This document shows, in pieces, positions 1 through 64,000 of a DNA stretch of 64,000 nt. Under the pieces are notes generated by a model. The model was given only the letters and a program-made list of their open reading frames with translations, was not told where the DNA came from and did not search any database. The stretch comes from Treponema sp. (GTDB lineage Bacteria > Spirochaetota > Spirochaetia > Treponematales > Breznakiellaceae): assembly GCA_031256445.1 (NCBI GenBank), contig JAIRQN010000056.1, positions 1-64,000 of the forward strand. Reading direction: 5' to 3'. How positions within the stretch are numbered: the stretch's first letter is position 1; every line of letters begins with the position of its first letter. Made by a program: the position numbers and the translations under genes.

Positions 1-2681
1 GTAAGCAGCACAGGCATAATCGTTAAACTGACAAGAGTTGTCGATAACATGCAAAGCGCGGTAAGGATGCCGAATTCCGCCAGTATCTTGAATTTTGAAA
101 ACGCCAGCACCGCGAACCCTATGCCTACAGACATTGCTGTGGTGCAAATGGCCCTTCCGCACGCGATGAATGTCCGGCGAAGGGGTGAGCTATCATAATT
201 CTTCGAACCTGCAGGATTCACCAAACCTGCTGGATTCGCACTTTGCCCCGCACTTTTATATTCGCGCTTGTAAAATTCCAGAAAATGAATTGCGTCATCA
301 ATGCCGATGCACACGGTAAGGCTCGCTATCAGCGCAGTTCCAAGATTTAATTTTATGCCGAAAAGCCCCATCACCGTAAAGTTGCACAAGACAGCGAGTA
401 TCAGAGGCACAGCGCTGATGATTCCGGCTACAAAAGATTTATTCGCCGCCGAGACAATAATGAAAATCATTAAAACGGAAATTATTATTGATATTATCTG
501 CGAATTTAAAATCAGATCCGTAATGGCGATCTCCTGGGTTACGCCGCCTCCTATCATTGTGCGCACATTCTTTGGAAAATTAGCCGCGATATATTCATTG
601 ATAATGTCAATAACGTCATTGGTGTCGCTGCTTCCCGTTGTACGAAGCTGCATCATCGTTCTGATCGCGGTCGGTTCAAGGGGATCGTTTGAATACCCCG
701 AATCGTCGCTTCCGGCAAGAAGAACCAGATAGTTGGCAATCAGGCGCTGCAAATCTTCTGAGGTTTCTTTCGCATAACGCGCGGGATCCGCCGGTATTTC
801 ATAATAAGAAGCGCCTTCATAATTTGTAAGGCGTTTCAGTTCCCATACCAAATCATTGCCGCTCATATTCGGGGATTTTCCGACGGTTATGTCCAAAAAT
901 TTTAAAAGATCCGCCGCGCTGTATTGAGACCATACGGGGGCTGAAGGATCGCGGGAGTTATCATACCCTGCCGGCTGCGCCGATAAACGCGCCGCGTCAT
1001 CATTAAAACCAAAATTGTTAAAACCGAAATCGCCAAAGCCGCCTGTATCATCAAAACCAAAATTGCCTGTTTTAGCGTCTGCCGCTGATGACGGACGCAG
1101 TCCATCCGGGCTTTGATCGACATTGAACACCTGGTTAATCCGTTTGATTACGTCGGTAAAGCCGACTGCTTTGCCTACCGCCGGAACATTGTTGGTCAGG
1201 TAAACAGAAAGACCGTCAACAGCCTGCAAAACATCAGGGTGAAGAAGTTCTTCCGTGGTGTCAGCCAGAACGACTAGATTCAGATCTTTTGAACCGCCAA
1301 AATATTCTCTGATAAATCGGTCCGAGCGGCTTATATCAGTCTCGTTTTGAAAAAAATCTACTACGGAATTATCAACTATAATTTTTGAAATTCCGTATAT
1401 CGAGATAATTATAATTAATATTGTGGTAATAAGTACGGTTTTTCTTTTATTGGCGATACCCAAAAAAATATTGGCGATAACATTGCTTATCCGGTCGCCC
1501 TGATCATCATTGCGTTCTTCGCCGCCTGACTGACGGATTTTCTTGGGACCGCGCAGCAATAACATTGACGGAATAAAGAAAATGGTCAGTATGAATACCG
1601 CAAGAACTCCGATGCTTGTGTAGTATCCGAACTCGCGCATCGGGACAATCGGAGTAAAACAAAATGAAATAAAACCGGTTATTGTAGTGACAGCCGCCAG
1701 GAACACCGGCTTAATCATTTTTCTCATTAAATCAAAAACTATTAAACGGTGTTCTTCAACAGTCAGAATTTTTTCCCGGACATCCTTAACATAATGGGTG
1801 ATCACATGAATGCCGTAAGCGTGTCCTATCGCAACAAGAATTATCGGCATTATGGTTGTTATTGTCGAAAGTTTTACGCCGAACATGGCGGCTAACCCGA
1901 CAGTCCAGATAACCGAAATGATCGCGGTGGAAAGCGGCAGCACGACAAAAATCAGACGCCTGAACGAGAAAAATAAAAGTCCAAGCACAACAATTACGGC
2001 AAGGGGCAGCAGAAGCGCGTTATCTGAAATAATCGATTCGTTTATTACCGCGTTGATTACAGTTTGTCCCGTGAAATATACCTGCGTCCCGCCTGTACGC
2101 TTGTCATCTTCTGTAAAAATATCTTTCGCTATCTGTCGGATTTTCTTCAGGCTCTGGGCTACCTGCGGCGTGCTCGCGTCTGCGAACATCGCGTCCAGAG
2201 TGATAAGAATCTGAGTGGCGGAAAGATCATCGGAAACAAGGGAACCGCGGAATAAATCCCATGATGCGATACGCTTCTTTAATTCCGCAATCTCTTCATG
2301 TGTGCCGGAAAAATCTTCGGGTACCAAATCCGAAACGATGATGCTGTCGCTGTCGCCTGTAATGTACTGCGTTGACATAATTGAGTTGACGGATTTTACC
2401 AGTTCTACATTCTCAACGGCATTGGAAAATTCCCGGATTTGCTTAAGAAAATCTTTTTCAAAAACCGTTTTAAAAGGACGCTCCAGCCCGACCAGAATTA
2501 TTACCTGCCCGCCGAATGTTGTATCAATATATTCCGATATTACCTTCGCTTCGTTTCCTTCGGGCAGAAAACGGAGGTTGTTGTTATCAAGTTCCACCCG
2601 CGGAAGCTGAATGCCCAGAAATACCGTGATTGCCGTAATAATGCCGACAATCAGGGCAGGCCATTTAAACAATTTTTCCAT
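1..2681 (-). CDS. RND/MMPL-superfamily membrane exporter (C-terminus runs off the window)
   Basis: Continuous minus-strand frame read through 1-2681 with repeated hydrophobic segments; ATG at 2681 preceded by GGGAG; 2 nt after the rlmB stop. Antisense ORFs in the track are incidental. Confidence 0.8.
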   Translation of the reverse strand, partial: MEKLFKWPALIVGIITAITVFLGIQLPRVELDNNNLRFLPEGNEAKVISEYIDTTFGGQVIILVGLERPFKTVFEKDFLKQIREFSNAVENVELVKSVNSIMSTQYITGDSDSIIVSDLVPEDFSGTHEEIAELKKRIASWDLFRGSLVSDDLSATQILITLDAMFADASTPQVAQSLKKIRQIAKDIFTEDDKRTGGTQVYFTGQTVINAVINESIISDNALLLPLAVIVVLGLLFFSFRRLIFVVLPLSTAIISVIWTVGLAAMFGVKLSTITTIMPIILVAIGHAYGIHVITHYVKDVREKILTVEEHRLIVFDLMRKMIKPVFLAAVTTITGFISFCFTPIVPMREFGYYTSIGVLAVFILTIFFIPSMLLLRGPKKIRQSGGEERNDDQGDRISNVIANIFLGIANKRKTVLITTILIIIISIYGISKIIVDNSVVDFFQNETDISRSDRFIREYFGGSKDLNLVVLADTTEELLHPDVLQAVDGLSVYLTNNVPAVGKAVGFTDVIKRINQVFNVDQSPDGLRPSSAADAKTGNFGFDDTGGFGDFGFNNFGFNDDAARLSAQPAGYDNSRDPSAPVWSQYSAADLLKFLDITVGKSPNMSGNDLVWELKRLTNYEGASYYEIPADPARYAKETSEDLQRLIANYLVLLAGSDDSGYSNDPLEPTAIRTMMQLRTTGSSDTNDVIDIINEYIAANFPKNVRTMIGGGVTQEIAITDLILNSQIISIIISVLMIFIIVSAANKSFVAGIISAVPLILAVLCNFTVMGLFGIKLNLGTALIASLTVCIGIDDAIHFLEFYKREYKSAGQSANPAGLVNPAGSKNYDSSPLRRTFIACGRAICTTAMSVGIGFAVLAFSKFKILAEFGILTALCMLSTTLVSLTIMPVLL
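204..240. repeat. Two 18-nt tandem repeats inside the RND gene, related to those in ogt
   Basis: gaacctgcaggattcacc / aaacctgctggattcgca; each 12/18 identical to the ogt unit gctcccgctggatgcgcc. Confidence 0.7.
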
Positions 2682-2682
2682 A

Positions 2683-3420
2683 TTATTTCTCCCTCTGCCG
2701 CCTGATTTCGTATAACAGAATCCCGGCGACTACAGACACATTAAGCGAATCAATTCTGCCTGACGATGGTATCCCCACCATGCCGTCACAGCGCTCGCGC
2801 AAAAGCCGCGAAATGCCGCTTCCTTCGCTGCCAAGGACAAGCGCCGTTCTGCCGCATAAATCTTTTTTACAGACAGCTTCTCCCTCCATGTCGGCGCCGT
2901 AAATCCAGAAGTCCGCTTCTTTCAAATCTTCCATCGCGCGCGCCAGGTTTGGAGTTTCCGCCTGCGCTACCCATGATACGGCGCCTGCCGATGTCTGCGA
3001 TATGACAGCGGCGTGTTTCGCGCTGCGGCGGCTGCGGCTGACAACCAAATCAACCCCGAACTGATCGCAGCAGCGCAGAATTGCGCCGTAATTGTGCGGG
3101 TCTGTAATCTCGTCAAGGATAAGAACAATCGCGTCACGGCGATCTTCAAGACCGGCGATAAAATTTTCAAGGGTTATATCCACGCCGCCGTCTTCGTTGA
3201 AATTTTCCGGAATTTCCAGGGCAATGCCGCGGTTACCGGGCGCAAGTCCGTCCAGCTCGAATGTTCCCGTGCGTTCCAGCCTGATTCTGCTGTTGACGGC
3301 AAGAGTGACAATTTCTTTCGCGCGCGGACCGGCTTTTGCGACAAGAAGCGGACCGCAGGATTGTCCCGATTTTATCCTCTCTTCAACCGCATGAAACCCT
3401 GTTAAATATGTCATGTTCAT
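2683..3420 (-). CDS. rlmB: TrmH/SpoU-family 23S rRNA (guanosine-2'-O)-methyltransferase RlmB
   Basis: ILDEITDPHNYGAILRCCDQFGVD, LVLGSEGSGISRLLRERCD, IPSSGRIDSLNVSVVAGILLYE motifs. Confidence 0.9.
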   Translation of the reverse strand: MNMTYLTGFHAVEERIKSGQSCGPLLVAKAGPRAKEIVTLAVNSRIRLERTGTFELDGLAPGNRGIALEIPENFNEDGGVDITLENFIAGLEDRRDAIVLILDEITDPHNYGAILRCCDQFGVDLVVSRSRRSAKHAAVISQTSAGAVSWVAQAETPNLARAMEDLKEADFWIYGADMEGEAVCKKDLCGRTALVLGSEGSGISRLLRERCDGMVGIPSSGRIDSLNVSVVAGILLYEIRRQREK

Positions 3421-4346
3421 TTTCCTTGAAGTTTTGCTATGTATTTTTGCACAAAACCGCAGGGACGATAAGTCATCTTTGCCTGACGCATGCCTTCATT
3501 CCCCAGATCCTGTTCGCGGTTTATCAGCGTAAAAAAACCGGGGAGAGAAGCGGCAAACGCCTGGTTTACATACTGATAAATGCCCCTGTATTCATCAACC
3601 GCTTTTTCAAAATGAGTGACGAACATCCTCCCCCTCGCGATGCTTTCGCCAAGGCAGAAAGCGGCGGGTTTTCCGTCTATAAAAAAAACAGAGCCTTTTA
3701 ACGCGAGAGTGTCGAATAACTCCAGCGCTTCCCTTGACGCTTTGTAGTCGCCTTCGTCTCCGTTCCTTTTAATCGAGTCCTGCCGCCAATGGTCCAAAAC
3801 CTCAATTGCCGCGGGAATTAACGCGGCGTTCATTGTTTTTTGTTCATGATTCGGATAAGCGCTTAAAAAATTGTTCACATGGTTTTTCTTTTTGTGGAAT
3901 TTTTTACCGGCAAGTTCCGCCAGATCGGCGCGGTTATAAAGGTAATCGAAGTTGTTTCTGTCTTCTTCAATAACAACGCCTCTTTGTTCAATATTTTCCC
4001 TTACGGGATTTAATACCGACTCTGTAATATTTTTCCAGTAATCGTGAGCTGCAAACAGCGCCTCAAGGGTTTCCCATTCGGGAGCTGCGCATGGCGTCAT
4101 AAAAAAAGTTTTGCCTTGCGCTTCGCCGGCTGCGGGCTGCGTTCCGGAAATAATAAAGCTGCTTTCCTGCGAACCATTGTTCCGGGAGTTACGCGAAATA
4201 CGGTATTTGTACCTGTTCCTGAAAAGATAAAGTCCTGAAAAAGTAAATTCTGAAACGCCGTCGTATGTAAGGGACAGGCGCGGATGCAATAATTCCTTAT
4301 GTTCCAGACCCAGAAGCGTAAATTCGGGATAACACGGGATGCTCAT
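3417..4346 (-). CDS. DUF2156 / phosphatidylglycerol lysyltransferase C-terminal-like protein
   Basis: FDYLYNRADLAELAGKKFHKKKNHVNNF...HFEKAVDEYRGIYQYVNQAFA; ATGA overlap with rlmB. Confidence 0.75.
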   Translation of the reverse strand: MSIPCYPEFTLLGLEHKELLHPRLSLTYDGVSEFTFSGLYLFRNRYKYRISRNSRNNGSQESSFIISGTQPAAGEAQGKTFFMTPCAAPEWETLEALFAAHDYWKNITESVLNPVRENIEQRGVVIEEDRNNFDYLYNRADLAELAGKKFHKKKNHVNNFLSAYPNHEQKTMNAALIPAAIEVLDHWRQDSIKRNGDEGDYKASREALELFDTLALKGSVFFIDGKPAAFCLGESIARGRMFVTHFEKAVDEYRGIYQYVNQAFAASLPGFFTLINREQDLGNEGMRQAKMTYRPCGFVQKYIAKLQGK

Positions 4347-4348
4347 AA

Positions 4349-5446
4349 TTATGTTTTGGCTTTTTCTTGTTCCGCTTTTTCAGCCCTGACCGATTTTTTC
4401 GATCCTATTAAGATGGAAATTGGTTCCATGACCGGAATGTTCTCGCATACTATTTTTATAATAACTGTCATTGGAACAGACAGAACCATTCCCGCGAATC
4501 CCCAAAGAAAACCCCAGATTATCAGCGAAAGGATTATCATTAGCGGAGAAAGCCCAACCCTGTCGCCTATTATTTTTGGATCCAGAAAACTCCCCAGAAT
4601 TAAATTTACTGCAAGAACAACAACAATAACCAGAATTACCGGACCCGGATTCGGCCAAAATTGAATTAACGCGAAAAGGGAAACCGCGGCTCCTGTTACA
4701 ATACTGCCAAGGTTGGGTATAAAATTCATTAGAAACTGAACAGCGCCCCAGACTATTGCAAATTCCAGCCCGATAAAATGAAAAGCCAGGGCAAAAATAA
4801 CTCCGTTTGCAAGCGATATAAAGAATTTCGCTGTTAAGTACCTTGTAACCTGAGCCATGATATAATGACCCATTTTGTTGATACGAACCGAACGCTTTTC
4901 AAAGATCAATTCTAGTTTTTCCTTAAAGTAACTTGCTTCAAGAAGGATAAAAACGACATAAATTACAACAAGGACGGCGCTCGATGCAAATTTTATAAAG
5001 AAATTGGATGAAGAAAGGGTAAAGTCGCGTACCAGATTGCGGATTACCTGCTGCCCCCAGAGATTCTGTAAAAAACTCAGCTCTGAATCGTTAGGAAGTT
5101 CCAGTAAATTGGCTGTCCAGGTGTAAATTTCGGTAAAACGGTTTTCATATTTGGGATATTGGGCGAGTATCATCTTTCCTGAGGTGAAAAGCACTATCCC
5201 AAAGGTATATAAACCGGCGCAAATTATAATAACCACCAAAAAAATCGATAAATACCGCGGGCAATGGATTTTATCAAGTCCTTTTACCAGCGGATACATG
5301 ATGACAGCCAATAAAATACCAATTATTATAGGTAAAACCACCGATGACGCGATTTTCAGCACCGCTCCTGCCATAATACAACAGATAAAAACAATCAGGC
5401 TGAAAATAGCGCGGCCTGAATTAAAGGAATTATGTGTCTTTTCCAT
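4349..5446 (-). CDS. AI-2E family transporter (PerM-like)
   Basis: Multi-TM protein with FIGLEFAIVWGAVQFLMNFIPNLGSIV and SPLMIILSLIIWGFLWGFAGMVLSVPMTVIIKI; start MEKTHN chosen. Confidence 0.85.
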   Translation of the reverse strand: MEKTHNSFNSGRAIFSLIVFICCIMAGAVLKIASSVVLPIIIGILLAVIMYPLVKGLDKIHCPRYLSIFLVVIIICAGLYTFGIVLFTSGKMILAQYPKYENRFTEIYTWTANLLELPNDSELSFLQNLWGQQVIRNLVRDFTLSSSNFFIKFASSAVLVVIYVVFILLEASYFKEKLELIFEKRSVRINKMGHYIMAQVTRYLTAKFFISLANGVIFALAFHFIGLEFAIVWGAVQFLMNFIPNLGSIVTGAAVSLFALIQFWPNPGPVILVIVVVLAVNLILGSFLDPKIIGDRVGLSPLMIILSLIIWGFLWGFAGMVLSVPMTVIIKIVCENIPVMEPISILIGSKKSVRAEKAEQEKAKT

Positions 5447-5528
5447 GCCGAAAAGTATGACATAAAACGATAAAATGGGCAACAGTTATAAAACATTGGA
5501 ATTATCTTACATAAATTCGCGAAAGTAC

Positions 5529-5710
5529 TTGACCTTTGGGAAGAAAGTGATTAACTTTAATAGTAGACTGATGATACGGTTTAGATGAATAGAACGTTAG
5601 TTTTCCTTCTAATTCAATCATCTACACTTTCAGGCATCTCTTGTTTCATAGCTGACGTACCTCAGCAACCTCCCGGGTTTCCTCACCTCCTTTTCCCGGG
5701 GGGTTTTTTT
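5529..5710 (+). ncRNA. Candidate small RNA ending in an intrinsic terminator whose loop carries a 16S anti-SD-like sequence
   Basis: TTGACC at 5529 (weak -10 nearby); hairpin GCTGA-CGTACC-TCAGC; terminator stem 5667-5677/5695-5705 followed by T7; no ORF explains the interval. Confidence 0.4.
5667..5710 (+). terminator. Intrinsic terminator
   Basis: AACCTCCCGGG / CCCGGGGGGTT 11-bp stem (one T-G wobble), 17-nt loop TTTCCTCACCTCCTTTT, then a T tract. Confidence 0.7.
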
Positions 5711-5719
5711 ATTTTTGAT

Positions 5720-5748
5720 GAAAAGAGCGTTTTTTAGACGCCCTTTTC
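5720..5748 (-). terminator. Hairpin downstream of the metallopeptidase operon; terminator-like but without a strong U tract
   Basis: Minus strand GAAAAGGGCGT-CTAAAAA-ACGCTCTTTTC, 11-bp stem with one wobble. Confidence 0.4.
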
Positions 5749-5766
5749 CCATTGATTAAGACTTAC

Positions 5767-5952
5767 TCATTGCGGACCTGCGTGTGATTGAGGGTGTTGC
5801 TCTGTTGAAACCATACAATCATTTTTAAGTGCAGCTTTCACTTCTGTCTTAATGCTGTTTGTTTTATCAATTAGCATTTTTAGGTAAATGCTTCTTTGAA
5901 GACTTAAAGACAGTTGCTCTTTTGATAAAACCGCTTCTCTGCATATAATCAT
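5767..5952 (-). CDS. Small 61-aa ORF overlapping the metallopeptidase 3' end in another frame
   Basis: ATG at 5952 preceded by AAAGGAGG with 6-nt spacing; runs 100 nt beyond the peptidase stop. Confidence 0.5.
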   Translation of the reverse strand: MIICREAVLSKEQLSLSLQRSIYLKMLIDKTNSIKTEVKAALKNDCMVSTEQHPQSHAGPQ

Positions 5953-7630
5953 AATTTTCCTCCTTTGCCGGTATCCGGCTTAATATTGTTGTATCAATAA
6001 TGCCAATATCTACTGATTTCTCAATAATAAAATTCCTTATTGAGTATTGATACCTTTCTTCGTTACCTTTTGTAATATAATTTATAATTGATAGCTCAAG
6101 CGAATCCGCTCCTTGATTTAAAACATTTTGGTATTCTGCCCAGCCGTCTTTGGAGTATTTCTGTAAATAATTGATCACATTAGTCCAAAAAAAACTTAAT
6201 AGATGAAGCTCTTCCACAGAGCGGGCGTTTCTGCTTTGTTGATACATTTCATAGAGTTCGTTTTCAATGCCGTAATAATCAAGTGTTATTATTCCTGTAT
6301 CATATTCTGCGTTTTGGATAACTTCCAGTATCATATCCATAATATTTTTATATGTAGCTTGAAAGAAGCTGTATATCTGATCTTTCTCTTCTGCGAGTTG
6401 ATTAAATTTTATTGTTCCATCATCTTTTATAAAAGAGATAGCTAAACCTACAAGAACATTACTCATCAAAACCATATAAGGATTTTCATCATCCGAATCG
6501 AAGAAATTGTCAGACATATAATTATACACATGCCTGGTTGCGCGTTTTTTGTCTGTCCTGGAAATGTCAAGTACCCATGCGAAAAAACCCTTGCTTCCAT
6601 CTTCCTGGTCAACTGCCCAATCTGCCAAAGCTTCGTGGATTACGTGCAAAACTCCTCCGCCTTCTATAAAGTTGAAATGTAATGCGTGATGTATCGGCTG
6701 TATTTTCCTGTAAGAAATTTGATGCCCTCGTTCATGGGCGATGGTCGAATTTTGCATCATATCCTGAATGAATTCACCCTTAATGCCTTTTACCTGGTTA
6801 GTGGTAAAAGCGTTGTGAAGATGTAATGTTTTTCTTTTTATTCCCTCACATAATGCTGTGTTTGGAAATAATGATAAATCATTATTATCTTGATTTTCAT
6901 AAAAATTTTGCCATTTATTTTGAAAAATAGTTTTATAACTTTCAATTCGAATTATTGAGGAATTTTTATATACTTCAGCCACGATCCCACTAATAAAATG
7001 ATGAGTTCTGACAAATTCCTTTTGTATTAAATATACTTCTTCATTTTGTTCTATTTTAATTTTCTCCAGTTTACACAGAATGAACCTTGAGCCACAAGGA
7101 TAACTGTATGAGTTATAAAAGTAGAAATCTGCGTTTAATAATTCCAGTAAATCATTAATATAAGTGAAATCAGTTTGTGGATATTTCATACCTAAGATAT
7201 TTAAGTTATAATTTTGTAAATATGCCATATATTGTTCGCTTGACATACCTCCGAATTTTTTATGACATTCATCTAACTTCCTTTCCAGTCTCGTAATATC
7301 AAAGAGAGTAACTCCGCGATCGTTAGGTATGTTCAGAATACTGCGGGCTAAACAGATACTTAAAGTTAATTCATCGTATGGCTCAAAATTATTGGTCGAT
7401 TTTGTAAAATTATACATAATCAAAGCTAATTCTGTTAAATTCCTTTTTAACCATTCTAGGTTAAATTCATTAATGTTTTCTTTTGTCATTTCATAAACAA
7501 CGTCTTTACTTAAGAATTTATCTTTATTCATTAAAGCTCTTTTAACAGGTAAATTATATTTTTCTGAAAAATGTTTGTGCATTTCCTGCAACTCATCATC
7601 TTTTAATTTTGAATATACCGGTATTTTCAT
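5867..7630 (-). CDS. Putative HExxH metallopeptidase, paralogue A (unknown family)
   Basis: AHERGHQ zinc-binding motif, downstream HEALADWAVD as candidate third ligand; no signal peptide seen; many segments shared with 7649..9424. Confidence 0.65.
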   Translation of the reverse strand: MKIPVYSKLKDDELQEMHKHFSEKYNLPVKRALMNKDKFLSKDVVYEMTKENINEFNLEWLKRNLTELALIMYNFTKSTNNFEPYDELTLSICLARSILNIPNDRGVTLFDITRLERKLDECHKKFGGMSSEQYMAYLQNYNLNILGMKYPQTDFTYINDLLELLNADFYFYNSYSYPCGSRFILCKLEKIKIEQNEEVYLIQKEFVRTHHFISGIVAEVYKNSSIIRIESYKTIFQNKWQNFYENQDNNDLSLFPNTALCEGIKRKTLHLHNAFTTNQVKGIKGEFIQDMMQNSTIAHERGHQISYRKIQPIHHALHFNFIEGGGVLHVIHEALADWAVDQEDGSKGFFAWVLDISRTDKKRATRHVYNYMSDNFFDSDDENPYMVLMSNVLVGLAISFIKDDGTIKFNQLAEEKDQIYSFFQATYKNIMDMILEVIQNAEYDTGIITLDYYGIENELYEMYQQSRNARSVEELHLLSFFWTNVINYLQKYSKDGWAEYQNVLNQGADSLELSIINYITKGNEERYQYSIRNFIIEKSVDIGIIDTTILSRIPAKEENYDYMQRSGFIKRATVFKSSKKHLPKNAN

Positions 7631-7648
7631 TTAAACTCCTCCTTAGTT

Positions 7649-9424
7649 TTATGCGGTTTTTGCATGTAAATTTTCTATGATATTAATAAAATTAATATCA
7701 TGATTTGAAATTTTAATTAAACCTATCTCATCTGCTCTGGCGAAGATATACTTTCTAAGAGAAAAATTAAAATCCCCGGCTCTGTTGTTTGTAATGAAAT
7801 TTAATAAATCTAATTCGAACTTTTCGGTCTCATCCTTAAAAATATCGTTATATGATTTCCAGCCGGTTTTTTTATAATTTTCCAATTTTTGAAGAGCCTT
7901 CTTCCAGTATGAATAAGTATCTCTGTATTCTTCCAATGAAATTTCATTATTACTGCTTATGTATTCATTATATATTTCATTTTCCAATTCTGAAAAATTA
8001 ACTTTTTTGTTATCAATGTTATAATATGAACTTTTTATTACCGACATTAATTTTTTTAGGATTTTCCTTAAAGTTACTAAAAGAAAATTGTAAATATGTT
8101 CGATCTCAGATTCCAACCTTTTAAAATCAACTCTGCCATTTGAATCTATAAAACTAATAGCCATTCCAACCAAAACATTAGATAAATGAGCAAAAAATTC
8201 TTCTTCCTCGTCTACAAACCAACAGTCAGAAAGATAAAAAAAGAATTTTCTTTCAGCTCTTGAATAATCCTTTTTTGAAGTTTCAATAAATCTTTCAAAG
8301 CTCCCCTTCTTATTTCCTCTCTCAGGAGCGAGGTCGGCCATTAATTCCATTAACCCGTGGATTAAATTATCCCCCTTAACATATAGCTTTTGGAAATTTG
8401 ATTCGTCTTTAGGGAAATCTGAGTTTGCGATCAAGTGCCCAAGCTCATGGAAAACAATACCCTCTTTAATGTCAGAAATGATCTCGTTAGACAATTTTTT
8501 TACATCTTTTTGGTTGTATGCGTTTGATTTTTTTAAGGCAAATAACTTGAATCCTTCGCGTAATGCGCTATTAGGATGTTTCTGTGCGATTAAAGTTTCA
8601 AATTTTGGTTGTGAATAAAATTTATACCATTTATTGTAAAACACTACCTCTATGGCTTCCATCCTGATTTTCATTCCTTCATCATACAGTGATGCGACTT
8701 CTGATAACGTATAATTCGGCGTTCTGACATATTCACGGTTAATAAGGTGCACTTTATAACCATCAATGTCTTTTATCTCTCTCTTCCCCAGAATAAACCT
8801 GGCAACAAAAAAATTATCACTATCAGAATACATCTGATAATCAACATCCAATAAATCTATTAATTTAGGGTTTAAGTCACTAAAATAAGAAAAGTCTTTT
8901 CCAAGTATCTTTACCGGATAATCTTTAAAGTACTTAATAATTTCATCTCCTGTTAAGTCTCCTAAGTCTTTTTCCAGTTGTATTAAGCGGATACGTAAAG
9001 AAATTTCATCACTAGAAGTAACATCTATTAAATTATTTATATTGCAAAAATTTCTTAAAAATGATACAAGAGTTCTTTCCCTTCCCATATAAAAATCGCG
9101 ATAATTATTTTTTTCCATAGCTAATATCTGTAATAAAGCGAAATACTGTAAGACCCTGCATAGTTTTTCCAGAATGGCCTGATTAATCAAGTAGAAAACT
9201 CTTTCATGATCGATATTATCTGATTTGTTTAAAATAATTTTTTTTAATTTTCGTTCTTCTTTGGGAATTTTTTCATCCAATAGCTCAGGAAAATCTTTAC
9301 TTATGCCATCAATAATATAATCCAGTTCCATATCCGTTAAATCTGAATAAATACTCCATAAGCTATGTCTTGGCGGCATGCTGGTTATATGGTCTTTTTT
9401 AAGATACCGTAAATATTCAAACAT
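7649..9424 (-). CDS. Putative HExxH metallopeptidase, paralogue B (unknown family)
   Basis: FHELGHL motif, downstream LMELMADLAPE; shares REYVRT, NKWYKFY, PNSALREG, SNVLVGMAISFI blocks with 5867..7630; GGAG SD overlaps the upstream stop. Confidence 0.65.
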   Translation of the reverse strand: MFEYLRYLKKDHITSMPPRHSLWSIYSDLTDMELDYIIDGISKDFPELLDEKIPKEERKLKKIILNKSDNIDHERVFYLINQAILEKLCRVLQYFALLQILAMEKNNYRDFYMGRERTLVSFLRNFCNINNLIDVTSSDEISLRIRLIQLEKDLGDLTGDEIIKYFKDYPVKILGKDFSYFSDLNPKLIDLLDVDYQMYSDSDNFFVARFILGKREIKDIDGYKVHLINREYVRTPNYTLSEVASLYDEGMKIRMEAIEVVFYNKWYKFYSQPKFETLIAQKHPNSALREGFKLFALKKSNAYNQKDVKKLSNEIISDIKEGIVFHELGHLIANSDFPKDESNFQKLYVKGDNLIHGLMELMADLAPERGNKKGSFERFIETSKKDYSRAERKFFFYLSDCWFVDEEEEFFAHLSNVLVGMAISFIDSNGRVDFKRLESEIEHIYNFLLVTLRKILKKLMSVIKSSYYNIDNKKVNFSELENEIYNEYISSNNEISLEEYRDTYSYWKKALQKLENYKKTGWKSYNDIFKDETEKFELDLLNFITNNRAGDFNFSLRKYIFARADEIGLIKISNHDINFINIIENLHAKTA

Positions 9425-9427
9425 TTT

Positions 9428-9643
9428 TTACTCCTTTTCCCCGTTAATTTTTTCCCATAAGATGAATTCGGTACCAGGGAAATATAATTTACTCTGCTGA
9501 GCAAGCCAGGTAGACAAGGTATTAACAGGTTCAATACCAACGATGCTTTGATTCTCAGGCTGCTCGCAGGATAGCTCACAGGAATTTGTTCCCAACACCA
9601 TACAGATGATGGTCAAAAGTAATAAGGTTGTTTTGGTATTCAT
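9428..9643 (-). CDS. Small lipoprotein, 71 aa
   Basis: Signal MNTKTTLLLLTIICMVLGTNSC with lipobox-like LGTNSC; stop overlaps the SD of the next gene. Confidence 0.6.
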   Translation of the reverse strand: MNTKTTLLLLTIICMVLGTNSCELSCEQPENQSIVGIEPVNTLSTWLAQQSKLYFPGTEFILWEKINGEKE

Positions 9644-9671
9644 AATTTTTCTCCTTTATTTAATGTAAATA

Positions 9672-9701
9672 GCTGTTCCAAAATTTTAATTCCGGAACAG
9701 C
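9672..9701. promoter_or_regulatory. Intergenic hairpin (possible attenuator or terminator)
   Basis: GCTGTTCC...GGAACAGC perfect 8-bp inverted repeat between the FN3 lipoprotein and the small lipoprotein. Confidence 0.4.
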
Positions 9702-9714
9702 CGCCATAAAATAA

Positions 9715-10713
9715 TTAATTACCTGTTGTCGCGCTGACTACAGACGAAAATTCTCCGTTGCTCGCTTTAACTTTAAAATAATATGTAGTGTTTGGTTCCA
9801 GGGGAATAATATTGGGATAAGCCATTGAAGCAATGTTGATAGCTGTCCCATAAGAAGAATAAATTGAATCAATAAATACAAATGTACCTTCCAAAGAGAA
9901 GGAGCCAAACACCAGATATGTATTCGCTTTTTCCACCTCTCCCCACGTTAACGTAATGATTCTGCCATTTACCTCTGCTGTTAAATTTTCTGGCGCTGCG
10001 AGAACTTCTGGAGTTGTAACAGAAGAAGGAGTATTCGTAGTTGCCGTAACTGGTAAGGATAATTCACCAATAGTTTCATTGGCAGTTCTCTTCGAGCCGA
10101 TCTTATAAAAATAGACAGTTCCCGGCGAAAGAGAGCTGTCATAGTATACAGTATTTAATACATTTGTGCTTATAATACTAAATTTTTCCCATGAAGGATC
10201 TGTCGTTCTATATACAACATAGTAATTCGCATCAGTTACCGGACTCCATGACAGGCTTATCTGAGATGTTGATGTACCAATGGCGGTTAAATTTTGAGGA
10301 GCTTCAAGATTTCTTAATGTAATAATTTCATTGGTTGTGGCAAACGCTTCCATTGATAATTCTCCGAAATCATCAGCAGCGGAATTTCGTCTTCCTGCAA
10401 CCTTAAAGTGATACGTCGTTCCAGGAGAGAGATTGGTATCATTGTATGTGGTATTGGATATACTTCTTGAAATGATGTTATAATTCATCCATGTGGGATC
10501 GGTTGTCCGAAAAATCGTATAAACAGAAGCTCCTTCAACTGGATTCCATGATAAATTTATCTGGGTCGTATTAATGGTTCTTGCGGTTAAATTCTGCGGA
10601 GCGGAAATTCCGACAGGAATGTTTATGCTTCTGATGTCTTCCGATGGGTTATTTTCACACCCAATTCCAATTACCATTAGGATTAATAAAAAAATAATTA
10701 ATGCTTTTTTCAT
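9715..10713 (-). CDS. Lipoprotein with three fibronectin type III domains
   Basis: MKKALIIFLLILMVIGIGC signal/lipobox; three APxNLTA...W.....YxxxRT...L.PGTxYxFKV repeats; AGAGGAGG SD upstream of 10713. Confidence 0.8.
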   Translation of the reverse strand: MKKALIIFLLILMVIGIGCENNPSEDIRSINIPVGISAPQNLTARTINTTQINLSWNPVEGASVYTIFRTTDPTWMNYNIISRSISNTTYNDTNLSPGTTYHFKVAGRRNSAADDFGELSMEAFATTNEIITLRNLEAPQNLTAIGTSTSQISLSWSPVTDANYYVVYRTTDPSWEKFSIISTNVLNTVYYDSSLSPGTVYFYKIGSKRTANETIGELSLPVTATTNTPSSVTTPEVLAAPENLTAEVNGRIITLTWGEVEKANTYLVFGSFSLEGTFVFIDSIYSSYGTAINIASMAYPNIIPLEPNTTYYFKVKASNGEFSSVVSATTGN

Positions 10714-11015
10714 ATGTATTCTTCCTCCTCTAAAAATTAATAAATTTTTGCTGATATTGTCTTCTTTAACAATTAAAGACAAAACCGACGATCCAAGTAC
10801 CATCTTTTTTGTTTCTTTCATAGATGTACCCTCCATATTATTTAGTCGAGCTATGCTCGCTTTTAATACCATTTATGCTCTTTATTCTTTCTCTTATAAT
10901 AAGTATGTAAAAAATATTTGTTATTTTTTACAATTCCATAAGTAAAATGACGATTAAAATTTTCTTTTTTATTGTCTTGTATATTCAAATTGACCTCTTA
11001 AATGAAGTGAAACCA

Positions 11016-11810
11016 CTATAGATCAGGAAGGCTCCCTACGCCTCCCTCAGCATGCTGTGTTCTCTGCCATGCGGTGTTTTCTTTTCCTATAACATAACCC
11101 CCTGAAAGTCTGCCAGTATTAAAATACGCTTCGTTAAAATGATAATCAGTTCCAAAAACATCATTCTCCAGTGAAACATTTGCTCCAATCTTTACGTAGA
11201 TCAGACTGTTATTGTTAAATGCGCCGCTTTTAATGTTTCTAATACTTTCCGGGATGAAAATTTCACGCAGACAGTTATCGGTAAATGCCAGTTCCTCAAT
11301 GGAAACAACGCCATTTGGGATAAAAATTTTATTCAATTGATTTTCCGCAAATACTCCGCTTTCAATAGTGGTAATGCCTTTTGGGATTGAAATGCTTGTC
11401 AGTTGATTACCTCTGAACGCGTCATACCCGATGCGGGTAACGTTATTTGAGATAATTATTTTATTCAGGCAGTTATTCCTGAATGCATCATGCCCGATAG
11501 ATATAATACTGTCTGGTATTGTAACACTAGTCAGCTTATTTTCCATAAATGAGGCATTTCCAATGGAGATTACGCTATCCGGAATATAAATTGCTGTAAG
11601 CTGCTTATCCTGAAACGCAGAATCCCCTATGGAAAAAACCGGTATTCCATCAATCGTCTCAGGTATCGCAACCGTTCTGCTTGAGCCGATGTAATCAATA
11701 ATAATAGCACCGCTCTGGTTATCCGATTGCCATTTAAAATCATCATGCCACTGTCCAAAAAGATTAGCGCAAATACTCATTGCAATTATACAAAATAATA
11801 ATTTTCTCAT
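11016..11810 (-). CDS. Secreted BspA-type leucine-rich repeat (LRR_5) protein
   Basis: Signal peptide; repeats IYIPDSVISIGNASFMENKLTSVTIPDSIISIGHDAFRNN. Confidence 0.85.
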   Translation of the reverse strand: MRKLLFCIIAMSICANLFGQWHDDFKWQSDNQSGAIIIDYIGSSRTVAIPETIDGIPVFSIGDSAFQDKQLTAIYIPDSVISIGNASFMENKLTSVTIPDSIISIGHDAFRNNCLNKIIISNNVTRIGYDAFRGNQLTSISIPKGITTIESGVFAENQLNKIFIPNGVVSIEELAFTDNCLREIFIPESIRNIKSGAFNNNSLIYVKIGANVSLENDVFGTDYHFNEAYFNTGRLSGGYVIGKENTAWQRTQHAEGGVGSLPDL

Positions 11811-11833
11811 TTTAACCCTCCTATAATATATTG

Positions 11834-12523
11834 TTATCTTCTAGTTAAAATAACATCATTGTAAAAAGTAAAATTATCAATTATTACAGAACTTGGTAAG
11901 TTGATATTTGACAAGGGATTTCCATTAAACGCCCAAGTTCCAATAATTGCAACAGAATCTGGAATATAAACGTTAGTTAAATTATTGGAAAAAAAAGCAT
12001 CATTACCAATAACTACAATAGAGTCAGGTATTATAACACTATTCAATTGCTTGCCATGAAATGCGCTATATCCGATGGATGTAACAGGAAGATCATTTAT
12101 TTTTCCAGGTATTGTTACATCTTTTTGATTACCTTTATAATTTATTATTTCAATTTCTGAAAAATCTAAAATCGCTATTTCATATTCATCATAAACAGAT
12201 AATGTAATATTGAATGTAGCAGCTTTCTTTCCGTTACTATTGTATTTTCTATACACAATAGGATAAATTGAATTTAATTCTATAATTATATTATCTGGTA
12301 TAGTTATGCCTAAAACATGATCAAATACAGCACCCCCAATAGCGGTTATATTATTAGGTATAACAATTATTCTTTCTTCCCCGATGTATTCAGTAATTAT
12401 TATCTCCCCATTATTTTTATGTACTCTAAAACCGTTTTCATCTACTTCACCTTGCGGTCCTCGGGCAAATGTTGACCAAACCGTGCCGATAAGAAACATG
12501 GTGATTAAAATTGTCTTTTTCAT
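11834..12523 (-). CDS. Secreted BspA-type leucine-rich repeat protein
   Basis: Signal peptide; VTSIGYSAFHGKQLNSVIIPDSIVVIGNDAFFSNNLTNVYIPDSV. Confidence 0.8.
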   Translation of the reverse strand: MKKTILITMFLIGTVWSTFARGPQGEVDENGFRVHKNNGEIIITEYIGEERIIVIPNNITAIGGAVFDHVLGITIPDNIIIELNSIYPIVYRKYNSNGKKAATFNITLSVYDEYEIAILDFSEIEIINYKGNQKDVTIPGKINDLPVTSIGYSAFHGKQLNSVIIPDSIVVIGNDAFFSNNLTNVYIPDSVAIIGTWAFNGNPLSNINLPSSVIIDNFTFYNDVILTRR

Positions 12524-12605
12524 AAAAAACTCCTATTTTCTTGTTTTTAACCTTCTTAAGAAGGCTTTGTTTAATTCATTTCACTTCTTCTATGACTGAA
12601 TTATA

Positions 12606-12758
12606 TTACATACCTAATTCTGGTTTGTCGTAAGCAGTTGAATTATCATAAATCACCCGTACTACTCCAGCTTGTATGGAATTAATTGAGTAAGGAGTAC
12701 TGTCAATATAAACAAGTGCGTCTGTTGTCTCGTGTAATAATATACACTTCAAATTCAA
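12606..12758 (-). pseudogene. Possible 3' fragment of an unidentified gene
   Basis: Open frame LNLKCILLHETTDALVYIDSTPYSINSIQAGVVRVIYDNSTAYDKPELGM* without a convincing start. Confidence 0.25.
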
Positions 12759-12819
12759 GGCTCACTACAATCATAACAAGCACAAAAACGCTTTTTATAA
12801 TGATTATATGTTTTCTTTT

Positions 12820-13056
12820 TTATTTAAGTGAAATTACAATAATTACGTCTCTCAGGGACAGGCTGCCTGCATCGCCCATAAATACTTCTGCTGGATATGC
12901 GTTAAACCGCAGAATACAGACGGTTACTTCAAATTTCCCTTTCCTAAGCCGCCTGACGGAAAGGTTCCTGCTCCCATTGTTTTCAATTTTCCGGTTGTAA
13001 TCCTTTTTATGAGTATTTAAATTAATAGCTCTCATTATATTTACAAATCGGCGCAT
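12820..13056 (-). pseudogene. Fragment carrying the MraY/WecA-family catalytic motif
   Basis: RFNAYPAEVFMGDAGSLSLRDVIIVISL matches the MraY FN..PA.VFMGD.GSL.LG block; no remaining TM domains. Confidence 0.5.
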
Positions 13057-13260
13057 TATCGGGGGATGTCCAGTTATTATTCACCAATTTTGACGATCTT
13101 CTCTATATATCTATTTTTCTTCACTATTGAGATAAAAAACATGGAAGATAATCTTTTTTCTACATATATAACTTTTTAAACAAGTATTATGTTGTATGAC
13201 ATTATTTTATGATGATTTATCACTTTTTTATTGAATTTTCGCATACAGAAAAACGTATTT

Positions 13261-13428
13261 TTAGACATTCTTCTTTATATAACTTGGACAGAAAAGGTTG
13301 TCATGTAATGGGTGGAATCTACCGTCAATACTGCAGTAAACCTTTTCGCCTGTATGGTAACCTTCCAAGCAATTGCAGCATGAATTGTCCGTTTTTTCTG
13401 CTTTTATGTCGTCATTTTGTTTGTTCAA
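13261..13428 (-). CDS. 55-aa Cys/His-rich (zinc-ribbon-like) microprotein with TTG start
   Basis: MNKQNDDIKAEKTDNSCCNCLEGYHTGEKVYCSIDGRFHPLHDNLFCPSYIKKNV*; AGGAGG SD 7 nt upstream of the TTG; antisense to track ORF 13209..13490. Confidence 0.55.
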   Translation of the reverse strand: MNKQNDDIKAEKTDNSCCNCLEGYHTGEKVYCSIDGRFHPLHDNLFCPSYIKKNV

Positions 13429-13543
13429 AATATTACCTCCTAATAAGAATTGTAATGTATAGCTTGCTTCGTACAGTCGGACATAATTGAACGACTAAAA
13501 TTACGGCTGACATCTCTATTAAAGCTTCATGGTATTCTTAATA

Positions 13544-13572
13544 TAGACAGAAAAAAAGGCTTTGAGTATAAT
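13544..13572 (+). promoter_or_regulatory. Sigma70-type promoter for the kinase operon
   Basis: TAGACA - 17 nt - TATAAT; SD and ATG immediately downstream. Confidence 0.65.
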
Positions 13573-13594
13573 CATTCCTGTAAAGGAGATAATT

Positions 13595-14896
13595 ATGTCT
13601 GATTATGAAGAAGGTCCAGATACAATAAGAATGTGGAATAAAGTTTTTAATACTCTTACATTGGATGAAGTAATAAGTGTGATATACGATGATTTCCCTG
13701 TTCGAGAAACAAATGAAGTGTTCATGAGTAAAATAGAAAAAAAGATGACAAAACTTGGTATAACAAAAAAAGAAGTAATAAAAAGAATTAAAGAACAATT
13801 AGGTAGGAAGAATGATACCAATGTAGATAATTGGGTTAAAAAGAAAATGGACAGAGATTCTGTTTTAAAAACAGCTTTTGGCTTAGAAATAACTTATGAT
13901 GAAACTGATGTTTATTTAAAGAAATGTCTCTACGACGGTTTTTATATGCGTGATGTAAAAGATATAATTTACAGGTTTTTTCTTAAAATGAGAATAGAAT
14001 ATAATGATGAAGTTTCAAGAAAATCGAATAATTTATTATATAAAGATCTGGAAGAAATGCTGGAAAATTATAAAGGTTTATACTTTCATAATAGTAACCC
14101 AAACCCAGACCCTATTTTGATTAAGAAAATTGAAAATAATAAATTTACTAAATTTCTTGAAGATGAATTAAAAAGAATAAAAACATTAAAGGATTTAAAA
14201 GATTACTTAGAACGAAATAAATCTTTATTTGGTTCATACCGCAGAAAAACACATGAAATATTTATGGAAAACTACGAGCAAATAGAAAATCAATTATCAT
14301 CGCAAGAAAATAGAAATATTACAAGAGAAAATGAAATTATTTTAAATGGATTATGTAGTAAATTAGAAAATACAATAATATCAATTGAAGAAAAAGAAAA
14401 AATAAAAAGAAGAATAGAAGATATAAAAAAAGGAAAAATAATAACAGAAGAAGAAATTAGAGATGAGATTGTAGATAACATATCAAATTTAGAAGAAGAT
14501 GTAATAAATCCCCGTATACGCGAACTTATTACTCAGAATATACCAAGAAGAGAAGAATTTTCTCAAATGTTAATTAAATCAGTAAAAAAAGATGGTGAAA
14601 TATATAAAAATATCGATAGAAAATTACTTATCCTAACATGGTTATCTTGTAATAATGGCGATATTACAAATTTTATTAAAGGTGAGGCAAGAGACAATTT
14701 TGAATCTCATTATAAAATAATTAACGATGATATTTTAACTCCCTGCGGAATGCCATTGCTTGACCCCCGCCATCCTTTTGACTGGATAATATTTAATGCA
14801 TTATATGCCAGTCATCTTTATAATGAAGAAGATTATATTGATGATAGTCCAAAAGAAAGACTGCGAAAACTCTTTAAAAGAATTAATAGACTATGA
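13595..14896 (+). CDS. XRE/HTH-like N-terminal domain plus helical C-terminal protein, partner of the downstream kinase
   Basis: MTKLGITKKEVIKRIKEQLGRKNDTNVDNWVKKKMDRDSVLKTAFGLEITYDETDVYLKK; C-terminal DPRHPFDWIIFNAL; SD TAAAGGAGATAATT before MSDYEEG. Confidence 0.65.
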   Translation: MSDYEEGPDTIRMWNKVFNTLTLDEVISVIYDDFPVRETNEVFMSKIEKKMTKLGITKKEVIKRIKEQLGRKNDTNVDNWVKKKMDRDSVLKTAFGLEITYDETDVYLKKCLYDGFYMRDVKDIIYRFFLKMRIEYNDEVSRKSNNLLYKDLEEMLENYKGLYFHNSNPNPDPILIKKIENNKFTKFLEDELKRIKTLKDLKDYLERNKSLFGSYRRKTHEIFMENYEQIENQLSSQENRNITRENEIILNGLCSKLENTIISIEEKEKIKRRIEDIKKGKIITEEEIRDEIVDNISNLEEDVINPRIRELITQNIPRREEFSQMLIKSVKKDGEIYKNIDRKLLILTWLSCNNGDITNFIKGEARDNFESHYKIINDDILTPCGMPLLDPRHPFDWIIFNALYASHLYNEEDYIDDSPKERLRKLFKRINRL

Positions 14897-14906
14897 AGAA
14901 AATAAA

Positions 14907-17900
14907 ATGGATACTTTGATAAATATACTTCCTAAAAAAACTCTAAAATTAAATGGTAAAAGCTATATCTTGGAAAAAGTTTTAACGGGAGGAGGTTTAT
15001 CTGTCGTTTATTTAGGCCGCGCCAAAGAAGAAGAAAAATTAAAAGATTGGGTTGTAATAAAAGAATTTTTTCCTAAAGGGTACGGTATTACACGAGATGA
15101 AAATGGTGCGCTTATTATTCCGCCTGAAAAACAGAAAGAGGTTGATAAATTAAAATTGATTGTAAAACGGGAAGTTGATATTGCGCAATATCTTCGCGAT
15201 GATCGCTCTTTTTATAAAACTGATGATAAATCAAGTAATGATTTAATATTTGAATATGATGGTCCAATAGAATCAGAAGAATATAACACTCTCTATACTA
15301 TTATTAAAACAGGATCGGGAAAAACACTATTAGAAAAAATTAATAATTTTAATGATTTTATTTCTATTTGTAACTGTGTTTTGGATATATTAACTGCTTT
15401 GGAACCGGTACATGATAAAAAAACACTTCATTTAGATATAGCGCCTGATAATATTCATATTTCTACTTCCGGAACTGTACGTTTAATAGATTATAATAGC
15501 GCTTTTAGAAAAGAGATAAGAGATGAGTTTGATAATTTAATACGCGAAAGTGATGATCTTGGTACATGGCAGCCTTCATATAAACCAGGATACTCGGCAA
15601 GAGAGCTTGAAAATTTTTCTCAAACAAAACCTATTGAGCCTGATTATCAAACCGATCTTTATTCGGTAACGGCAATTTTTTTTAGGTTACTTAAAGGCAG
15701 AACATTATTAGAAGGTGATTGGAGAAATAATAAAAAATGGCGGTTAAATAATCAAAATGGTTATTTAAAAGGTTATCCAAACAGAATAGTACAGATGGTA
15801 AATGATTTTTTATGGAAAGGAATTAATAATCATTTTAAAAATATACCAGAAATGAAAGAAGCAATAGAGATTTTAAGAAATGGAGCGGAAGAAATTAAGA
15901 AACGACATATTTATAACTTTAAATATTTTAAAAATGAGTTCTATTATTATACTAAAAAAAACGAAGGATTATACGGTAATTTGTATGTAAATAATCAACA
16001 TATTCCTATAAAATTAATTTGTAATGAATTAAGTATAAATATTATGGATTTTATTAATGATAATAATTTCCGTTATGCGTGTTTGACCGGTGAGGGTGGC
16101 ATGGGGAAAACATATACATGTATTAATTTGGGCATTAAATGTATTGACAAAGAGAAATGTGTAGTATATATTCCACTTCACGATTATGATAAGCAATATT
16201 TTATTGAAGAAAGCATAAAAGTTGCTTTTGGCATTCAATCAGAAACAGAAGATGTATATAAAGATTTAATTAATGAAGAAGAAATCTTTATCTTATTAGA
16301 TGGATACAATGAAATTAATTCAAACTATATTGATAATTTTGCTAAAGAATTCGAAGAATTATGTTCAAAGAGTTATTTGAAAATATTGATAACATCCAGA
16401 AATGATGATTATAAAAAAATTAAAAACGAACTTAATGCTAAAAAATTTGAAATGCTATCATTTATGCTTATTACTAATGAGATTATAGATGAATGGATGA
16501 AGAAATATACCTCACAAAATACTAAAGTATTGCCAAGTGAATATAATGTATTGCGTAATCCTATGTTTTTAAAGATTTATGCTTATAATATAAATGAACA
16601 AAAAAAAACTATCAACCCGGAAGATTATAATTTCCTTAAAAATCCAACAACAGCAGGTGAAATAATTTGGAACTTTTTAGAACATCAAATTATTAAGTCA
16701 GAAGAAAGCAAGTATAAAAATACTAAAGAAAATAATATAGATATAATAAGGGAAGGATTTGGTAAAATATTACTTCGTTATCTTCTTCCATGTATCGCTT
16801 ATAATATTGAAATTGATGGAAAGTTAGATTTTGAATTACCAGACTTAGAAAAGTATATAAAAAGTTTTGATAAATATTATAATGAAAACAATAATATTGT
16901 TCCTGATTTTATTAAATATAAAAGTACTATTAACTATTTCTTATATAAATTAGATGATAGAGCAAATTGCTTGATAGAGCAATGTACAAAATATTTCTGT
17001 ATAGTATATGAATCAGGTGAAACTTACACATTTACCCACCAATATTTTAGAGATATTTTCTCAGCAACTCATATTAAAAACCAAATGGAATTAATTTGCA
17101 AAAATAAATCCATAGATATATCTGTATTTACACAAAAAACATTTCTTCCTCATATTATACAAATGCTGTCACAAATATTACAGGAACATAAAAAAAAACC
17201 TCCAAAATTTAATAATTCAGTTTTAAGAGAATATATTCAAAAATTAAAAGAAATATTTAAAGAAAAAAATGATGAAGAAATACAAAGATGTGTATTTAAC
17301 AGTCTTGAGATAATTAATTATGCCAGAAATGGAAATATGAGCCATGAAGATTTCTCTGAATTGGATTTAAGAGCGTATAATTTTAATAATATTATTTGCG
17401 ATAATACTAAATTTATAAGATCTTGTATATCAAAGAATACATTCTTTGCAGATGGACATGATTCTATTGTAAGAAGTGTCAACTACAGTCCTAATGGAAC
17501 TTATATTGTTTCAGCCTCAAATGATAAAACTGTAAAAATATGGGAGATATACACCAGAAAATTATTACATACTCTTAGTGGACATTTAAATTCTGTTTTT
17601 AATGCAATATTTAGTCCTATTGATGGAAAATATATTGCTTCTGTATCATGTGAAGCAATCATATTATGGGATAGGGTTAGCGGGAAACAATTATATGAAC
17701 CTATTAAAGGTGATTTTAGAAATGTACTTGATATAAGTTTTAGCCCTGATGAAAAGTATATTGCTTCGTCTTTCCTTGATAAAAATATAAAAATATGGGA
17801 AACTACGACAGGTAATCCCTGTACGATAGGAAATGAGATTTTTACAGGAAATGTAGAATATTTGTATGACGATACATCTGTTTTTTCTAATCTTTGGGAT

Positions 17901-19646
17901 AATTCATATAAGGTATTTATAAATCATAATGGGAGAAATATTGATATTTTTAAGAATTTTTTAAATTATGATGGTTTTTTTTCTATTAATAATAAAGGTT
18001 ATTTGACTATACATTGGTTAAAAGAAAAAAGTAAAGCTATAAATAGTGATATAATAGAAAAATTAGATCAAGAAGTACATTCTTTTAAACAAATAGAATA
18101 TAGTTCCAATGGGAGATATATATCTTTTATAACTAAAAAAGATTTTTTAATTATAAAAGATATAGAAAACAATGAAAATACTTACGCTAAGCAAAGTAAA
18201 AAGGCTATTTACAATGCAAGATTTGCCCCAAAGTCTGAATACATCATTTTAGGTTTATCTGATGGCACTATTGAAGAATGGGATATTATACAAAGAAAAA
18301 TAAAACGTGTATTCGGAAACAAGTGTGATTATACTTTAAATAATGTGAATTTAAGTCGGGATGGTGAATTTATTATAATGTCAACAAATGATGATATTAT
18401 TATGTTAAAAAATATTAAAAGAGAATGCTTAATTAATTACTTTGAAGGTTCTAATGCGTTTTATAGTCAAAATGATAATTATTTTTTTATTATATATAAA
18501 AACATATTAAGTATATATGATAATTTTGAATATAAATTAATAAAAAATTGTCCCCACTATCTTTATAATATTTATCCTGATTATATAGAATTTGCAAAAT
18601 GTTCATCTAAGAGTAATTATATAGCTACTGTATCAAAAAAAAGAATAACAATATGGAAATGTAAAAATGGTGAAAATATAAATTTCTTTGAACATTATGA
18701 AACTAGAGATGTACAATTCAGTCCAGATGAAAATTATATTCTTGTAACCAATAATGATTATATTAAAATATATAATATACATGATAAATCATCTGAAGTT
18801 CTCAAAGATTCAAGTACTGCCTATTCTGCACAATACTCGCCAAACGGTGAATTAATTATTTATGCTCAAGGAATAAATATATATGTTTATGATATAAAAA
18901 ATAAAACAACTAGAAAAATTGACGGAAAAGCAGGTAGTGACAATGATATCAACTGGTTTAGTGTACAAGATTTATGTTGCGGTGCAGATATTCAAAATAA
19001 AAATGGAAATCAAACTGATCAACTAATTATTGGAATTTTACATGGTTATAATAATGTATTAGAAGAGAACAGAAATGAAGTAAAAATATGGGATATTGAA
19101 ACAGGTAATTTAATACCTTTTTTTGATGAAAGTATTAATTGTGATTCAATATCAAAAATTAAATACAGTCCCAATGGTTTACATCTCATTGTATTTTACG
19201 AGAGAAAAGGAATGAAAATATTTTATCTGCAATGGATATGGTCAAAAGAAAATGGTACATACAGACTAGAAAAAGTAATTAGTTCGGAACTTAAGCGTTT
19301 TACTGATGAGATGAATGCTTTATCTAATGATATTTTAGAAGATATTAACTTTAATTCAAATGGTAGATATATTTTTTATTATATTAATAGTTTTAAATCT
19401 TTTATGAATAGCTTTTTTTTGAATACCTATTTTAAGAATAAATATATAAGCAATTTTATTAGGATATGGGATGTTTTTGAGGATATATTATATGATTCGA
19501 TATATCCTGTACAATTTTTGAAAGTTATTAAAGCCGATTTTACAGAAATAGAGCAACCTAAAGATTTTACTGTATATGATTGGGATAAATTAATAAGGGT
19601 ATTAAAACAAAATGGAGCTATTTTAAATGAACAGATTGACAATTAA
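14907..19646 (+). CDS. Protein kinase - P-loop STAND/NACHT-like NTPase - WD40 repeat protein
   Basis: Kinase: LTGGGLSVVYLG, VVIKEFFP, LHLDIAPDNI, LIDYNS. NTPase: GEGGMGKT, IFILLDGYNE, ILITSRND. C-terminal WD40-like blades (VNYSPNGTYIVSASNDKTVKIWEI etc.). Start taken at MDTLIN, 10 nt after the upstream stop. Confidence 0.85.
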   Translation: MDTLINILPKKTLKLNGKSYILEKVLTGGGLSVVYLGRAKEEEKLKDWVVIKEFFPKGYGITRDENGALIIPPEKQKEVDKLKLIVKREVDIAQYLRDDRSFYKTDDKSSNDLIFEYDGPIESEEYNTLYTIIKTGSGKTLLEKINNFNDFISICNCVLDILTALEPVHDKKTLHLDIAPDNIHISTSGTVRLIDYNSAFRKEIRDEFDNLIRESDDLGTWQPSYKPGYSARELENFSQTKPIEPDYQTDLYSVTAIFFRLLKGRTLLEGDWRNNKKWRLNNQNGYLKGYPNRIVQMVNDFLWKGINNHFKNIPEMKEAIEILRNGAEEIKKRHIYNFKYFKNEFYYYTKKNEGLYGNLYVNNQHIPIKLICNELSINIMDFINDNNFRYACLTGEGGMGKTYTCINLGIKCIDKEKCVVYIPLHDYDKQYFIEESIKVAFGIQSETEDVYKDLINEEEIFILLDGYNEINSNYIDNFAKEFEELCSKSYLKILITSRNDDYKKIKNELNAKKFEMLSFMLITNEIIDEWMKKYTSQNTKVLPSEYNVLRNPMFLKIYAYNINEQKKTINPEDYNFLKNPTTAGEIIWNFLEHQIIKSEESKYKNTKENNIDIIREGFGKILLRYLLPCIAYNIEIDGKLDFELPDLEKYIKSFDKYYNENNNIVPDFIKYKSTINYFLYKLDDRANCLIEQCTKYFCIVYESGETYTFTHQYFRDIFSATHIKNQMELICKNKSIDISVFTQKTFLPHIIQMLSQILQEHKKKPPKFNNSVLREYIQKLKEIFKEKNDEEIQRCVFNSLEIINYARNGNMSHEDFSELDLRAYNFNNIICDNTKFIRSCISKNTFFADGHDSIVRSVNYSPNGTYIVSASNDKTVKIWEIYTRKLLHTLSGHLNSVFNAIFSPIDGKYIASVSCEAIILWDRVSGKQLYEPIKGDFRNVLDISFSPDEKYIASSFLDKNIKIWETTTGNPCTIGNEIFTGNVEYLYDDTSVFSNLWDNSYKVFINHNGRNIDIFKNFLNYDGFFSINNKGYLTIHWLKEKSKAINSDIIEKLDQEVHSFKQIEYSSNGRYISFITKKDFLIIKDIENNENTYAKQSKKAIYNARFAPKSEYIILGLSDGTIEEWDIIQRKIKRVFGNKCDYTLNNVNLSRDGEFIIMSTNDDIIMLKNIKRECLINYFEGSNAFYSQNDNYFFIIYKNILSIYDNFEYKLIKNCPHYLYNIYPDYIEFAKCSSKSNYIATVSKKRITIWKCKNGENINFFEHYETRDVQFSPDENYILVTNNDYIKIYNIHDKSSEVLKDSSTAYSAQYSPNGELIIYAQGINIYVYDIKNKTTRKIDGKAGSDNDINWFSVQDLCCGADIQNKNGNQTDQLIIGILHGYNNVLEENRNEVKIWDIETGNLIPFFDESINCDSISKIKYSPNGLHLIVFYERKGMKIFYLQWIWSKENGTYRLEKVISSELKRFTDEMNALSNDILEDINFNSNGRYIFYYINSFKSFMNSFFLNTYFKNKYISNFIRIWDVFEDILYDSIYPVQFLKVIKADFTEIEQPKDFTVYDWDKLIRVLKQNGAILNEQIDN

Positions 19647-19712
19647 AAGTTTCATAAATATCTAAATCACATACTTTCAAATATCAACGACAAAACCCCT
19701 AAACTGATACGA

Positions 19713-19745
19713 TATAATCATTATTACAAACCTTTGTTAAAGGTT
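19713..19745 (+). promoter_or_regulatory. -10 element plus inverted-repeat operator-like site
   Basis: TATAAT at 19713-19718; AACCTTT-GTT-AAAGGTT at 19729-19745. Confidence 0.4.
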
Positions 19746-19776
19746 AATGATAATGTCTAAACAAGAGGGGAATGTT

Positions 19777-20397
19777 ATGAAAAAGGTGTTTTTATTTGTT
19801 AAATTGTTGATTTTTTTGGTTTCTGCCGGATTTGCACAATCGTCTCAGAATAATCCGGGTCAACTTGCAGAATTGCTTAAAAATGATACTCTTACCCTTT
19901 TTGCAAGAGGAAATGGAGGCAGCTCTGGCGCTGTCGTTTATGGAAGTTTAAAGAACAATTCTTCAAACGTGGTATATGTTGATGTAAACCTGAATGATGG
20001 TCTTTTTTTGATTAATAACGCGGAAGGTCAAAACATGATCGCTACAAGCGTGTTCTTTGCTGACGGCGGATTTTATAAAATTAATTCAAAAAAATTTATA
20101 AATCTCGCTCCAAATTCGAATACCCAGATCGTTATGAATGCTTTTTGCGTTGATTTTGAAAAGAAAAACCCGATTAAAACAGAATCTTTTTCATTAAGTG
20201 TAATGCCGGACAGATTGAAAAACATATCTTCGAACATAAGCAGGTATATTGCAAATCATCTTTATGATGACGATCCGGTTACTCCGGTTCAACTTGCTGT
20301 TTGGCATACCCAGGGAATATCACAAAAAGATATTTCTGCAAAATTTATTTTTACTGCCTATGACTGGGAAATATCTATAAAAATTCTTGATTATTGA
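19777..20397 (+). CDS. Secreted hypothetical protein
   Basis: Signal peptide MKKVFLFVKLLIFLVSAGFAQ; GAGGGG SD; no recognised domain. Confidence 0.65.
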   Translation: MKKVFLFVKLLIFLVSAGFAQSSQNNPGQLAELLKNDTLTLFARGNGGSSGAVVYGSLKNNSSNVVYVDVNLNDGLFLINNAEGQNMIATSVFFADGGFYKINSKKFINLAPNSNTQIVMNAFCVDFEKKNPIKTESFSLSVMPDRLKNISSNISRYIANHLYDDDPVTPVQLAVWHTQGISQKDISAKFIFTAYDWEISIKILDY

Positions 20398-20445
20398 CGA
20401 TATTTTTGAAATACACAAATATTTTATTTTTTATGGAGGTAAAAA

Positions 20446-21114
20446 ATGAAAATAAATAAAGCAGTAAAAATAATATTTGGAATAATGTTTCAATTATTGA
20501 TTTTGGGGTGTATGTCCCAAAAAGACATAACGCCTGCAGAGCAAAATTATGGCATAAAATTGGGGATACAATATGCGTCCTATTCTAATAATGATGTAAC
20601 GAATTTTTTTTCTTATGCTTTATTAACATCTGATTTAGATCATATTTTATTAACAGATTCAGATAATTATGTCAATTTTGATCAAGATCAAATAATGAAA
20701 ACCAGAATACAAGGCAATCTTCGGCTTTTTATTAATGAAAAAAATCAATCAAGTTACTACAATTTTATTAATTTAAAAGAACTTCCATTTACCTATAATG
20801 GTAATACAGTTTACTCATATATTTATTCACATTCAATAATACCTGATAGTTATTTTGTTGGAGTTGCATTAATTTCAATAGATACAAATGTTAAAAAAAT
20901 GTATTTTTGGAGAACACATAGTACATCTTTAACAAGATTACCGGGAATTAGTGATTTTGGTAATATATTTATAGGCAATTGGTACAGAAACATAGATATT
21001 CAAAGCATGGAGAGAGCGTATTCGGTGTTTTCTACCTATAACAAATATCAGGAATCAATCAGCAGTATCAATGATTTAGATGATTCCAGTTTATTTATTA
21101 CATTTACCTGGTAA
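20446..21114 (+). CDS. Hypothetical lipoprotein
   Basis: MKINKAVKIIFGIMFQLLILGC lipobox; GGAGG SD. Confidence 0.65.
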   Translation: MKINKAVKIIFGIMFQLLILGCMSQKDITPAEQNYGIKLGIQYASYSNNDVTNFFSYALLTSDLDHILLTDSDNYVNFDQDQIMKTRIQGNLRLFINEKNQSSYYNFINLKELPFTYNGNTVYSYIYSHSIIPDSYFVGVALISIDTNVKKMYFWRTHSTSLTRLPGISDFGNIFIGNWYRNIDIQSMERAYSVFSTYNKYQESISSINDLDDSSLFITFTW

Positions 21115-22051
21115 AACCGCAAAGTTCCTGCGCTTTTTTCACCAGACTGCCTACATCGAGCCCAAAACGATCAACAAGGTAGTCTTGGGTGCCCACTTCG
21201 CCGAACTCATCACGGATACCGATACGAGCGAATTTGCAGCCGCAGCCGTTTTCAGCGAGAATTTCCGCTACCGCGCTGCCAAGCCCGCCCATTATCTGGG
21301 CGTTTTCCGCGCTTATTACAGCACGCACTTTGCCGGCCTGGTTTAGAATTGCTTCACTGTCGATGGGTTTTAAGGTCAAAACGTCCAAAACGCCGGCGCT
21401 GATGCCCAATTCGGCGAGTTTTTCGCATGCTTTTAACGACTGGTTCACCATCAGGCTGCCAAGAGCCGTAAAGCAGACATCTTTTCCCTCTTTCAGTACC
21501 TTTGCCTGTCCGAACCTGAAAGTTTCATTTTCAGGGTAAAGATAGGGAACCGGTTTTCTGGGAATCCGTAAATAGTGGCATCCGTATTCTTCGGCCATAA
21601 GGCGCACGAAGGCGGCGCATGAAGCCGGGTCAGACGGTTCAACCATTGTGAGTTTGGGAACAGCCCTCATCAGGGCAAGTTCTTCAAAGGGCATGTGGGT
21701 GCCGCCGTTAAAGGCCGCGGTTACGCCGGGGTCAGTTCCTATCAGTTTAACATTCAGTTTCGCGTAGTTTGCGGAAAGGAAAAACTGATCGTATACCCGC
21801 CTTGAGGAAAAGCAGCCGAAACCGGACGCGAACGGGATTTTCCCAAGCGTTGAAAGTCCGGACGCGATACCGATCATGTTCGCTTCCGCTATGCCACAGT
21901 TAAAAAAACGATCCGGATAAGTCTTTTTGAAAATTCCCGTATTTGTGCAGCTCATTAAATCCGCTTCCAGCACAACTATATTTTTATTTTTCCCCGCCAA
22001 TTCCACTATTGTATCGACATACGCCATGCGCATTTCTTTTTGCTCTGCCAT
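21104..22051 (-). CDS. Transketolase, C-terminal subunit
   Basis: IVVLEADLMSCTNTGIFKKTYPDRFFNCGIAEANMIGIASGLSTLGKIPFASGF. Confidence 0.92.
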   Translation of the reverse strand: MAEQKEMRMAYVDTIVELAGKNKNIVVLEADLMSCTNTGIFKKTYPDRFFNCGIAEANMIGIASGLSTLGKIPFASGFGCFSSRRVYDQFFLSANYAKLNVKLIGTDPGVTAAFNGGTHMPFEELALMRAVPKLTMVEPSDPASCAAFVRLMAEEYGCHYLRIPRKPVPYLYPENETFRFGQAKVLKEGKDVCFTALGSLMVNQSLKACEKLAELGISAGVLDVLTLKPIDSEAILNQAGKVRAVISAENAQIMGGLGSAVAEILAENGCGCKFARIGIRDEFGEVGTQDYLVDRFGLDVGSLVKKAQELCGFTR

Positions 22052-22109
22052 TTTTAACCTCTATTCCATAAATTCGAACATGAAACAACGTTTCATGATT
22101 ACTTCCTGA

Positions 22110-22925
22110 TTATAAAGCCGCGATTGCTTCCCTGGCTTTTTCCATATCAAAAGCCATACTGTGGTTTTTCTCGACGCCTTCCGCGAAATTACAGCCCTTT
22201 CCCTTGATAGTATCCATGATTATCATCGAAGGTCTTTCCTTTTCCGCCAGCGCCTTTTCAATTGCGCTATCCAGTGCGGCTATATCGTGTCCGTTTACTT
22301 TCTGCGTGAACCAGCCGAAGGCGTTCCACTTTGCGGCAATATCGCCCATATCCAGAATGTCCTTTGTAAAGCCGTCAAGCTGCTGTTTGTTGTAGTCGGT
22401 AAAAGCAACAAGATTTGATAATTTATGATATGCGGCAAACAGCGCGCCTTCCCATATCTGCCCTTCGTTTGACTCGCCGTCTCCGATAACGGCGTATACG
22501 GTCTGGGTTTTTTTATCCATTTGCAGTCCAAGCGCTATGCCGATTGCGGCTGAAAAACCCTGTCCCAGGGAGCCTGTTGTCATATCGATGCCGGGGGTCT
22601 TGTTGCGGTCGCAGTGGCTTGGGAGGCTGGTTCCGCCCTTGTTCAGGGTAGTAAGCCAGTCCCTGGGAAAAAATCCTTTGAGCGCCAATGCGGCGTAGAC
22701 GGCAGGCCCGGAGTGGCCTTTTGAAACAACCAACTGATCCCGCTCTTCCCAGCGCGGGTTTAAAGGATCTACTTTCATGCGGTGAAAATACAGCAGGGCC
22801 AAAAGATCCACAATGGACATTGCGCCTCCTATATGACCGGTTCCCAAAGTCCCGATTTCCTCAATTGTCATTTTTCTGATTTCTTTTGCCTGTGCTTTAA
22901 GATAATCTTCTTTTTCTTTGTCCAT
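22110..22925 (-). CDS. Transketolase, N-terminal (TPP-binding) subunit
   Basis: GHIGGAMSIVDLLALLYF, SKGHSGPAVYAAL, GSLGQGFSAAIGIALG, VIGDGESNEGQIWEG; start at MDKEKE with AAGGAG SD. Confidence 0.92.
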   Translation of the reverse strand: MDKEKEDYLKAQAKEIRKMTIEEIGTLGTGHIGGAMSIVDLLALLYFHRMKVDPLNPRWEERDQLVVSKGHSGPAVYAALALKGFFPRDWLTTLNKGGTSLPSHCDRNKTPGIDMTTGSLGQGFSAAIGIALGLQMDKKTQTVYAVIGDGESNEGQIWEGALFAAYHKLSNLVAFTDYNKQQLDGFTKDILDMGDIAAKWNAFGWFTQKVNGHDIAALDSAIEKALAEKERPSMIIMDTIKGKGCNFAEGVEKNHSMAFDMEKAREAIAAL

Positions 22926-22971
22926 ATTTTTCTCCTTAGGCATTATAACCTGTCTTTTTAAAATTGTGTAG

Positions 22972-23532
22972 TTATGCTGAATCGCCGAGCATCTTTTCCG
23001 CCAGCTCAGTATGTCCCTCGGCAATCGCTTCGCGGATACGGCTTGAACTGACAGGCAGCGAACCTTCCATTACCTGCGGAACAATTCCGGCGGGAATGTT
23101 ATGAGAAGCGAAAAATTTTTGTATAGCCTGTGTGTCTGTATCCAGATGATAACCGCAGCGGAAGTCGCTTCCTGCCGCGAAGAAGCCGATTCTTCCGCGT
23201 TTTAAAATAATTTCCAGAAAATCAATTCCGGGCATTCTCCTGAACTTTTCGGTTAAATCGGCAATTATGACAATTTGAATTCCCAATTTTTCAAACATCA
23301 ATAATCTTTCCCGGAAACCATGAATATCTTTCCGATCCCTGTTCCCTGTCTTATGGTTTTCCCGGAATGTTATAATTACCGGCGTATAATTAATGTTATG
23401 TGAAACAACACGCTCTATCAGCGCCTGATGGCCGCGGTGCACTCCGTCAAAAACGCCGACAGTCATGGAAGAATATTTTTCTCCCAGCGGCAGTCCGTTT
23501 TGTAAAAATTCCTCCCATGTAATTATCTGCAC
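22972..23532 (-). CDS. ribF: FAD synthetase (RibF N-terminal domain only)
   Basis: TVGVFDGVHRGHQALIERV, AAGSDFRCGYHLDTD, PVSSSRIREAIAEG; stops before the riboflavin kinase domain. Confidence 0.8.
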   Translation of the reverse strand: MQIITWEEFLQNGLPLGEKYSSMTVGVFDGVHRGHQALIERVVSHNINYTPVIITFRENHKTGNRDRKDIHGFRERLLMFEKLGIQIVIIADLTEKFRRMPGIDFLEIILKRGRIGFFAAGSDFRCGYHLDTDTQAIQKFFASHNIPAGIVPQVMEGSLPVSSSRIREAIAEGHTELAEKMLGDSA

Positions 23533-23540
23533 ATTAAAGC

Positions 23541-25226
23541 CTATACTGCCGCGGCTTTTATTTCCGCCAGTTTTGTCCTGAACAGCTCATAATCCGGGGC
23601 GTTTTTTACGGCTTTTTCAATCATACGGATTGCGCTTTTGTTTTTTCCCCTGATATTGTTAATTAGTCCAAGCAGGTAATAAACAGCCGGGTCGGCTTTT
23701 GGCCGAGGCCTCAGCGCGCATCTTAGTTTTTCGGCTGCGATCAGCTCTCTTTCGCCGCGATCGTAATCTTCTATGCTGAAAAACCATTTCCCCACAAGGG
23801 AGCGGGCTTCCCAGTTTTTTTCTCCCAAAAGCGCCAGTTTCGGCATCATCACTTCCAGCTCTGAGGCATTGTCAAGATTCAGGAAAATTTTTCCGGCTTC
23901 AAGATAACGTTCAAGCGCTTCATCTTTTTTCCCCGCGTGTTCCAGCGCGCTGGCCGCGTTAGCTGCATAAACGCCGCGGTTGGAAATGTCATGGCTGTTT
24001 TCCGCGCCTGTTTCGGACGCGCTGATTTCGATTGCGCTTATCCACGCGCCGGCGGAGATTTCATATTCTTTCAGTTCCCAGAAACAGCGCGCGGCAAGAG
24101 TGAAAAATACAATATCCTTGCGGATTATTTCGTTATATTTTAAAATAAAATCTTTTAACTCCTCGAATTTGTCAAGTTCGTTCAGTATTTTGATTTTTTC
24201 CGTGAGCGCTTCCTTTACTTCGGCTGAATTTTTTAAATTAGATGACGCTAAATTGACTAAATTGCTGTCAATTTGTTCAAAAAACGCGTTTATATATTTT
24301 TCCGCGTCTGCGTATTTTTGGAGACGGAACGTCATCCGCGCCGCGAGAAGCAGTTCCTTTCTTGTTCTTACTTCCGCAAACGCGGTCGCTACGCTGCGGA
24401 TCGCCTCATCCCTGCGTTTCCATGCTCTGGCGAGCTGGTCCAATGCTTTTTCTGAATCGCCCGTAACCGCGAATGTTTCCGCCAGACGCAGGCGGCTGTC
24501 AGCGTTAATGTTGGAATCGTCAGTCCACTTTTTATATTTTTCCCCTATTGCCTTTAAGCGCGTATCAATGGACAGGTAATCAAGGTGAGCCATGAAAACG
24601 TATCCTTCTTCCCGGTCTTCGCTGTCTGTTTCCTGTTCGTTTCCGGCTGGATATGAAACCAAAGTAAACCCAAGCTGTCCCTGTGCCGGGGCTCCCGCCG
24701 TATAATCATTTACTTCAACAGCCCATTTGCCGTTTATCACCAGGATAATGCAGTTAACATATGAAATTATGCTCAGATTGATATTCACCCCGTCAAATTC
24801 GGGGATTTCAGTCCATGCGATCATTGTGCGCGGGCTGCCGTTTTTAACCGCGTCAAGGCGGAAATACCCTTTGCTGGAGACAATCGCCATATTGTATGTA
24901 TCATTATCTGAAACCCTCAGTAAAAAACCGGCGGCGCCGTAACCGCCGCAGCTATCGAGGCGGATTTTCGCTTCAATTACACTATCCTGAAATTCCCTGT
25001 CCGGAATTTTTACCCATGCGATGCAGTTTGATTTCTTCAGAGCCATTGTAAATGAACCGTTTGACAAACATGTATCATGATGAGTATCATTTAATTGGGC
25101 ATCAAAGGGGGATTTATTTATTTTCTTAAAATTAAATACGTATTTTTTTTCCGGAATTTTCTCCGGATTTTTCCCGCGGATTCTGTTGGAAAGGGCATAA
25201 ATGGATCTTCGGGAAATACCAAACAT
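23541..25226 (-). CDS. TPR-containing hypothetical protein
   Basis: Helical repeat C-terminus; start at MFGISRRS inferred because the longer ORF overlaps a divergent gene. Confidence 0.6.
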   Translation of the reverse strand: MFGISRRSIYALSNRIRGKNPEKIPEKKYVFNFKKINKSPFDAQLNDTHHDTCLSNGSFTMALKKSNCIAWVKIPDREFQDSVIEAKIRLDSCGGYGAAGFLLRVSDNDTYNMAIVSSKGYFRLDAVKNGSPRTMIAWTEIPEFDGVNINLSIISYVNCIILVINGKWAVEVNDYTAGAPAQGQLGFTLVSYPAGNEQETDSEDREEGYVFMAHLDYLSIDTRLKAIGEKYKKWTDDSNINADSRLRLAETFAVTGDSEKALDQLARAWKRRDEAIRSVATAFAEVRTRKELLLAARMTFRLQKYADAEKYINAFFEQIDSNLVNLASSNLKNSAEVKEALTEKIKILNELDKFEELKDFILKYNEIIRKDIVFFTLAARCFWELKEYEISAGAWISAIEISASETGAENSHDISNRGVYAANAASALEHAGKKDEALERYLEAGKIFLNLDNASELEVMMPKLALLGEKNWEARSLVGKWFFSIEDYDRGERELIAAEKLRCALRPRPKADPAVYYLLGLINNIRGKNKSAIRMIEKAVKNAPDYELFRTKLAEIKAAAV

Positions 25227-25248
25227 ATTAAAGGTGTACTGTAAAAAC

Positions 25249-26454
25249 ATGAAAAAGTCGATATCCTCAGCGGCCCGAATCGATATATTTATTATTCTCG
25301 CCGCGGTTGTTTTAATTACCTGCCTTTTTATTTTTAGCATTAATTTTAAAACTGATAAAAAGGCTGAAACGGAATTTTTGCCGGTTGAATTGCTTATTTC
25401 CCCGCGCTGCGAGGAATTATTCGGCGTTGAAATGACAGGAACTCTGATGTGGGATTTTGAAGAACAGAATCCTGAACTGATTCTTCGCCTCTTGCAGGAT
25501 GAAGACAAAAAAGAAGCTGATATTTTCATTTTTGACCAGGGGGAGCTCAATTTGTTCCTGGCAAACGGCATTGAACTGCATTCCGCTGCGGAACCCCTTG
25601 TCTCTTTTATAAATTTGCTTTTTTACAATATTGGGCTTCTTGAAGCCGCGGATTTTGATCGCCCTCCCAAGACCAGAGAAGAATTCCTCGCCTTCGCAAG
25701 AGCGGTGTCAGCCGGCGGAACAGCCCGCAGCATGAATGCCGCCGGCGCCGCGATAAGCCTCAGTCCGCGGGACAGGCAGGCTGTATCCCGTGATATTTTT
25801 TCGTGGATTTGGGCAGCCGGCAATAATATGTGGAATCCTGACAGCGACACCCCCGTTATTAATACAAGGGCGTTAATCAGGGACATTTCCTTTTTGGGCG
25901 ATCTTAACCGCGCCGGAGCTTTCGCGCCGGCTCATTTTGACATGACAGGCGATCAGCTGCTTGAAGAATTCGCAAAGGGAAAGATAGCGATGATGATCGC
26001 TTCTTCCGGCGCAATTCCGTACTTAAGGGAAAAAATGGGAGATGATGCATTCGGCATTACGAACATCCCCGGTTCCGGTACAGGCGGGAAGTACAGCGGC
26101 GTTCTTTCCGGCATTTACGCCGGAGTTAACGCGAACTGCAGGTATCCGGACGAAGCGCTGCGTTTCCTTGAATTTCTTGCCGAAAAAAGCCTTATTCTCT
26201 GTACCGAATTGAAAGCCGTACCCGGTGTCACCTCGGATTTATTTGCCGTCAATTATATGAACACCGATCCTTTCTATTCCAAAGCCCGCGATATTTATGA
26301 ATCAACGGATATTATCCAGGGCTTTTCCGGCAAAACCGGCGCGGTACAATATGAAAACATAGTCCGTGACGAAATGCGCGTCTTTTTTGACACCAGCCGT
26401 TCAGCGCAGGATACAGCGAACGCCATCCAGCGCCGCTGGGATTTGATACGGTAA
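25249..26454 (+). CDS. Extracellular solute-binding protein
   Basis: TM/signal at N-terminus; IAMMIASSGAIPYLREKMGDDAFGITNIPGSGTGGKYSGVLSGIYAGVN. Confidence 0.7.
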   Translation: MKKSISSAARIDIFIILAAVVLITCLFIFSINFKTDKKAETEFLPVELLISPRCEELFGVEMTGTLMWDFEEQNPELILRLLQDEDKKEADIFIFDQGELNLFLANGIELHSAAEPLVSFINLLFYNIGLLEAADFDRPPKTREEFLAFARAVSAGGTARSMNAAGAAISLSPRDRQAVSRDIFSWIWAAGNNMWNPDSDTPVINTRALIRDISFLGDLNRAGAFAPAHFDMTGDQLLEEFAKGKIAMMIASSGAIPYLREKMGDDAFGITNIPGSGTGGKYSGVLSGIYAGVNANCRYPDEALRFLEFLAEKSLILCTELKAVPGVTSDLFAVNYMNTDPFYSKARDIYESTDIIQGFSGKTGAVQYENIVRDEMRVFFDTSRSAQDTANAIQRRWDLIR

Positions 26455-26505
26455 TAGGCTCAGACACAGGCGTGTTTGATTAATCCCGCCGCAAGATTAT
26501 TTTCC

Positions 26506-26571
26506 TTGACAAACAGGAATAATACCTTATAATTACTAATTAGAGGATTACTAATTGTACGATTAGTAATC
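26506..26571 (+). promoter_or_regulatory. Consensus promoter plus palindromic operator upstream of the ATPase
   Basis: TTGACA(26506-26511) - 16 nt - TATAAT(26528-26533); GATTACTAAT-TGTACG-ATTAGTAATC (26546-26571), plus an extra ATTACTAAT at 26532. Confidence 0.65.
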
Positions 26572-26597
26572 GGTAAGTTAGCAACTGGAGGATGCAG

Positions 26598-28004
26598 ATG
26601 TTTGCGGGAAGAGACAGCGAACTTGAAAACCTGGAAAGGTACTACAGGGAGGACGCTTTCCATTTTGCGGTTTTTTACGGCAGACGCCGGGTAGGTAAAA
26701 CGACCCTTATTAACAGGTTCAGGGAAGATAAGAAATCAATATATTTCTCCGCCGCTGAAACAACCGCAAAGGAAAACCTTGAGCTTCTTTCGATACAAAT
26801 ACTTGCCGTTTTAACTCCTGAAGCGCCCATTAATTGTTTTCCATCTTTTTACAGGGCTTTTGAGTATTGCTTTGAAGCCGCGAAGAAAGAGCGCCTTATC
26901 CTTGTAATGGATGAATACCCCTATCTTGCGGAGAGCGACAGGGCGGTTTCGTCTTTACTGCAATCGCTTATCGACAGGTATCATTCTAATTCCCGTCTAT
27001 TTTTAATTCTTTGCGGCTCGTCAATGTCGTTTATGGAAAATCAGGTATTGGGATACAAAAGCCCCCTTTACGGACGGCGTTCCTGTCAATTTAAAGTGGA
27101 ACCTTTTAAATATTACGAATGCGCGAAAATGCTTCCCGGATTTAATCAAATTGAAAAAATAACCCTTTACGGTATTTGCGGAGGAATCCCCGAATACATT
27201 ACCAGAATTGATAATAATTTAAACATTCAGCAAAACATGGAAAATCTTTTCTTTAATCCGTCGGGGCGTCTTTTTGAAGAGCCTTCAAATCTTCTTAAAC
27301 AGGAATTAAAAGCGCCGCAGACTTATAATGCGATTATAAGCGCCATAGCGTCGGGAGCAGCCAAGGTAAATGAAATCGCTTCGACTGCCGGGATCGAAAC
27401 GAGCCAATGCAGCAATATGCTTGCGACATTAATCAGTTTGGGAATTGTAAAAAAGGAAAATCCCGCAGGCGAAGAAAAAAAAGCGAAACCTTCCAGAAAA
27501 ACAATTTATCTGCTTGCGGATTTTATGTTCCGTTTCTGGTACTGTTTTGTGCGTCCCAATCAAAGCAGAATCGCCATGGGGCTTGGAAAAACTGTCTGCG
27601 CCGAAATTTTTGAAAAAACCAGCGGAAAAATTGAAACGTATATGGGCGCTGTTTTTGAAGAATGCGCAATTCAATATCTTTGGCGAAAAACAAACAAAGG
27701 AAAAAATAATTTTAAAATAATCGGAAGATGGTGGGGGCCGAATAAAAAAGAAAAAACAGAGGAAGAGATAGACATCCTTGCGATAGATGACAGTGAAAAA
27801 GCGCTTTTCGGCGAATGTAAATGGAGAAATGTCCGCGCCGGAAATGAAATACTGGAAGACCTTATCCGCAAATCGGAACTGCTGCCGGTTTTCTCTGATA
27901 AACGTTATGCCATTTTTTCCAAATCGGCTTTTACAGCACAGTTGATTAGCGCAGCGGCACAGCGCAAAAATATTTTATTGGTCAGGGCGGAGGAGATGTA
28001 TTGA
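26598..28004 (+). CDS. Archaeal-type AAA ATPase with DUF234-like C-terminus
   Basis: FYGRRRVGKTTLINRF Walker A; LVMDEYPYL; C-terminal EEIDILAIDDSEKALFGECKW nuclease-like motif. Confidence 0.85.
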   Translation: MFAGRDSELENLERYYREDAFHFAVFYGRRRVGKTTLINRFREDKKSIYFSAAETTAKENLELLSIQILAVLTPEAPINCFPSFYRAFEYCFEAAKKERLILVMDEYPYLAESDRAVSSLLQSLIDRYHSNSRLFLILCGSSMSFMENQVLGYKSPLYGRRSCQFKVEPFKYYECAKMLPGFNQIEKITLYGICGGIPEYITRIDNNLNIQQNMENLFFNPSGRLFEEPSNLLKQELKAPQTYNAIISAIASGAAKVNEIASTAGIETSQCSNMLATLISLGIVKKENPAGEEKKAKPSRKTIYLLADFMFRFWYCFVRPNQSRIAMGLGKTVCAEIFEKTSGKIETYMGAVFEECAIQYLWRKTNKGKNNFKIIGRWWGPNKKEKTEEEIDILAIDDSEKALFGECKWRNVRAGNEILEDLIRKSELLPVFSDKRYAIFSKSAFTAQLISAAAQRKNILLVRAEEMY

Positions 28005-28023
28005 TCTGGCGTTTTTGCAATTA

Positions 28024-28164
28024 TTAAGCGGAAACTGTAAGACCGCGCTTTTCACGGGCTTTTATTATTGCACAGCTTAACTCAAGAAGGCGTTTTTCTT
28101 CTTCAAACGCTTTCTTGAATTCCGGATTTTTCATTTCTTCAGCCAGATGCTCTTTATAATTCAT
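28024..28164 (-). pseudogene. Truncated HigA-like (XRE) antitoxin
   Basis: MNYKEHLAEEMKNPEFKKAFEEEKRLLELSCAIIKAREKRGLTVSA*; stops inside the first HTH helix. Confidence 0.55.
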
Positions 28165-28385
28165 AATAACCCCCTAATTTCCTGTTCTGTGTACCTTCCT
28201 AAAAAATCATCACGGTATTTCTTTGCTGTCTTAATTTCAGATTTAGGCACATTATCCGAATGTTTTTCGAATGTATTTGTAAGAATTATTATATCCTTAA
28301 AAACATACAGAATGTCCATATTACGTGTACTTGATATTAAAGATATAGAGCCGTTATGTGAATATTTTAACCAGGAATTTTAGCG
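28161..28385 (-). pseudogene. 5'-degraded HigB/RelE-like (Gp49 family) toxin remnant
   Basis: C-terminal ILYVFKDIIILTNTFEKHSDNVPKSEIKTAKKYRDDFL; upstream similarity continues only across frame changes and stops; ATGA overlap with the antitoxin start. Confidence 0.5.
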
Positions 28386-28470
28386 ACTGTTGTTTCTGAC
28401 GTTTCCATGAACAGGGTGGTGAAGTAGCAACTGTTTTTTATGCGTTGGTTGCGCCTTACGACTATTAATT

Positions 28471-29559
28471 TTACCAAAATATTCTTGTGATTTCAAAAAT
28501 ACCTCTGACCCCAAATCTTGATCCATAATCAAAACAATAATCATAAAATGCTCCAAATTTACAAATACCAAGTATAATAGATGCGGAACCTTTTATGTAT
28601 GGATAAGAAATACTTTCAGTATCACCTGAATAGACGGCTTGCCCGCCATAACCACCACCTAATCCTAAAACTGCCTTATCGAAAAATCTATATTCTAATA
28701 TGCCACCTATATGATAACCAAAACTTCCATCATCAGGAGAATCAAACACAAAAGAAGGGCCCGCAATTGCCTCAATCAAAAATTCAAAACGACCAACATT
28801 GAGCCCGGCTTGAAAACATAATAATTCAATATCTAAGCCAACATCCTTTCCACCGCCAATACCAAGACCAAAATTAAAAACTGGATTAATTTCAACAGGT
28901 TTTTTAGGTTGTTTTGGAATATTTTTTACCACAGTAGACGGTTTAGAACTTTTTTGACTATTCGAGTTTAAAAAATTTCTTATTTGACGATCATTTTTAT
29001 TAATATTTAATGTAGTAGGCGAATTTATTATAGCAGTTTCAACATGTAATGGTACAACCCTAAAACGGTAATTGTTTCCCATATCCTGCATACTTCCTGT
29101 TATCACGTATTGAGCCCCAAGTTTTTTACCGATTGACTGTGCTGTTTTATCGCTTACTTCGCCTGACATTTGGAAATTTTCTTCTATGCGGATAACGTCA
29201 AGGCGTTGCCGATCGACAACCGTAAAACGGTTACTTGAAGCTAATGCTAAAGATAATTCATCAACTATATATTCGGATAAAGTAGTAGATTGTGATTTGA
29301 AACTTAAAACAGCAATTATTGGTCTTTGGCTAAAATTTTGTGCTCTTTGGCGGATACTGTCAAAATCTGTTTGATCGCTTTCCATTTCCTTCAATGCGGA
29401 ATCAGCAAAAGAAGCGGCATTATCTGAACTTGTTTGCCCCACTCCTTTTTCAAGATTTTCCACAGTAATTTGAATTGCTCTTTCTAGTGTAACACTTTGT
29501 GCATACATATCGAAGCAAGTTAAAAATATTATTAATGTACTAATAATCAATTTTTTCAT
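28471..29559 (-). CDS. CsgG/LpoB-like secreted protein with beta-rich C-terminus
   Basis: Signal peptide; IAVLSFKSQSTTLSEYIVDELSLALASSNRFTVVDRQRLDVIRIEENFQMSGEVSDKTAQSIGKKLGAQYVITGSM. Confidence 0.75.
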   Translation of the reverse strand: MKKLIISTLIIFLTCFDMYAQSVTLERAIQITVENLEKGVGQTSSDNAASFADSALKEMESDQTDFDSIRQRAQNFSQRPIIAVLSFKSQSTTLSEYIVDELSLALASSNRFTVVDRQRLDVIRIEENFQMSGEVSDKTAQSIGKKLGAQYVITGSMQDMGNNYRFRVVPLHVETAIINSPTTLNINKNDRQIRNFLNSNSQKSSKPSTVVKNIPKQPKKPVEINPVFNFGLGIGGGKDVGLDIELLCFQAGLNVGRFEFLIEAIAGPSFVFDSPDDGSFGYHIGGILEYRFFDKAVLGLGGGYGGQAVYSGDTESISYPYIKGSASIILGICKFGAFYDYCFDYGSRFGVRGIFEITRIFW

Positions 29560-29620
29560 ATATATACTCCTTTATTCAATATTAAATTCCATTTTCAGTA
29601 TAATATTCTGGAACTATATT

Positions 29621-29662
29621 TGCGTAACTGTCGTTTAACGTTTATTAAATGACGGTTGCACT
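29621..29662 (-). repeat. attC-like dyad repeat, copy 1 (directly 3' of the CotH-like gene)
   Basis: Minus strand GTGCAACCGTCATTTAATAAACGTTAAACGACAGTTACGCA; 29-nt core identical at 31160-31188. Confidence 0.45.
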
Positions 29663-29663
29663 T

Positions 29664-31082
29664 TTACAATTTATTAATTTCTATATTCAACCAGGAGATT
29701 CTATTAATTAAGTACGACTTTAAATAAGAGACTTCACCATTATAACTGCCTATTACTACTGCATTTGGCCACACATGTTTATCAAGGATAAGCCATTTAC
29801 TAAAATTTTGATATTGAGCCGAATATAAAGAAGCAGCTCTTATATCAATATAACTGGAAATTTCAGATGATAATTGCCCATATTTTGCATTCCAGCGTGC
29901 TTTAACAGCAGAAACAAATGTAGGATCTTGAAAAAGCCTTATTATCCATTTTGTATTTTTTATCCTAAATCCAAATGGATTCTCATTGCCTTGATAATTA
30001 ACATTCCCCATTGAAATATCAAAATCCCATATTGGTCCCATGCATAATTTTTCTTTGACTGAATCATAATACATATAAACACTTGAGAAGAATATTGCAT
30101 CAGTATTTTTAGTAATTTCATTAATTAAATACCAATCGATGAACGTATCTATATCAAGATATTTTTGATATCCTGTTATTGGATTAGTAAAATCACCTCC
30201 ATATAGCGCATCTTCTGCCTCTTGGACAAATGCTTTAATTTTTTCAAATATTGATAATGATGTTCCATTTATAATTGTATCAAGGTTAGAATCCGGAGAA
30301 GAACAATTAAACGCAACTCCATGCGTTGATCTGAAATTGAAAGTATCTTCCATTCGCTCGCATACTTCAAGAAGATAACCGCCGTTTGCATTACTGCTTG
30401 AGATAGGATCAATGTTTATACGGTTTGCGTCAACCCTGATGCTTTCGGTTAACTGATATACTCCCCTATAACTGCCATTAATATATAAATCAACATGCTG
30501 TGAACGAGGCGTCCATGCCAAATTATTAAATATTAATGCCAGTTTGTTAAACGCAACATCTGTACGTAACAATGATTTATCAGCATAATTTGCCAATAAT
30601 GACCATCGTCTATGAGAAGGCATCCCAAGAAGACTTGTTGCTGTATCCAAATTTATATTATATGGTTTTTTAGGCATTCCCCATGTTGAATTTCCTCTTC
30701 CTCTTATTCCTGTAGTACCCTCAAGTAATTTGTTTCCATTATTATTATATAAAATATAAGATGCGGGTATCCATTCCTCTTTTTGATCTATACCAACATT
30801 TCCAACGGTATTTATTTTAATAGCTGGCAGCCATGATGATAATGTCGGCTGGTAATCAGACTCAATAGTATTATCTGGTTGCCATGAATCTCCCTGCAGC
30901 CCTTGCTCGCCCTGCAGCCCTTGCTCGCCCTGCGGTCCCATAGGTCCTTCGCATGTGGTTAATGAAATTAAAATGAGAATTAAAATAAAAACTATAACAA
31001 TTTTGGGGGATAAATAATCACACCTAAGATGAACTTGCCGTTTAAAGCCAAAGTAATTAAAAAGATTCTGTTCACTTTTCAT
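29664..31082 (-). CDS. CotH-family (spore coat kinase-like) lipoprotein with short collagen-like segment
   Basis: Lipobox ISLTTC; GPMGPQGEQGLQGEQGLQG; IRGRGNSTWGMPKKPYNINLD, RWSLLANYADKSLLRTDVAF; MGPIWDFDISMGN. Confidence 0.8.
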   Translation of the reverse strand: MKSEQNLFNYFGFKRQVHLRCDYLSPKIVIVFILILILISLTTCEGPMGPQGEQGLQGEQGLQGDSWQPDNTIESDYQPTLSSWLPAIKINTVGNVGIDQKEEWIPASYILYNNNGNKLLEGTTGIRGRGNSTWGMPKKPYNINLDTATSLLGMPSHRRWSLLANYADKSLLRTDVAFNKLALIFNNLAWTPRSQHVDLYINGSYRGVYQLTESIRVDANRINIDPISSSNANGGYLLEVCERMEDTFNFRSTHGVAFNCSSPDSNLDTIINGTSLSIFEKIKAFVQEAEDALYGGDFTNPITGYQKYLDIDTFIDWYLINEITKNTDAIFFSSVYMYYDSVKEKLCMGPIWDFDISMGNVNYQGNENPFGFRIKNTKWIIRLFQDPTFVSAVKARWNAKYGQLSSEISSYIDIRAASLYSAQYQNFSKWLILDKHVWPNAVVIGSYNGEVSYLKSYLINRISWLNIEINKL

Positions 31083-31159
31083 AAAAGCTCCTTATGTTAT
31101 TTTATACATTATTATTTTTACAAGTGTTTTCACACATATGTTTTTTATATAACACACCC

Positions 31160-31188
31160 TGCGTAACTGTCGTTTAACGTTTATTAAA
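31160..31188 (-). repeat. attC-like dyad repeat, copy 2
   Basis: TTTAATAAACGTTAAACGACAGTTACGCA identical to copy 1 core, same orientation; left arm degenerate. Confidence 0.4.
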
Positions 31189-31215
31189 CGATAATAATTT
31201 TTTATTTCTTTTTTC

Positions 31216-31422
31216 TCAATTGTCCTTCATCTCCTCAAAGCCCATACAGGTAGTTTTCACTTTTTCTTTTCCTGTATCTGCCCGTTCCACTGACGGGCAA
31301 ACAGGCGGCTGCTCCACAAGTAATAAAACATGAGCAAGTTTATTAATATAGTCCTGATTCTTTTTATTCAGCTTCCTTAACCCGGAAGAAAAATTCTTAA
31401 TACGCTTTTCTGCATTATTCAT
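31216..31422 (-). CDS. Small helical protein divergent from XRE regulator
   Basis: MNNAEKRIKNFSSGLRKLNKKNQDYINKLAHVLLLVEQPPV; promoter TTGACA-17-TATTAT upstream on the minus strand. Confidence 0.45.
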   Translation of the reverse strand: MNNAEKRIKNFSSGLRKLNKKNQDYINKLAHVLLLVEQPPVCPSVERADTGKEKVKTTCMGFEEMKDN

Positions 31423-31556
31423 TATTACTCGCTTAAAAACAGTAAAAATCTCTAAGAGATATAATAAAACCAATAGGAGATATTGTCAATAACTTATACC
31501 AAGAAAGAAATGATACTTGCTAAGTAGATCGAACTATTGTTAATATTTACCGTACA

Positions 31557-31925
31557 ATGAAGAAAAAGAAAGAAAAACACACAGGCATATCCATTAACCA
31601 GCGTATTGCGCTGCTTCGGCATAGTTTAAAAATAACCCAAAAAGATTTCGCAAAAAGAGTATTTATATCTACATCATTTCTTGCTTCTATAGAGGTAGAC
31701 CAAAAAAAAGTCCTCGACCGGCACATAAAGCTCATCGTTACCGCGTTTGGGGTGAACGAAGAATGGCTGAGAACCGGAGAAGGGGAAATGTTCGAAAAGG
31801 ATGTCACTCCGGATTATAAAATTACCGAAACTGTTGAAATTTTTAAGCAGTTAAACCCGTTTTTTCAGGATTTTATCCTCGAACAGCTTCATAAACTACT
31901 TGAATATGAAAAGACGGAACATTGA
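31557..31925 (+). CDS. XRE-family helix-turn-helix regulator
   Basis: NQRIALLRHSLKITQKDFAKRVFISTSFLASIEVDQKKVLDRHIKLIVTAFGVNEEWLRTGEGEMF. Confidence 0.85.
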   Translation: MKKKKEKHTGISINQRIALLRHSLKITQKDFAKRVFISTSFLASIEVDQKKVLDRHIKLIVTAFGVNEEWLRTGEGEMFEKDVTPDYKITETVEIFKQLNPFFQDFILEQLHKLLEYEKTEH

Positions 31926-32015
31926 AGCCTTGTGCAGTTTAGAATAAGCGCGTAAAAAAATGGCTGTCCGCGAACTTCCCGGACAGCCCTGGCAATGTAA
32001 ATTATATATCGGGCG

Positions 32016-33215
32016 TCAGACGGCAGGTTCGGTTTCCGCGTTCTTTTTCCCTTTGTAGACACCGTAGGCAATAAAAGCCGCGACCAATGCCAATAGTACA
32101 ATTAAAGCAATCACGCTGTTAATAATATTTGCAACAATTATAACAACTATAGACAGAACAAGCCCAAGAATTACAGCGATAACCATGATAATCTTACCTG
32201 TAATCTTCTTCAGGATAGGAATAATTCCCGCAATTGCCTGAATTGGCCCGAACAGCAGCATAAATCCTATTATGGAAAGAATAATGCCAAAAACCCTTCC
32301 AACAACTTTCCCGGTTTTATGTTCGCTTTGAAGAATGGAAGTTACTTCCTCGATTGTAGAAACATTAAAAAACCTGTAAATGGATGACGAGGTTTTTACA
32401 ACTCCGGAGCTTTTAAAGTCAAGCCGAATAATATAGTCGCCGTTTCCGCTTAGTTTTCCAAGCACAATGCCGTTTGTATTATTTTCTATATGCCTATAAC
32501 TGATACGATAATCGCCAAGAGACGGAGCGGAAGCCGTTTTTTCGTTTTCGTATATATAATTCCCGTTAAAAAACATACCGTTGGCAATATTATTTGCATT
32601 TGGCTTGAATGAGCTGCGCGCGTCTGATAAAGAAACCCCGTCTGCCAAATTGAAGCCGCCAATCTTAAGATCGCTGGCAGTCCTTGTAAACCCTGTGTAG
32701 TCCGGTTTCACGGCGGGGTTTTGTTTAGAATTCCTCGCATCCGGATCTTTAAAATTTGATGAATTCGGCGTAGAAGAAGACCATCTTAAATTATACTCAT
32801 AGGTAGTAATGGTTTCCGTCCCGCCGCCTGCTTTATCTTTGGTAGTCTTTTTTTCATTTTCTACCCATACATATCTTTCGATACTGCGCGAAAGATAAAT
32901 ATATTTTTTATCCGTATTCCTGTTAAGGAACTGATCAAGCTCAACGCCTGTTCCCGTGAGCGCTCCTTTTGTCCAGACCGGCCGGTTTTGAAGAGACGAC
33001 ACGTTTGATTCTGTTAACTCGGTTGCAGACTTTGCCGCGTCCGCCGCATTTGCCCGTACTTCGTTCCAAAACAACAGCCAGCACGCTCCAAAAACAACCG
33101 CAATTCCAATAAACAAGCCAACGACAGAATTTTTCAAATTACTAAAAAATCCCTGACTTTGAATCTTTTGCCTATTGCCGCCAAGATTGATTTTTGGTTT
33201 AGTTATATTTGCCAA
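32016..33215 (-). CDS. TMEM43-family membrane protein
   Basis: N-terminal TM, LSRSIERYVWVE, cluster of C-terminal TMs; TTG start with AAGGAGG SD. Confidence 0.7.
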   Translation of the reverse strand: MANITKPKINLGGNRQKIQSQGFFSNLKNSVVGLFIGIAVVFGACWLLFWNEVRANAADAAKSATELTESNVSSLQNRPVWTKGALTGTGVELDQFLNRNTDKKYIYLSRSIERYVWVENEKKTTKDKAGGGTETITTYEYNLRWSSSTPNSSNFKDPDARNSKQNPAVKPDYTGFTRTASDLKIGGFNLADGVSLSDARSSFKPNANNIANGMFFNGNYIYENEKTASAPSLGDYRISYRHIENNTNGIVLGKLSGNGDYIIRLDFKSSGVVKTSSSIYRFFNVSTIEEVTSILQSEHKTGKVVGRVFGIILSIIGFMLLFGPIQAIAGIIPILKKITGKIIMVIAVILGLVLSIVVIIVANIINSVIALIVLLALVAAFIAYGVYKGKKNAETEPAV

Positions 33216-33538
33216 AATAATGCTCCTCCTTAAATTTTTAATATTATACAAAGTGATGTAAATATAATCAAGTTAATCATATGTAATTTGTATTGTCATA
33301 ACAACAAACAGCTTAATTTGTTCCTGGAACGTGAAAGAATTCAACTTTTATATTTTGTTTATAAAATACAACAATTTTTTTAAATATTTTAATATTGATA
33401 AATTTAAAAATGTTTCCTGCCAATATTGACTACAATATACAATTATTATAATATAACATTACAGATTTGTTAAGAATCCATATGATTCTGAGTATTTCTG
33501 ATTTTCTATTTACTTAATCTTATTTATGGAGGTGTTTT

Positions 33539-34144
33539 ATGAAAAAAACACAAAATGTCTTGATTCTTTTGTCTTGCGTTATGTTTTGCGTCTTCACTTT
33601 TTCGTGCGCATCAAGCGGCGGAGGCGAGAAGGCATCGGCGCCGGCAGGCGGAGAAGCGGCTACTGTTCTTTATAAAGGAACTTTGGAAGCATACACCGAT
33701 GTCAATGATAAAGGCGATTCAACCATAGAACTGGAAGAATTTGAAAAAGACGGGACAGTTGCTTTCAAGGTAACCGGTAACGTTACCACTGCTTTTCAAT
33801 ACGGTTTTGTAGGCTGGCAGTTTTCACCTGATGAGGAAACACTGGAGAGTCTCAAAGCCGCGAAGGCCATTTCCTTCAAATTCGTTGGAGACGGTCAGCG
33901 TCAGACTGTTAAATACCGCATCAGCAGCGTAACTGATCACGCTCACTATGAATTTCACTTCGGCGGGGATGCCGGAAAAGAAGAATATGTCGAAGTGCCC
34001 ATAAAATCCTTTCAACAGCCAAGTTGGGGAAATTTTAAAAGAATGAACCAGGCTAATGTCGAAGATATCTGCTGGCAGACTCACGAGAGCTGGAGGCCCG
34101 GTACTTTTGAAATTACAATATGGGATGTCCGAATTCATTTATAA
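33539..34144 (+). CDS. Lipoprotein with CIA30/CBM-like beta-sandwich
   Basis: Lipobox FTFSC; AKAISFKFVGDGQRQTVKYRISSV...WGNFKRMNQANVEDICWQTHESWRPGTFEITIWDVRIH. Confidence 0.6.
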   Translation: MKKTQNVLILLSCVMFCVFTFSCASSGGGEKASAPAGGEAATVLYKGTLEAYTDVNDKGDSTIELEEFEKDGTVAFKVTGNVTTAFQYGFVGWQFSPDEETLESLKAAKAISFKFVGDGQRQTVKYRISSVTDHAHYEFHFGGDAGKEEYVEVPIKSFQQPSWGNFKRMNQANVEDICWQTHESWRPGTFEITIWDVRIHL

Positions 34145-34175
34145 AAAACAAGCGCGCGGTTAGTCCGGAGTTGTA

Positions 34176-35432
34176 ATGGCGAAGAATAAATTACTTTTAG
34201 TTACTGTATTTTTCGCCGTTACATTGGCTGTACTGACCGCATGCGCCGTAAAATCTTCCGTACCTCCGCCTGCCGTTTCCGTTCAGGTTCCCAAAACTCC
34301 CTACGCGGAGAGCGATTATCCGCCGGAACCCGTAAGCGGTAAAACAGTTTTTGAGTTTTTCAGAGACGAAAAGATCGCAGCCGGCTGGAATCTTGGGAAT
34401 ACGCTGGATTCCCATAACAACGGCATCAGCGGTGAGACAGTGTGGGGTAATCCGCCCGCCAATCAGGAGCTGATGAACGGGATTAAAGCCGCCGGTTTTG
34501 ACATTATCCGGATACCGGTTACATGGATGGGCGAAATAGGAAACGCGCCGGATTACCGCCTCAGGTTAAACCGCCTTAAACGTGTCTCCGAAGTCGCGGG
34601 AATGGCACATAACGCAGGCCTGAAAGTTATTATCAACCTGCACCACGACGGTTCAACAGAAAGCGGCGGCAGGGATCTTGGCTGGCTTTCAATTTCAAAA
34701 GCAAGCAGAAGCCAGAACGAGTACGATGCGATTACCGCGCAGTTTACGCGCGTATGGGAACAAATTGCCATATATTTCAAAAATTACGGCGACTGGCTGA
34801 TTTTTGAATCCTTCAACGAACTTCACGACGGCAGCTGGCAGTCAACCAGTGACACAAGGCTGTTATCAACATTAAATAAGTGGAACCAGGTTTTTCTGAA
34901 CACAGTGCGCTCGTCAGGCGGCAACAATGAATCGCGTTATCTGATGGTCGGCGCGTACTGTAACGACAACAGGCAGGCGCTTTCTGATAATTTTTCGCTG
35001 CCTGCGGATACGGTTTCCGGCCGGCTAATTCTAAGTTTTCATTATTACGCTCCTTATGAATTTACTATCCGGGGCAGCCGTTCTTCCTGGGGAACAGATG
35101 CCGAAAAACAAAAGGTAGAAAGCGATTTCGCGCCTTTTAAGGAAAAATATCTTGATAAAAACATTCCGGTTATCATAGGCGAGTGCGGGGCAGTGCTGCA
35201 GTTGTATCCAAACGATTCGGCAAAAGAGGATCAGGCGCGTAAAAGCAGGCTTGATTACATTTCGCATATTTTCAGCGCCGCAAAAAAACACGGGCTTATT
35301 CCGGTTTATTGGGATAATGGTTCTACCAGAGGCGGCGGCGAAAAATTCGGGTTGTTTGACCGCAGAACCGGTCAGCCCAATTCGCCTGACAGCGAAGCTC
35401 TTATCAAACTGATGGTAAATAATGTATTATAG
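34176..35432 (+). CDS. GH5 endoglucanase/mannanase lipoprotein
   Basis: GWNLGNTLDSH, GFDIIRIPVTW, LKVIINLHHDG, LIFESFNELHDG, PVIIGECGA. Confidence 0.9.
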   Translation: MAKNKLLLVTVFFAVTLAVLTACAVKSSVPPPAVSVQVPKTPYAESDYPPEPVSGKTVFEFFRDEKIAAGWNLGNTLDSHNNGISGETVWGNPPANQELMNGIKAAGFDIIRIPVTWMGEIGNAPDYRLRLNRLKRVSEVAGMAHNAGLKVIINLHHDGSTESGGRDLGWLSISKASRSQNEYDAITAQFTRVWEQIAIYFKNYGDWLIFESFNELHDGSWQSTSDTRLLSTLNKWNQVFLNTVRSSGGNNESRYLMVGAYCNDNRQALSDNFSLPADTVSGRLILSFHYYAPYEFTIRGSRSSWGTDAEKQKVESDFAPFKEKYLDKNIPVIIGECGAVLQLYPNDSAKEDQARKSRLDYISHIFSAAKKHGLIPVYWDNGSTRGGGEKFGLFDRRTGQPNSPDSEALIKLMVNNVL

Positions 35433-35464
35433 GAAAAATTAATGAATAAAGGCGCTGTAAGGAT

Positions 35465-38350
35465 ATGATTAAAAGATTTTTAACACATCGGAACATTATT
35501 ATTGCGGTTGCGGTTCTTGCAGTTGCCGCTCTCATTTTGCTGTTTTCCCAATTTAAGGAAGGCGATTTTTCCGCGAAATACGAAGGTTACGATTTAAGCG
35601 GCGCAAGCGCCGGCAGATCCAATATTTATATACGTTACATGGAACGTTACGCTGACATTCCGCACGGCGAAGAGGATATTCCGGTTGATATTTTTTCATG
35701 GATATCCGCGGAAGGCGTTTCTGTACTTGAGAACTTTGAACATGAAAAACAGGTTTTACGGACCGAAGAAGCGGGTTATGTTGAGTTTTCTGTTGATGTA
35801 AAAAAATCCGGGCTTTACTTCCTTCACATAGAATATTTTCCCCTTCAGTCACGGGGGATTGCCATAGAACGGGCTTTGTATATTAACGGTGAAATTCCCT
35901 TCCTGGGCGCCGACAGGCTGGCGTTTCAGCGCGTTTGGGGCGATGGGGCGAATATCCGCTTTGACAACCAGGGCAATGAAATACGCCCTCCGCAGGTTGA
36001 AAAACCCAAATGGGAAAATGCCTGGTTTAAAGACTCTCTTGGTTATATAACCGATCCTTATTACTTTTATTTTTCCGAAGGCGTAAATACTGTCCGGCTT
36101 GAAGGTGTAAACGAGCCTATGGCAATCCGGGCTTTTGCACTTAAAGCGCCTGTTCAGACAAAAAGTTACCGTGACTATATTGCCGATGTTGAAACCGAGC
36201 ATTATAAAAACGCCCGTTCCAACTACCTGCTAAAGGTACAGGGAGAAAAAGCAGTACGCCGTTCCGATCCTTCGCTTTATGCGATTTACGATCGTTCGTC
36301 AGGCGCTACAGAGCCTCCAAGCGTCGCCAAGATACGTTTAAACATGATCGGCGGTCAAAGCTGGCGTGTCGCGGGACAATGGATAGAATGGGAATTCGAT
36401 GTTCCAGAAGACGGAATGTACCGTATCACCGTAAAAGCGCGTCAGAATTATAACCGCGGTTTCGTTTCAAACCGCACTGTTTTTTTAAACGGAGAAATTC
36501 CCTGCCGGGAATTAAATTCCGTGCCTTTTACCTACAATAACAAATGGAAACTGTCAACCTTCAATGACGCTCAGGACGATTTATTTTTCCCTCTTAAAAG
36601 AGGGCTTCATACATTGCGTCTTCAGGCAACACTCGGCGATTTAGGCGCGATTCTGAACGTGATGGAAGAAAGCGTATTTCGTCTTAATTCAATTTACAGA
36701 AAGATACTTGTTCTTACCGGACCTGAACCTGATGTTTACCGCGATTACCGCGTAGAGGCTGTTTATCCCGAAGTAATTCAGGCGATGGAGCTTGAGAGTA
36801 AAATCCTATATAAGCTTGTTGATGATTTAACCCGGTACACGGGTGAACGCAGCGCTCAGGCCGCCGCGACATTAACTCTTGCGCGCCAGCTTGAACTTTT
36901 TATCAGGCGTCCTGACAAAATCCCCAGAACGCTTGGCAATTTCAAGGCAAATATCAGCTCGCTCGGCGACAGTCTATTGGCTCTCTCGCAGTCTCAGCTT
37001 GATATCGACTACATTCTTGTCAGCGCGGAAAATTCCAGGATTCCGAAAATTCGCGAAAATTTCCTTATCGCCGCCTCGCATGAAATTCGTTCCTTTCTGA
37101 CATCGTTCTTTGTAGATTACAATAACCTCGGAGATGTGTACCGCGGCGGAAGCAATATTATCGAAGTATGGATGCTTGCCGGGCGCGATCAAAGCAATAT
37201 TCTTAAAGCGATGGTTGACGATACATTTACTCCCAGAACGGGAATCAGGGTGAATGTTAAACTTGTTGCGCCGGATGCCGTTATGCCGGCAGTTGTCGCG
37301 CGCACAGGGCCGGATATGGCGCTTACTGTTCCGCAGGGCGATGTTGTTAACTATGCTGTCCGTAAGGCCGTTGTTGATATTTCATCGTTTCCCGGATACG
37401 CGGAAGCTGTCAGCGAACTCAGTCCCAGCGTGGTTGTTCCTTTTAAATTCCAGAACGGCATATATGGTTTGCCGGAAACACAGTACTTTCACGTAATGTA
37501 TTACCGCAAAGATATTTTTGAAGAACTTGGCATTAAACTTCCCGATACCTGGGATGATGTTATTAATATTCTTCCCATTATTCAGAAAAGCAATATGCAG
37601 GTCGGAATACCTTCGGTCGCGAATCCGGCAGCGCCGGATTTTTCCAATTTTCTGGCGCATCTGTTTCAGCGCGGAGGAACGCTTTACAATGAGGACGGTT
37701 CGCGCACTCTTCTTGACAGCGAGATCGCCATTGACGCTTTTGACGTATACACAAAATTTTACACGCATTATAAAAACCCTGTAACTTACGATTTTGTCAA
37801 CCGCTTCCGTACCGGTGAAATGCCGCTTGCTTTTGCCGATTATACATGGTTTAACACGCTGGAAGTTTTCGCGCCTGAACTCCGCGGTCTTTGGGGTTTC
37901 GCGCGGATGCCGGGTCTTAAAAAGAACGATGGCACGATAGACCGTTCAGTTTCGACCGGTACTCTTGCCTCGATGGTTTTTTCCAATTCAAAACATCCCG
38001 ATCTTGCCTGGGAATTCCTGAAATGGTGGATCAGTTCGGAAACGCAGTTAAGGTTTGGACGGGAACTTGAAAGCATTATGGGCGCCGCCGCGCGTTATCC
38101 AACCGCGAATTACGATGCCTTTAAACGGCTTTCCTGGGGTTCAGAGCAAATGGCAGTGCTTGACGAACAGCGCGGCTGGACTGTGGGCGTTCCGGAAGTG
38201 CCCGGCGGTTATTTTGTCAGCCGCCATATCACAAACGCGGTGCGCCGCATTTTGAACGAAGGTGAAGATACGCGGGAAACATTGCTGGATTATACTCTCA
38301 CAATCAATAGCGAACTGCTTAAAAAGCGCAAAGAATTCGGTCTGGAATAG
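35465..38350 (+). CDS. Large membrane-anchored carbohydrate-binding / ABC solute-binding fusion protein
   Basis: N-terminal TM, two beta-sandwich-like modules, C-terminal SBP (YGLPETQYFHVMYYRKDIFEELGIKLPDTWDDVINILP). Confidence 0.8.
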   Translation: MIKRFLTHRNIIIAVAVLAVAALILLFSQFKEGDFSAKYEGYDLSGASAGRSNIYIRYMERYADIPHGEEDIPVDIFSWISAEGVSVLENFEHEKQVLRTEEAGYVEFSVDVKKSGLYFLHIEYFPLQSRGIAIERALYINGEIPFLGADRLAFQRVWGDGANIRFDNQGNEIRPPQVEKPKWENAWFKDSLGYITDPYYFYFSEGVNTVRLEGVNEPMAIRAFALKAPVQTKSYRDYIADVETEHYKNARSNYLLKVQGEKAVRRSDPSLYAIYDRSSGATEPPSVAKIRLNMIGGQSWRVAGQWIEWEFDVPEDGMYRITVKARQNYNRGFVSNRTVFLNGEIPCRELNSVPFTYNNKWKLSTFNDAQDDLFFPLKRGLHTLRLQATLGDLGAILNVMEESVFRLNSIYRKILVLTGPEPDVYRDYRVEAVYPEVIQAMELESKILYKLVDDLTRYTGERSAQAAATLTLARQLELFIRRPDKIPRTLGNFKANISSLGDSLLALSQSQLDIDYILVSAENSRIPKIRENFLIAASHEIRSFLTSFFVDYNNLGDVYRGGSNIIEVWMLAGRDQSNILKAMVDDTFTPRTGIRVNVKLVAPDAVMPAVVARTGPDMALTVPQGDVVNYAVRKAVVDISSFPGYAEAVSELSPSVVVPFKFQNGIYGLPETQYFHVMYYRKDIFEELGIKLPDTWDDVINILPIIQKSNMQVGIPSVANPAAPDFSNFLAHLFQRGGTLYNEDGSRTLLDSEIAIDAFDVYTKFYTHYKNPVTYDFVNRFRTGEMPLAFADYTWFNTLEVFAPELRGLWGFARMPGLKKNDGTIDRSVSTGTLASMVFSNSKHPDLAWEFLKWWISSETQLRFGRELESIMGAAARYPTANYDAFKRLSWGSEQMAVLDEQRGWTVGVPEVPGGYFVSRHITNAVRRILNEGEDTRETLLDYTLTINSELLKKRKEFGLE

Positions 38351-38361
38351 GGGGATAAATA

Positions 38362-39294
38362 ATGAGTCTTGCAAGGTACATGGAAAAAAGGAGACTCGCG
38401 GATGAATCGCGGGCAATGGAGATTTACAAACACAGGGTTTGTTATCTCTTTCTTGCTCCTTTCGCGATTGTTTTTATCCTTTTTTATGTCGCGCCTCTTC
38501 TGATTTCGGTATTCTTCAGTTTCACATATTTTAATATTCTTGAGCCGCCGAAATTTATCGGTCTGCGGAATTACATCAACCTTTTGTTAGCTGATGATGT
38601 GTTTTTGAAAGCGATGAAAAATACTTTTATTATGGCGGCGATTACGGGACCGGTCGGCTACATAATGGCGTTTCTTTTCGCCTGGTTCATCAATGAGCTG
38701 CCCCGTTACATCCGCGCTTTTGTCACATTGGTTTTTTACGCGCCTTCGCTCTCCGCCAGCGCTTTTATGATCTGGACGCTCATTTTCTCCGGCGACGCTT
38801 ATGGCTACATAAACGGCGTTCTGATGAACCTGGGTATTCTTGACCAGCCTGTGCTCTGGCTGACAGACCCAAAATACATGATGCCTGTTATGCTCGTTGT
38901 TATTCTGTGGATGAGCCTGGGAGCCGGATTCCTTGCATTCCTCGCGGGGCTTTCTACCATTGACGTTTCTCTTTACGAAGCGGGGCTTGTTGACGGCATA
39001 ACAAACCGCTGGCAGGAGCTTTGGTTTATCACTCTGCCCAACATGAAAGGCATGTTGATGTTCGGAGCGGTCATGGCGATTACCCAGGCATTCGGCGTTG
39101 CGGATGTTACAATCGTGCTTGCCGGATTCCCAAGCACAGATTACGCGGTACATACGGTTGTGAATCACCTTATAGACTACGGCTCAATCCGTTTTGAAAT
39201 GGGTTATGCTTCCGCGATAGCTACAATACTTTTCTTTACCATGATCATCTGCAACGCTCTTATACAGAAAATGCTTCGGCGGGTAGGAACTTAA
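38362..39294 (+). CDS. Sugar ABC transporter permease (CUT1, MalF-like)
   Basis: TMs and EAGLVDGITNRWQELWFITLPNMKGMLMF EAA loop. Confidence 0.92.
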   Translation: MSLARYMEKRRLADESRAMEIYKHRVCYLFLAPFAIVFILFYVAPLLISVFFSFTYFNILEPPKFIGLRNYINLLLADDVFLKAMKNTFIMAAITGPVGYIMAFLFAWFINELPRYIRAFVTLVFYAPSLSASAFMIWTLIFSGDAYGYINGVLMNLGILDQPVLWLTDPKYMMPVMLVVILWMSLGAGFLAFLAGLSTIDVSLYEAGLVDGITNRWQELWFITLPNMKGMLMFGAVMAITQAFGVADVTIVLAGFPSTDYAVHTVVNHLIDYGSIRFEMGYASAIATILFFTMIICNALIQKMLRRVGT

Positions 39295-39303
39295 GGGGTA
39301 AGC

Positions 39304-40179
39304 ATGAAAAACAAAAAACTTAAAAAACTGGTCGGCGGCAGAAGGCTTAACCGTTCTTTCGGAGGAGACGCTTTTATTATCTCTCTTCTTACTGTCTTTG
39401 GATTGTTCTTCGCGTTCCCGCTTGTTTTCGCGATTAATCACGCATTCAAACCAATGAATGAACTGTTCCTGTTCCCGCCCAATATTTTTGTCCGCAATCC
39501 CACGATTAACAATTTTCAGGATCTGTTTATTATCATGAGCAAGTCCTGGGTCACTTTCTCCCGCTATATTTTCAATACCGTATTTGTTACCGTAGTGGGA
39601 ACAGTGGGACTTATTATTGTCGCTTCAATGGGCGCGTTTGTCGTTTCCAAATACAAGTTTCCGGGTTCCAAAATATTTTTTCAGGGCGTTATCATAACGC
39701 TTATGTTTTCCGGCTATGTAACCGCAATTCCCAACTATCTTGTCATGGCACGGCTTGGGTGGGTTGATACTTACCTTGCTGTTATAATTCCGGCTTTCGC
39801 GATGCCAATTGGCTTCTTCCTTTTAAAACAATTTATTGACACCATACCTGATACTCTCCTTGAAGCCGCGAAAATTGACGGTGCGAAGGAATGGCGTATT
39901 TTCCTCCTGATAATACTGCCGATGATAAAGCCCGCGTGGCTTACTGTTATGATTTTTTCCGTGCAGAATTTATGGAACCTGAGAGCGTCCAACTTTATTT
40001 ATTCGGAACAATTAAAAACGCTGCCTTACGCGCTTTCACAGATTGTTACCGTTGGTGTCGCGCGGGCAGGCGTAGGGGCGGCGGTAACGCTGTTTATTCT
40101 TGTTGTTCCTCTTGTAATGTTCGTGTTCGCCCAGAGTAACGTTCTGCAAACCATGGCAAGTTCGGGGATAAAAGAATGA
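39304..40179 (+). CDS. Sugar ABC transporter permease (CUT1, MalG-like)
   Basis: EAAKIDGAKEWRIFLLIILPMIKPAW EAA loop. Confidence 0.92.
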   Translation: MKNKKLKKLVGGRRLNRSFGGDAFIISLLTVFGLFFAFPLVFAINHAFKPMNELFLFPPNIFVRNPTINNFQDLFIIMSKSWVTFSRYIFNTVFVTVVGTVGLIIVASMGAFVVSKYKFPGSKIFFQGVIITLMFSGYVTAIPNYLVMARLGWVDTYLAVIIPAFAMPIGFFLLKQFIDTIPDTLLEAAKIDGAKEWRIFLLIILPMIKPAWLTVMIFSVQNLWNLRASNFIYSEQLKTLPYALSQIVTVGVARAGVGAAVTLFILVVPLVMFVFAQSNVLQTMASSGIKE

Positions 40180-41627
40180 AAAAGTTATTATATTTATTGT
40201 TATTATTGTCTGTATCCGTGTTTCCCGCTTTAAACAATCTGTATGCGCAGCCTACCAATTACACCTATAACTACGATTTCTGGAACGAGCAGGTTGCGTC
40301 TCCTGACCCGTACCGCGTCAGCGCTTATTTAATCGGGGTAAATCTTGAAGTGGGTAATTTCAGGGAACCGCAGGGGCTCTTCATCAGGGACAACCGCATT
40401 TACGTCTGCGATTCAGGGAATAACAGGATACTGTTAATCGAAGTGCAGGAAAACGGGGAACATAAGGTTGTTAAAACGGTTTCTTCCGTAGTAATTGACG
40501 GAGAAGAATCGTCCTTTAATTATCCAATGGATATTTTTGAATGCAGGGATGGTTTCCTGTATATCACCGATACCAATAATAACCGGGTACTCAAACTTGA
40601 TAACGACTGGCAGTATATCTATTCCATTTTAAGGCCTGACGATGAAAGTATCGACGACTACATTGATTTTCTGCCTGTTAAATTGGTTGTCGATTTTGCC
40701 AACCGTATCTTTGTGCAGGCGCGTAACATCAACAAAGGGCTTATGGAATTTGATAACCGGGGCGAGTTTGTCAGTTACATGGGGGCGAATAAGGTACATG
40801 TTAACATTATCGATTACGCGTGGAAGCTAATTTCCACCCAGGCGCAAAGAGCGCGCATGGATTTATTTATTCCTACAGAATACAGCAACCTCGCTCTTGA
40901 CGGCGAAGGTTTTATCTATGTTACAAACGCCACTGGCCAGACCGCTCCTGTCCGCAGGTTAAACGCCATGGGTCAGGACATTTTGATCCGCAATGGTTAT
41001 AACAAACCCGAGGGCGATATTGTTTTTGGCAACGCCGGCGGCATTTCGGGCCGTTCGCGTTTTGTGGATGTAGCCGCCTTTGATAATGATTCCTACGCGT
41101 GTTTTGACAGGGTGCGCGGGCGCATTTTTGTTTATGATTTTCAGGGTAACCTGTTATACGCTTTTGGCGGCGTCGGCAACCGCGAAGGTTCTTTCCTTCT
41201 GCCTGTCGCTCTGGAAAAAATGGGCTATTCATTATATGCCCTGGATTCCAGAGCCGGCTCTCTTACCCGTTTTGACCTGACAGGTTACGGGCTCAAAATC
41301 AATGAGGCGCTGAACGAATACAAAGCCGGCCGTTATGAATCTTCCGCGGAATTGTGGGAAGATGTTCTTAAGATGAACGGTAATTATGATCTTGCCTACA
41401 TCGGCATCGGGAGGGCGGCTCTCCGGCAGAGTGAGTTTCAGAAGGCGATGAAATATTACAAATTGAAACATTTCCGCGAGGGATATGGAAAAGCGTTTCA
41501 ATTATACCGCAAGCAGTGGATGGAAGAGAACCTCTGGAAGATACTTTTATGTCTTGGTATTTTACTGTTCCTGCCGCCTGTTATCAGGCTTACCATCAGA
41601 ACAATCAAGGAGATCAGAGAAGCATGA
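40176..41627 (+). CDS. NHL-repeat/TPR secreted protein with C-terminal TM
   Basis: EPQGLFIRDNRIYVCDSGNNRILLIE, DGFLYITDTNNNRVLKLD; TPR; overlaps previous gene by ATGA. Confidence 0.8.
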   Translation: MKKLLYLLLLLSVSVFPALNNLYAQPTNYTYNYDFWNEQVASPDPYRVSAYLIGVNLEVGNFREPQGLFIRDNRIYVCDSGNNRILLIEVQENGEHKVVKTVSSVVIDGEESSFNYPMDIFECRDGFLYITDTNNNRVLKLDNDWQYIYSILRPDDESIDDYIDFLPVKLVVDFANRIFVQARNINKGLMEFDNRGEFVSYMGANKVHVNIIDYAWKLISTQAQRARMDLFIPTEYSNLALDGEGFIYVTNATGQTAPVRRLNAMGQDILIRNGYNKPEGDIVFGNAGGISGRSRFVDVAAFDNDSYACFDRVRGRIFVYDFQGNLLYAFGGVGNREGSFLLPVALEKMGYSLYALDSRAGSLTRFDLTGYGLKINEALNEYKAGRYESSAELWEDVLKMNGNYDLAYIGIGRAALRQSEFQKAMKYYKLKHFREGYGKAFQLYRKQWMEENLWKILLCLGILLFLPPVIRLTIRTIKEIREA

Positions 41628-42280
41628 GATATTTTACCGAAAAACAGTGGTGGCAGCATCTGGGAAAAACCCTGAAGTATTCTCTTTATGTGAGCACTCA
41701 TCCTCTTGACGGTTTTTGGGATCTGACTCACGAAAAACGCGGCTCCATAGCGGCTGCCAATATTATTATCAGCCTGACCATAATTGTAGAAATATTGCGT
41801 TTAACATTAACAAGTTTCCAGTTTGTTACGATTAACATGGAATATTTTAACGCGATAATAGTTATGCTGCGCATTTTACTTCCGGTTTTTCTGTGGACTT
41901 TGGCAAACTGGGGTCTGACAACGCTCATGGACGGCAAAGGCAAAATGGCGGGAATTTATATGTCTATCTGTTATGCCCTTACGCCGTATGTGATCATTAA
42001 CGCTGTTTTAATCCTTTTAAGCCAGGTTATTACATTTGATGAAGGCTCGGTTTACTGGGTTCTCGGCGGGTTTGCGATTTTATGGACCGGCATGCTGATT
42101 TTGGCCGCAATGATGATGGTTCACGATTACAGTCTTACCAAAACAATTTTTTCCAGTTTGCTTACAGTTGTAGGAATGGGAGTGCTTGTTTTCGTGTTTG
42201 TGGTTTTCTTCAGTCTTATCAGCGACGCGATAGCATATTTTATATCGTTGTACAAAGAAATATTATTCCGGGTAATTTAG
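41624..42280 (+). CDS. Yip1-family membrane protein
   Basis: Multi-TM, HPLDGFWDLTHEKRGSIAAAN; start ATGA overlaps upstream stop. Confidence 0.7.
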   Translation: MRYFTEKQWWQHLGKTLKYSLYVSTHPLDGFWDLTHEKRGSIAAANIIISLTIIVEILRLTLTSFQFVTINMEYFNAIIVMLRILLPVFLWTLANWGLTTLMDGKGKMAGIYMSICYALTPYVIINAVLILLSQVITFDEGSVYWVLGGFAILWTGMLILAAMMMVHDYSLTKTIFSSLLTVVGMGVLVFVFVVFFSLISDAIAYFISLYKEILFRVI

Positions 42281-42288
42281 GGGGAACG

Positions 42289-44841
42289 GTGAAAAAAACA
42301 ATTTGGCTGCTGCTGATTATATGCGTATTATTTTCATTGGTTGATTGCAGTAAAAAGCATGTAAGGATTAGACCCGTTATTCTTTATGAAAGAGTTGAAG
42401 AAATAACGGCGGCTGAACCGGAAGAAATTACGCTGGAAAACAATTATTTATTGCTGCGTTTCCTGACAAAAACTGCGGAAATAATTCTAAAGGATAAAAT
42501 TAACGGAACGGAATGGCATTCTACCCCTGTAGATTTTGAATCAGACGCGAGCGTCGATGTTGTTACCGGGCAGATGATTAAATCCCAGTTTGCGATGCAG
42601 TACTCGGATGTGTCCGGCGTAGGCGAGACGCTTTACTCAAATACGCAGAGCATTGAACGCGGTTTTTATGAATATGAACTTATTGACGACAGCATCGAAG
42701 TGCGTTATACGATAGGCAATCTGGAACGCAGTTTCCTTATACCTCCGGCGATGCCGGAAGCGCGTATGTCTGCCTACATGGATCAGATTGACAGTGAAAA
42801 CACTTACATGATAGAAGCCAGTTACCGGCTTGTTGATATCAATGATCTGCTTCCCAACGAAAACAGGGGCGCGATGCTTTCCCAGTATCCGGATCTGTCC
42901 CGTGAGAAACTGTTTATACTCCGTGATAATACCCGCGAGTACATGAAAGAAATGCTTGAGGATATTTTCGCGGAAATCGGCTATACCCGCGAAAACTATT
43001 ACGAAGACATTGCGCGTTACACCGCTTCGGGCGGCTCGGACAGACCCGCTTTTAATGTTGTAATCCGGTATTCATTGGACGGAAAGTCGCTTGTTGTTAC
43101 AGTGCCTTTTGATAAAATTTCGTACCGTCCCGCCTATCCGGTTGTGCGTCTTGATATCCTGCCGTTTATGGGAGCGGGCGGTCTTAATGACGAAGGTTAT
43201 ATCCTTGTTCCGGACGGCAGCGGAGCGATTATTAATTTTAACAACGGCAAGTACAATCAGATTGCGTATAATATCGGCGTATACGGCTGGGACGAAGCCA
43301 TGCCGCGTGACGCGGTAATCAGCGATAATAAAGCCGCGTTTCCGGCTTTTGGCATACACAAGAACGAAGCCGCTTTGTTATGCGTCATAGAGGAAGGTTC
43401 CGCCTATGCCAATGTGCGCGCCGATGTTTCCGGGCGCAACTGTTCGTATAACAGCGTTTATCCCTGGTTTACAATGGTACATGGGGCGATAATGGATATT
43501 TCCGGCCGTTCTGACAGGGCGGTTTATCTTTACGAAAAAGAGCTGCCTCCCGGCGAAAATATTGTTCTGCGTTATACCGTCTGCGAAGAAAGCGGCTATA
43601 TGGGCATGGCAAAGGAATACCGCTCATGGCTCTTGGGCAAGTACCCGTCTTTGGCCGGCAGAAAAACAGGCGAAATGCCGGTGGCGGTAGAGCTTGTCGG
43701 CGCTGTAAATAAAACCCAGCACCGTCTCGGCATACCTGTTGATCGTCCGCTTAAGCTTACCTCCTATAAAGAAATGGAGGAAATAATTGATGATTTTACC
43801 GGATATGGATGGAAAAATGTACATGTTAAAATCAACGGCTGGTTTAACCGAAGCGTAGATCATTCAGTTCCTTCCAAAATAAAACTGATTAATGAACTTG
43901 GCAGCAGAAAAAATTTCAAGGATTTTGTCGAGGCGGTTAAAAATAATAATTATAAGCTGTATCCGGAAGCGGATTTTCTGTTTATTAAGGATGTAAAATT
44001 TTTCAGCCCGTACAGTTTATACCGCGATTCGGCGCGTTATGTAAGCCGCAAACGCATTGAAAAATATCCTTACAGTTTTGTCTGGTTCGGCGAGCGCATA
44101 CAATGGGGCAAACTCAGTCAGGTTGCCCGTCCCGCATCCATGATGTCAATTATAGACAGCTTTGTTCAGAAAAGCTCAAAGCTGGGCATTGAAAATATCG
44201 CATACAGAAACATCGGCGCGAAACTTTCCGGAGATTACCACGAAAAGCGCCTGGTAAGCCGCGAGGCGGCGATGAAGATGCGTTATGAGAAACTGGCTGA
44301 ATTAAATAAAGCCGGAAGAGGCGCTTTTATACATACCGGTTTTGAATACACTGTGCCCTGGGCTGATATAATCACTGACATACCCGTAAACGATCAAAGT
44401 TTTGGCATAACCGATTCCGCCGTTCCGTTTTATCAAATCGCCCTGCATGGGCTTGTCCCCTATACGGGAAGGGCAATAAACCTTGCCGAAGATTATTCAA
44501 AGAACCTTCTGAAGTCCATTGAAAGCGGAGCAGGGCTGTATTTCAGTTTTATGATGGAAGATACAGCGTTGCTACAGGAGACGAAATTCAGGCAGTTTTA
44601 TGCCAATGAATACAGAAAATGGATAGGAGACGCGGATTCCCTGTACAGGAAATTTTCCTCTCAATTCAGTCATCTGTACAGCCAGTCCATTGTAGATCAC
44701 CAGATACTGGCGCCGGGAGTGACATTAACCGGTTATGAAGACGGCACCAGAATAATTGTAAATATCAGCGGTAATTCCTTTAATTTTAACGGTAACAACG
44801 TTAACAAAGATGATTATATTATGCTGCGGCGGGGTGAATAA
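42289..44841 (+). CDS. DUF5696-like lipoprotein (probable glycan-active)
   Basis: GTG start, lipobox LVDC; LENNYLLLRFLTKTAEIILKDKINGTEWHSTP; position between ABC components. Confidence 0.7.
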   Translation: MKKTIWLLLIICVLFSLVDCSKKHVRIRPVILYERVEEITAAEPEEITLENNYLLLRFLTKTAEIILKDKINGTEWHSTPVDFESDASVDVVTGQMIKSQFAMQYSDVSGVGETLYSNTQSIERGFYEYELIDDSIEVRYTIGNLERSFLIPPAMPEARMSAYMDQIDSENTYMIEASYRLVDINDLLPNENRGAMLSQYPDLSREKLFILRDNTREYMKEMLEDIFAEIGYTRENYYEDIARYTASGGSDRPAFNVVIRYSLDGKSLVVTVPFDKISYRPAYPVVRLDILPFMGAGGLNDEGYILVPDGSGAIINFNNGKYNQIAYNIGVYGWDEAMPRDAVISDNKAAFPAFGIHKNEAALLCVIEEGSAYANVRADVSGRNCSYNSVYPWFTMVHGAIMDISGRSDRAVYLYEKELPPGENIVLRYTVCEESGYMGMAKEYRSWLLGKYPSLAGRKTGEMPVAVELVGAVNKTQHRLGIPVDRPLKLTSYKEMEEIIDDFTGYGWKNVHVKINGWFNRSVDHSVPSKIKLINELGSRKNFKDFVEAVKNNNYKLYPEADFLFIKDVKFFSPYSLYRDSARYVSRKRIEKYPYSFVWFGERIQWGKLSQVARPASMMSIIDSFVQKSSKLGIENIAYRNIGAKLSGDYHEKRLVSREAAMKMRYEKLAELNKAGRGAFIHTGFEYTVPWADIITDIPVNDQSFGITDSAVPFYQIALHGLVPYTGRAINLAEDYSKNLLKSIESGAGLYFSFMMEDTALLQETKFRQFYANEYRKWIGDADSLYRKFSSQFSHLYSQSIVDHQILAPGVTLTGYEDGTRIIVNISGNSFNFNGNNVNKDDYIMLRRGE

Positions 44842-45767
44842 TGTATTTTATAAAAAAAGAGAATAAAATCTCTCTGACAATTGAAGGCAGAAACGCGGTT
44901 GCCGGATATTTATTTTTGCTTCCTTTTTTAATTGGTTTTTTGGCTTTCATGTTTTATCCCATTCTTGAATCTCTTATCATGGTGTTCAACAGAGTCAAAA
45001 TTGACACTGTGAACAGCCGGTTTTTGATGGAGTATATCGGTCTGGAAAACCTGAAACGGGTTGTAATGGTAGACGCGGAATTTAACAGGATGCTTACCGA
45101 AGAAATCTGGCGTATGGTATTGATTGTTCCGGCGATTATTATTTTCAGCCTTTTTGTCGCGCTGCTTCTTAATCAGGAGTTCAAAGCCAGAGGTTTTGTG
45201 CGCGCCGTTTTCTTTCTCCCCGTTATTCTTTCTTCCGGTATCATGATCGGGCTTGAAACAAACAATTCGCTTTTAAACAGCATGGCGGAAATAATCAAGG
45301 AAGGCAATTTAATGAAGACTTCCATTACAAGAGTGCTTCAGGATATTCTTGTTACCGAAGGCGCGGCAAGCGACTTTATGGCCTACATATTTAAGATTGT
45401 GAATCAGATATATGATATCGCAATGGCATCCGGCATTCAGATAATTATCTTCCTTTCCGCTTTGCAGACTATTCCGCCGAGCATGTTCGAAGCCGCCGAA
45501 ATTGAAGGCGCTACAAGCTGGGAATGTTTCTGGAAAATTACATTTCCGATGGTAAGCCCTCTTATTCTGGTCAACGTTGTTTACAGCGTAGTAGATTATT
45601 TTTTAAGAACAGATAACCGTGTTATGATGAAAATAAACAGCGCGCTGATGCAGCGTCTGGAATTTGGTTTTTCAACCGCAATGGCCTGGGTATACTTCCT
45701 GGCTGTTATCGTTATCCTGGGAATCGCAATGGGAATAATTTCTAAGAGGGTGTACTATTATGAGTAA
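44841..45767 (+). CDS. Sugar ABC transporter permease
   Basis: EAAEIEGATSWECFWKITFPMVSPLIL. Confidence 0.9.
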   Translation: MYFIKKENKISLTIEGRNAVAGYLFLLPFLIGFLAFMFYPILESLIMVFNRVKIDTVNSRFLMEYIGLENLKRVVMVDAEFNRMLTEEIWRMVLIVPAIIIFSLFVALLLNQEFKARGFVRAVFFLPVILSSGIMIGLETNNSLLNSMAEIIKEGNLMKTSITRVLQDILVTEGAASDFMAYIFKIVNQIYDIAMASGIQIIIFLSALQTIPPSMFEAAEIEGATSWECFWKITFPMVSPLILVNVVYSVVDYFLRTDNRVMMKINSALMQRLEFGFSTAMAWVYFLAVIVILGIAMGIISKRVYYYE

Positions 45768-46743
45768 GAATGAGAAAACGTCTGAATGGGGAAGCATATC
45801 CAAAAATTACTACATTAAAAAAGCCGCATTGGATAAAGTTTATAAATTTTTCCGGGCAATTCTTCTTTTCGGGCTTTGCTTTTTAATTTTACAGCCGATA
45901 CTGGACAAAATTTCCGTCAGTTTTATGGGTGAGATTGATTTATATGACGGCACGGTAATAAGTATTCCGCGCAATTTTACAACTGAAAATTACATACTTG
46001 CGAGCAATCTGATGGGATATTGGCCGTCGCTTTTTCAGACGCTGTTTATCGTGCTTACAAGCGCTGTTCTGCAGATTTCCGCCTGCACTCTTGCAGGTTA
46101 CGGTTTTGCGCGTTTTAAATTTCCGCTTAAAAATTTATGGTTTGCTTGCGTAATGCTGATTATCATTGTGCCGCCGCATACCATTATGTCTTCGCTGTAC
46201 CTTAACTTCCGTTTTTTTAACATCCTGGGATTTAAGGTTAATTTACTCAGCAGTTATATGGGTCTGTTTCTGCTGTCGGCGACCGGCATGGGGTTAAAAA
46301 GCGGTTTATATATTTTTATGTTAAGACAGTATTTCAGGGGTATGCCGAAAGAACTTGAAGAAGCCGCCTGGGTGGACGGATGCGGTAAATTCAAAACATT
46401 CATAAGGATTATGCTTCCGGATGCAGCTCCGATGCTTACATCGTGTTTTCTTTTTTCGTTTGTATGGCAGTGGACAGACTCTTTCTATACGACGCTGTTT
46501 TTAAATAATTACAGAATGCTGTCAAAAGGGCTTGGCGGGCTTGCCGACCGGTTTGCCCAATGGTGGGCTGCCGCAAACGTGTCTGCCGGAACAAGCGGCG
46601 TAAGCGCTTTCGCTCCTGTCGCCCAAACCCAGATGATGATAGCAACCGGTATGCTTATGTGCCTTCTTCCGCTTATACTGCTGTATCTTGTAGCGCAAAG
46701 AGCCTTTGTCGAATCCCTTAGCCAGACCGGTATAAAGATGTAG
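45760..46743 (+). CDS. Sugar ABC transporter permease
   Basis: EEAAWVDGCGKFKTFIRIMLPDAAPML. Confidence 0.9.
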   Translation: MSKNEKTSEWGSISKNYYIKKAALDKVYKFFRAILLFGLCFLILQPILDKISVSFMGEIDLYDGTVISIPRNFTTENYILASNLMGYWPSLFQTLFIVLTSAVLQISACTLAGYGFARFKFPLKNLWFACVMLIIIVPPHTIMSSLYLNFRFFNILGFKVNLLSSYMGLFLLSATGMGLKSGLYIFMLRQYFRGMPKELEEAAWVDGCGKFKTFIRIMLPDAAPMLTSCFLFSFVWQWTDSFYTTLFLNNYRMLSKGLGGLADRFAQWWAAANVSAGTSGVSAFAPVAQTQMMIATGMLMCLLPLILLYLVAQRAFVESLSQTGIKM

Positions 46744-46806
46744 GTTTCAACACGTAAGCCGCGTTGCGGCAGCGTTTGAGATAAATTATTTTTTAGGAGG
46801 CAGGAA

Positions 46807-48183
46807 ATGCTTAAAAAAACAATGTTTTTTGCGCTGATTGTATTATTGTTGGCGGTATCATCACATGTATGGGCAGCTGGCAAGGCTGATCTCAAGAACA
46901 TGGATATTACCATTGGTAACTGGTATGAGAATTATAATACCGAAAAACCAACGCCCAATATGAGTAATACCAATGTTGCGCGCGATACGTTTGCGTGGCG
47001 TACCAAACTTCAGAAAGACAACAATTTTAAAATGCGCGAAGAAATGATTGCCGGCTGGGGCGGGATGCGGGGAGAAGCCATGACTTCCATTATGTCAGGC
47101 AGTCCGTCAGCGCAGGTTTTTGTTCTCGAACCCGGCTGGGCGCTGCAGTTGATGGGACAGGATCTGATCTATCCGATTACGGATAACAAACTTATTGACT
47201 TTAGAAATCCGCAGCCTATAGATAAAAACAGACTGCCTGTTCCATGGAATACCGCAACTCTTGACGCATTTACATTTAACGGCAAGGGATATGCCATATC
47301 TGTCGGCGTTAATGTCAACAACGCTCAGGTTATTTTCTTTAACAAACGGCTTTTCAGGGAAGCGGGGCTCAGCGCCGATCTTCCGTACGATCTGCAGAAA
47401 AACGGCAGATGGACATGGGATGAATTTCTTAAGGTATGCAAGCAGCTTACAAGAGACATTAATAACGACGGTATAGTCGATACATATGCCCTGCCCAGGG
47501 ATCTTTCCACCGATATGCTTGACGCGTTTGTTTCAAGTAACGGAGCTCAGTATATCGCCAGAGAAAGAAGCGGAAGGTTTGTCAATGCCGCCGGCCGGCC
47601 GGAGTTCCTGGAAGCTCTTCAGTATACAATCAGGCTGCAGACGGAAGGCGTTTTAAAACCGAAACCGGAAGATGCCAACTGGGACTGGTACAAAGCCGAA
47701 TTTGCAGACGGCAAGGTTGCGATGAGGGTTGACGAGTCCTATGTATGGGGCGAACTTCAGAACATGAAGGATGATTGGGGCGTTGTGCTTCCGCCGAAAG
47801 GACCGAGATCTTCCGATTACAGGGTATTTACCCGCGAGAATGTGATGGTAATACCCGCGACATATACTCCTGAAATGGTAGAAAAGATTCTTTACGCTAT
47901 GCAGCTCTGGTTTACGCCTGTTAGCAACGATGCCGAAAACTGGAAGGCCAGCTATGCAAACACTTTCCGGGATAATCGCGCTGTTAATGAAACACTGGCG
48001 ATGATTCGCGAAACCAGACGGCATTTGCTGAAAAACTTTAATATGATAGGTTTAGGCAACAAACGCGGTGAAGGTTTTGCGTGGGAAATGTGGTACTTTG
48101 ACGGCGAACCTGCGCAGCTTGTAGAGTCTGTAAGACCCGCCTGGCAAGTTGTTATAGACGATGCCAACGAAGTTTTTAAATAA
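46807..48183 (+). CDS. Sugar ABC solute-binding protein
   Basis: Signal peptide; INNDGIVDTYALPRD, NGRWTWDEFLKVCKQLT. Confidence 0.85.
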   Translation: MLKKTMFFALIVLLLAVSSHVWAAGKADLKNMDITIGNWYENYNTEKPTPNMSNTNVARDTFAWRTKLQKDNNFKMREEMIAGWGGMRGEAMTSIMSGSPSAQVFVLEPGWALQLMGQDLIYPITDNKLIDFRNPQPIDKNRLPVPWNTATLDAFTFNGKGYAISVGVNVNNAQVIFFNKRLFREAGLSADLPYDLQKNGRWTWDEFLKVCKQLTRDINNDGIVDTYALPRDLSTDMLDAFVSSNGAQYIARERSGRFVNAAGRPEFLEALQYTIRLQTEGVLKPKPEDANWDWYKAEFADGKVAMRVDESYVWGELQNMKDDWGVVLPPKGPRSSDYRVFTRENVMVIPATYTPEMVEKILYAMQLWFTPVSNDAENWKASYANTFRDNRAVNETLAMIRETRRHLLKNFNMIGLGNKRGEGFAWEMWYFDGEPAQLVESVRPAWQVVIDDANEVFK

Positions 48184-48199
48184 TTAAACTGTATTATTT

Positions 48200-48246
48200 T
48201 ACCCCGGGAAAAATGTTTTGGCGTTTTTTCCGGGGTATTTTTTTTA
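48200..48246 (+). terminator. Intrinsic terminator after the second ABC operon
   Basis: TACCCCGGGAAAAA...TTTTTTCCGGGGTA then T8. Confidence 0.8.
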
Positions 48247-48256
48247 AGGAGCGAAT

Positions 48257-49273
48257 ATGAGTAAATTAATTGTAAACGGATACAGTCTGCCAAATATTCC
48301 CTGGGAAGACAGACCCGCGTCAAGCGATCCTCAAAAGGAGCTGATGTGGCGGTATACAAAAAATCCTGTTATACCAAGGGATTTGACAACACATTCAAAC
48401 AGCATTTTTAACAGCGCCGTAGTTCCGTTTAAAGGCAAAGACGGTTTTGAGTTTGCCGGCGTTTTTCGCTGTGATGATACAGTGCGCCACATGGACATTC
48501 ACGCGGGAAGAAGCAGAGACGGTATCAACTGGGAAATTGACGATAACGCGGTTCAATTCATTAAGACAGATGATGATTTGCCGGATTCGGATTATAAATA
48601 CGATCCAAGAGTTTTGTTTATAGAAGACAGGTATTATATCATATGGTGTAACGGTTACCACGGAGCAAGCCTTGGTCTTGGCTACACGTTTGATTTTGAA
48701 AAATTTTATCAAATGGAAAACCCGATGATGGTCTATAACCGCAATGGCGCGCTCTTTCCGCGCAAGATAGGAACGAACGGCGTTTGCAATTACGCGATGT
48801 ACAGCCGTCCCAGCGATTCGGGGCATACGCCGTTCGGCGATATATTCTATTCTGAAAGCCCCGATTTGATTTACTGGGGAAAGCATCGTCACGTAATGGC
48901 GCCCTGCGGCGGCTGGCAAAGCACCAAAGTCGGCGCTGGCCCCTGTCCGATAGAAACCACGGAAGGCTGGCTTTTGTTTTACCATGGCGTTCTTACCAGT
49001 TGTAACGGCTTTGTGTATTCATTCGGCGCGGCGATTCTGGACATTGACAAGCCGTGGAAAGTGATAGCGCGTTCGCGCCCGTATATAATCAATCCGCGTG
49101 AAATTTATGAGATTGCGGGCGATGTGCCCAATGTTACATTCCCTGTAGCCGCGCTTGTTGACAAGGATACAGACAGAGTCGCGGTTTACTACGGCTGCGC
49201 TGATACTGTAACAGGTCTTGTTTTCGGAAAAATGGATGAAATTGTTGACTGGATAAAAATAAATAAGATGTAG
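48257..49273 (+). CDS. GH130-type beta-mannoside phosphorylase/glycosidase
   Basis: [64 protein letters not shown]. Confidence 0.85.
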
Positions 49274-49299
49274 CGTATGAAATGTGTTATAATTATATT

Positions 49300-50562
49300 A
49301 TGAGAAATTTATTTTCTGTTTTAATGATTATATTAGTTTCTTTATCGCTTGTCGTTTGCTCTGATTTTTCCGGCTGGGATGTTATAGGCGGCGGCAGTTA
49401 CGCTCCGGCTGTTCCGTCCGGAGTTCCGGGCGGAGATTACGTCTCAGGCGGAATGAACGGAAATCAAAACAGACCAGGTTCCGGTCAGCTGACATGCGGC
49501 GAATGGAGCGACATTAAGAATTACCCTTTCTATTTGAGTCTTTTTAATATAATAGATGATACGGATCCTGATATTGACGACAGTCAGCGCAGAATGGGTT
49601 TCAGGTCTTTTATTGATTACTTCGGTTTTGAAACCCGCTATATGGTCACTGTCAATGTAATTCACAATGAAGCTCCTGTGTGTGACGCGGCTGTTGAGCT
49701 TTACGATTCAACTGACGATTTGCTGTTTAAAGCAAAAACCGATGTTCTGGGAAACGCTTATTTATTTCCATACTATAACTTAAACGGCGAGAATATTACC
49801 GTTAAGGTAATAAGCGGCGGGTTTGAAACATCTCAATCCCTTGTTTACGCGCAGGAGGACGGATTGCAAATAGACCTGGACAGCCGCGATATTGCTCAGT
49901 CTGTTCTGGATATTATGTTTGTAATTGATACTACAGGGTCTATGGGTGATGAATTAAGTTACTTAAAGGAGGAAATCTCCGATGTAATAGGTGAAATATC
50001 CAGCCTTAACCCAGGTTATACAATTAATCTGGCGCTTCTTTTTTACCGTGATACCGGCGATCAATATGTTACAAGGTCTTTTAATTTTACCTCTGATATT
50101 TCGCAGCAGCGGCAGAATTTATCAAGGCAGCACGCTGAAGGCGGGGGTGATTTTCCGGAAGCTGCGGACAGGGCTCTTTCAGAGGCAATGCAGTTAAGCT
50201 GGACGGAAACCAGCGCTGTGCGGCTGCTTTTTCATGTTTGCGACGCTCCTCCGCACGAGGAACAGGAAAATAAAACATTATTTTTTAATTCGGTTAATGC
50301 CGCGGCTCAAAAGGGAATCCGTATTATTCCGGTCGCTTCCAGCGGAATTGATTTAAAAACCGAGTATTTACTCAGACAGGAAGCGCTGATGACAGGCGGG
50401 ACATACATTTTCCTGACCGATGACAGCGGCATAGGCAATGATCACCTTCTGGCTACAGTCGGCGATTATACCGTGGAATATCTGAATGCCTGCCTGAAAC
50501 GGATTATAAATGAATACCTTACCGGTGAAGAAACTGAGCCGGTTCCATATTATTTTCCATGA
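49300..50562 (+). CDS. vWA-domain lipoprotein
   Basis: Lipobox LVVC; MIDAS DIMFVIDTTGSMGDELSYLK. Confidence 0.85.
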   Translation: MRNLFSVLMIILVSLSLVVCSDFSGWDVIGGGSYAPAVPSGVPGGDYVSGGMNGNQNRPGSGQLTCGEWSDIKNYPFYLSLFNIIDDTDPDIDDSQRRMGFRSFIDYFGFETRYMVTVNVIHNEAPVCDAAVELYDSTDDLLFKAKTDVLGNAYLFPYYNLNGENITVKVISGGFETSQSLVYAQEDGLQIDLDSRDIAQSVLDIMFVIDTTGSMGDELSYLKEEISDVIGEISSLNPGYTINLALLFYRDTGDQYVTRSFNFTSDISQQRQNLSRQHAEGGGDFPEAADRALSEAMQLSWTETSAVRLLFHVCDAPPHEEQENKTLFFNSVNAAAQKGIRIIPVASSGIDLKTEYLLRQEALMTGGTYIFLTDDSGIGNDHLLATVGDYTVEYLNACLKRIINEYLTGEETEPVPYYFP

Positions 50563-53453
50563 AACCCAGACTTGCCGGAATATTCCTGATTTTGCTTTTT
50601 ATCATTTCGTTTCCGGCCGAAGCGCAGCTTTATAAACCATTCGCGTCTTTTCGCGTAATTAAAACAGAACATTTTAATATTATTTTTCCGAAAGAATCGG
50701 AAGCGTCCGCGCGTCTTCTGGCTTCTTACGCCGATCGCGTTTATGATCAGATAAGTTCGCTTTTGGGAATTGAAGTTCCCGGCCGTATTCCTGTTACTTT
50801 TGCTCCTCATACGGATTTATTCAACGCATATTACAGATCCCTGCCCGGTTCCCAGATTGTGCTTTACGATACCGCCATGGATTTGGAGTGGACCAATTTC
50901 GCGAATAACCTTGAAAGCGTTTTTCTTCATGAATTAACCCACGCGGTTTCCCTGAATTCAAGAAAACCTTTTTTCCGCTTCTTTCATTTTATTTTCGGCA
51001 ATTGGGTTTCTCCCGCGAATATTAACGCGCCGCTGTTTATGGTAGAAGGCGTTACAATAAGCATGGAAAGCCTTTCCGGATTCGGCCGTGCGAATGATCC
51101 TCTCGTCAAACAAAAACTCAGACAGGCTGCGCACGAAGATAAATTTCTTACTCCGTTTCAGGCTTCGGGCGTTAATGATCTTCCTGGAAATGAGGGAATA
51201 TGGTATGAGTACGGCGGTCTTTTTTCGGCATGGCTCATTAATACATACGGTATGGAAAAATATTCTCAGTTATGGAAATCTCTCGGAGGCGGGTTGAGGT
51301 TTTCGTTTTCTGTGTACAAGTCGCGGTATTACCGTTCTTTCAGGCAAATATACGGTATTAATTTTACAGACGCGTGGAAGTTATTTAAGGATACTCTGAC
51401 TCTTGGCGATCTGGAGGAAAACTCCAATGACATCCTTCCCCGGAAAATGAGTTTTTTTTCTGAAAAATCAATGGCTATTCCCGCTCTTGCTTCGCGCGGG
51501 AATGAAGTTTTTATTCTTGACAGCCGGGAAAATAAAGTTCATGTCCATGGAAATGAGAAAATGCGTTCATTCAGCACAAGCGTCCTGTCGCCGTATGATA
51601 TTGACGTCTCTCCGGACGGGAAGACAACTCTTGTGTCGGGTTATCACATAACAGGAGAAAGGGCAAGAGCGGTCGCCGCCGAGCAAAGAACGAAAACTGG
51701 AAGCAGCACAGGCAGAACAATTAAAGGGCTGTATAAAGCCAGGTATTTTCGGGATGGAGTTATAGGAATAAGAACTGAGCTGCATAATAACTGCATTGTA
51801 TACGAAACATTTGACGGTAAAAAGGAAGTTCTTTTCCGCGGCAATGAAGAGCTTGTTTTTTCCGGGCCTCAGGTTCTGGATGACGATCGGATTGTTTTTA
51901 TCGCGGCCCGCAAGGGAATTAGGGAGCTTCTTCTTTATAATTATGCAGACGGCGGGCTTTACCGCATTGAAAACGTCTCAGGCGGCAGCGAATACTGGCT
52001 TTATATGCGCGGCCTTGGAGTATCAGGCGGTAAAATATTTTTTAGTTACAATTCTGATGACCGTATGTATAAGCTCGCCATGATTGATATTGAAACGATG
52101 CAGGCGGTATTTAACAGGCGCGATATTTCAGGAGGCGTTTTTTCACCTGTTGAGGCGGACGGAAAAATATTTTACCGCGGGGTTTTTGTTTCCGGTGAAA
52201 AACTACTGCGCTTTCCTGAGGAATCCCTGTCCGGCGCGTTAAGTGAAATAAAATTTGCGGATGTTGACAGCGTAAATTACGGACTGACATTACGGAATGA
52301 TATTCCTCATGACGCGGTTTCTTTTCTCGATGCGCGGCGGAATATTGTTCCCGCCGCAAAGCCGTATTTTGGTTTTCGTTATATGAATCCGCTGGATTTA
52401 TGGTTTCCTGTGCCTTTGATCCGGCTAATGGAAACCGATGAAACCATAAAAACCAGGATTGACGGCGGCGGTTTTTTTACAATGATGATGGATCCTGCGG
52501 AAAGATTTTCATTATCTGCTTTAGTTTACGCTGATATCTTTTACCGGATGGCAATGGTGGATAGTTTAACGTGGCAGACTACTGTTCCCGGCTTCCCCCT
52601 GACAGCGGAATTTTCTGATAAGGTTTTATTTAATTCCGCAAACGATCCTTACCGCGATACCAGAGCCGCCCTGAGCGGCAGTTTTTCCAGGAGTCAAAAA
52701 CATCTTCTCCTTCCCGGCTGGTTAAGGTATACCGTTTCATTGGGCGGTATTTACGCGCGCTTCGCCGATTTTGACGGAGGCGAAAGCGCGTATCAATGGG
52801 AAGAAACGGGAAGCGTTTTTGGAATCTATACCAACCTTTTGCTTTCAAGTATGCGGAAGAGGCAAAATGAGCTTTTTGGAACCGGCCTTTCGCTTCATGT
52901 AAAGGGAATTAGCGTTCTGGATAATTTTAAACCGCGCGTTGAAGGGATTTTTCTGGCAAGCATGGAAACCCGCTTTCCTGTAAACGTTACTGTATACGGC
53001 GCATATGACGGACAGGGAATGAACCTTCACGGGGTATCGCGCAGTTACGGACAGCCTGTTTTTGCCGATGCCGCGTCCGCAGAGTATTTGAATCCTGATA
53101 ATCTCCGCCTTACATGGATTTTCGGCGGCGAAATATCAGCGGGAATTTTTTCCTTTGAAATTCAAAAAAATATTTCACACACGTATTTTAACCGTTTTTT
53201 TGGCCTGCTTTCTTTGCGAAATGTGCTGTATGAAGGAAACGGCAATTCAGATAACGGGGGAATCGGGATAAATAATTTACGGTTAGCCCAGTCTTTAATA
53301 TTAAAAATGGGATTGATATCCTCATTTATCCCCATTAAATCAACTCCGTTTTTTATTCAACCTGACATCTGGGGTGCGTGGAAATTTTCCAGCACCATTA
53401 CAGGAGAAGGCGCCCCGTTTATTTACGGCATTGGGTTTAAAATAAATTATTAA
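50559..53453 (+). CDS. HExxH peptidase MA-like protein with propeller and probable outer-membrane barrel
   Basis: FLHELTHAVSLN, downstream VEGVTISMES; TolB-like repeats; aromatic-rich beta C-terminus; ATGA coupling. Confidence 0.7.
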   Translation: MKPRLAGIFLILLFIISFPAEAQLYKPFASFRVIKTEHFNIIFPKESEASARLLASYADRVYDQISSLLGIEVPGRIPVTFAPHTDLFNAYYRSLPGSQIVLYDTAMDLEWTNFANNLESVFLHELTHAVSLNSRKPFFRFFHFIFGNWVSPANINAPLFMVEGVTISMESLSGFGRANDPLVKQKLRQAAHEDKFLTPFQASGVNDLPGNEGIWYEYGGLFSAWLINTYGMEKYSQLWKSLGGGLRFSFSVYKSRYYRSFRQIYGINFTDAWKLFKDTLTLGDLEENSNDILPRKMSFFSEKSMAIPALASRGNEVFILDSRENKVHVHGNEKMRSFSTSVLSPYDIDVSPDGKTTLVSGYHITGERARAVAAEQRTKTGSSTGRTIKGLYKARYFRDGVIGIRTELHNNCIVYETFDGKKEVLFRGNEELVFSGPQVLDDDRIVFIAARKGIRELLLYNYADGGLYRIENVSGGSEYWLYMRGLGVSGGKIFFSYNSDDRMYKLAMIDIETMQAVFNRRDISGGVFSPVEADGKIFYRGVFVSGEKLLRFPEESLSGALSEIKFADVDSVNYGLTLRNDIPHDAVSFLDARRNIVPAAKPYFGFRYMNPLDLWFPVPLIRLMETDETIKTRIDGGGFFTMMMDPAERFSLSALVYADIFYRMAMVDSLTWQTTVPGFPLTAEFSDKVLFNSANDPYRDTRAALSGSFSRSQKHLLLPGWLRYTVSLGGIYARFADFDGGESAYQWEETGSVFGIYTNLLLSSMRKRQNELFGTGLSLHVKGISVLDNFKPRVEGIFLASMETRFPVNVTVYGAYDGQGMNLHGVSRSYGQPVFADAASAEYLNPDNLRLTWIFGGEISAGIFSFEIQKNISHTYFNRFFGLLSLRNVLYEGNGNSDNGGIGINNLRLAQSLILKMGLISSFIPIKSTPFFIQPDIWGAWKFSSTITGEGAPFIYGIGFKINY

Positions 53454-53461
53454 TAAATCTG

Positions 53462-54826
53462 TCAGAAAAATCCCTTGGGCATTCCCTGCGGCATGCCGGC
53501 GCCGTCCATTCCCCTTGCGCCCTTGCCCATTTTCGCCATTTTTTTCATCATGCCGCGCATTTTTTCAAACTTTTTAATAAGGCGGGCCACTTCCGCGACA
53601 GACGTGCCCGATCCTTTCGCTATGCGGCTGCGGCGTGGCGGCCCGATAATTAAATGATTCGCGCGCTCTTTGCGCGTCATGGAGCTTAAGATCGCTTCCT
53701 GCCGTTTCAAATCGGCTTTATCAATATCCTCTTCGTTGATTTGTCCCTGCATTCCCGGAATCATCTCCAGCATTGATTGAAGCGATCCCATTTTTTTTAC
53801 AGCGCGTAACTGCGAAAGCCAGTCTTCCAGAGTAAAATTTTCCTTCTCCATTTTTCTCTGGAGTTCCAGCGCTTCTTTCTGATCGATGACTTCCTGCGCT
53901 TTTTCTACCAGGCTTACTACGTCGCCCATGCCTAAAATTCGTCCGGCGATTCTGTCGGGGTGGAAAGGTTCAAAGTCTTCCGGTTTTTCGCCCGTGCCTG
54001 TAAATTTTAAAGGTTTTCCTGTTATTGTTTTAAGCGAGAGAGCCGCCCCTCCCCGCGTATCAGAATCGAACTTGGTAAGCACAACTCCCGTCAGTCCGAT
54101 TTTTTCATCAAAGGTCTTTGCGATGTCGGCGGCGGATTGCCCCGTCATTGAGTCCGCGACAAGAAGCATTTCGTCTGGGTTTGCCGCGTTTTTAAGGCGG
54201 GACAGTTCCTGCATCATGGGTTCGTCTATCTGCAGGCGTCCTGTTGTGTCAATGATCACTGTATCTATCAGATTCAGTTTTGCCCAGGCAAGGGCGTTTT
54301 GATAAACTTTAACGCTGTCCGCCGCGCCGTCTTCCCTGTGAACAGGTACGCCGATCTGCCCGCCCAGAACAGCGAGCTGTTCCATTGCCGCCGGACGCAC
54401 AAGATCGCAGGCTACAAGCAGCGGCTTGCGTCCGTCTTTTTTCAGGCGCAGGGCGAGTTTCGCGGAGCTTGTGGTTTTTCCTGAACCCTGCAGGCCAAGC
54501 ATCAGCACTGTTGATATTACATCAGGTCCGCGCAGTTTCAGGGCGCGGCTGGCCGGGTCTGCGTCTCCAAGGAAAGAAACAAGTTTATCATGAACGATTT
54601 TAATGAACTGCTGTCCGGGATCGACAGAGCGAAGAACTTTTTCTCCCTTTGCTTCTTCAATTGTGGAATTGACAAAACGGCGCACAACCCGCAGGTTAAC
54701 ATCCGCTTCCAGCAAAGCCATTTTTATCGCTTCTACCGCGTCTTCTATATTTTTTTCCGAGATTGAGGATTTCCCGGTAACAAAACGCATCGCGTCTGTA
54801 ATTTTATCTGTCAATTTTTCAAACAT
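53462..54826 (-). CDS. ffh: Signal recognition particle protein Ffh
   Basis: GLQGSGKTTSSAKLA, DTTGRLQIDEPMM, C-terminal M domain. Confidence 0.97.
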   Translation of the reverse strand: MFEKLTDKITDAMRFVTGKSSISEKNIEDAVEAIKMALLEADVNLRVVRRFVNSTIEEAKGEKVLRSVDPGQQFIKIVHDKLVSFLGDADPASRALKLRGPDVISTVLMLGLQGSGKTTSSAKLALRLKKDGRKPLLVACDLVRPAAMEQLAVLGGQIGVPVHREDGAADSVKVYQNALAWAKLNLIDTVIIDTTGRLQIDEPMMQELSRLKNAANPDEMLLVADSMTGQSAADIAKTFDEKIGLTGVVLTKFDSDTRGGAALSLKTITGKPLKFTGTGEKPEDFEPFHPDRIAGRILGMGDVVSLVEKAQEVIDQKEALELQRKMEKENFTLEDWLSQLRAVKKMGSLQSMLEMIPGMQGQINEEDIDKADLKRQEAILSSMTRKERANHLIIGPPRRSRIAKGSGTSVAEVARLIKKFEKMRGMMKKMAKMGKGARGMDGAGMPQGMPKGFF

Positions 54827-54831
54827 AATTC

Positions 54832-55887
54832 TTATAATCCGTCAATAAAGCTCTGTAGAAATTCCAAAGGTTCTATCTCGCGGTTTAAAATTCTGTACAT
54901 GCCGACCGAGATTGGCATTTTTAACTTGTGTTTTTCCGCGAGAACTTTAATATACTTTGCGGCGGCGACTCCTTCCGGCAGGTAATTAAGCTCTCCGATG
55001 CGCGATAAAAGATTATCAATATCCCTGAAAGGCTCAAGGATGTTTTTTTCGACAATATCCTTGCCAAGCCGCCTGTTCCTGCCGAAAACCGAGCGGCAGG
55101 TAACGTCCAAATCGCCGATTCCTGAAATGGATGTAAACGTTTCAGGATGGGTTGCACCTAACGCTTTGCCGAGAATTTGAATTTCGTTTAATCCGGCGGC
55201 AAGCAAAAGGGATTCTGTCCCGTCTCCGAACATTCCGGTATCCGTTACAGTTTTAAGCGCGTCCAGTATTCCAAACGCGATTGCAATTACATTCTTGGCA
55301 GCCGCGGCTACCTGTACTCCCCGGACATCAAAAGAAGAGTAAACAAAAAGCCGCTGGTTTTTCAGCAGATCCCGGAAGCGGATGGAATTTTTCGCGTTTT
55401 CACTTGCCGCTATAAGCCCGGTAATTTTCCCGCATGATACTTCTTCCGCGTGGCTTGGGCCCGCTATATAAACAAGAGACTGGCGGTAAAAACCCGGAAG
55501 ATAATCTTCCAGCGTTTCCAGAATTAACCGCGGACCGTTTTGAGTCGGAAGAAAACCTTTTGTAATAACGGCGATAATTGTATTCCCCTCGCGGATGGAA
55601 TTTACTGAGAGCGTTTTTTTTAACATATCCAGCAGAAACAATGACGGGGCGGCGTAAATTAAAAATTGTTTTCCTTCGGCAGCTTCCTCAATATTTACTG
55701 TCGCTTTTAATGTATCCGGCAGCGCTGCGTCCGGCAAATATCTGGAATTCCTGTGATTTTTATTAATGTCATCATTTGTTTCCTCTTCGAAACTCCAGAT
55801 GATTACATCTTTTCCCTTGTCGGCAATTACTTTCGCGATTGCCGTTCCCCATGCTCCCGCTCCCAGGACGGCTATTTGACTATCCAT
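54832..55887 (-). CDS. gpsA: Glycerol-3-phosphate dehydrogenase [NAD(P)+]
   Basis: IAVLGAGAWGTAIAKVIADKG, YIAGPSHAEEV, AAAKNVIAIAFGI; start MDSQIAV. Confidence 0.95.
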   Translation of the reverse strand: MDSQIAVLGAGAWGTAIAKVIADKGKDVIIWSFEEETNDDINKNHRNSRYLPDAALPDTLKATVNIEEAAEGKQFLIYAAPSLFLLDMLKKTLSVNSIREGNTIIAVITKGFLPTQNGPRLILETLEDYLPGFYRQSLVYIAGPSHAEEVSCGKITGLIAASENAKNSIRFRDLLKNQRLFVYSSFDVRGVQVAAAAKNVIAIAFGILDALKTVTDTGMFGDGTESLLLAAGLNEIQILGKALGATHPETFTSISGIGDLDVTCRSVFGRNRRLGKDIVEKNILEPFRDIDNLLSRIGELNYLPEGVAAAKYIKVLAEKHKLKMPISVGMYRILNREIEPLEFLQSFIDGL

Positions 55888-55994
55888 TTTTTTATTATGA
55901 AGTATTTTACTGATAAACTCAACACCGACAAGCGCGCGAACGGCGCGTATGAAAAACCCTTGCGTTGGCAAGATTGCCGTGTTAATCTTTAAGT

Positions 55995-56912
55995 GTGAGA
56001 AATTTGGCCAAGCTGTCGCTTTTCTTCAGTCTTAGTTTTGCCATTATTTTCCTGGCTGCGGCAGGTATGCGGTTTCTGTCACTTTGGGTCGAATGGGCGC
56101 TGCTTCTGCCGTCCAGAAGTGAATCAGTAATTTCAGTTTTAATCGCTTCCGCTCATTGGGCTCTAACGCTGGCGCTTTATTTATCTGTACTTGCCTCTTT
56201 GGCATATTCCGCGGCAAAACGTTATATCGCGTTTATGACAATTGTTTGCATAATGCTCCTTTCGGCTTTTTTCAGTTTTGGAATTTCATTCGCTCTGGAA
56301 AATTGGATACCTGCGCCCGGCGCGAAAACGATGAGTAAGCCGCTTGGCGGAAAAGGTTTGATCCTTTCCAACACTCAAAACAGAAATGAAAGAGCTGTTA
56401 TTTTATTAAACGGCATGGCTGAACTTAACGGACCGCAGGTAATTGTTACTCCCAATGAACCGCTGCGTTTTTCCGAATCGGCGGAGAATGCCGCTTTTAA
56501 TCTGCCGCGCGTTCCTTTTCAATTTGTTACTCCGCATTTTTTATCGGATATCGCGGACGACATCAGGCTCAGCGGCGAAAAGCTGCAGCGCAGTCTTAAA
56601 GAGGGGTATATTTCTTTTTTTATTTACGCCGGAGCGCTAATTTTTCTTTTAAGTTCAACAGGTTTTGTTTTTAAAATAAGCGTATGGCCTTTTGCCAATC
56701 TTATACTGGGCTTTATCGCTTTCAGGGGAATCCTGGCGGCGGAAACATTTTTAAATTCTTCGGATACGCAAAGGATATTTGATTCTTTTCTGAAGAATTT
56801 ACTGCCCGTTTCGCTCGCGGTTCCCGTTATTTTTATCGGCTTCAGTCTGCTTGTGCATATTTATGCGATTTTGGTTTATGCTGCCAGAAGGCGGGATGAT
56901 GATGGATATTAA
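55995..56912 (+). CDS. Hypothetical membrane protein
   Basis: Several TM segments; overlaps the next gene. Confidence 0.65.
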   Translation: MRNLAKLSLFFSLSFAIIFLAAAGMRFLSLWVEWALLLPSRSESVISVLIASAHWALTLALYLSVLASLAYSAAKRYIAFMTIVCIMLLSAFFSFGISFALENWIPAPGAKTMSKPLGGKGLILSNTQNRNERAVILLNGMAELNGPQVIVTPNEPLRFSESAENAAFNLPRVPFQFVTPHFLSDIADDIRLSGEKLQRSLKEGYISFFIYAGALIFLLSSTGFVFKISVWPFANLILGFIAFRGILAAETFLNSSDTQRIFDSFLKNLLPVSLAVPVIFIGFSLLVHIYAILVYAARRRDDDGY

Positions 56913-58680
56913 TTTTTCAAAATTGCGTTCTCCGCAGGTTATATTTCTGTTATATGTGCTTATATCCGGCGCGCTAATAATGGCGTTTCGTTTTGTTTTT
57001 CCCGGTTCCGAACCGCCGCTTTTATTTTTTTACCGTGACTGGCGGCTCATCTGCGGCGCTCTGGAACTCTTCAGGTTATTTCCCGCTTTGGCTTTTTCGG
57101 CGCTTATAATTCCGTTCGGCATGGTTTCTTCGTCAGATAATTTTATTGACGACGATCAAAGCGGTTTTTCCGCGATATTTTTTAAACGCCTTTTACCTTC
57201 AGTTATAATAGCGATTTGCGCAGCTGTTGTTTACTGCGGGATTTTTTTTCTCGCTCTTCCGCTGGTTAAAAACAGCGAAGAGAACCTGCTCTTCAGGGGG
57301 GAACTGTATAATCTTGCGAGGGAACGCGCGCAGCAAAACGCCGATGCCGGTGAATGGGATGAATCGCTTCAGTTTTACCATATCTGCGACAGCATATGGC
57401 CCGATAATCCGGCGTTAGACGATCTGAAAAACAAAATTGAGATTAATCTGGACAAAAGCCAGTCTGAAATAAACGAGGAAAAATCCCACTCGCGCACGGC
57501 GCTGGCCAGAAACTGGCGCAGTCTTGATTCATCCATGACCTCTGAGGAAAACGCGGAGCTGAACGCGGCGCAGGCAATTGACATGGCCTATACAGCCTTT
57601 GAGGAAAAACGGTATTTTGACGCTCACTGGCTCGCTTCCCTTGGCGGAAGGATTGCTGTAAGAGGAAGCCCGGAAGAAGCCAGCGCCGCCAGACTTGCGA
57701 GTAACGCATGGAATCAAATTCAGGCTCAAACGCCAAACAAAAGGGAACAGCGTTTATATTCGCTGTATGAGTTAAAATTATCGGGGTATCAGGCAATGAA
57801 TTCCGGTGAATGGATACAGGCTTACTATATTTTCAAGGAGTTAATGGCTTTATCCCCGGATGATCCGGACGCGGTAAATTTCTTTGCCGTCAGCGAGCAG
57901 GAGACAAAAGGGTACGCTTTTTTTATTGACGAAATGGAATTGTCCATGGGAGAAATTTTAACGGGCGCGCTTTTTTCTTTTCCCGGGCGTAACGGCAGGG
58001 TAGTTATGCGGTTTTCCAGCCTTTCTGCGGCACAGGATTTCGCGTACGGAAGGAGCCTTGAATATATGGAGTTTGATAACGGCTCCCGTTTAACCGCGAA
58101 CGTTCGCACGCCCTTTGTGAAACTGCTGCCTGTCACTATCGGCGGGAAATCGCAGGTTCTGGTTTTAATGCACGCCCTTGACAGGGATGATAAAAATATA
58201 AGCTGGCAGAGCGAGTGGATTACCGGGGAAAAAGGGCAGACATTAATTCTTGATATCGATTTTAATGTTCTGCTGCTCTTGACGCAGGTCAGGCGCGGAT
58301 TGGGCAACCTTCAGCTTGATGAATTGTATGCCGCTTCCGGACAGCTTGGCTCAGCGGGATATATTACCGAAATTTTTGAAGCTGAAATATTGAACCGTCT
58401 TGGTTCCGCTGTATTTTTCCTGCCGATGGCTATTTTGGTAATTGTAATTGGCTGGCGTTACCGCGCGAAAACCAGGCCGCGTTATCTTTTTGTTCTGCTG
58501 CTTCCTGTAATGCCCGTTGTTTTTAACGCGCTTGTTTCACTGTATCAGTATATCTTAAATATGTTTGGTATCTGGCTGATTCTGATTTTTGGATTTTCTG
58601 CCGCCTTTACCGTGTTCGTCATAGTTTTGGCGTTATGTTTATTTATTTCGCTGATTGCGCTTGCCGCTCAGCACGGATAG
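56896..58680 (+). CDS. Hypothetical membrane protein with TPR-like region
   Basis: Multi-TM N- and C-termini, helical repeats between; start overlaps upstream gene. Confidence 0.65.
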
Positions 58681-59222
58681 GCGCCTTTCTCCAGTAATAA
58701 CAATTTTTGTTTTAAATCCAGACCGCCCGCGTAGCCTGTAAGATTTCCGTCCTTGCCGATAACCCGGTGGCACGGGATGATGATTGGTATTGGGTTTCTG
58801 TTATTTGCCATGCCGACAGCGCGGCGCGCTCTTAAATTGCCTGTTGCCGCGGCTATTTGGCTGTAAGAGACAGTTTCGCCGTATGGAATATTCTGCAGCG
58901 CTTCCCACACTCTATTCTGAAAATCAGTGCCGTGAAGGGCAAGAGGCAGGTTAAATTCCTTTCGTTTACCGTTGAAATATTCGTCAAGCTGAGCCGCGGC
59001 TTTTTTAATCAGAGGGGTTTCTCTGACATGGAAATCTTCCGGGTTGTTTATTTGCGCTTCATTGTTAAAAAAAACACAGCAAATTGCGCCGCTCCTACTG
59101 GATGCGCCGTACCCGCTGGATACGCCGCTCCCGCTGGATGCGCCACTCCCGCTGGATGGGACATCTTCTTCAACAATTCCAAGATTGCAAATCCTGAAAT
59201 CGTAATAATTAATATATTTCAT
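58668..59222 (-). CDS. ogt: Methylated-DNA--protein-cysteine methyltransferase with N-terminal SGSGAS repeat insertion
   Basis: [46 protein letters not shown]. Confidence 0.9.
59091..59162. repeat. Four 18-nt tandem repeats inside ogt
   Basis: gctcctactggatgcgcc / gtacccgctggatacgcc / gctcccgctggatgcgcc / actcccgctggatgggac. Confidence 0.85.
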
Positions 59223-59365
59223 TATTGGCAGTTTATCATACTATATAAGGATATATCTGACTTTTTTGTGTAGAGAGGTGGTTATTTGTTTTCATTAATG
59301 ATATATTATATGTAGACAGATTTTCGATTAAAACTGAAAAATATTTTGAATTTAAGGAGAATATA

Positions 59366-61018
59366 ATGAAAAGGCTTATTTTTTTGGCGATGGCTTGTTT
59401 GATTGCAGTTATATCCTGCGAAATTCCTCAATCCGTGACAGTAAGGGGAACTCCGGGAATCTATCTGCCTTTAGGTAACCCTTTTGAGGCTATGGCTCAG
59501 GATCAGCGGATTGAAAATTTAATCAGCATGGATTCGATTAAAGAAGCGATGAGCGGCGTGGGAATGATTTATGAATACACGGATCCGGCTTTTGGAAATA
59601 CTCTGGTCTATTTGCTTCAGTATCCCATTATGGAAATGAGGCTGGATTTATCTGAGTCAATAAATGAAGCGCTGTCAGCCGGTGATGAACCGCAATCGTA
59701 TACCATTAGTTCTGATATTCCTGTAGATCAGGGTCTGTTCAATACCATGTATCCAAATGGCTGTTTTTTAACCCCCAGCGGACCTTCAAGTACAGCGGGT
59801 GCGCCCTTGTTTTCCCTGGATCTTTCCAGTATGGCAAGATTGATCAAGAGGCTGGAAGGTACCGCGTTCGGTCTTGAATTGGACGATCCGGACAATATCT
59901 TTTTCGGAAAAATCAGGATTGAAATTCCCGGTTTTGGAATTAGTTATGCTACCGCCCCGGTAAGAGACGGCACAAAAATCAGATATATCGGAAGCGTAAC
60001 GCAATTCAATCCTTTCAGTACGGCTTTGGATAGTAATAACAATCTTCCTATTAGTGTAAAAATTACCGGTCCTTGTTCCGGAACAATTACACCGGGAATG
60101 ATTTTTGAATGGGATAACGCGGATATAGATACGTCAGGTAATGAGTTAAACGGTGAATATCCGCTTGACCTGGAATTAAGGGATTTTTTGGGCAGCGGCG
60201 TTAGTTTTAATCAGGTAAGGGGTTACATTTATATCGGCGGCGTAGGGGATAATGCCGCTATTACACTGACATCCGGATCTACGAATTTAATTAGTAATAT
60301 TGATGGTACCCCGGCAAGTAATATACTTTCAGACAGGGAGAGACCTGTATTTACAGATCCTTTCACAGGATCGATACCTCCGGACAGTCTCGCGAATGAT
60401 TATATCAATTTAGCCGGAGTTTTTAACTCCGCTACCCCATCCGCAATATCTTACAGTATCTTGATTCCTGCAATGAGAATTGATAACAGTATGGAGGACA
60501 GGGTAATTTACGCCGATATGGTTATCTGCCTTCCTCTTGAGTTCAGGGTCACCAATACGTCGCCCATTAACAGTAATTATGTAAAGCTGGAACTGGGAGA
60601 TGTGTTACCCGATCTTAGCATCGGAGACGGCGGCGATTTATTTTTCCGTTCAGGAAACGAAGATGATCTCTTTAATCAGATTGATACAGTATCAATTATA
60701 TTAAAGAATAAAAGAAACACCATTTTTGAAGACAATAACCTGTCAATTATGGTTTCCAATTCAATTAATGGCGTAGTTGAATATACCAGTTTCTTGAATT
60801 TCAGCGACAATCCGCCGCGTCTGGATTTGGATATTGATGAAATTGGTAATCCTTTCAGCCCAAGATTTGAAATTCTTCTTAGGAAAGAAACTGGTCAGAA
60901 TTACGCCCTTCTTAAAATAAAACGCACCAGCGAAGAAGAACCGGCAGAGTTTGACTTCTTTATAGCGGTAGAGGCTGTAGCCGATATCAATTATACAATA
61001 ACATTTCAAGGAGAATAA
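59366..61018 (+). CDS. Hypothetical lipoprotein
   Basis: Lipobox AVISC; beta-rich; co-oriented with next gene. Confidence 0.7.
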   Translation: MKRLIFLAMACLIAVISCEIPQSVTVRGTPGIYLPLGNPFEAMAQDQRIENLISMDSIKEAMSGVGMIYEYTDPAFGNTLVYLLQYPIMEMRLDLSESINEALSAGDEPQSYTISSDIPVDQGLFNTMYPNGCFLTPSGPSSTAGAPLFSLDLSSMARLIKRLEGTAFGLELDDPDNIFFGKIRIEIPGFGISYATAPVRDGTKIRYIGSVTQFNPFSTALDSNNNLPISVKITGPCSGTITPGMIFEWDNADIDTSGNELNGEYPLDLELRDFLGSGVSFNQVRGYIYIGGVGDNAAITLTSGSTNLISNIDGTPASNILSDRERPVFTDPFTGSIPPDSLANDYINLAGVFNSATPSAISYSILIPAMRIDNSMEDRVIYADMVICLPLEFRVTNTSPINSNYVKLELGDVLPDLSIGDGGDLFFRSGNEDDLFNQIDTVSIILKNKRNTIFEDNNLSIMVSNSINGVVEYTSFLNFSDNPPRLDLDIDEIGNPFSPRFEILLRKETGQNYALLKIKRTSEEEPAEFDFFIAVEAVADINYTITFQGE

Positions 61019-61020
61019 AC

Positions 61021-62319
61021 ATGAAAAAACTGATTATATTATTTTTTTGTATATCATTTTTTCTGCCCTTCTGCGCGCCGCGCCTGTCTGCGCAGGATTT
61101 AATGCAGGACGCGTTTTTTGATCCGAAAGAATACGAAGAAGATGAAGACGCCCTAAAAGAAGAGCCGGAGAAAGAATTTACATTTGCGCGTCAGGCATTT
61201 GAGTTTGGTTTTAATGTAGGCGTAGGGTTTGACAATAACCTTTTGGGAACAGCTGATATTCTGACAAGCAACATTATTATTGACTTGAATGAATTAAACA
61301 GCAGGATTAATGATGACGGGGTTAACATTAATTTTAATGTTGATACCGATTTGTTCATCAAATTTTCCAATATAGATATTGCTTCCGGCGTATGGTCATT
61401 TGGTTTTTCTGCCGGAGCTGAGGGTAACATCAATACTAATCTTCCAAAATCCCTGTTTACCCTTATTACCGCAGGTAATATTAATGAAAATATGCGTTCC
61501 AGCAGGGGAGATATTACCGCATCGGGAGGCATTTTCATGAACGCAGGCATTTCAACATCCGCGCAGTACGGTAAGCTCCGTATCGGTGTAAAGCCTTCGT
61601 TATTCTCGCCGATTGTTTTTATTCCCAGATCCGGAATACGTTATCAGCTTGATACCAATGATAGCGTTTCACTGTCAACGTCAGGTGAAATCAGCATTTA
61701 CAGTCCCTTAACCGAAGACGGGTTCGATATAAATGAACTTAGATTTGGTTTTGATCTGGGAGTGGAAGGCGAATTCGCGCTTCTGTCCTTTCTTGACGTA
61801 GGCGGCGGCATTTACTCCATTCCCATTGTGCCGGCGGCGATGGAAAGCAGGCTGCTGCTATCAATGTCAGATATGGAATTCAATGTAAGCGGCACTGATT
61901 TAATGAACGGCGAGGAAATTTCTTTACCGGAGCTTGAATTCTCCAGTGAATACGGCCGCGAAAAATTAAATATTTTCCGTCCTTTGCGTTTCGAGGTTTA
62001 TGCCAAAGTAAAACCATTACAAACTGGTATACTAACCATGATTCTCATTCCCAGTGCGGGCTTTTCGGTAGAAATCAACAATGAAAAAGGACATTTTAAC
62101 TTTGGTTTGGACACATATACCACACTGTTAAAGGAGTTGATCAAGATTCGTTTAGGTACAAATTATCAGGAATCCATCTGGAAACACCGGCTTGGTTTGG
62201 GGTTTAATATCAGAGCCTTTGAACTTGCGGCGGAAGCAACTCTTCGTTCATCAAGTTTCGCGGGCAGTTTCAGCGCGCAGGGCCTGGGTTTGAATATTGG
62301 AATGCGTTTTGGGTGGTAG
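61021..62319 (+). CDS. Hypothetical secreted/outer-membrane protein
   Basis: Signal peptide, beta-rich, terminal aromatic GMRFGW. Confidence 0.7.
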   Translation: MKKLIILFFCISFFLPFCAPRLSAQDLMQDAFFDPKEYEEDEDALKEEPEKEFTFARQAFEFGFNVGVGFDNNLLGTADILTSNIIIDLNELNSRINDDGVNINFNVDTDLFIKFSNIDIASGVWSFGFSAGAEGNINTNLPKSLFTLITAGNINENMRSSRGDITASGGIFMNAGISTSAQYGKLRIGVKPSLFSPIVFIPRSGIRYQLDTNDSVSLSTSGEISIYSPLTEDGFDINELRFGFDLGVEGEFALLSFLDVGGGIYSIPIVPAAMESRLLLSMSDMEFNVSGTDLMNGEEISLPELEFSSEYGREKLNIFRPLRFEVYAKVKPLQTGILTMILIPSAGFSVEINNEKGHFNFGLDTYTTLLKELIKIRLGTNYQESIWKHRLGLGFNIRAFELAAEATLRSSSFAGSFSAQGLGLNIGMRFGW

Positions 62320-62353
62320 TAATTAGTACGCAAAAATTGTTTACTGAATATGT

Positions 62354-62992
62354 ATGAATATTATCAGGCGGCCTTTTAAGTACCGCAACTTCGGCGCTGT
62401 GTATTGGTTAATAGGCATTAACGTTCTCATTTTTGCGGCAATGATGCTTTTGGGCGGGGATTTTCGTAAATTTCTTACCGTAAGAATGTCAATGATACCC
62501 GCTGCCGTTACACACGGCTGGGTCTGGACTTTTTTTACGTATATGTTTATGCACGGCAGTTTCAGCCACATTCTCTTTAATATGTTCGGCCTGTTCATTT
62601 TCGGAACGAATGTAGAAAGGCAAATGGGCAGCCGTGAGTTTCTGCTTTATTATTTTATTACAGGAACCCTGGCAGGCGTTTTTTCATTCATCGTTTATTA
62701 CTTTACCGGTAATTATATTGTTGCGCTTATGGGAGCATCCGGCGCGATTTTTGCCGTTGAACTTGCCTATGCCGTGTTTTTTCCCGACTCTATAATTTAT
62801 ATTTGGGGAATTCTCCCGCTGCGCGCTCCTGTTATGGTACTTGGTTTTACAGGGCTGGAGCTTATTCTTTCGCTTACTGCCCGTAACAGCAATGTGGCGC
62901 ATCTTACCCACCTTGCCGGTTTTGGAGTAGGCTGGTTGTACTTTTTGGTTCGTTATGGAGTTAATCCCTGGCGAAGGCTCACAGGACGTTAG
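62354..62992 (+). CDS. Rhomboid-family intramembrane serine protease
   Basis: MFMHGSFSHILFNMFGLFIFG, LMGASGAIFAVE, VAHLTHLAGFGVGWLY. Confidence 0.88.
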   Translation: MNIIRRPFKYRNFGAVYWLIGINVLIFAAMMLLGGDFRKFLTVRMSMIPAAVTHGWVWTFFTYMFMHGSFSHILFNMFGLFIFGTNVERQMGSREFLLYYFITGTLAGVFSFIVYYFTGNYIVALMGASGAIFAVELAYAVFFPDSIIYIWGILPLRAPVMVLGFTGLELILSLTARNSNVAHLTHLAGFGVGWLYFLVRYGVNPWRRLTGR

Positions 62993-62997
62993 CGTAA

Positions 62998-64000
62998 ATG
63001 AAACGAATAGGCATACTTTTCGGCGGCAAATCGGCGGAGCATGAAATTTCCCTGTTATCTGCAAAAAATATTTTTGAGGCGATGGACAGGGAAAAGTTCG
63101 AACCTGTGCTGATTGGGATTGATAAAAAAGGCCGCTGGCTTATCAATGACGCGGATAAATATCTGCTTAACGCGGATAATCCTTCTCTTGTCAGCCTGAA
63201 TCCTGACGGTAAACCTGTTGTTCTGCGTACTGAGAACACAGGCATGCTTCACGCGGAAGGCGCCGGGAATATCGGCCTTGACGCGGTGTTTCCTGTCCTG
63301 CACGGTCCGTTTGGTGAAGACGGCGCCATTCAGGGATTTTTAAAACTGGCGGACATTCCCTATGCAGGGCCCGCAGTGCTTGGCTCTGCGGTAGGCATGG
63401 ACAAGGATGCGATGAAGCGGCTCCTGCGGGACGCGGGTATCCCTATCGGGAAATTTCTTGTCCTGAAAAGCCATGAAAAACCGCTGCCATTCGGGGAAGT
63501 CCAGGCCGCTCTCTCTCCCGTTAACGAAAGTAATTCTCCTTTTTTTATAAAGCCCGCCAATATGGGATCTTCGGTGGGGATCAGCAAGGTTCGTAATGAA
63601 GCGGAATACTACGCCGCGCTGAAAGAGGCTTTTCTTTATGATACAAAAATCATCATCGAGGAATTTATTCCCGGCCGTGAGATTGAGTGCGCCGTTCTTG
63701 GCAACGAAGAGCCGAAGGCTTCCATACCGGGAGAGATTATCCCTGCCCACGACTTTTACTCTTACGAAGCCAAGTACCTTGACGAAAAAGGCGCGGCGCT
63801 GGAAATACCCGCTAAACTGGATGAGCAGACTATCAGACGTGTTCAGGAACTTGCCATAAAGGTTTTTAAAACGCTCTGCTGCGAAGGGCTTGCGCGGGTG
63901 GATTTTTTTCTCGGTGGCGCATCCGGCAGACGCGAACTTATTGTAAACGAAATAAACACCATGCCCGGCTTTACCAGAATCAGCATGTATCCGAAATTAT
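62998..64000 (+). CDS. ddl: D-alanine--D-alanine ligase (partial, runs off the window)
   Basis: ILFGGKSAEHEISLLSA, VLHGPFGEDGAIQGFL, KPANMGSSVGISKV, EINTMPGFTRISMYPKL. Confidence 0.95.
   Translation, partial: MKRIGILFGGKSAEHEISLLSAKNIFEAMDREKFEPVLIGIDKKGRWLINDADKYLLNADNPSLVSLNPDGKPVVLRTENTGMLHAEGAGNIGLDAVFPVLHGPFGEDGAIQGFLKLADIPYAGPAVLGSAVGMDKDAMKRLLRDAGIPIGKFLVLKSHEKPLPFGEVQAALSPVNESNSPFFIKPANMGSSVGISKVRNEAEYYAALKEAFLYDTKIIIEEFIPGREIECAVLGNEEPKASIPGEIIPAHDFYSYEAKYLDEKGAALEIPAKLDEQTIRRVQELAIKVFKTLCCEGLARVDFFLGGASGRRELIVNEINTMPGFTRISMYPKL

Follow-up and report, generated by a model that had tools for sequence, protein, structure and literature searches.

The window analysed here, a stretch of 64,000 nucleotides from a Treponema sp. 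contig (JAIRQN010000056.1, positions 1 to 64,000), carries on its minus strand two adjacent genes for HExxH proteins, B and A, together with two small ORFs and two hairpins (Table 1). Read along the minus strand, the order is hairpin 9702-9671, 71-aa ORF, B, A, 61-aa ORF and hairpin 5748-5717. The positions and adjacency of A and B agree with those given in an earlier note on this DNA, which also described a small lipoprotein gene coupled upstream. A 71-aa ORF with an AGGAG site is indeed found just 5' of B; its N-terminus is lipoprotein-like, with a poor lipobox (TNSC). The suggestion that these genes form one operon is plausible, given that hairpin 9702-9671 sets the unit off from the upstream FN3-domain protein gene and that the gaps are only about 4 nt (71-aa ORF to B) and about 19 nt (B to A). 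The 3' end of A and the 61-aa ORF overlap by 86 nt. No Rfam family or tRNA was found near the locus.

Table 1. Features of the HExxH locus in the window.
Feature	Position	Strand	Observations
Terminator-like hairpin between upstream FN3-domain protein gene and unit	9671..9702	-	14 bp stem
71-aa lipoprotein-like small ORF, first in unit, just 5' of B	9428..9643	-	AGGAG site; no family match
ORF B, HExxH protein, 591 aa	7649..9424	-	AlphaFold2 pLDDT 73.7, pTM 0.72
HELGH codons of B, residues 326-330	8435..8449	-	HExGH invariant in 11/11 members; in predicted helix 312-335
Glu360 of B, candidate third metal ligand	8345..8347	-	invariant in 11/11 members; in predicted helix 354-364
ORF A, HExxH protein, 587 aa	5867..7630	-	AlphaFold2 pLDDT 72.0, pTM 0.70
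HERGH codons of A, residues 299-303	6722..6736	-	HExGH invariant in 11/11 members
Glu333 of A, candidate third metal ligand	6632..6634	-	invariant in 11/11 members
AGGAGG ribosome-binding site of the 61-aa ORF	5959..5964	-	within CGGCAAAGGAGG, a string identical before the 61-aa ORF of G015
61-aa small ORF, putative precursor peptide	5767..5952	-	AGGAGG site; BLASTP match in G015
Stem-loop 3' of the 61-aa ORF, terminator-like	5717..5748	-	RNA fold -15.8 kcal/mol, z -5.1

A and B are paralogues that share 30% identity over 564 columns (BLASTP, E=1e-71), and the conserved blocks first noticed by eye (REYVRT/KEFVRT, NKWYKFY/NKWQNFY, NSALREG/NTALCEG, HELGH/HERGH and SNVLVGxAISFI) are all present in their alignment. 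By eye, no signal peptide is apparent at either N-terminus, as had been reported. The acidic residue proposed downstream of HExxH is a glutamate placed 30 residues past the second His in both proteins (Glu360 in B, Glu333 in A), and it extends to the whole family. HExGH is kept in every one of the eleven family members, including the member from a distant family of the phylum, and all eleven carry a Glu within E-x-x-A-[DE]-x-A at 30-36 residues past the second His. The earlier note had allowed that homologues might have lost HExxH; none has. Further invariant positions include E231, R234, R254, N264, S399, E440 and W507 (B numbering), within proteins of roughly 470-790 aa. The two pairs of enzyme orthologues in G543 and G571 are under clear purifying selection (dN/dS of 0.127/0.648 and 0.212/0.847). 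Because of this selection and the invariance of the motif, members of the family seem to be active enzymes. A 2-His-1-Glu arrangement is characteristic of gluzincins, and A and B are probably zincin-like metalloenzymes of the cytosol that bind one metal through two His and one Glu.

Searches with hmmscan against Pfam, NCBIfam, PADLOC and PHROGs returned no family that takes in A or B, and no named Pfam or NCBIfam peptidase family matched over its curated cut-off. Profile searches of PDB sequences recovered only the bare HExxH motif of fragilysin (E>=0.11) and one unrelated weak hit. The AlphaFold2 models of A and B, which rest on five sequences, are mostly helical, and in the B model both HExGH and Glu360 fall within helices. 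Foldseek found no PDB match to either model at E<=0.001 and no zincin fold, and a search of the B model against viral models gave nothing usable; a fold absent from the PDB is possible for this family. The description of A and B as an unrecognised family thus holds for curated models, PDB sequences and PDB folds alike, and a confident match to a well-described peptidase family, which would have overturned it, did not appear in Pfam or NCBIfam. The clan MA gluzincins (for example M78 ImmA/IrrE, M48 and M49) likewise have a HExGH helix followed by a Glu helix, with ExxA[DE] 30-36 residues on, and the combination of HExxH with a downstream Glu that defines gluzincins is present in 11/11 members at the sequence level. 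However, no Pfam peptidase matches at E<=1 and no Foldseek match is found at E<=0.001, and the likeness is one of motif. Since the gluzincins are matched in motif only and the profile of the alphaKG-dependent HEXXH enzymes (TIGR04267) gave no match, we do not file the family under any named family. As judged from sequence, it is a new family of sporadic distribution.

The enzyme family occurs in three of the 40 genomes of the genus and in six of the 202 genomes of the taxonomic family, and a single distant-family genome (G244) carries it among 395 genomes sampled across the phylum. A scan of genome contigs with one short motif, a weak test outside the phylum, returned two Treponema records only, and tblastn with B found no match in plasmid and phage records. 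Two of the relatives that carry the family are Treponema sp. records, apparently metagenome bins from termite gut. One further candidate (L005, in G020) was dropped as a chance match in a radical-SAM-like protein.

Whether A and B always occur together had been raised as a question in the earlier note. Adjacent enzyme pairs are found in four of the five well-flanked loci (the window, G034, G543 and G571), whereas G015 and the distant G244 have a single copy; the G462 contig is too short for a call and stands outside the five. Pairing is thus common and not obligatory. The first copies of G034, G543 and G571 form one group in the tree (84/87), and A falls with the single copy of G015 (93/93). 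A single ancient duplication into first and second copies finds no support there, and most deep branches lack resolution. The adjacency of the genes, their fast divergence and their sporadic spread would also be expected of a toxin-antitoxin or effector-immunity pair in which the small protein neutralises the HExxH enzyme, but there are two enzymes per small ORF and PADLOC gives no match, and we regard such a pair as very unlikely.

The 61-aa ORF had been set down as a small ORF nested at the 3' end of the unit. It does not look incidental: it has its own AGGAGG site, and small ORFs in a like position recur with the enzymes. An ORF of 54-61 aa with a ribosome-binding site, and with a hairpin directly 3' of it, adjoins the HExxH gene or genes in 5/5 well-flanked loci (that of G034 is 54 aa). 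The 61-aa ORFs of the window and G015 match each other (BLASTP, E=2e-5; phmmer, E=0.009 in a search of the 569 ORFs found at the G015 locus) and end alike in VSTEQ-x-P-x-S, and the small ORFs of G543 and G571 are homologous (phmmer, 5e-21). With its perfect AGGAGG site, shared with G015, and the strong hairpin past its stop, the window ORF looks like a real gene. A profile of the five peptides found strong matches, among the 202 genomes of the taxonomic family, only in the five enzyme-bearing genomes from which it had been built, so that only the absence elsewhere is informative. In leave-one-out profiles only the G543 and G571 peptides were recovered, those of the window, G015 and G034 staying within noise. 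Because of this we claim homology within two pairs (window/G015 and G543/G571), together with an equal position, and not one proven family. Between G543 and G571 the small ORF (dN 0.27, dS 0.24) is without clear protein-level selection; its last 30 codons alone lean towards such selection, on 9 changes.

The hairpin that follows the small ORF is the other recurring element of these loci. None of 200 shuffles folds as low as the window hairpin, and when the 45-67 nt past the small-ORF stop are folded against shuffles, clear signals are also obtained for G015 (z -6.9) and G034 (z -4.8), with less clear ones in the GC-rich G571 (z -2.1) and in G543 (z -1.2). Compared with random windows of the same locus, the hairpins of G015, G034, G543 and G571 fall in the lowest 1.5%; the window hairpin is an exception, as its stem is truncated by the 45-nt frame applied in that comparison. 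The stem sequences differ between loci and their position is kept. The distant G244 carries, at 922-1095 of L017, a 57-aa ORF that has a GAGG site, and a hairpin (z -4.6) begins 8 nt past the stop of this ORF; both were examined after the pattern had been seen in the five loci. They hint at a sixth similar locus, though an ambiguous one: were the enzyme gene to start from an ATG at 1076, which has a good ribosome-binding site, the hairpin would lie within that gene.

The order of these elements bears on whether the small ORF encodes a product at all. In G015, G034, G543 and G571 the order is small ORF, hairpin and enzyme gene, as expected of a transcription attenuator in which the small ORF is the leader peptide, without a separate product, and the hairpin acts as terminator. 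The low dS of the G543/G571 small ORF (0.24, against 0.65-0.85 for the enzymes) is likewise what RNA constraint would give. In the window, however, the enzymes come first and the small ORF and hairpin lie 3' of both enzyme genes, where they are unable to attenuate them, and 54-61 codons are long for a leader. A purely regulatory role is accordingly quite improbable.

The surroundings of the enzyme genes differ from locus to locus. In five relatives of the genus, a gene of about 345 aa (39-48% identical among them) lies just 5' of an AI-2E transporter gene. The window contains no match to this gene and carries the cassette at that spot. This replacement, with the sporadic distribution, suggests that the site is an accessory, exchangeable region. 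The window neighbours are FN3 and LRR_5 proteins; in G015 an M23-like protein begins directly 3' of the enzyme (by eye); G543 has a Trypsin_2 protein and an FGE-like protein (the latter by eye); and G571 has a NAGPA protein and a radical-SAM protein (Pfam, 1.6e-10), the radical-SAM gene being found near G571 only. A MACPF reading of lipoproteins in two loci (L007 and L008) was set aside, the only match being a weak one to BSAP5a in L008 (E=0.33). No transporter or other modifying enzyme is common to the loci, and because no neighbour is shared, the minimal unit is peptide plus enzyme.

Such variable neighbours (M23-like, Trypsin_2, FGE-like, radical SAM) would suit general or protein-specific cytosolic metallopeptidases with housekeeping, regulatory or conflict-related tasks, the small ORFs then being passengers or activators or inhibitors. 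A zincin-like motif in every member and the lack of cross-group peptide homology in the leave-one-out profiles point the same way. Set against this are the small ORF followed by a hairpin in 5/5 well-flanked loci and the two strong peptide pairs that track the enzymes, and we consider plain metallopeptidases a serious but unlikely alternative.

The account we prefer, although we place it slightly below an even chance, is that these loci are a rare cassette of a small, fast-changing peptide gene, a hairpin and one or two HExxH enzymes that cut or modify the peptide. In RiPP operons a hairpin separates the processing-enzyme genes from a small, divergent and strongly initiated ORF, and the precursor is made in excess over the enzymes. 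The loci described here are alike in their small fast-diverging ORF, strong ribosome-binding site, hairpin between this ORF and the enzyme genes and sporadic spread, and differ in that they share neither a known RiPP enzyme class nor a leader family or exporter. The small ORF would then encode the substrate of the enzymes, a precursor whose C-terminal part varies. The hairpin would let the peptide be produced in excess over the enzymes, acting as an attenuator where the peptide gene comes first (G015, G034, G543 and G571) and as a terminator where it comes last (the window). The enzymes would most likely cut the peptide, or else modify it, and two copies might carry out successive steps or separate steps, or work as a pair; the heteromeric or substrate-specialised pair suggested in the earlier note is one possibility among these. 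Judged from the sporadic spread and the divergence, a signal or an antagonistic peptide would be the likeliest product. We counted in favour of the cassette the purifying selection on the enzymes, the invariant motif, the recurring small ORF and hairpin, the two peptide pairs, the confinement of strong peptide matches to genomes with the enzymes, the sporadic spread and the replaced gene beside the AI-2E transporter gene, and against it the lack of cross-group peptide homology, of clear protein-level selection on the G543/G571 peptide, of a zincin fold match (for models built on five sequences) and of a shared transporter or modifying enzyme, and the ambiguity of G244.

A and B could instead work like the alphaKG-dependent HEXXH enzymes (IPR026337 / TIGR04267; PflC, PosC, BpmH, ChlBH and Os1350), as peptide-modifying oxygenases that hydroxylate the peptide or cut it oxidatively and do not hydrolyse it. 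PflC and PosC of Pseudomonas both hydroxylate their peptides and cleave them by oxidation, and PflC can in addition hydrolyse a truncated peptide; such enzymes adjoin a small precursor gene and have a fold that resembles zincins (PMC12636437). Os1350 adjoins an 85-aa precursor, an arrangement of small precursor and HEXXH enzyme like that seen here (PMC7726476). The A/B family shares with these enzymes the zincin-like motif and an adjoining small ORF, the putative precursor gene, but its proteins are larger and it is often paired and probably of an anaerobic host, and its loci have no nitroreductase, MNIO, acetyltransferase or transporter in common. TIGR04267 is absent among the NCBIfam matches of the members up to E 5-10. 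Moreover, the known alphaKG-HEXXH enzymes depend on oxygen, and most gut treponemes are anaerobes. We thus hold an oxygenase role to be improbable. Within the cassette reading, hydrolytic processing is favoured by the ExxA[DE] motif that holds the downstream Glu and by hosts that are probably anaerobic; we would call hydrolysis at most somewhat probable, and oxidation unlikely.

On a broader reading, put forward tentatively, the loci might form a new spirochaete class of ribosomal peptide cassette, in which the sole conserved machinery is one or two undescribed HExGH enzymes, possibly of a new fold, acting on a fast-evolving peptide. The assignment of function draws on the anatomy of five to six loci. 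Some of the HExxH proteins long annotated as peptidases have lately proved to be peptide-modifying oxygenases. If the reading is right, another HExxH family, unrelated in appearance and linked to a small peptide gene, would allow a clean test of repeated recruitment of the zincin scaffold for peptide maturation. It would also point the way to ribosomal peptides of termite-gut Treponema, which are probably anaerobic spirochaetes.

We further note a weak resemblance to NCBIfam NF045620, the Sfum_1244 family of unknown function (339 aa), which matches B (E=0.0018) and A (E=0.016) in about the same register. The best score (20.9 bits) does not reach the 150-bit cut-off of that model, the other nine members gave no match when scanned, and NF045620 found no match in 20 relatives or in 14 control genomes. 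The best score belongs to a fragment of B that contains HExGH (E=1.4e-4), against 14.1 bits for a fragment without it, and the Sfum_1244 family may share fold and motif with the A/B family.

Between the G543 and G571 relatives, the small ORF adjoining the HExxH enzyme genes, a putative precursor peptide, has a dS of 0.24, far under that of the neighbouring enzymes (0.65-0.85). This low synonymous divergence hints at a constraint that would act at the RNA level across the ORF.

Three members of the HExxH family carry an additional C-terminal region of ~200 aa, ending RPDEFML...DxxFLE, that is missing from the paired window proteins A and B. The G571 pair is followed by three genes that possibly belong to its cassette, and the best weak matches of the radical-SAM protein encoded there (420 aa) are the ScmE/ScmF peptide maturases. 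The 150-aa protein following the G034 pair matches Asp_protease_2 weakly (E=0.11). Near the G034 and G015 cassettes lie large lipoprotein-like proteins with Gly-rich ends and, by eye, a MACPF-like appearance; the G015 protein alone weakly matches the BSAP5a pore-forming toxin family (E=0.33).

Features in the window and at relatives' loci
Feature	Locus	Positions	Strand
Small ORF, G543	L023	6208-6393	
Small ORF, G571	L024	8967-9149	
Extended member, G015 copy	L003	1378-3678	
Extended member, second G543 copy	L023	2182-4527	
Extended member, second G571 copy	L024	4930-7287	
344-aa, radical-SAM and NAGPA-domain proteins, 3' of G571 pair	L024	625-4827	-
150-aa protein, retropepsin-like DTG motif, 3' of G034 pair	L007	4518-4970	-
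Large lipoprotein-like protein, G034	L007	9106-10797	-
Large lipoprotein-like protein, G015	L008	6501-8222	+
Pair of neighbouring BspA-type proteins (LRR_5), upstream of FN3 (fibronectin-type-III) protein	window	11016-12523	-
444-aa ORF, overlapping the next	window	13562-14896	
1616-aa protein, protein-kinase domain and WD40 repeats	window	14796-19646	+

In five relatives (L062, L064-L067), a conserved protein of ~345 aa with a signal-like N-terminal segment is encoded upstream of an AI-2E transporter gene; it has no match within the 64-kb window. The 444-aa window ORF has no Pfam match at E<=0.01, and the kinase/WD40 architecture of the protein after it is eukaryote-like. Besides the LRR_5 proteins of the window, an LRR-like protein, judged by eye, directly follows the HExxH gene in G462 (L020 511-1107).

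Follow-up and report, generated by a model that had tools for sequence, protein, structure and literature searches.

The stretch of DNA analysed here (the window, 64,000 nt of the Treponema sp. contig JAIRQN010000056.1) carries a unit of two intact ORFs on the forward strand, a partner gene followed by a kinase-NACHT-WD40 gene. The partner gene (13595..14896, +; ATG at 13595, stop at 14896) encodes a predicted helical protein of 433 aa. After a spacer of 10 nt (14897-14906), the kinase-NACHT-WD40 gene (14907..19646, +; ATG at 14907, stop at 19646) encodes an intact protein of 1579 aa. An earlier note on this DNA had described the same pair with the same gap. It had also placed both genes behind TAGACA-17-TATAAT. 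That sequence, promoter-like with 11/12 matches, is found at 13544..13572 (+) and shares first place among the region's 55 sites of this kind. DNA as AT-rich as this should give 51.9 of them by chance, so it is only plausible as a promoter. The unit has 25.5% GC (40.5% for the window) and turned up in none of 200 sampled genomes of the same family. With its foreign base composition and sporadic occurrence, the gene pair is horizontally acquired. Pfam and PADLOC scans of the neighboring ORFs recognized no defense gene, which we counted against a defense role for the window copy; vWA and MoxR genes were likewise not found among these ORFs.

The first domain of the 1579-aa protein is a Ser/Thr protein kinase domain (14907..15911, +), identified by Pfam Pkinase, PADLOC PD-T4-6, a leave-one-out profile and alignment A9. 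The catalytic residues K52, D177, N182, and D195 are all retained, in the motifs VVIKEFFP (about residues 49-56), HLDIAPDN (175-182), and IDYN (194-197), and the N-lobe signature IKEF.P...RD.NGALI is present. The Pfam Pkinase match (E 2.6e-9) passes the gathering cut-off, and the best PADLOC match of the kinase is PD-T4-6 (E 5e-17), covering residues 15-329 only. In the kinase tree the window kinase is a long branch joined to another long branch and takes no placement; kinship was therefore read from profile scores. The leave-one-out kinase profile recovers the window kinase at E 3.6e-31, with 107 bits, where no other Clostridial kinase tested scored above 68 bits. On these matches the kinase is Hanks-type, and no HipA model was among the matches shown. 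Kinase matches found across the phylum look like generic kinases and were rejected as relatives. AF2 confidence over the kinase domain is weak (about 40-65 pLDDT), and this too we counted against the reading favored below.

A NACHT-clade STAND ATPase with a helical/winged part follows (15924..17342, +), assigned from the family alignments (A1, A3), the AF2 model and a Foldseek search of that model. The Walker A motif GEGGMGKT lies at about residues 395-402, the Walker B motif LLDGYNE at 463-469, and the TSRND sensor at 496-500, and within the same region FTHQYFRDIFSATH starts at residue 709. The ATPase is modeled at about 90 pLDDT. The closest solved folds are NLRP3, NOD2, and NLRC4, then Avs4, with Avs5 also matched; as modeled, the fold is NLR-type. 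The WD40 beta-propeller region (17451..19526, +) would be the sensor. Pfam detects WD40 at E 3e-28, with three strong repeats, and about 14-15 degenerate blades were counted by eye, where the earlier note had counted about a dozen. The protein ends in a C-terminal cap (ADFTEI...LIRVLKQNGAIL; 19536..19643, +) that is common to the NACHT-WD40 family and matches its consensus 'GCDF...L..YGAIF' (alignment A5). The kinase-STAND-WD40 architecture read earlier from the letters thus holds, with its motifs in the places named.

The NACHT core was found at 48 genome loci, and the N-terminal effector varies among them; the effectors include caspase (8), CHAT (5), metallophosphatase (3), TIR (2), kinase, and an Mrr-like PD-(D/E)xK nuclease. 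The WD40 tail is kept in about 31/40 members. The layout is therefore a tripartite one of effector, ATPase and repeat sensor, with effectors swapped among relatives. The nearest relatives of the NACHT-WD40 part are from Bathyarchaeia (40-43% identity), one of which (40%) has a nuclease-like domain where the window protein has its kinase. This layout, together with the Foldseek matches, agrees with the likeness to Avs- and NLR-type sensors proposed in the earlier note.

The partner has no significant Pfam match, and its structure prediction from sequence alone failed (pLDDT 38), which likewise counted against the reading favored below. Its N-terminus (residues 18-137; 13646..14005, +) matches an XRE-like domain at E 4.7e-9, using an HMM built without the window partner. 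The XRE-like, helical protein of the earlier note is thus recovered at its N-terminus, but the likeness to XRE is distant, and that the partner binds DNA is a suggestion drawn from this domain. The conserved C-terminus (CGM..LDPRHPFDW, residues 377-428; 14723..14878, +; alignments A6, A8) shows a weak second copy of the last helices of the XRE-like domain. The domain family is spread Clostridia-wide. Stand-alone members have a Ser/Thr kinase neighbor in 21/31 cases, mostly in divergently transcribed pairs, and the domain also occurs on macro-domain proteins, with a kinase nearby in 0/10.

Full-length homologs of the partner were found in four Clostridial loci (L222, L229, L230, L232; leave-one-out profile E 2.5e-10 for the window partner). 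Searches used alignments, as single-sequence patterns performed poorly. In all four, a spacer of 14-75 nt separates the partner from a downstream gene whose product has the same kinase type fused to a STAND ATPase, so that the module is present in the window and in these four loci. The rest of the Clostridial kinase proteins differs, with NB-ARC-like or NACHT ATPases and TPR or other tails. One pair (L229) is on the Ruminococcus albus 7 plasmid pRUMAL01 and adjoins brxL (BREX), a PHD-PIN toxin-antitoxin and ThiF/JAB genes; another (L230), carried on Butyrivibrio pCY186, has a type I R-M system, an integrase and a caspase gene in its vicinity. The partner could still be an unrelated orphan that neighbors the kinase gene by chance, as it belongs to no Pfam family and was not found beside other NACHT-WD40 loci, which carry other effectors. 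The repeated gene order, short spacers and full-length homology in four loci speak against such an accident, a reading that is already disfavored and that we regard as very improbable. The earlier note had proposed a dedicated partner, to be doubted if homologs lacked it everywhere, and the neighborhoods bear the proposal out. Its conservation marks the partner as a genuine, dedicated gene. Compared across loci, the kinase and partner half is constant and the STAND-sensor half is exchanged.

Other candidates were rejected as partners. A 605-aa gene of R. albus AR67 (L083), upstream of PP2C and kinase-NACHT genes, had no profile support, and same-genus matches at two loci (L002, L003) fall in ORFs for SurA-like secreted proteins of weak similarity. 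Another locus (L231) has a partner homolog without a kinase-STAND gene downstream; this solitary partner we counted against a defense reading. In viral contigs, neither the partner nor the NACHT core had a relative, and the kinase had two weak matches.

A partner gene that comes first, adjoins a kinase and carries an XRE-like domain also resembles a toxin-antitoxin pair. The kinase would then be a toxin (cf. HipA), the partner mainly its antitoxin and operon repressor, and a stress cue, which need not be a phage, would make the STAND-WD40 part free the kinase. The stand-alone XRE-like proteins beside kinases fit this, as does DS-6, an anti-phage pair of a HipA-like kinase and a predicted DNA-binding partner (PMC13092281). 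HipBA and DS-6, like the window unit, pair a kinase with a partner of helix-turn-helix or DNA-binding type, but the window kinase is Hanks-type, is fused to a STAND sensor and has no HipA model among the matches shown. The stand-alone pairs are also mostly divergent, the macro-domain proteins lack a nearby kinase, and DNA binding by the window partner is itself presumed. We consider this reading unlikely, though it is the strongest of the alternatives. A housekeeping or developmental phosphorylation switch is less probable still. Propeller-bearing kinases such as PkwA do exist in signaling and the window copy has no identified defense gene alongside; the base composition, which is foreign, the lack of a copy in the other family genomes sampled, the plasmids and defense-gene neighbors in Clostridia and the effector swapping of the NACHT family all argue against it.

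We therefore favor, as reasonably probable, a two-gene NLR/Avs-like conflict module, likely anti-phage, with a kinase effector. It is based on the domains present, the intact motifs of kinase and ATPase, the NLR-type fold modeled for the ATPase, effector swapping, conservation of partner with kinase while the STAND-sensor half is exchanged, and foreign base composition; defense, phosphorylation and DNA binding by the partner are inferences. The WD40 propellers would recognize an intracellular infection cue, upon which the NACHT ATPase is proposed to exchange nucleotide and oligomerize. The N-terminal kinases would thereby be clustered and activated. The kinase may act through its dedicated partner, or the partner may restrain it, and the infected cell would arrest growth or die. 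STAND proteins also act in signaling outside defense, and the partner and kinase family has no member of known phenotype; both were counted against this reading.

The recurring pair with its exchanged sensor half indicates a defense system that is so far undescribed, would work by phosphorylation and is probably antiviral. Bacterial NLR-like sensors of known outcome mostly act by direct destruction of DNA, NAD+ or proteins. More tentatively, the loci may represent an undescribed immune family in which a constant cassette of kinase and XRE-like partner is joined to interchangeable STAND sensors (NACHT-WD40, NACHT with other tails, NB-ARC-TPR), coupling infection sensing to phosphorylation instead of direct killing by nuclease, NADase or protease. 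If so, bacteria would have a counterpart of immune kinase signaling, in which sensing is passed to phosphorylation via a dedicated partner, and Clostridia of the gut and rumen, with their plasmids, would supply an uncatalogued defense candidate. The family is directly testable because two-gene versions are present in the sequenced, cultured R. albus 7 and Butyrivibrio proteoclasticus B316.

Among known systems, PD-T4-6, Mokosh MkoA and MADS mad6 are kinase-bearing defense systems similar in the kinase domain only. Their models have no STAND-WD40 fusion or partner, and the window protein does not have the kinase-only architecture of PD-T4-6. Ser/Thr kinases are named as effectors in PMC8195603. 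Haliscomenobacter NACHT-core relatives, of caspase-NACHT-WD40 type, adjoin MoxR, CHAT, and SUMF1-type genes, as in the NTP-dependent conflict systems (Kaur et al., 2020), whereas the vWA-MoxR ternary core was not found beside the window unit. In the passages searched on such conflict systems and kinase/STAND effectors, no description of the partner and kinase pair was found. Avs (AVAST) proteins similarly combine a STAND ATPase with an N-terminal effector and a repeat sensor; PADLOC Avs models do not match the 1579-aa protein, and the Avs2 model is matched by 4/46 NACHT family members (best E 1.8e-7). The window unit has WD40 where Avs has a TPR-type sensor, plus the kinase effector and partner gene. 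The metallophosphatase-NACHT DS-8 and nuclease-NACHT bNACHT25/32 are proven anti-phage (PMC13092281, PMC12169576). They share with the window protein an N-terminal effector, central NACHT and C-terminal sensor, and its NACHT-core family also bears metallophosphatase and nuclease-like effectors. The window unit differs from them in its protein kinase effector, its WD40 array sensor and its second, dedicated gene.

The two genes lie on the forward strand where the earlier note had placed them, with intact reading frames. The partner gene (P0001, 433 aa) occupies 13595-14896 and the kinase-STAND-WD40 gene (P0002, 1579 aa) 14907-19646, co-directional and 10 nt apart. Just ahead of the partner start codon stands AAAGGAG, a Shine-Dalgarno-like sequence. 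The proposed promoter, TAGACA-17-TATAAT (13544-13572, forward strand), is present and ranks in the top two of 55 promoter-like matches, but chance alone should give about 52 of them at such a high AT content, so the motif alone is no evidence of a promoter. The GC content of the unit is 25.5%, vs 40.5% for the window, and it sits within an AT-rich stretch (roughly 5.5-20.9 kb). P0001 is single copy in its own genome. Among 200 genomes belonging to the same family we saw no true homologue of the partner, and only weak, partial, kinase-like matches to the kinase-STAND head. Low GC, the AT-rich surroundings and this absence make the unit look horizontally acquired. The stretch (5500-20900; 24-38% GC inside flanks of 42-48%, right edge sharp near 21.1 kb) also encodes BspA-type LRR proteins and an fn3 lipoprotein-like protein. 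Two adjacent reverse-strand genes at 5867-9424 (587 and 591 aa, the second with a HELGH zinc-peptidase-like motif) had no meaningful Pfam or PADLOC match.

Pfam identifies a protein kinase domain (E 2.6e-9) and WD40 (E 3e-28) in P0002. The catalytic residues said to be retained are there: lysine K52, the HLD aspartate D177, N182 and the DFG-position aspartate D195, none of which varies when five related kinases are aligned with P0002. The P-loop NTPase motifs are likewise present (GEGGMGKT, LLDGYNE, TSR). The AlphaFold model, which used 45 homologous rows, reaches about 90 pLDDT for most of residues 365-840; confidence is low over the kinase (about 40-65), which nevertheless shows kinase-like secondary structure. 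The modelled ATPase fold has NLR proteins as its top Foldseek matches (NLRP3, NOD2, NLRC4), with Avs4 and the AVAST5 filament lower. About 14-15 degenerate propeller units, counted by eye, follow, and a C-terminal cap conserved across the NACHT-WD40 family ends the protein.

The best match to the P0002 kinase among 236 Clostridia genomes is a kinase-NB-ARC-TPR protein (locus L222) with a full-length partner homologue 75 nt upstream, aligning from MGKYEDGN to RNPFDWLI. With that homologue as query, two plasmids with the same pair were found: R. albus 7 pRUMAL01 (partner and kinase-NB-ARC, 56 nt apart) and B. proteoclasticus pCY186 (partner and kinase-STAND, 14 nt). G873 (L232) carries a fourth pair (partner and kinase-NACHT, 37 nt). 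A fifth Clostridial-type partner homologue, on a short contig (L231), has no kinase-STAND gene downstream. Leave-one-out profiles recover P0001 (E 2.5e-10, residues 38-406) and the P0002 kinase (E 3.6e-31, 107 bits; best other Clostridial kinase tested, 68 bits). The suggestion of a dedicated partner gene is thus borne out at four Clostridial loci. Since the four pairs differ in their STAND parts, partner and kinase are the constant element and the STAND-sensor half the exchanged one. The pRUMAL01 pair adjoins brxL, ThiF and JAB genes, a PHD-PIN toxin-antitoxin pair and integrases; a type I restriction system, an integrase and a caspase gene lie within about 25 kb of the pCY186 pair. In Ruminococcus albus AR67 (L083, 3066-10001), a 605-aa gene, a PP2C phosphatase, kinase-NACHT and WD40 ORFs stand in a row, possibly a phosphatase-containing relative of the unit.

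The partner had also been called XRE-like. Pfam gives no match to P0001, but the Clostridia search with the partner led first to an XRE-like domain of roughly 140 aa, and a profile of its stand-alone members, built without P0001, matches P0001 at E 4.7e-9, while neither 1000 shuffles nor any of the remaining window ORFs gave a match at E up to 10. The partner lacks a PADLOC model, and what PADLOC picks out in the unit is mainly the kinase domain. The XRE-like domain occurs in 82/236 sampled Clostridia genomes. Stand-alone copies adjoin a Ser/Thr kinase in 21/31 cases (the initial P0001 search had supplied two of these), against 0/10 for macro-domain fusions and a background of 46/395 that is inflated, the loci being centred on these genes. 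The main rival reading of the unit is a HipBA-like arrangement in which the partner would be antitoxin and repressor; we favour a partner acting as dedicated regulator, substrate or adaptor. The Clostridia-wide pairs of small XRE-like protein and kinase (L114, L115, L153-L160, L172-L186) are mostly divergently transcribed, and most of their kinases form a supported clade. In macro-domain proteins (L101, L102, L108, L109, L189-L199) the XRE-like domain is C-terminal, never with a neighbouring kinase in the Clostridial sample. Some Clostridial loci carry several Ser/Thr kinases in tandem (L218-L220, L223), and several of these clusters have PP2C-like phosphatases and FHA-like proteins next to them, as read from sequence.

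For the family of the NACHT-WD40 part, scanning 84,980 species genomes turned up 48 loci. The best two, 40-43% identical, come from the archaeal Candidatus Bathycorpusculum; where P0002 has its kinase, one carries an Mrr-like PD-(D/E)xK domain and the other has a helical region. The Bathyarchaeal locus L045 (2948-8803) encodes a PD-(D/E)xK-like NACHT-WD40 protein and, downstream of it, another gene of that nuclease-like type, ending close to the contig end. N-termini across the loci include caspase (8), CHAT (5), metallophosphatase (3), TIR (2), kinase and others, and about 31/40 keep the WD40 tail, which is the kind of effector swapping that NLR-like sensors should show. The domain layout argues for a mechanism in which the sensor would drive oligomerisation of the NACHT ATPase, which in turn would cluster and activate the kinases. 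Kinase activity, a ligand, the partner's role and phage protection are what we infer.

Each individual domain of the unit is already known. In the open-access literature that we searched we found no description of the dedicated partner or of STAND-half exchange on a constant kinase-partner cassette, and we claim no priority. Two sources already count kinase domains as effectors in conflict systems that contain STAND proteins (PMC8195603; PMC7159879). Among annotated plasmids, the closest NACHT-WD40 relatives lie on one from Haliscomenobacter, which encodes three caspase-NACHT-WD40-type proteins adjoining MoxR, CHAT and SUMF1-type genes. This gene set recalls NTP-dependent conflict systems (PMC7159879). 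A metallophosphatase-NACHT system (DS-8; PMC13092281) and the nuclease-NACHT proteins bNACHT25/32 (PMC12169576) are anti-phage by experiment.
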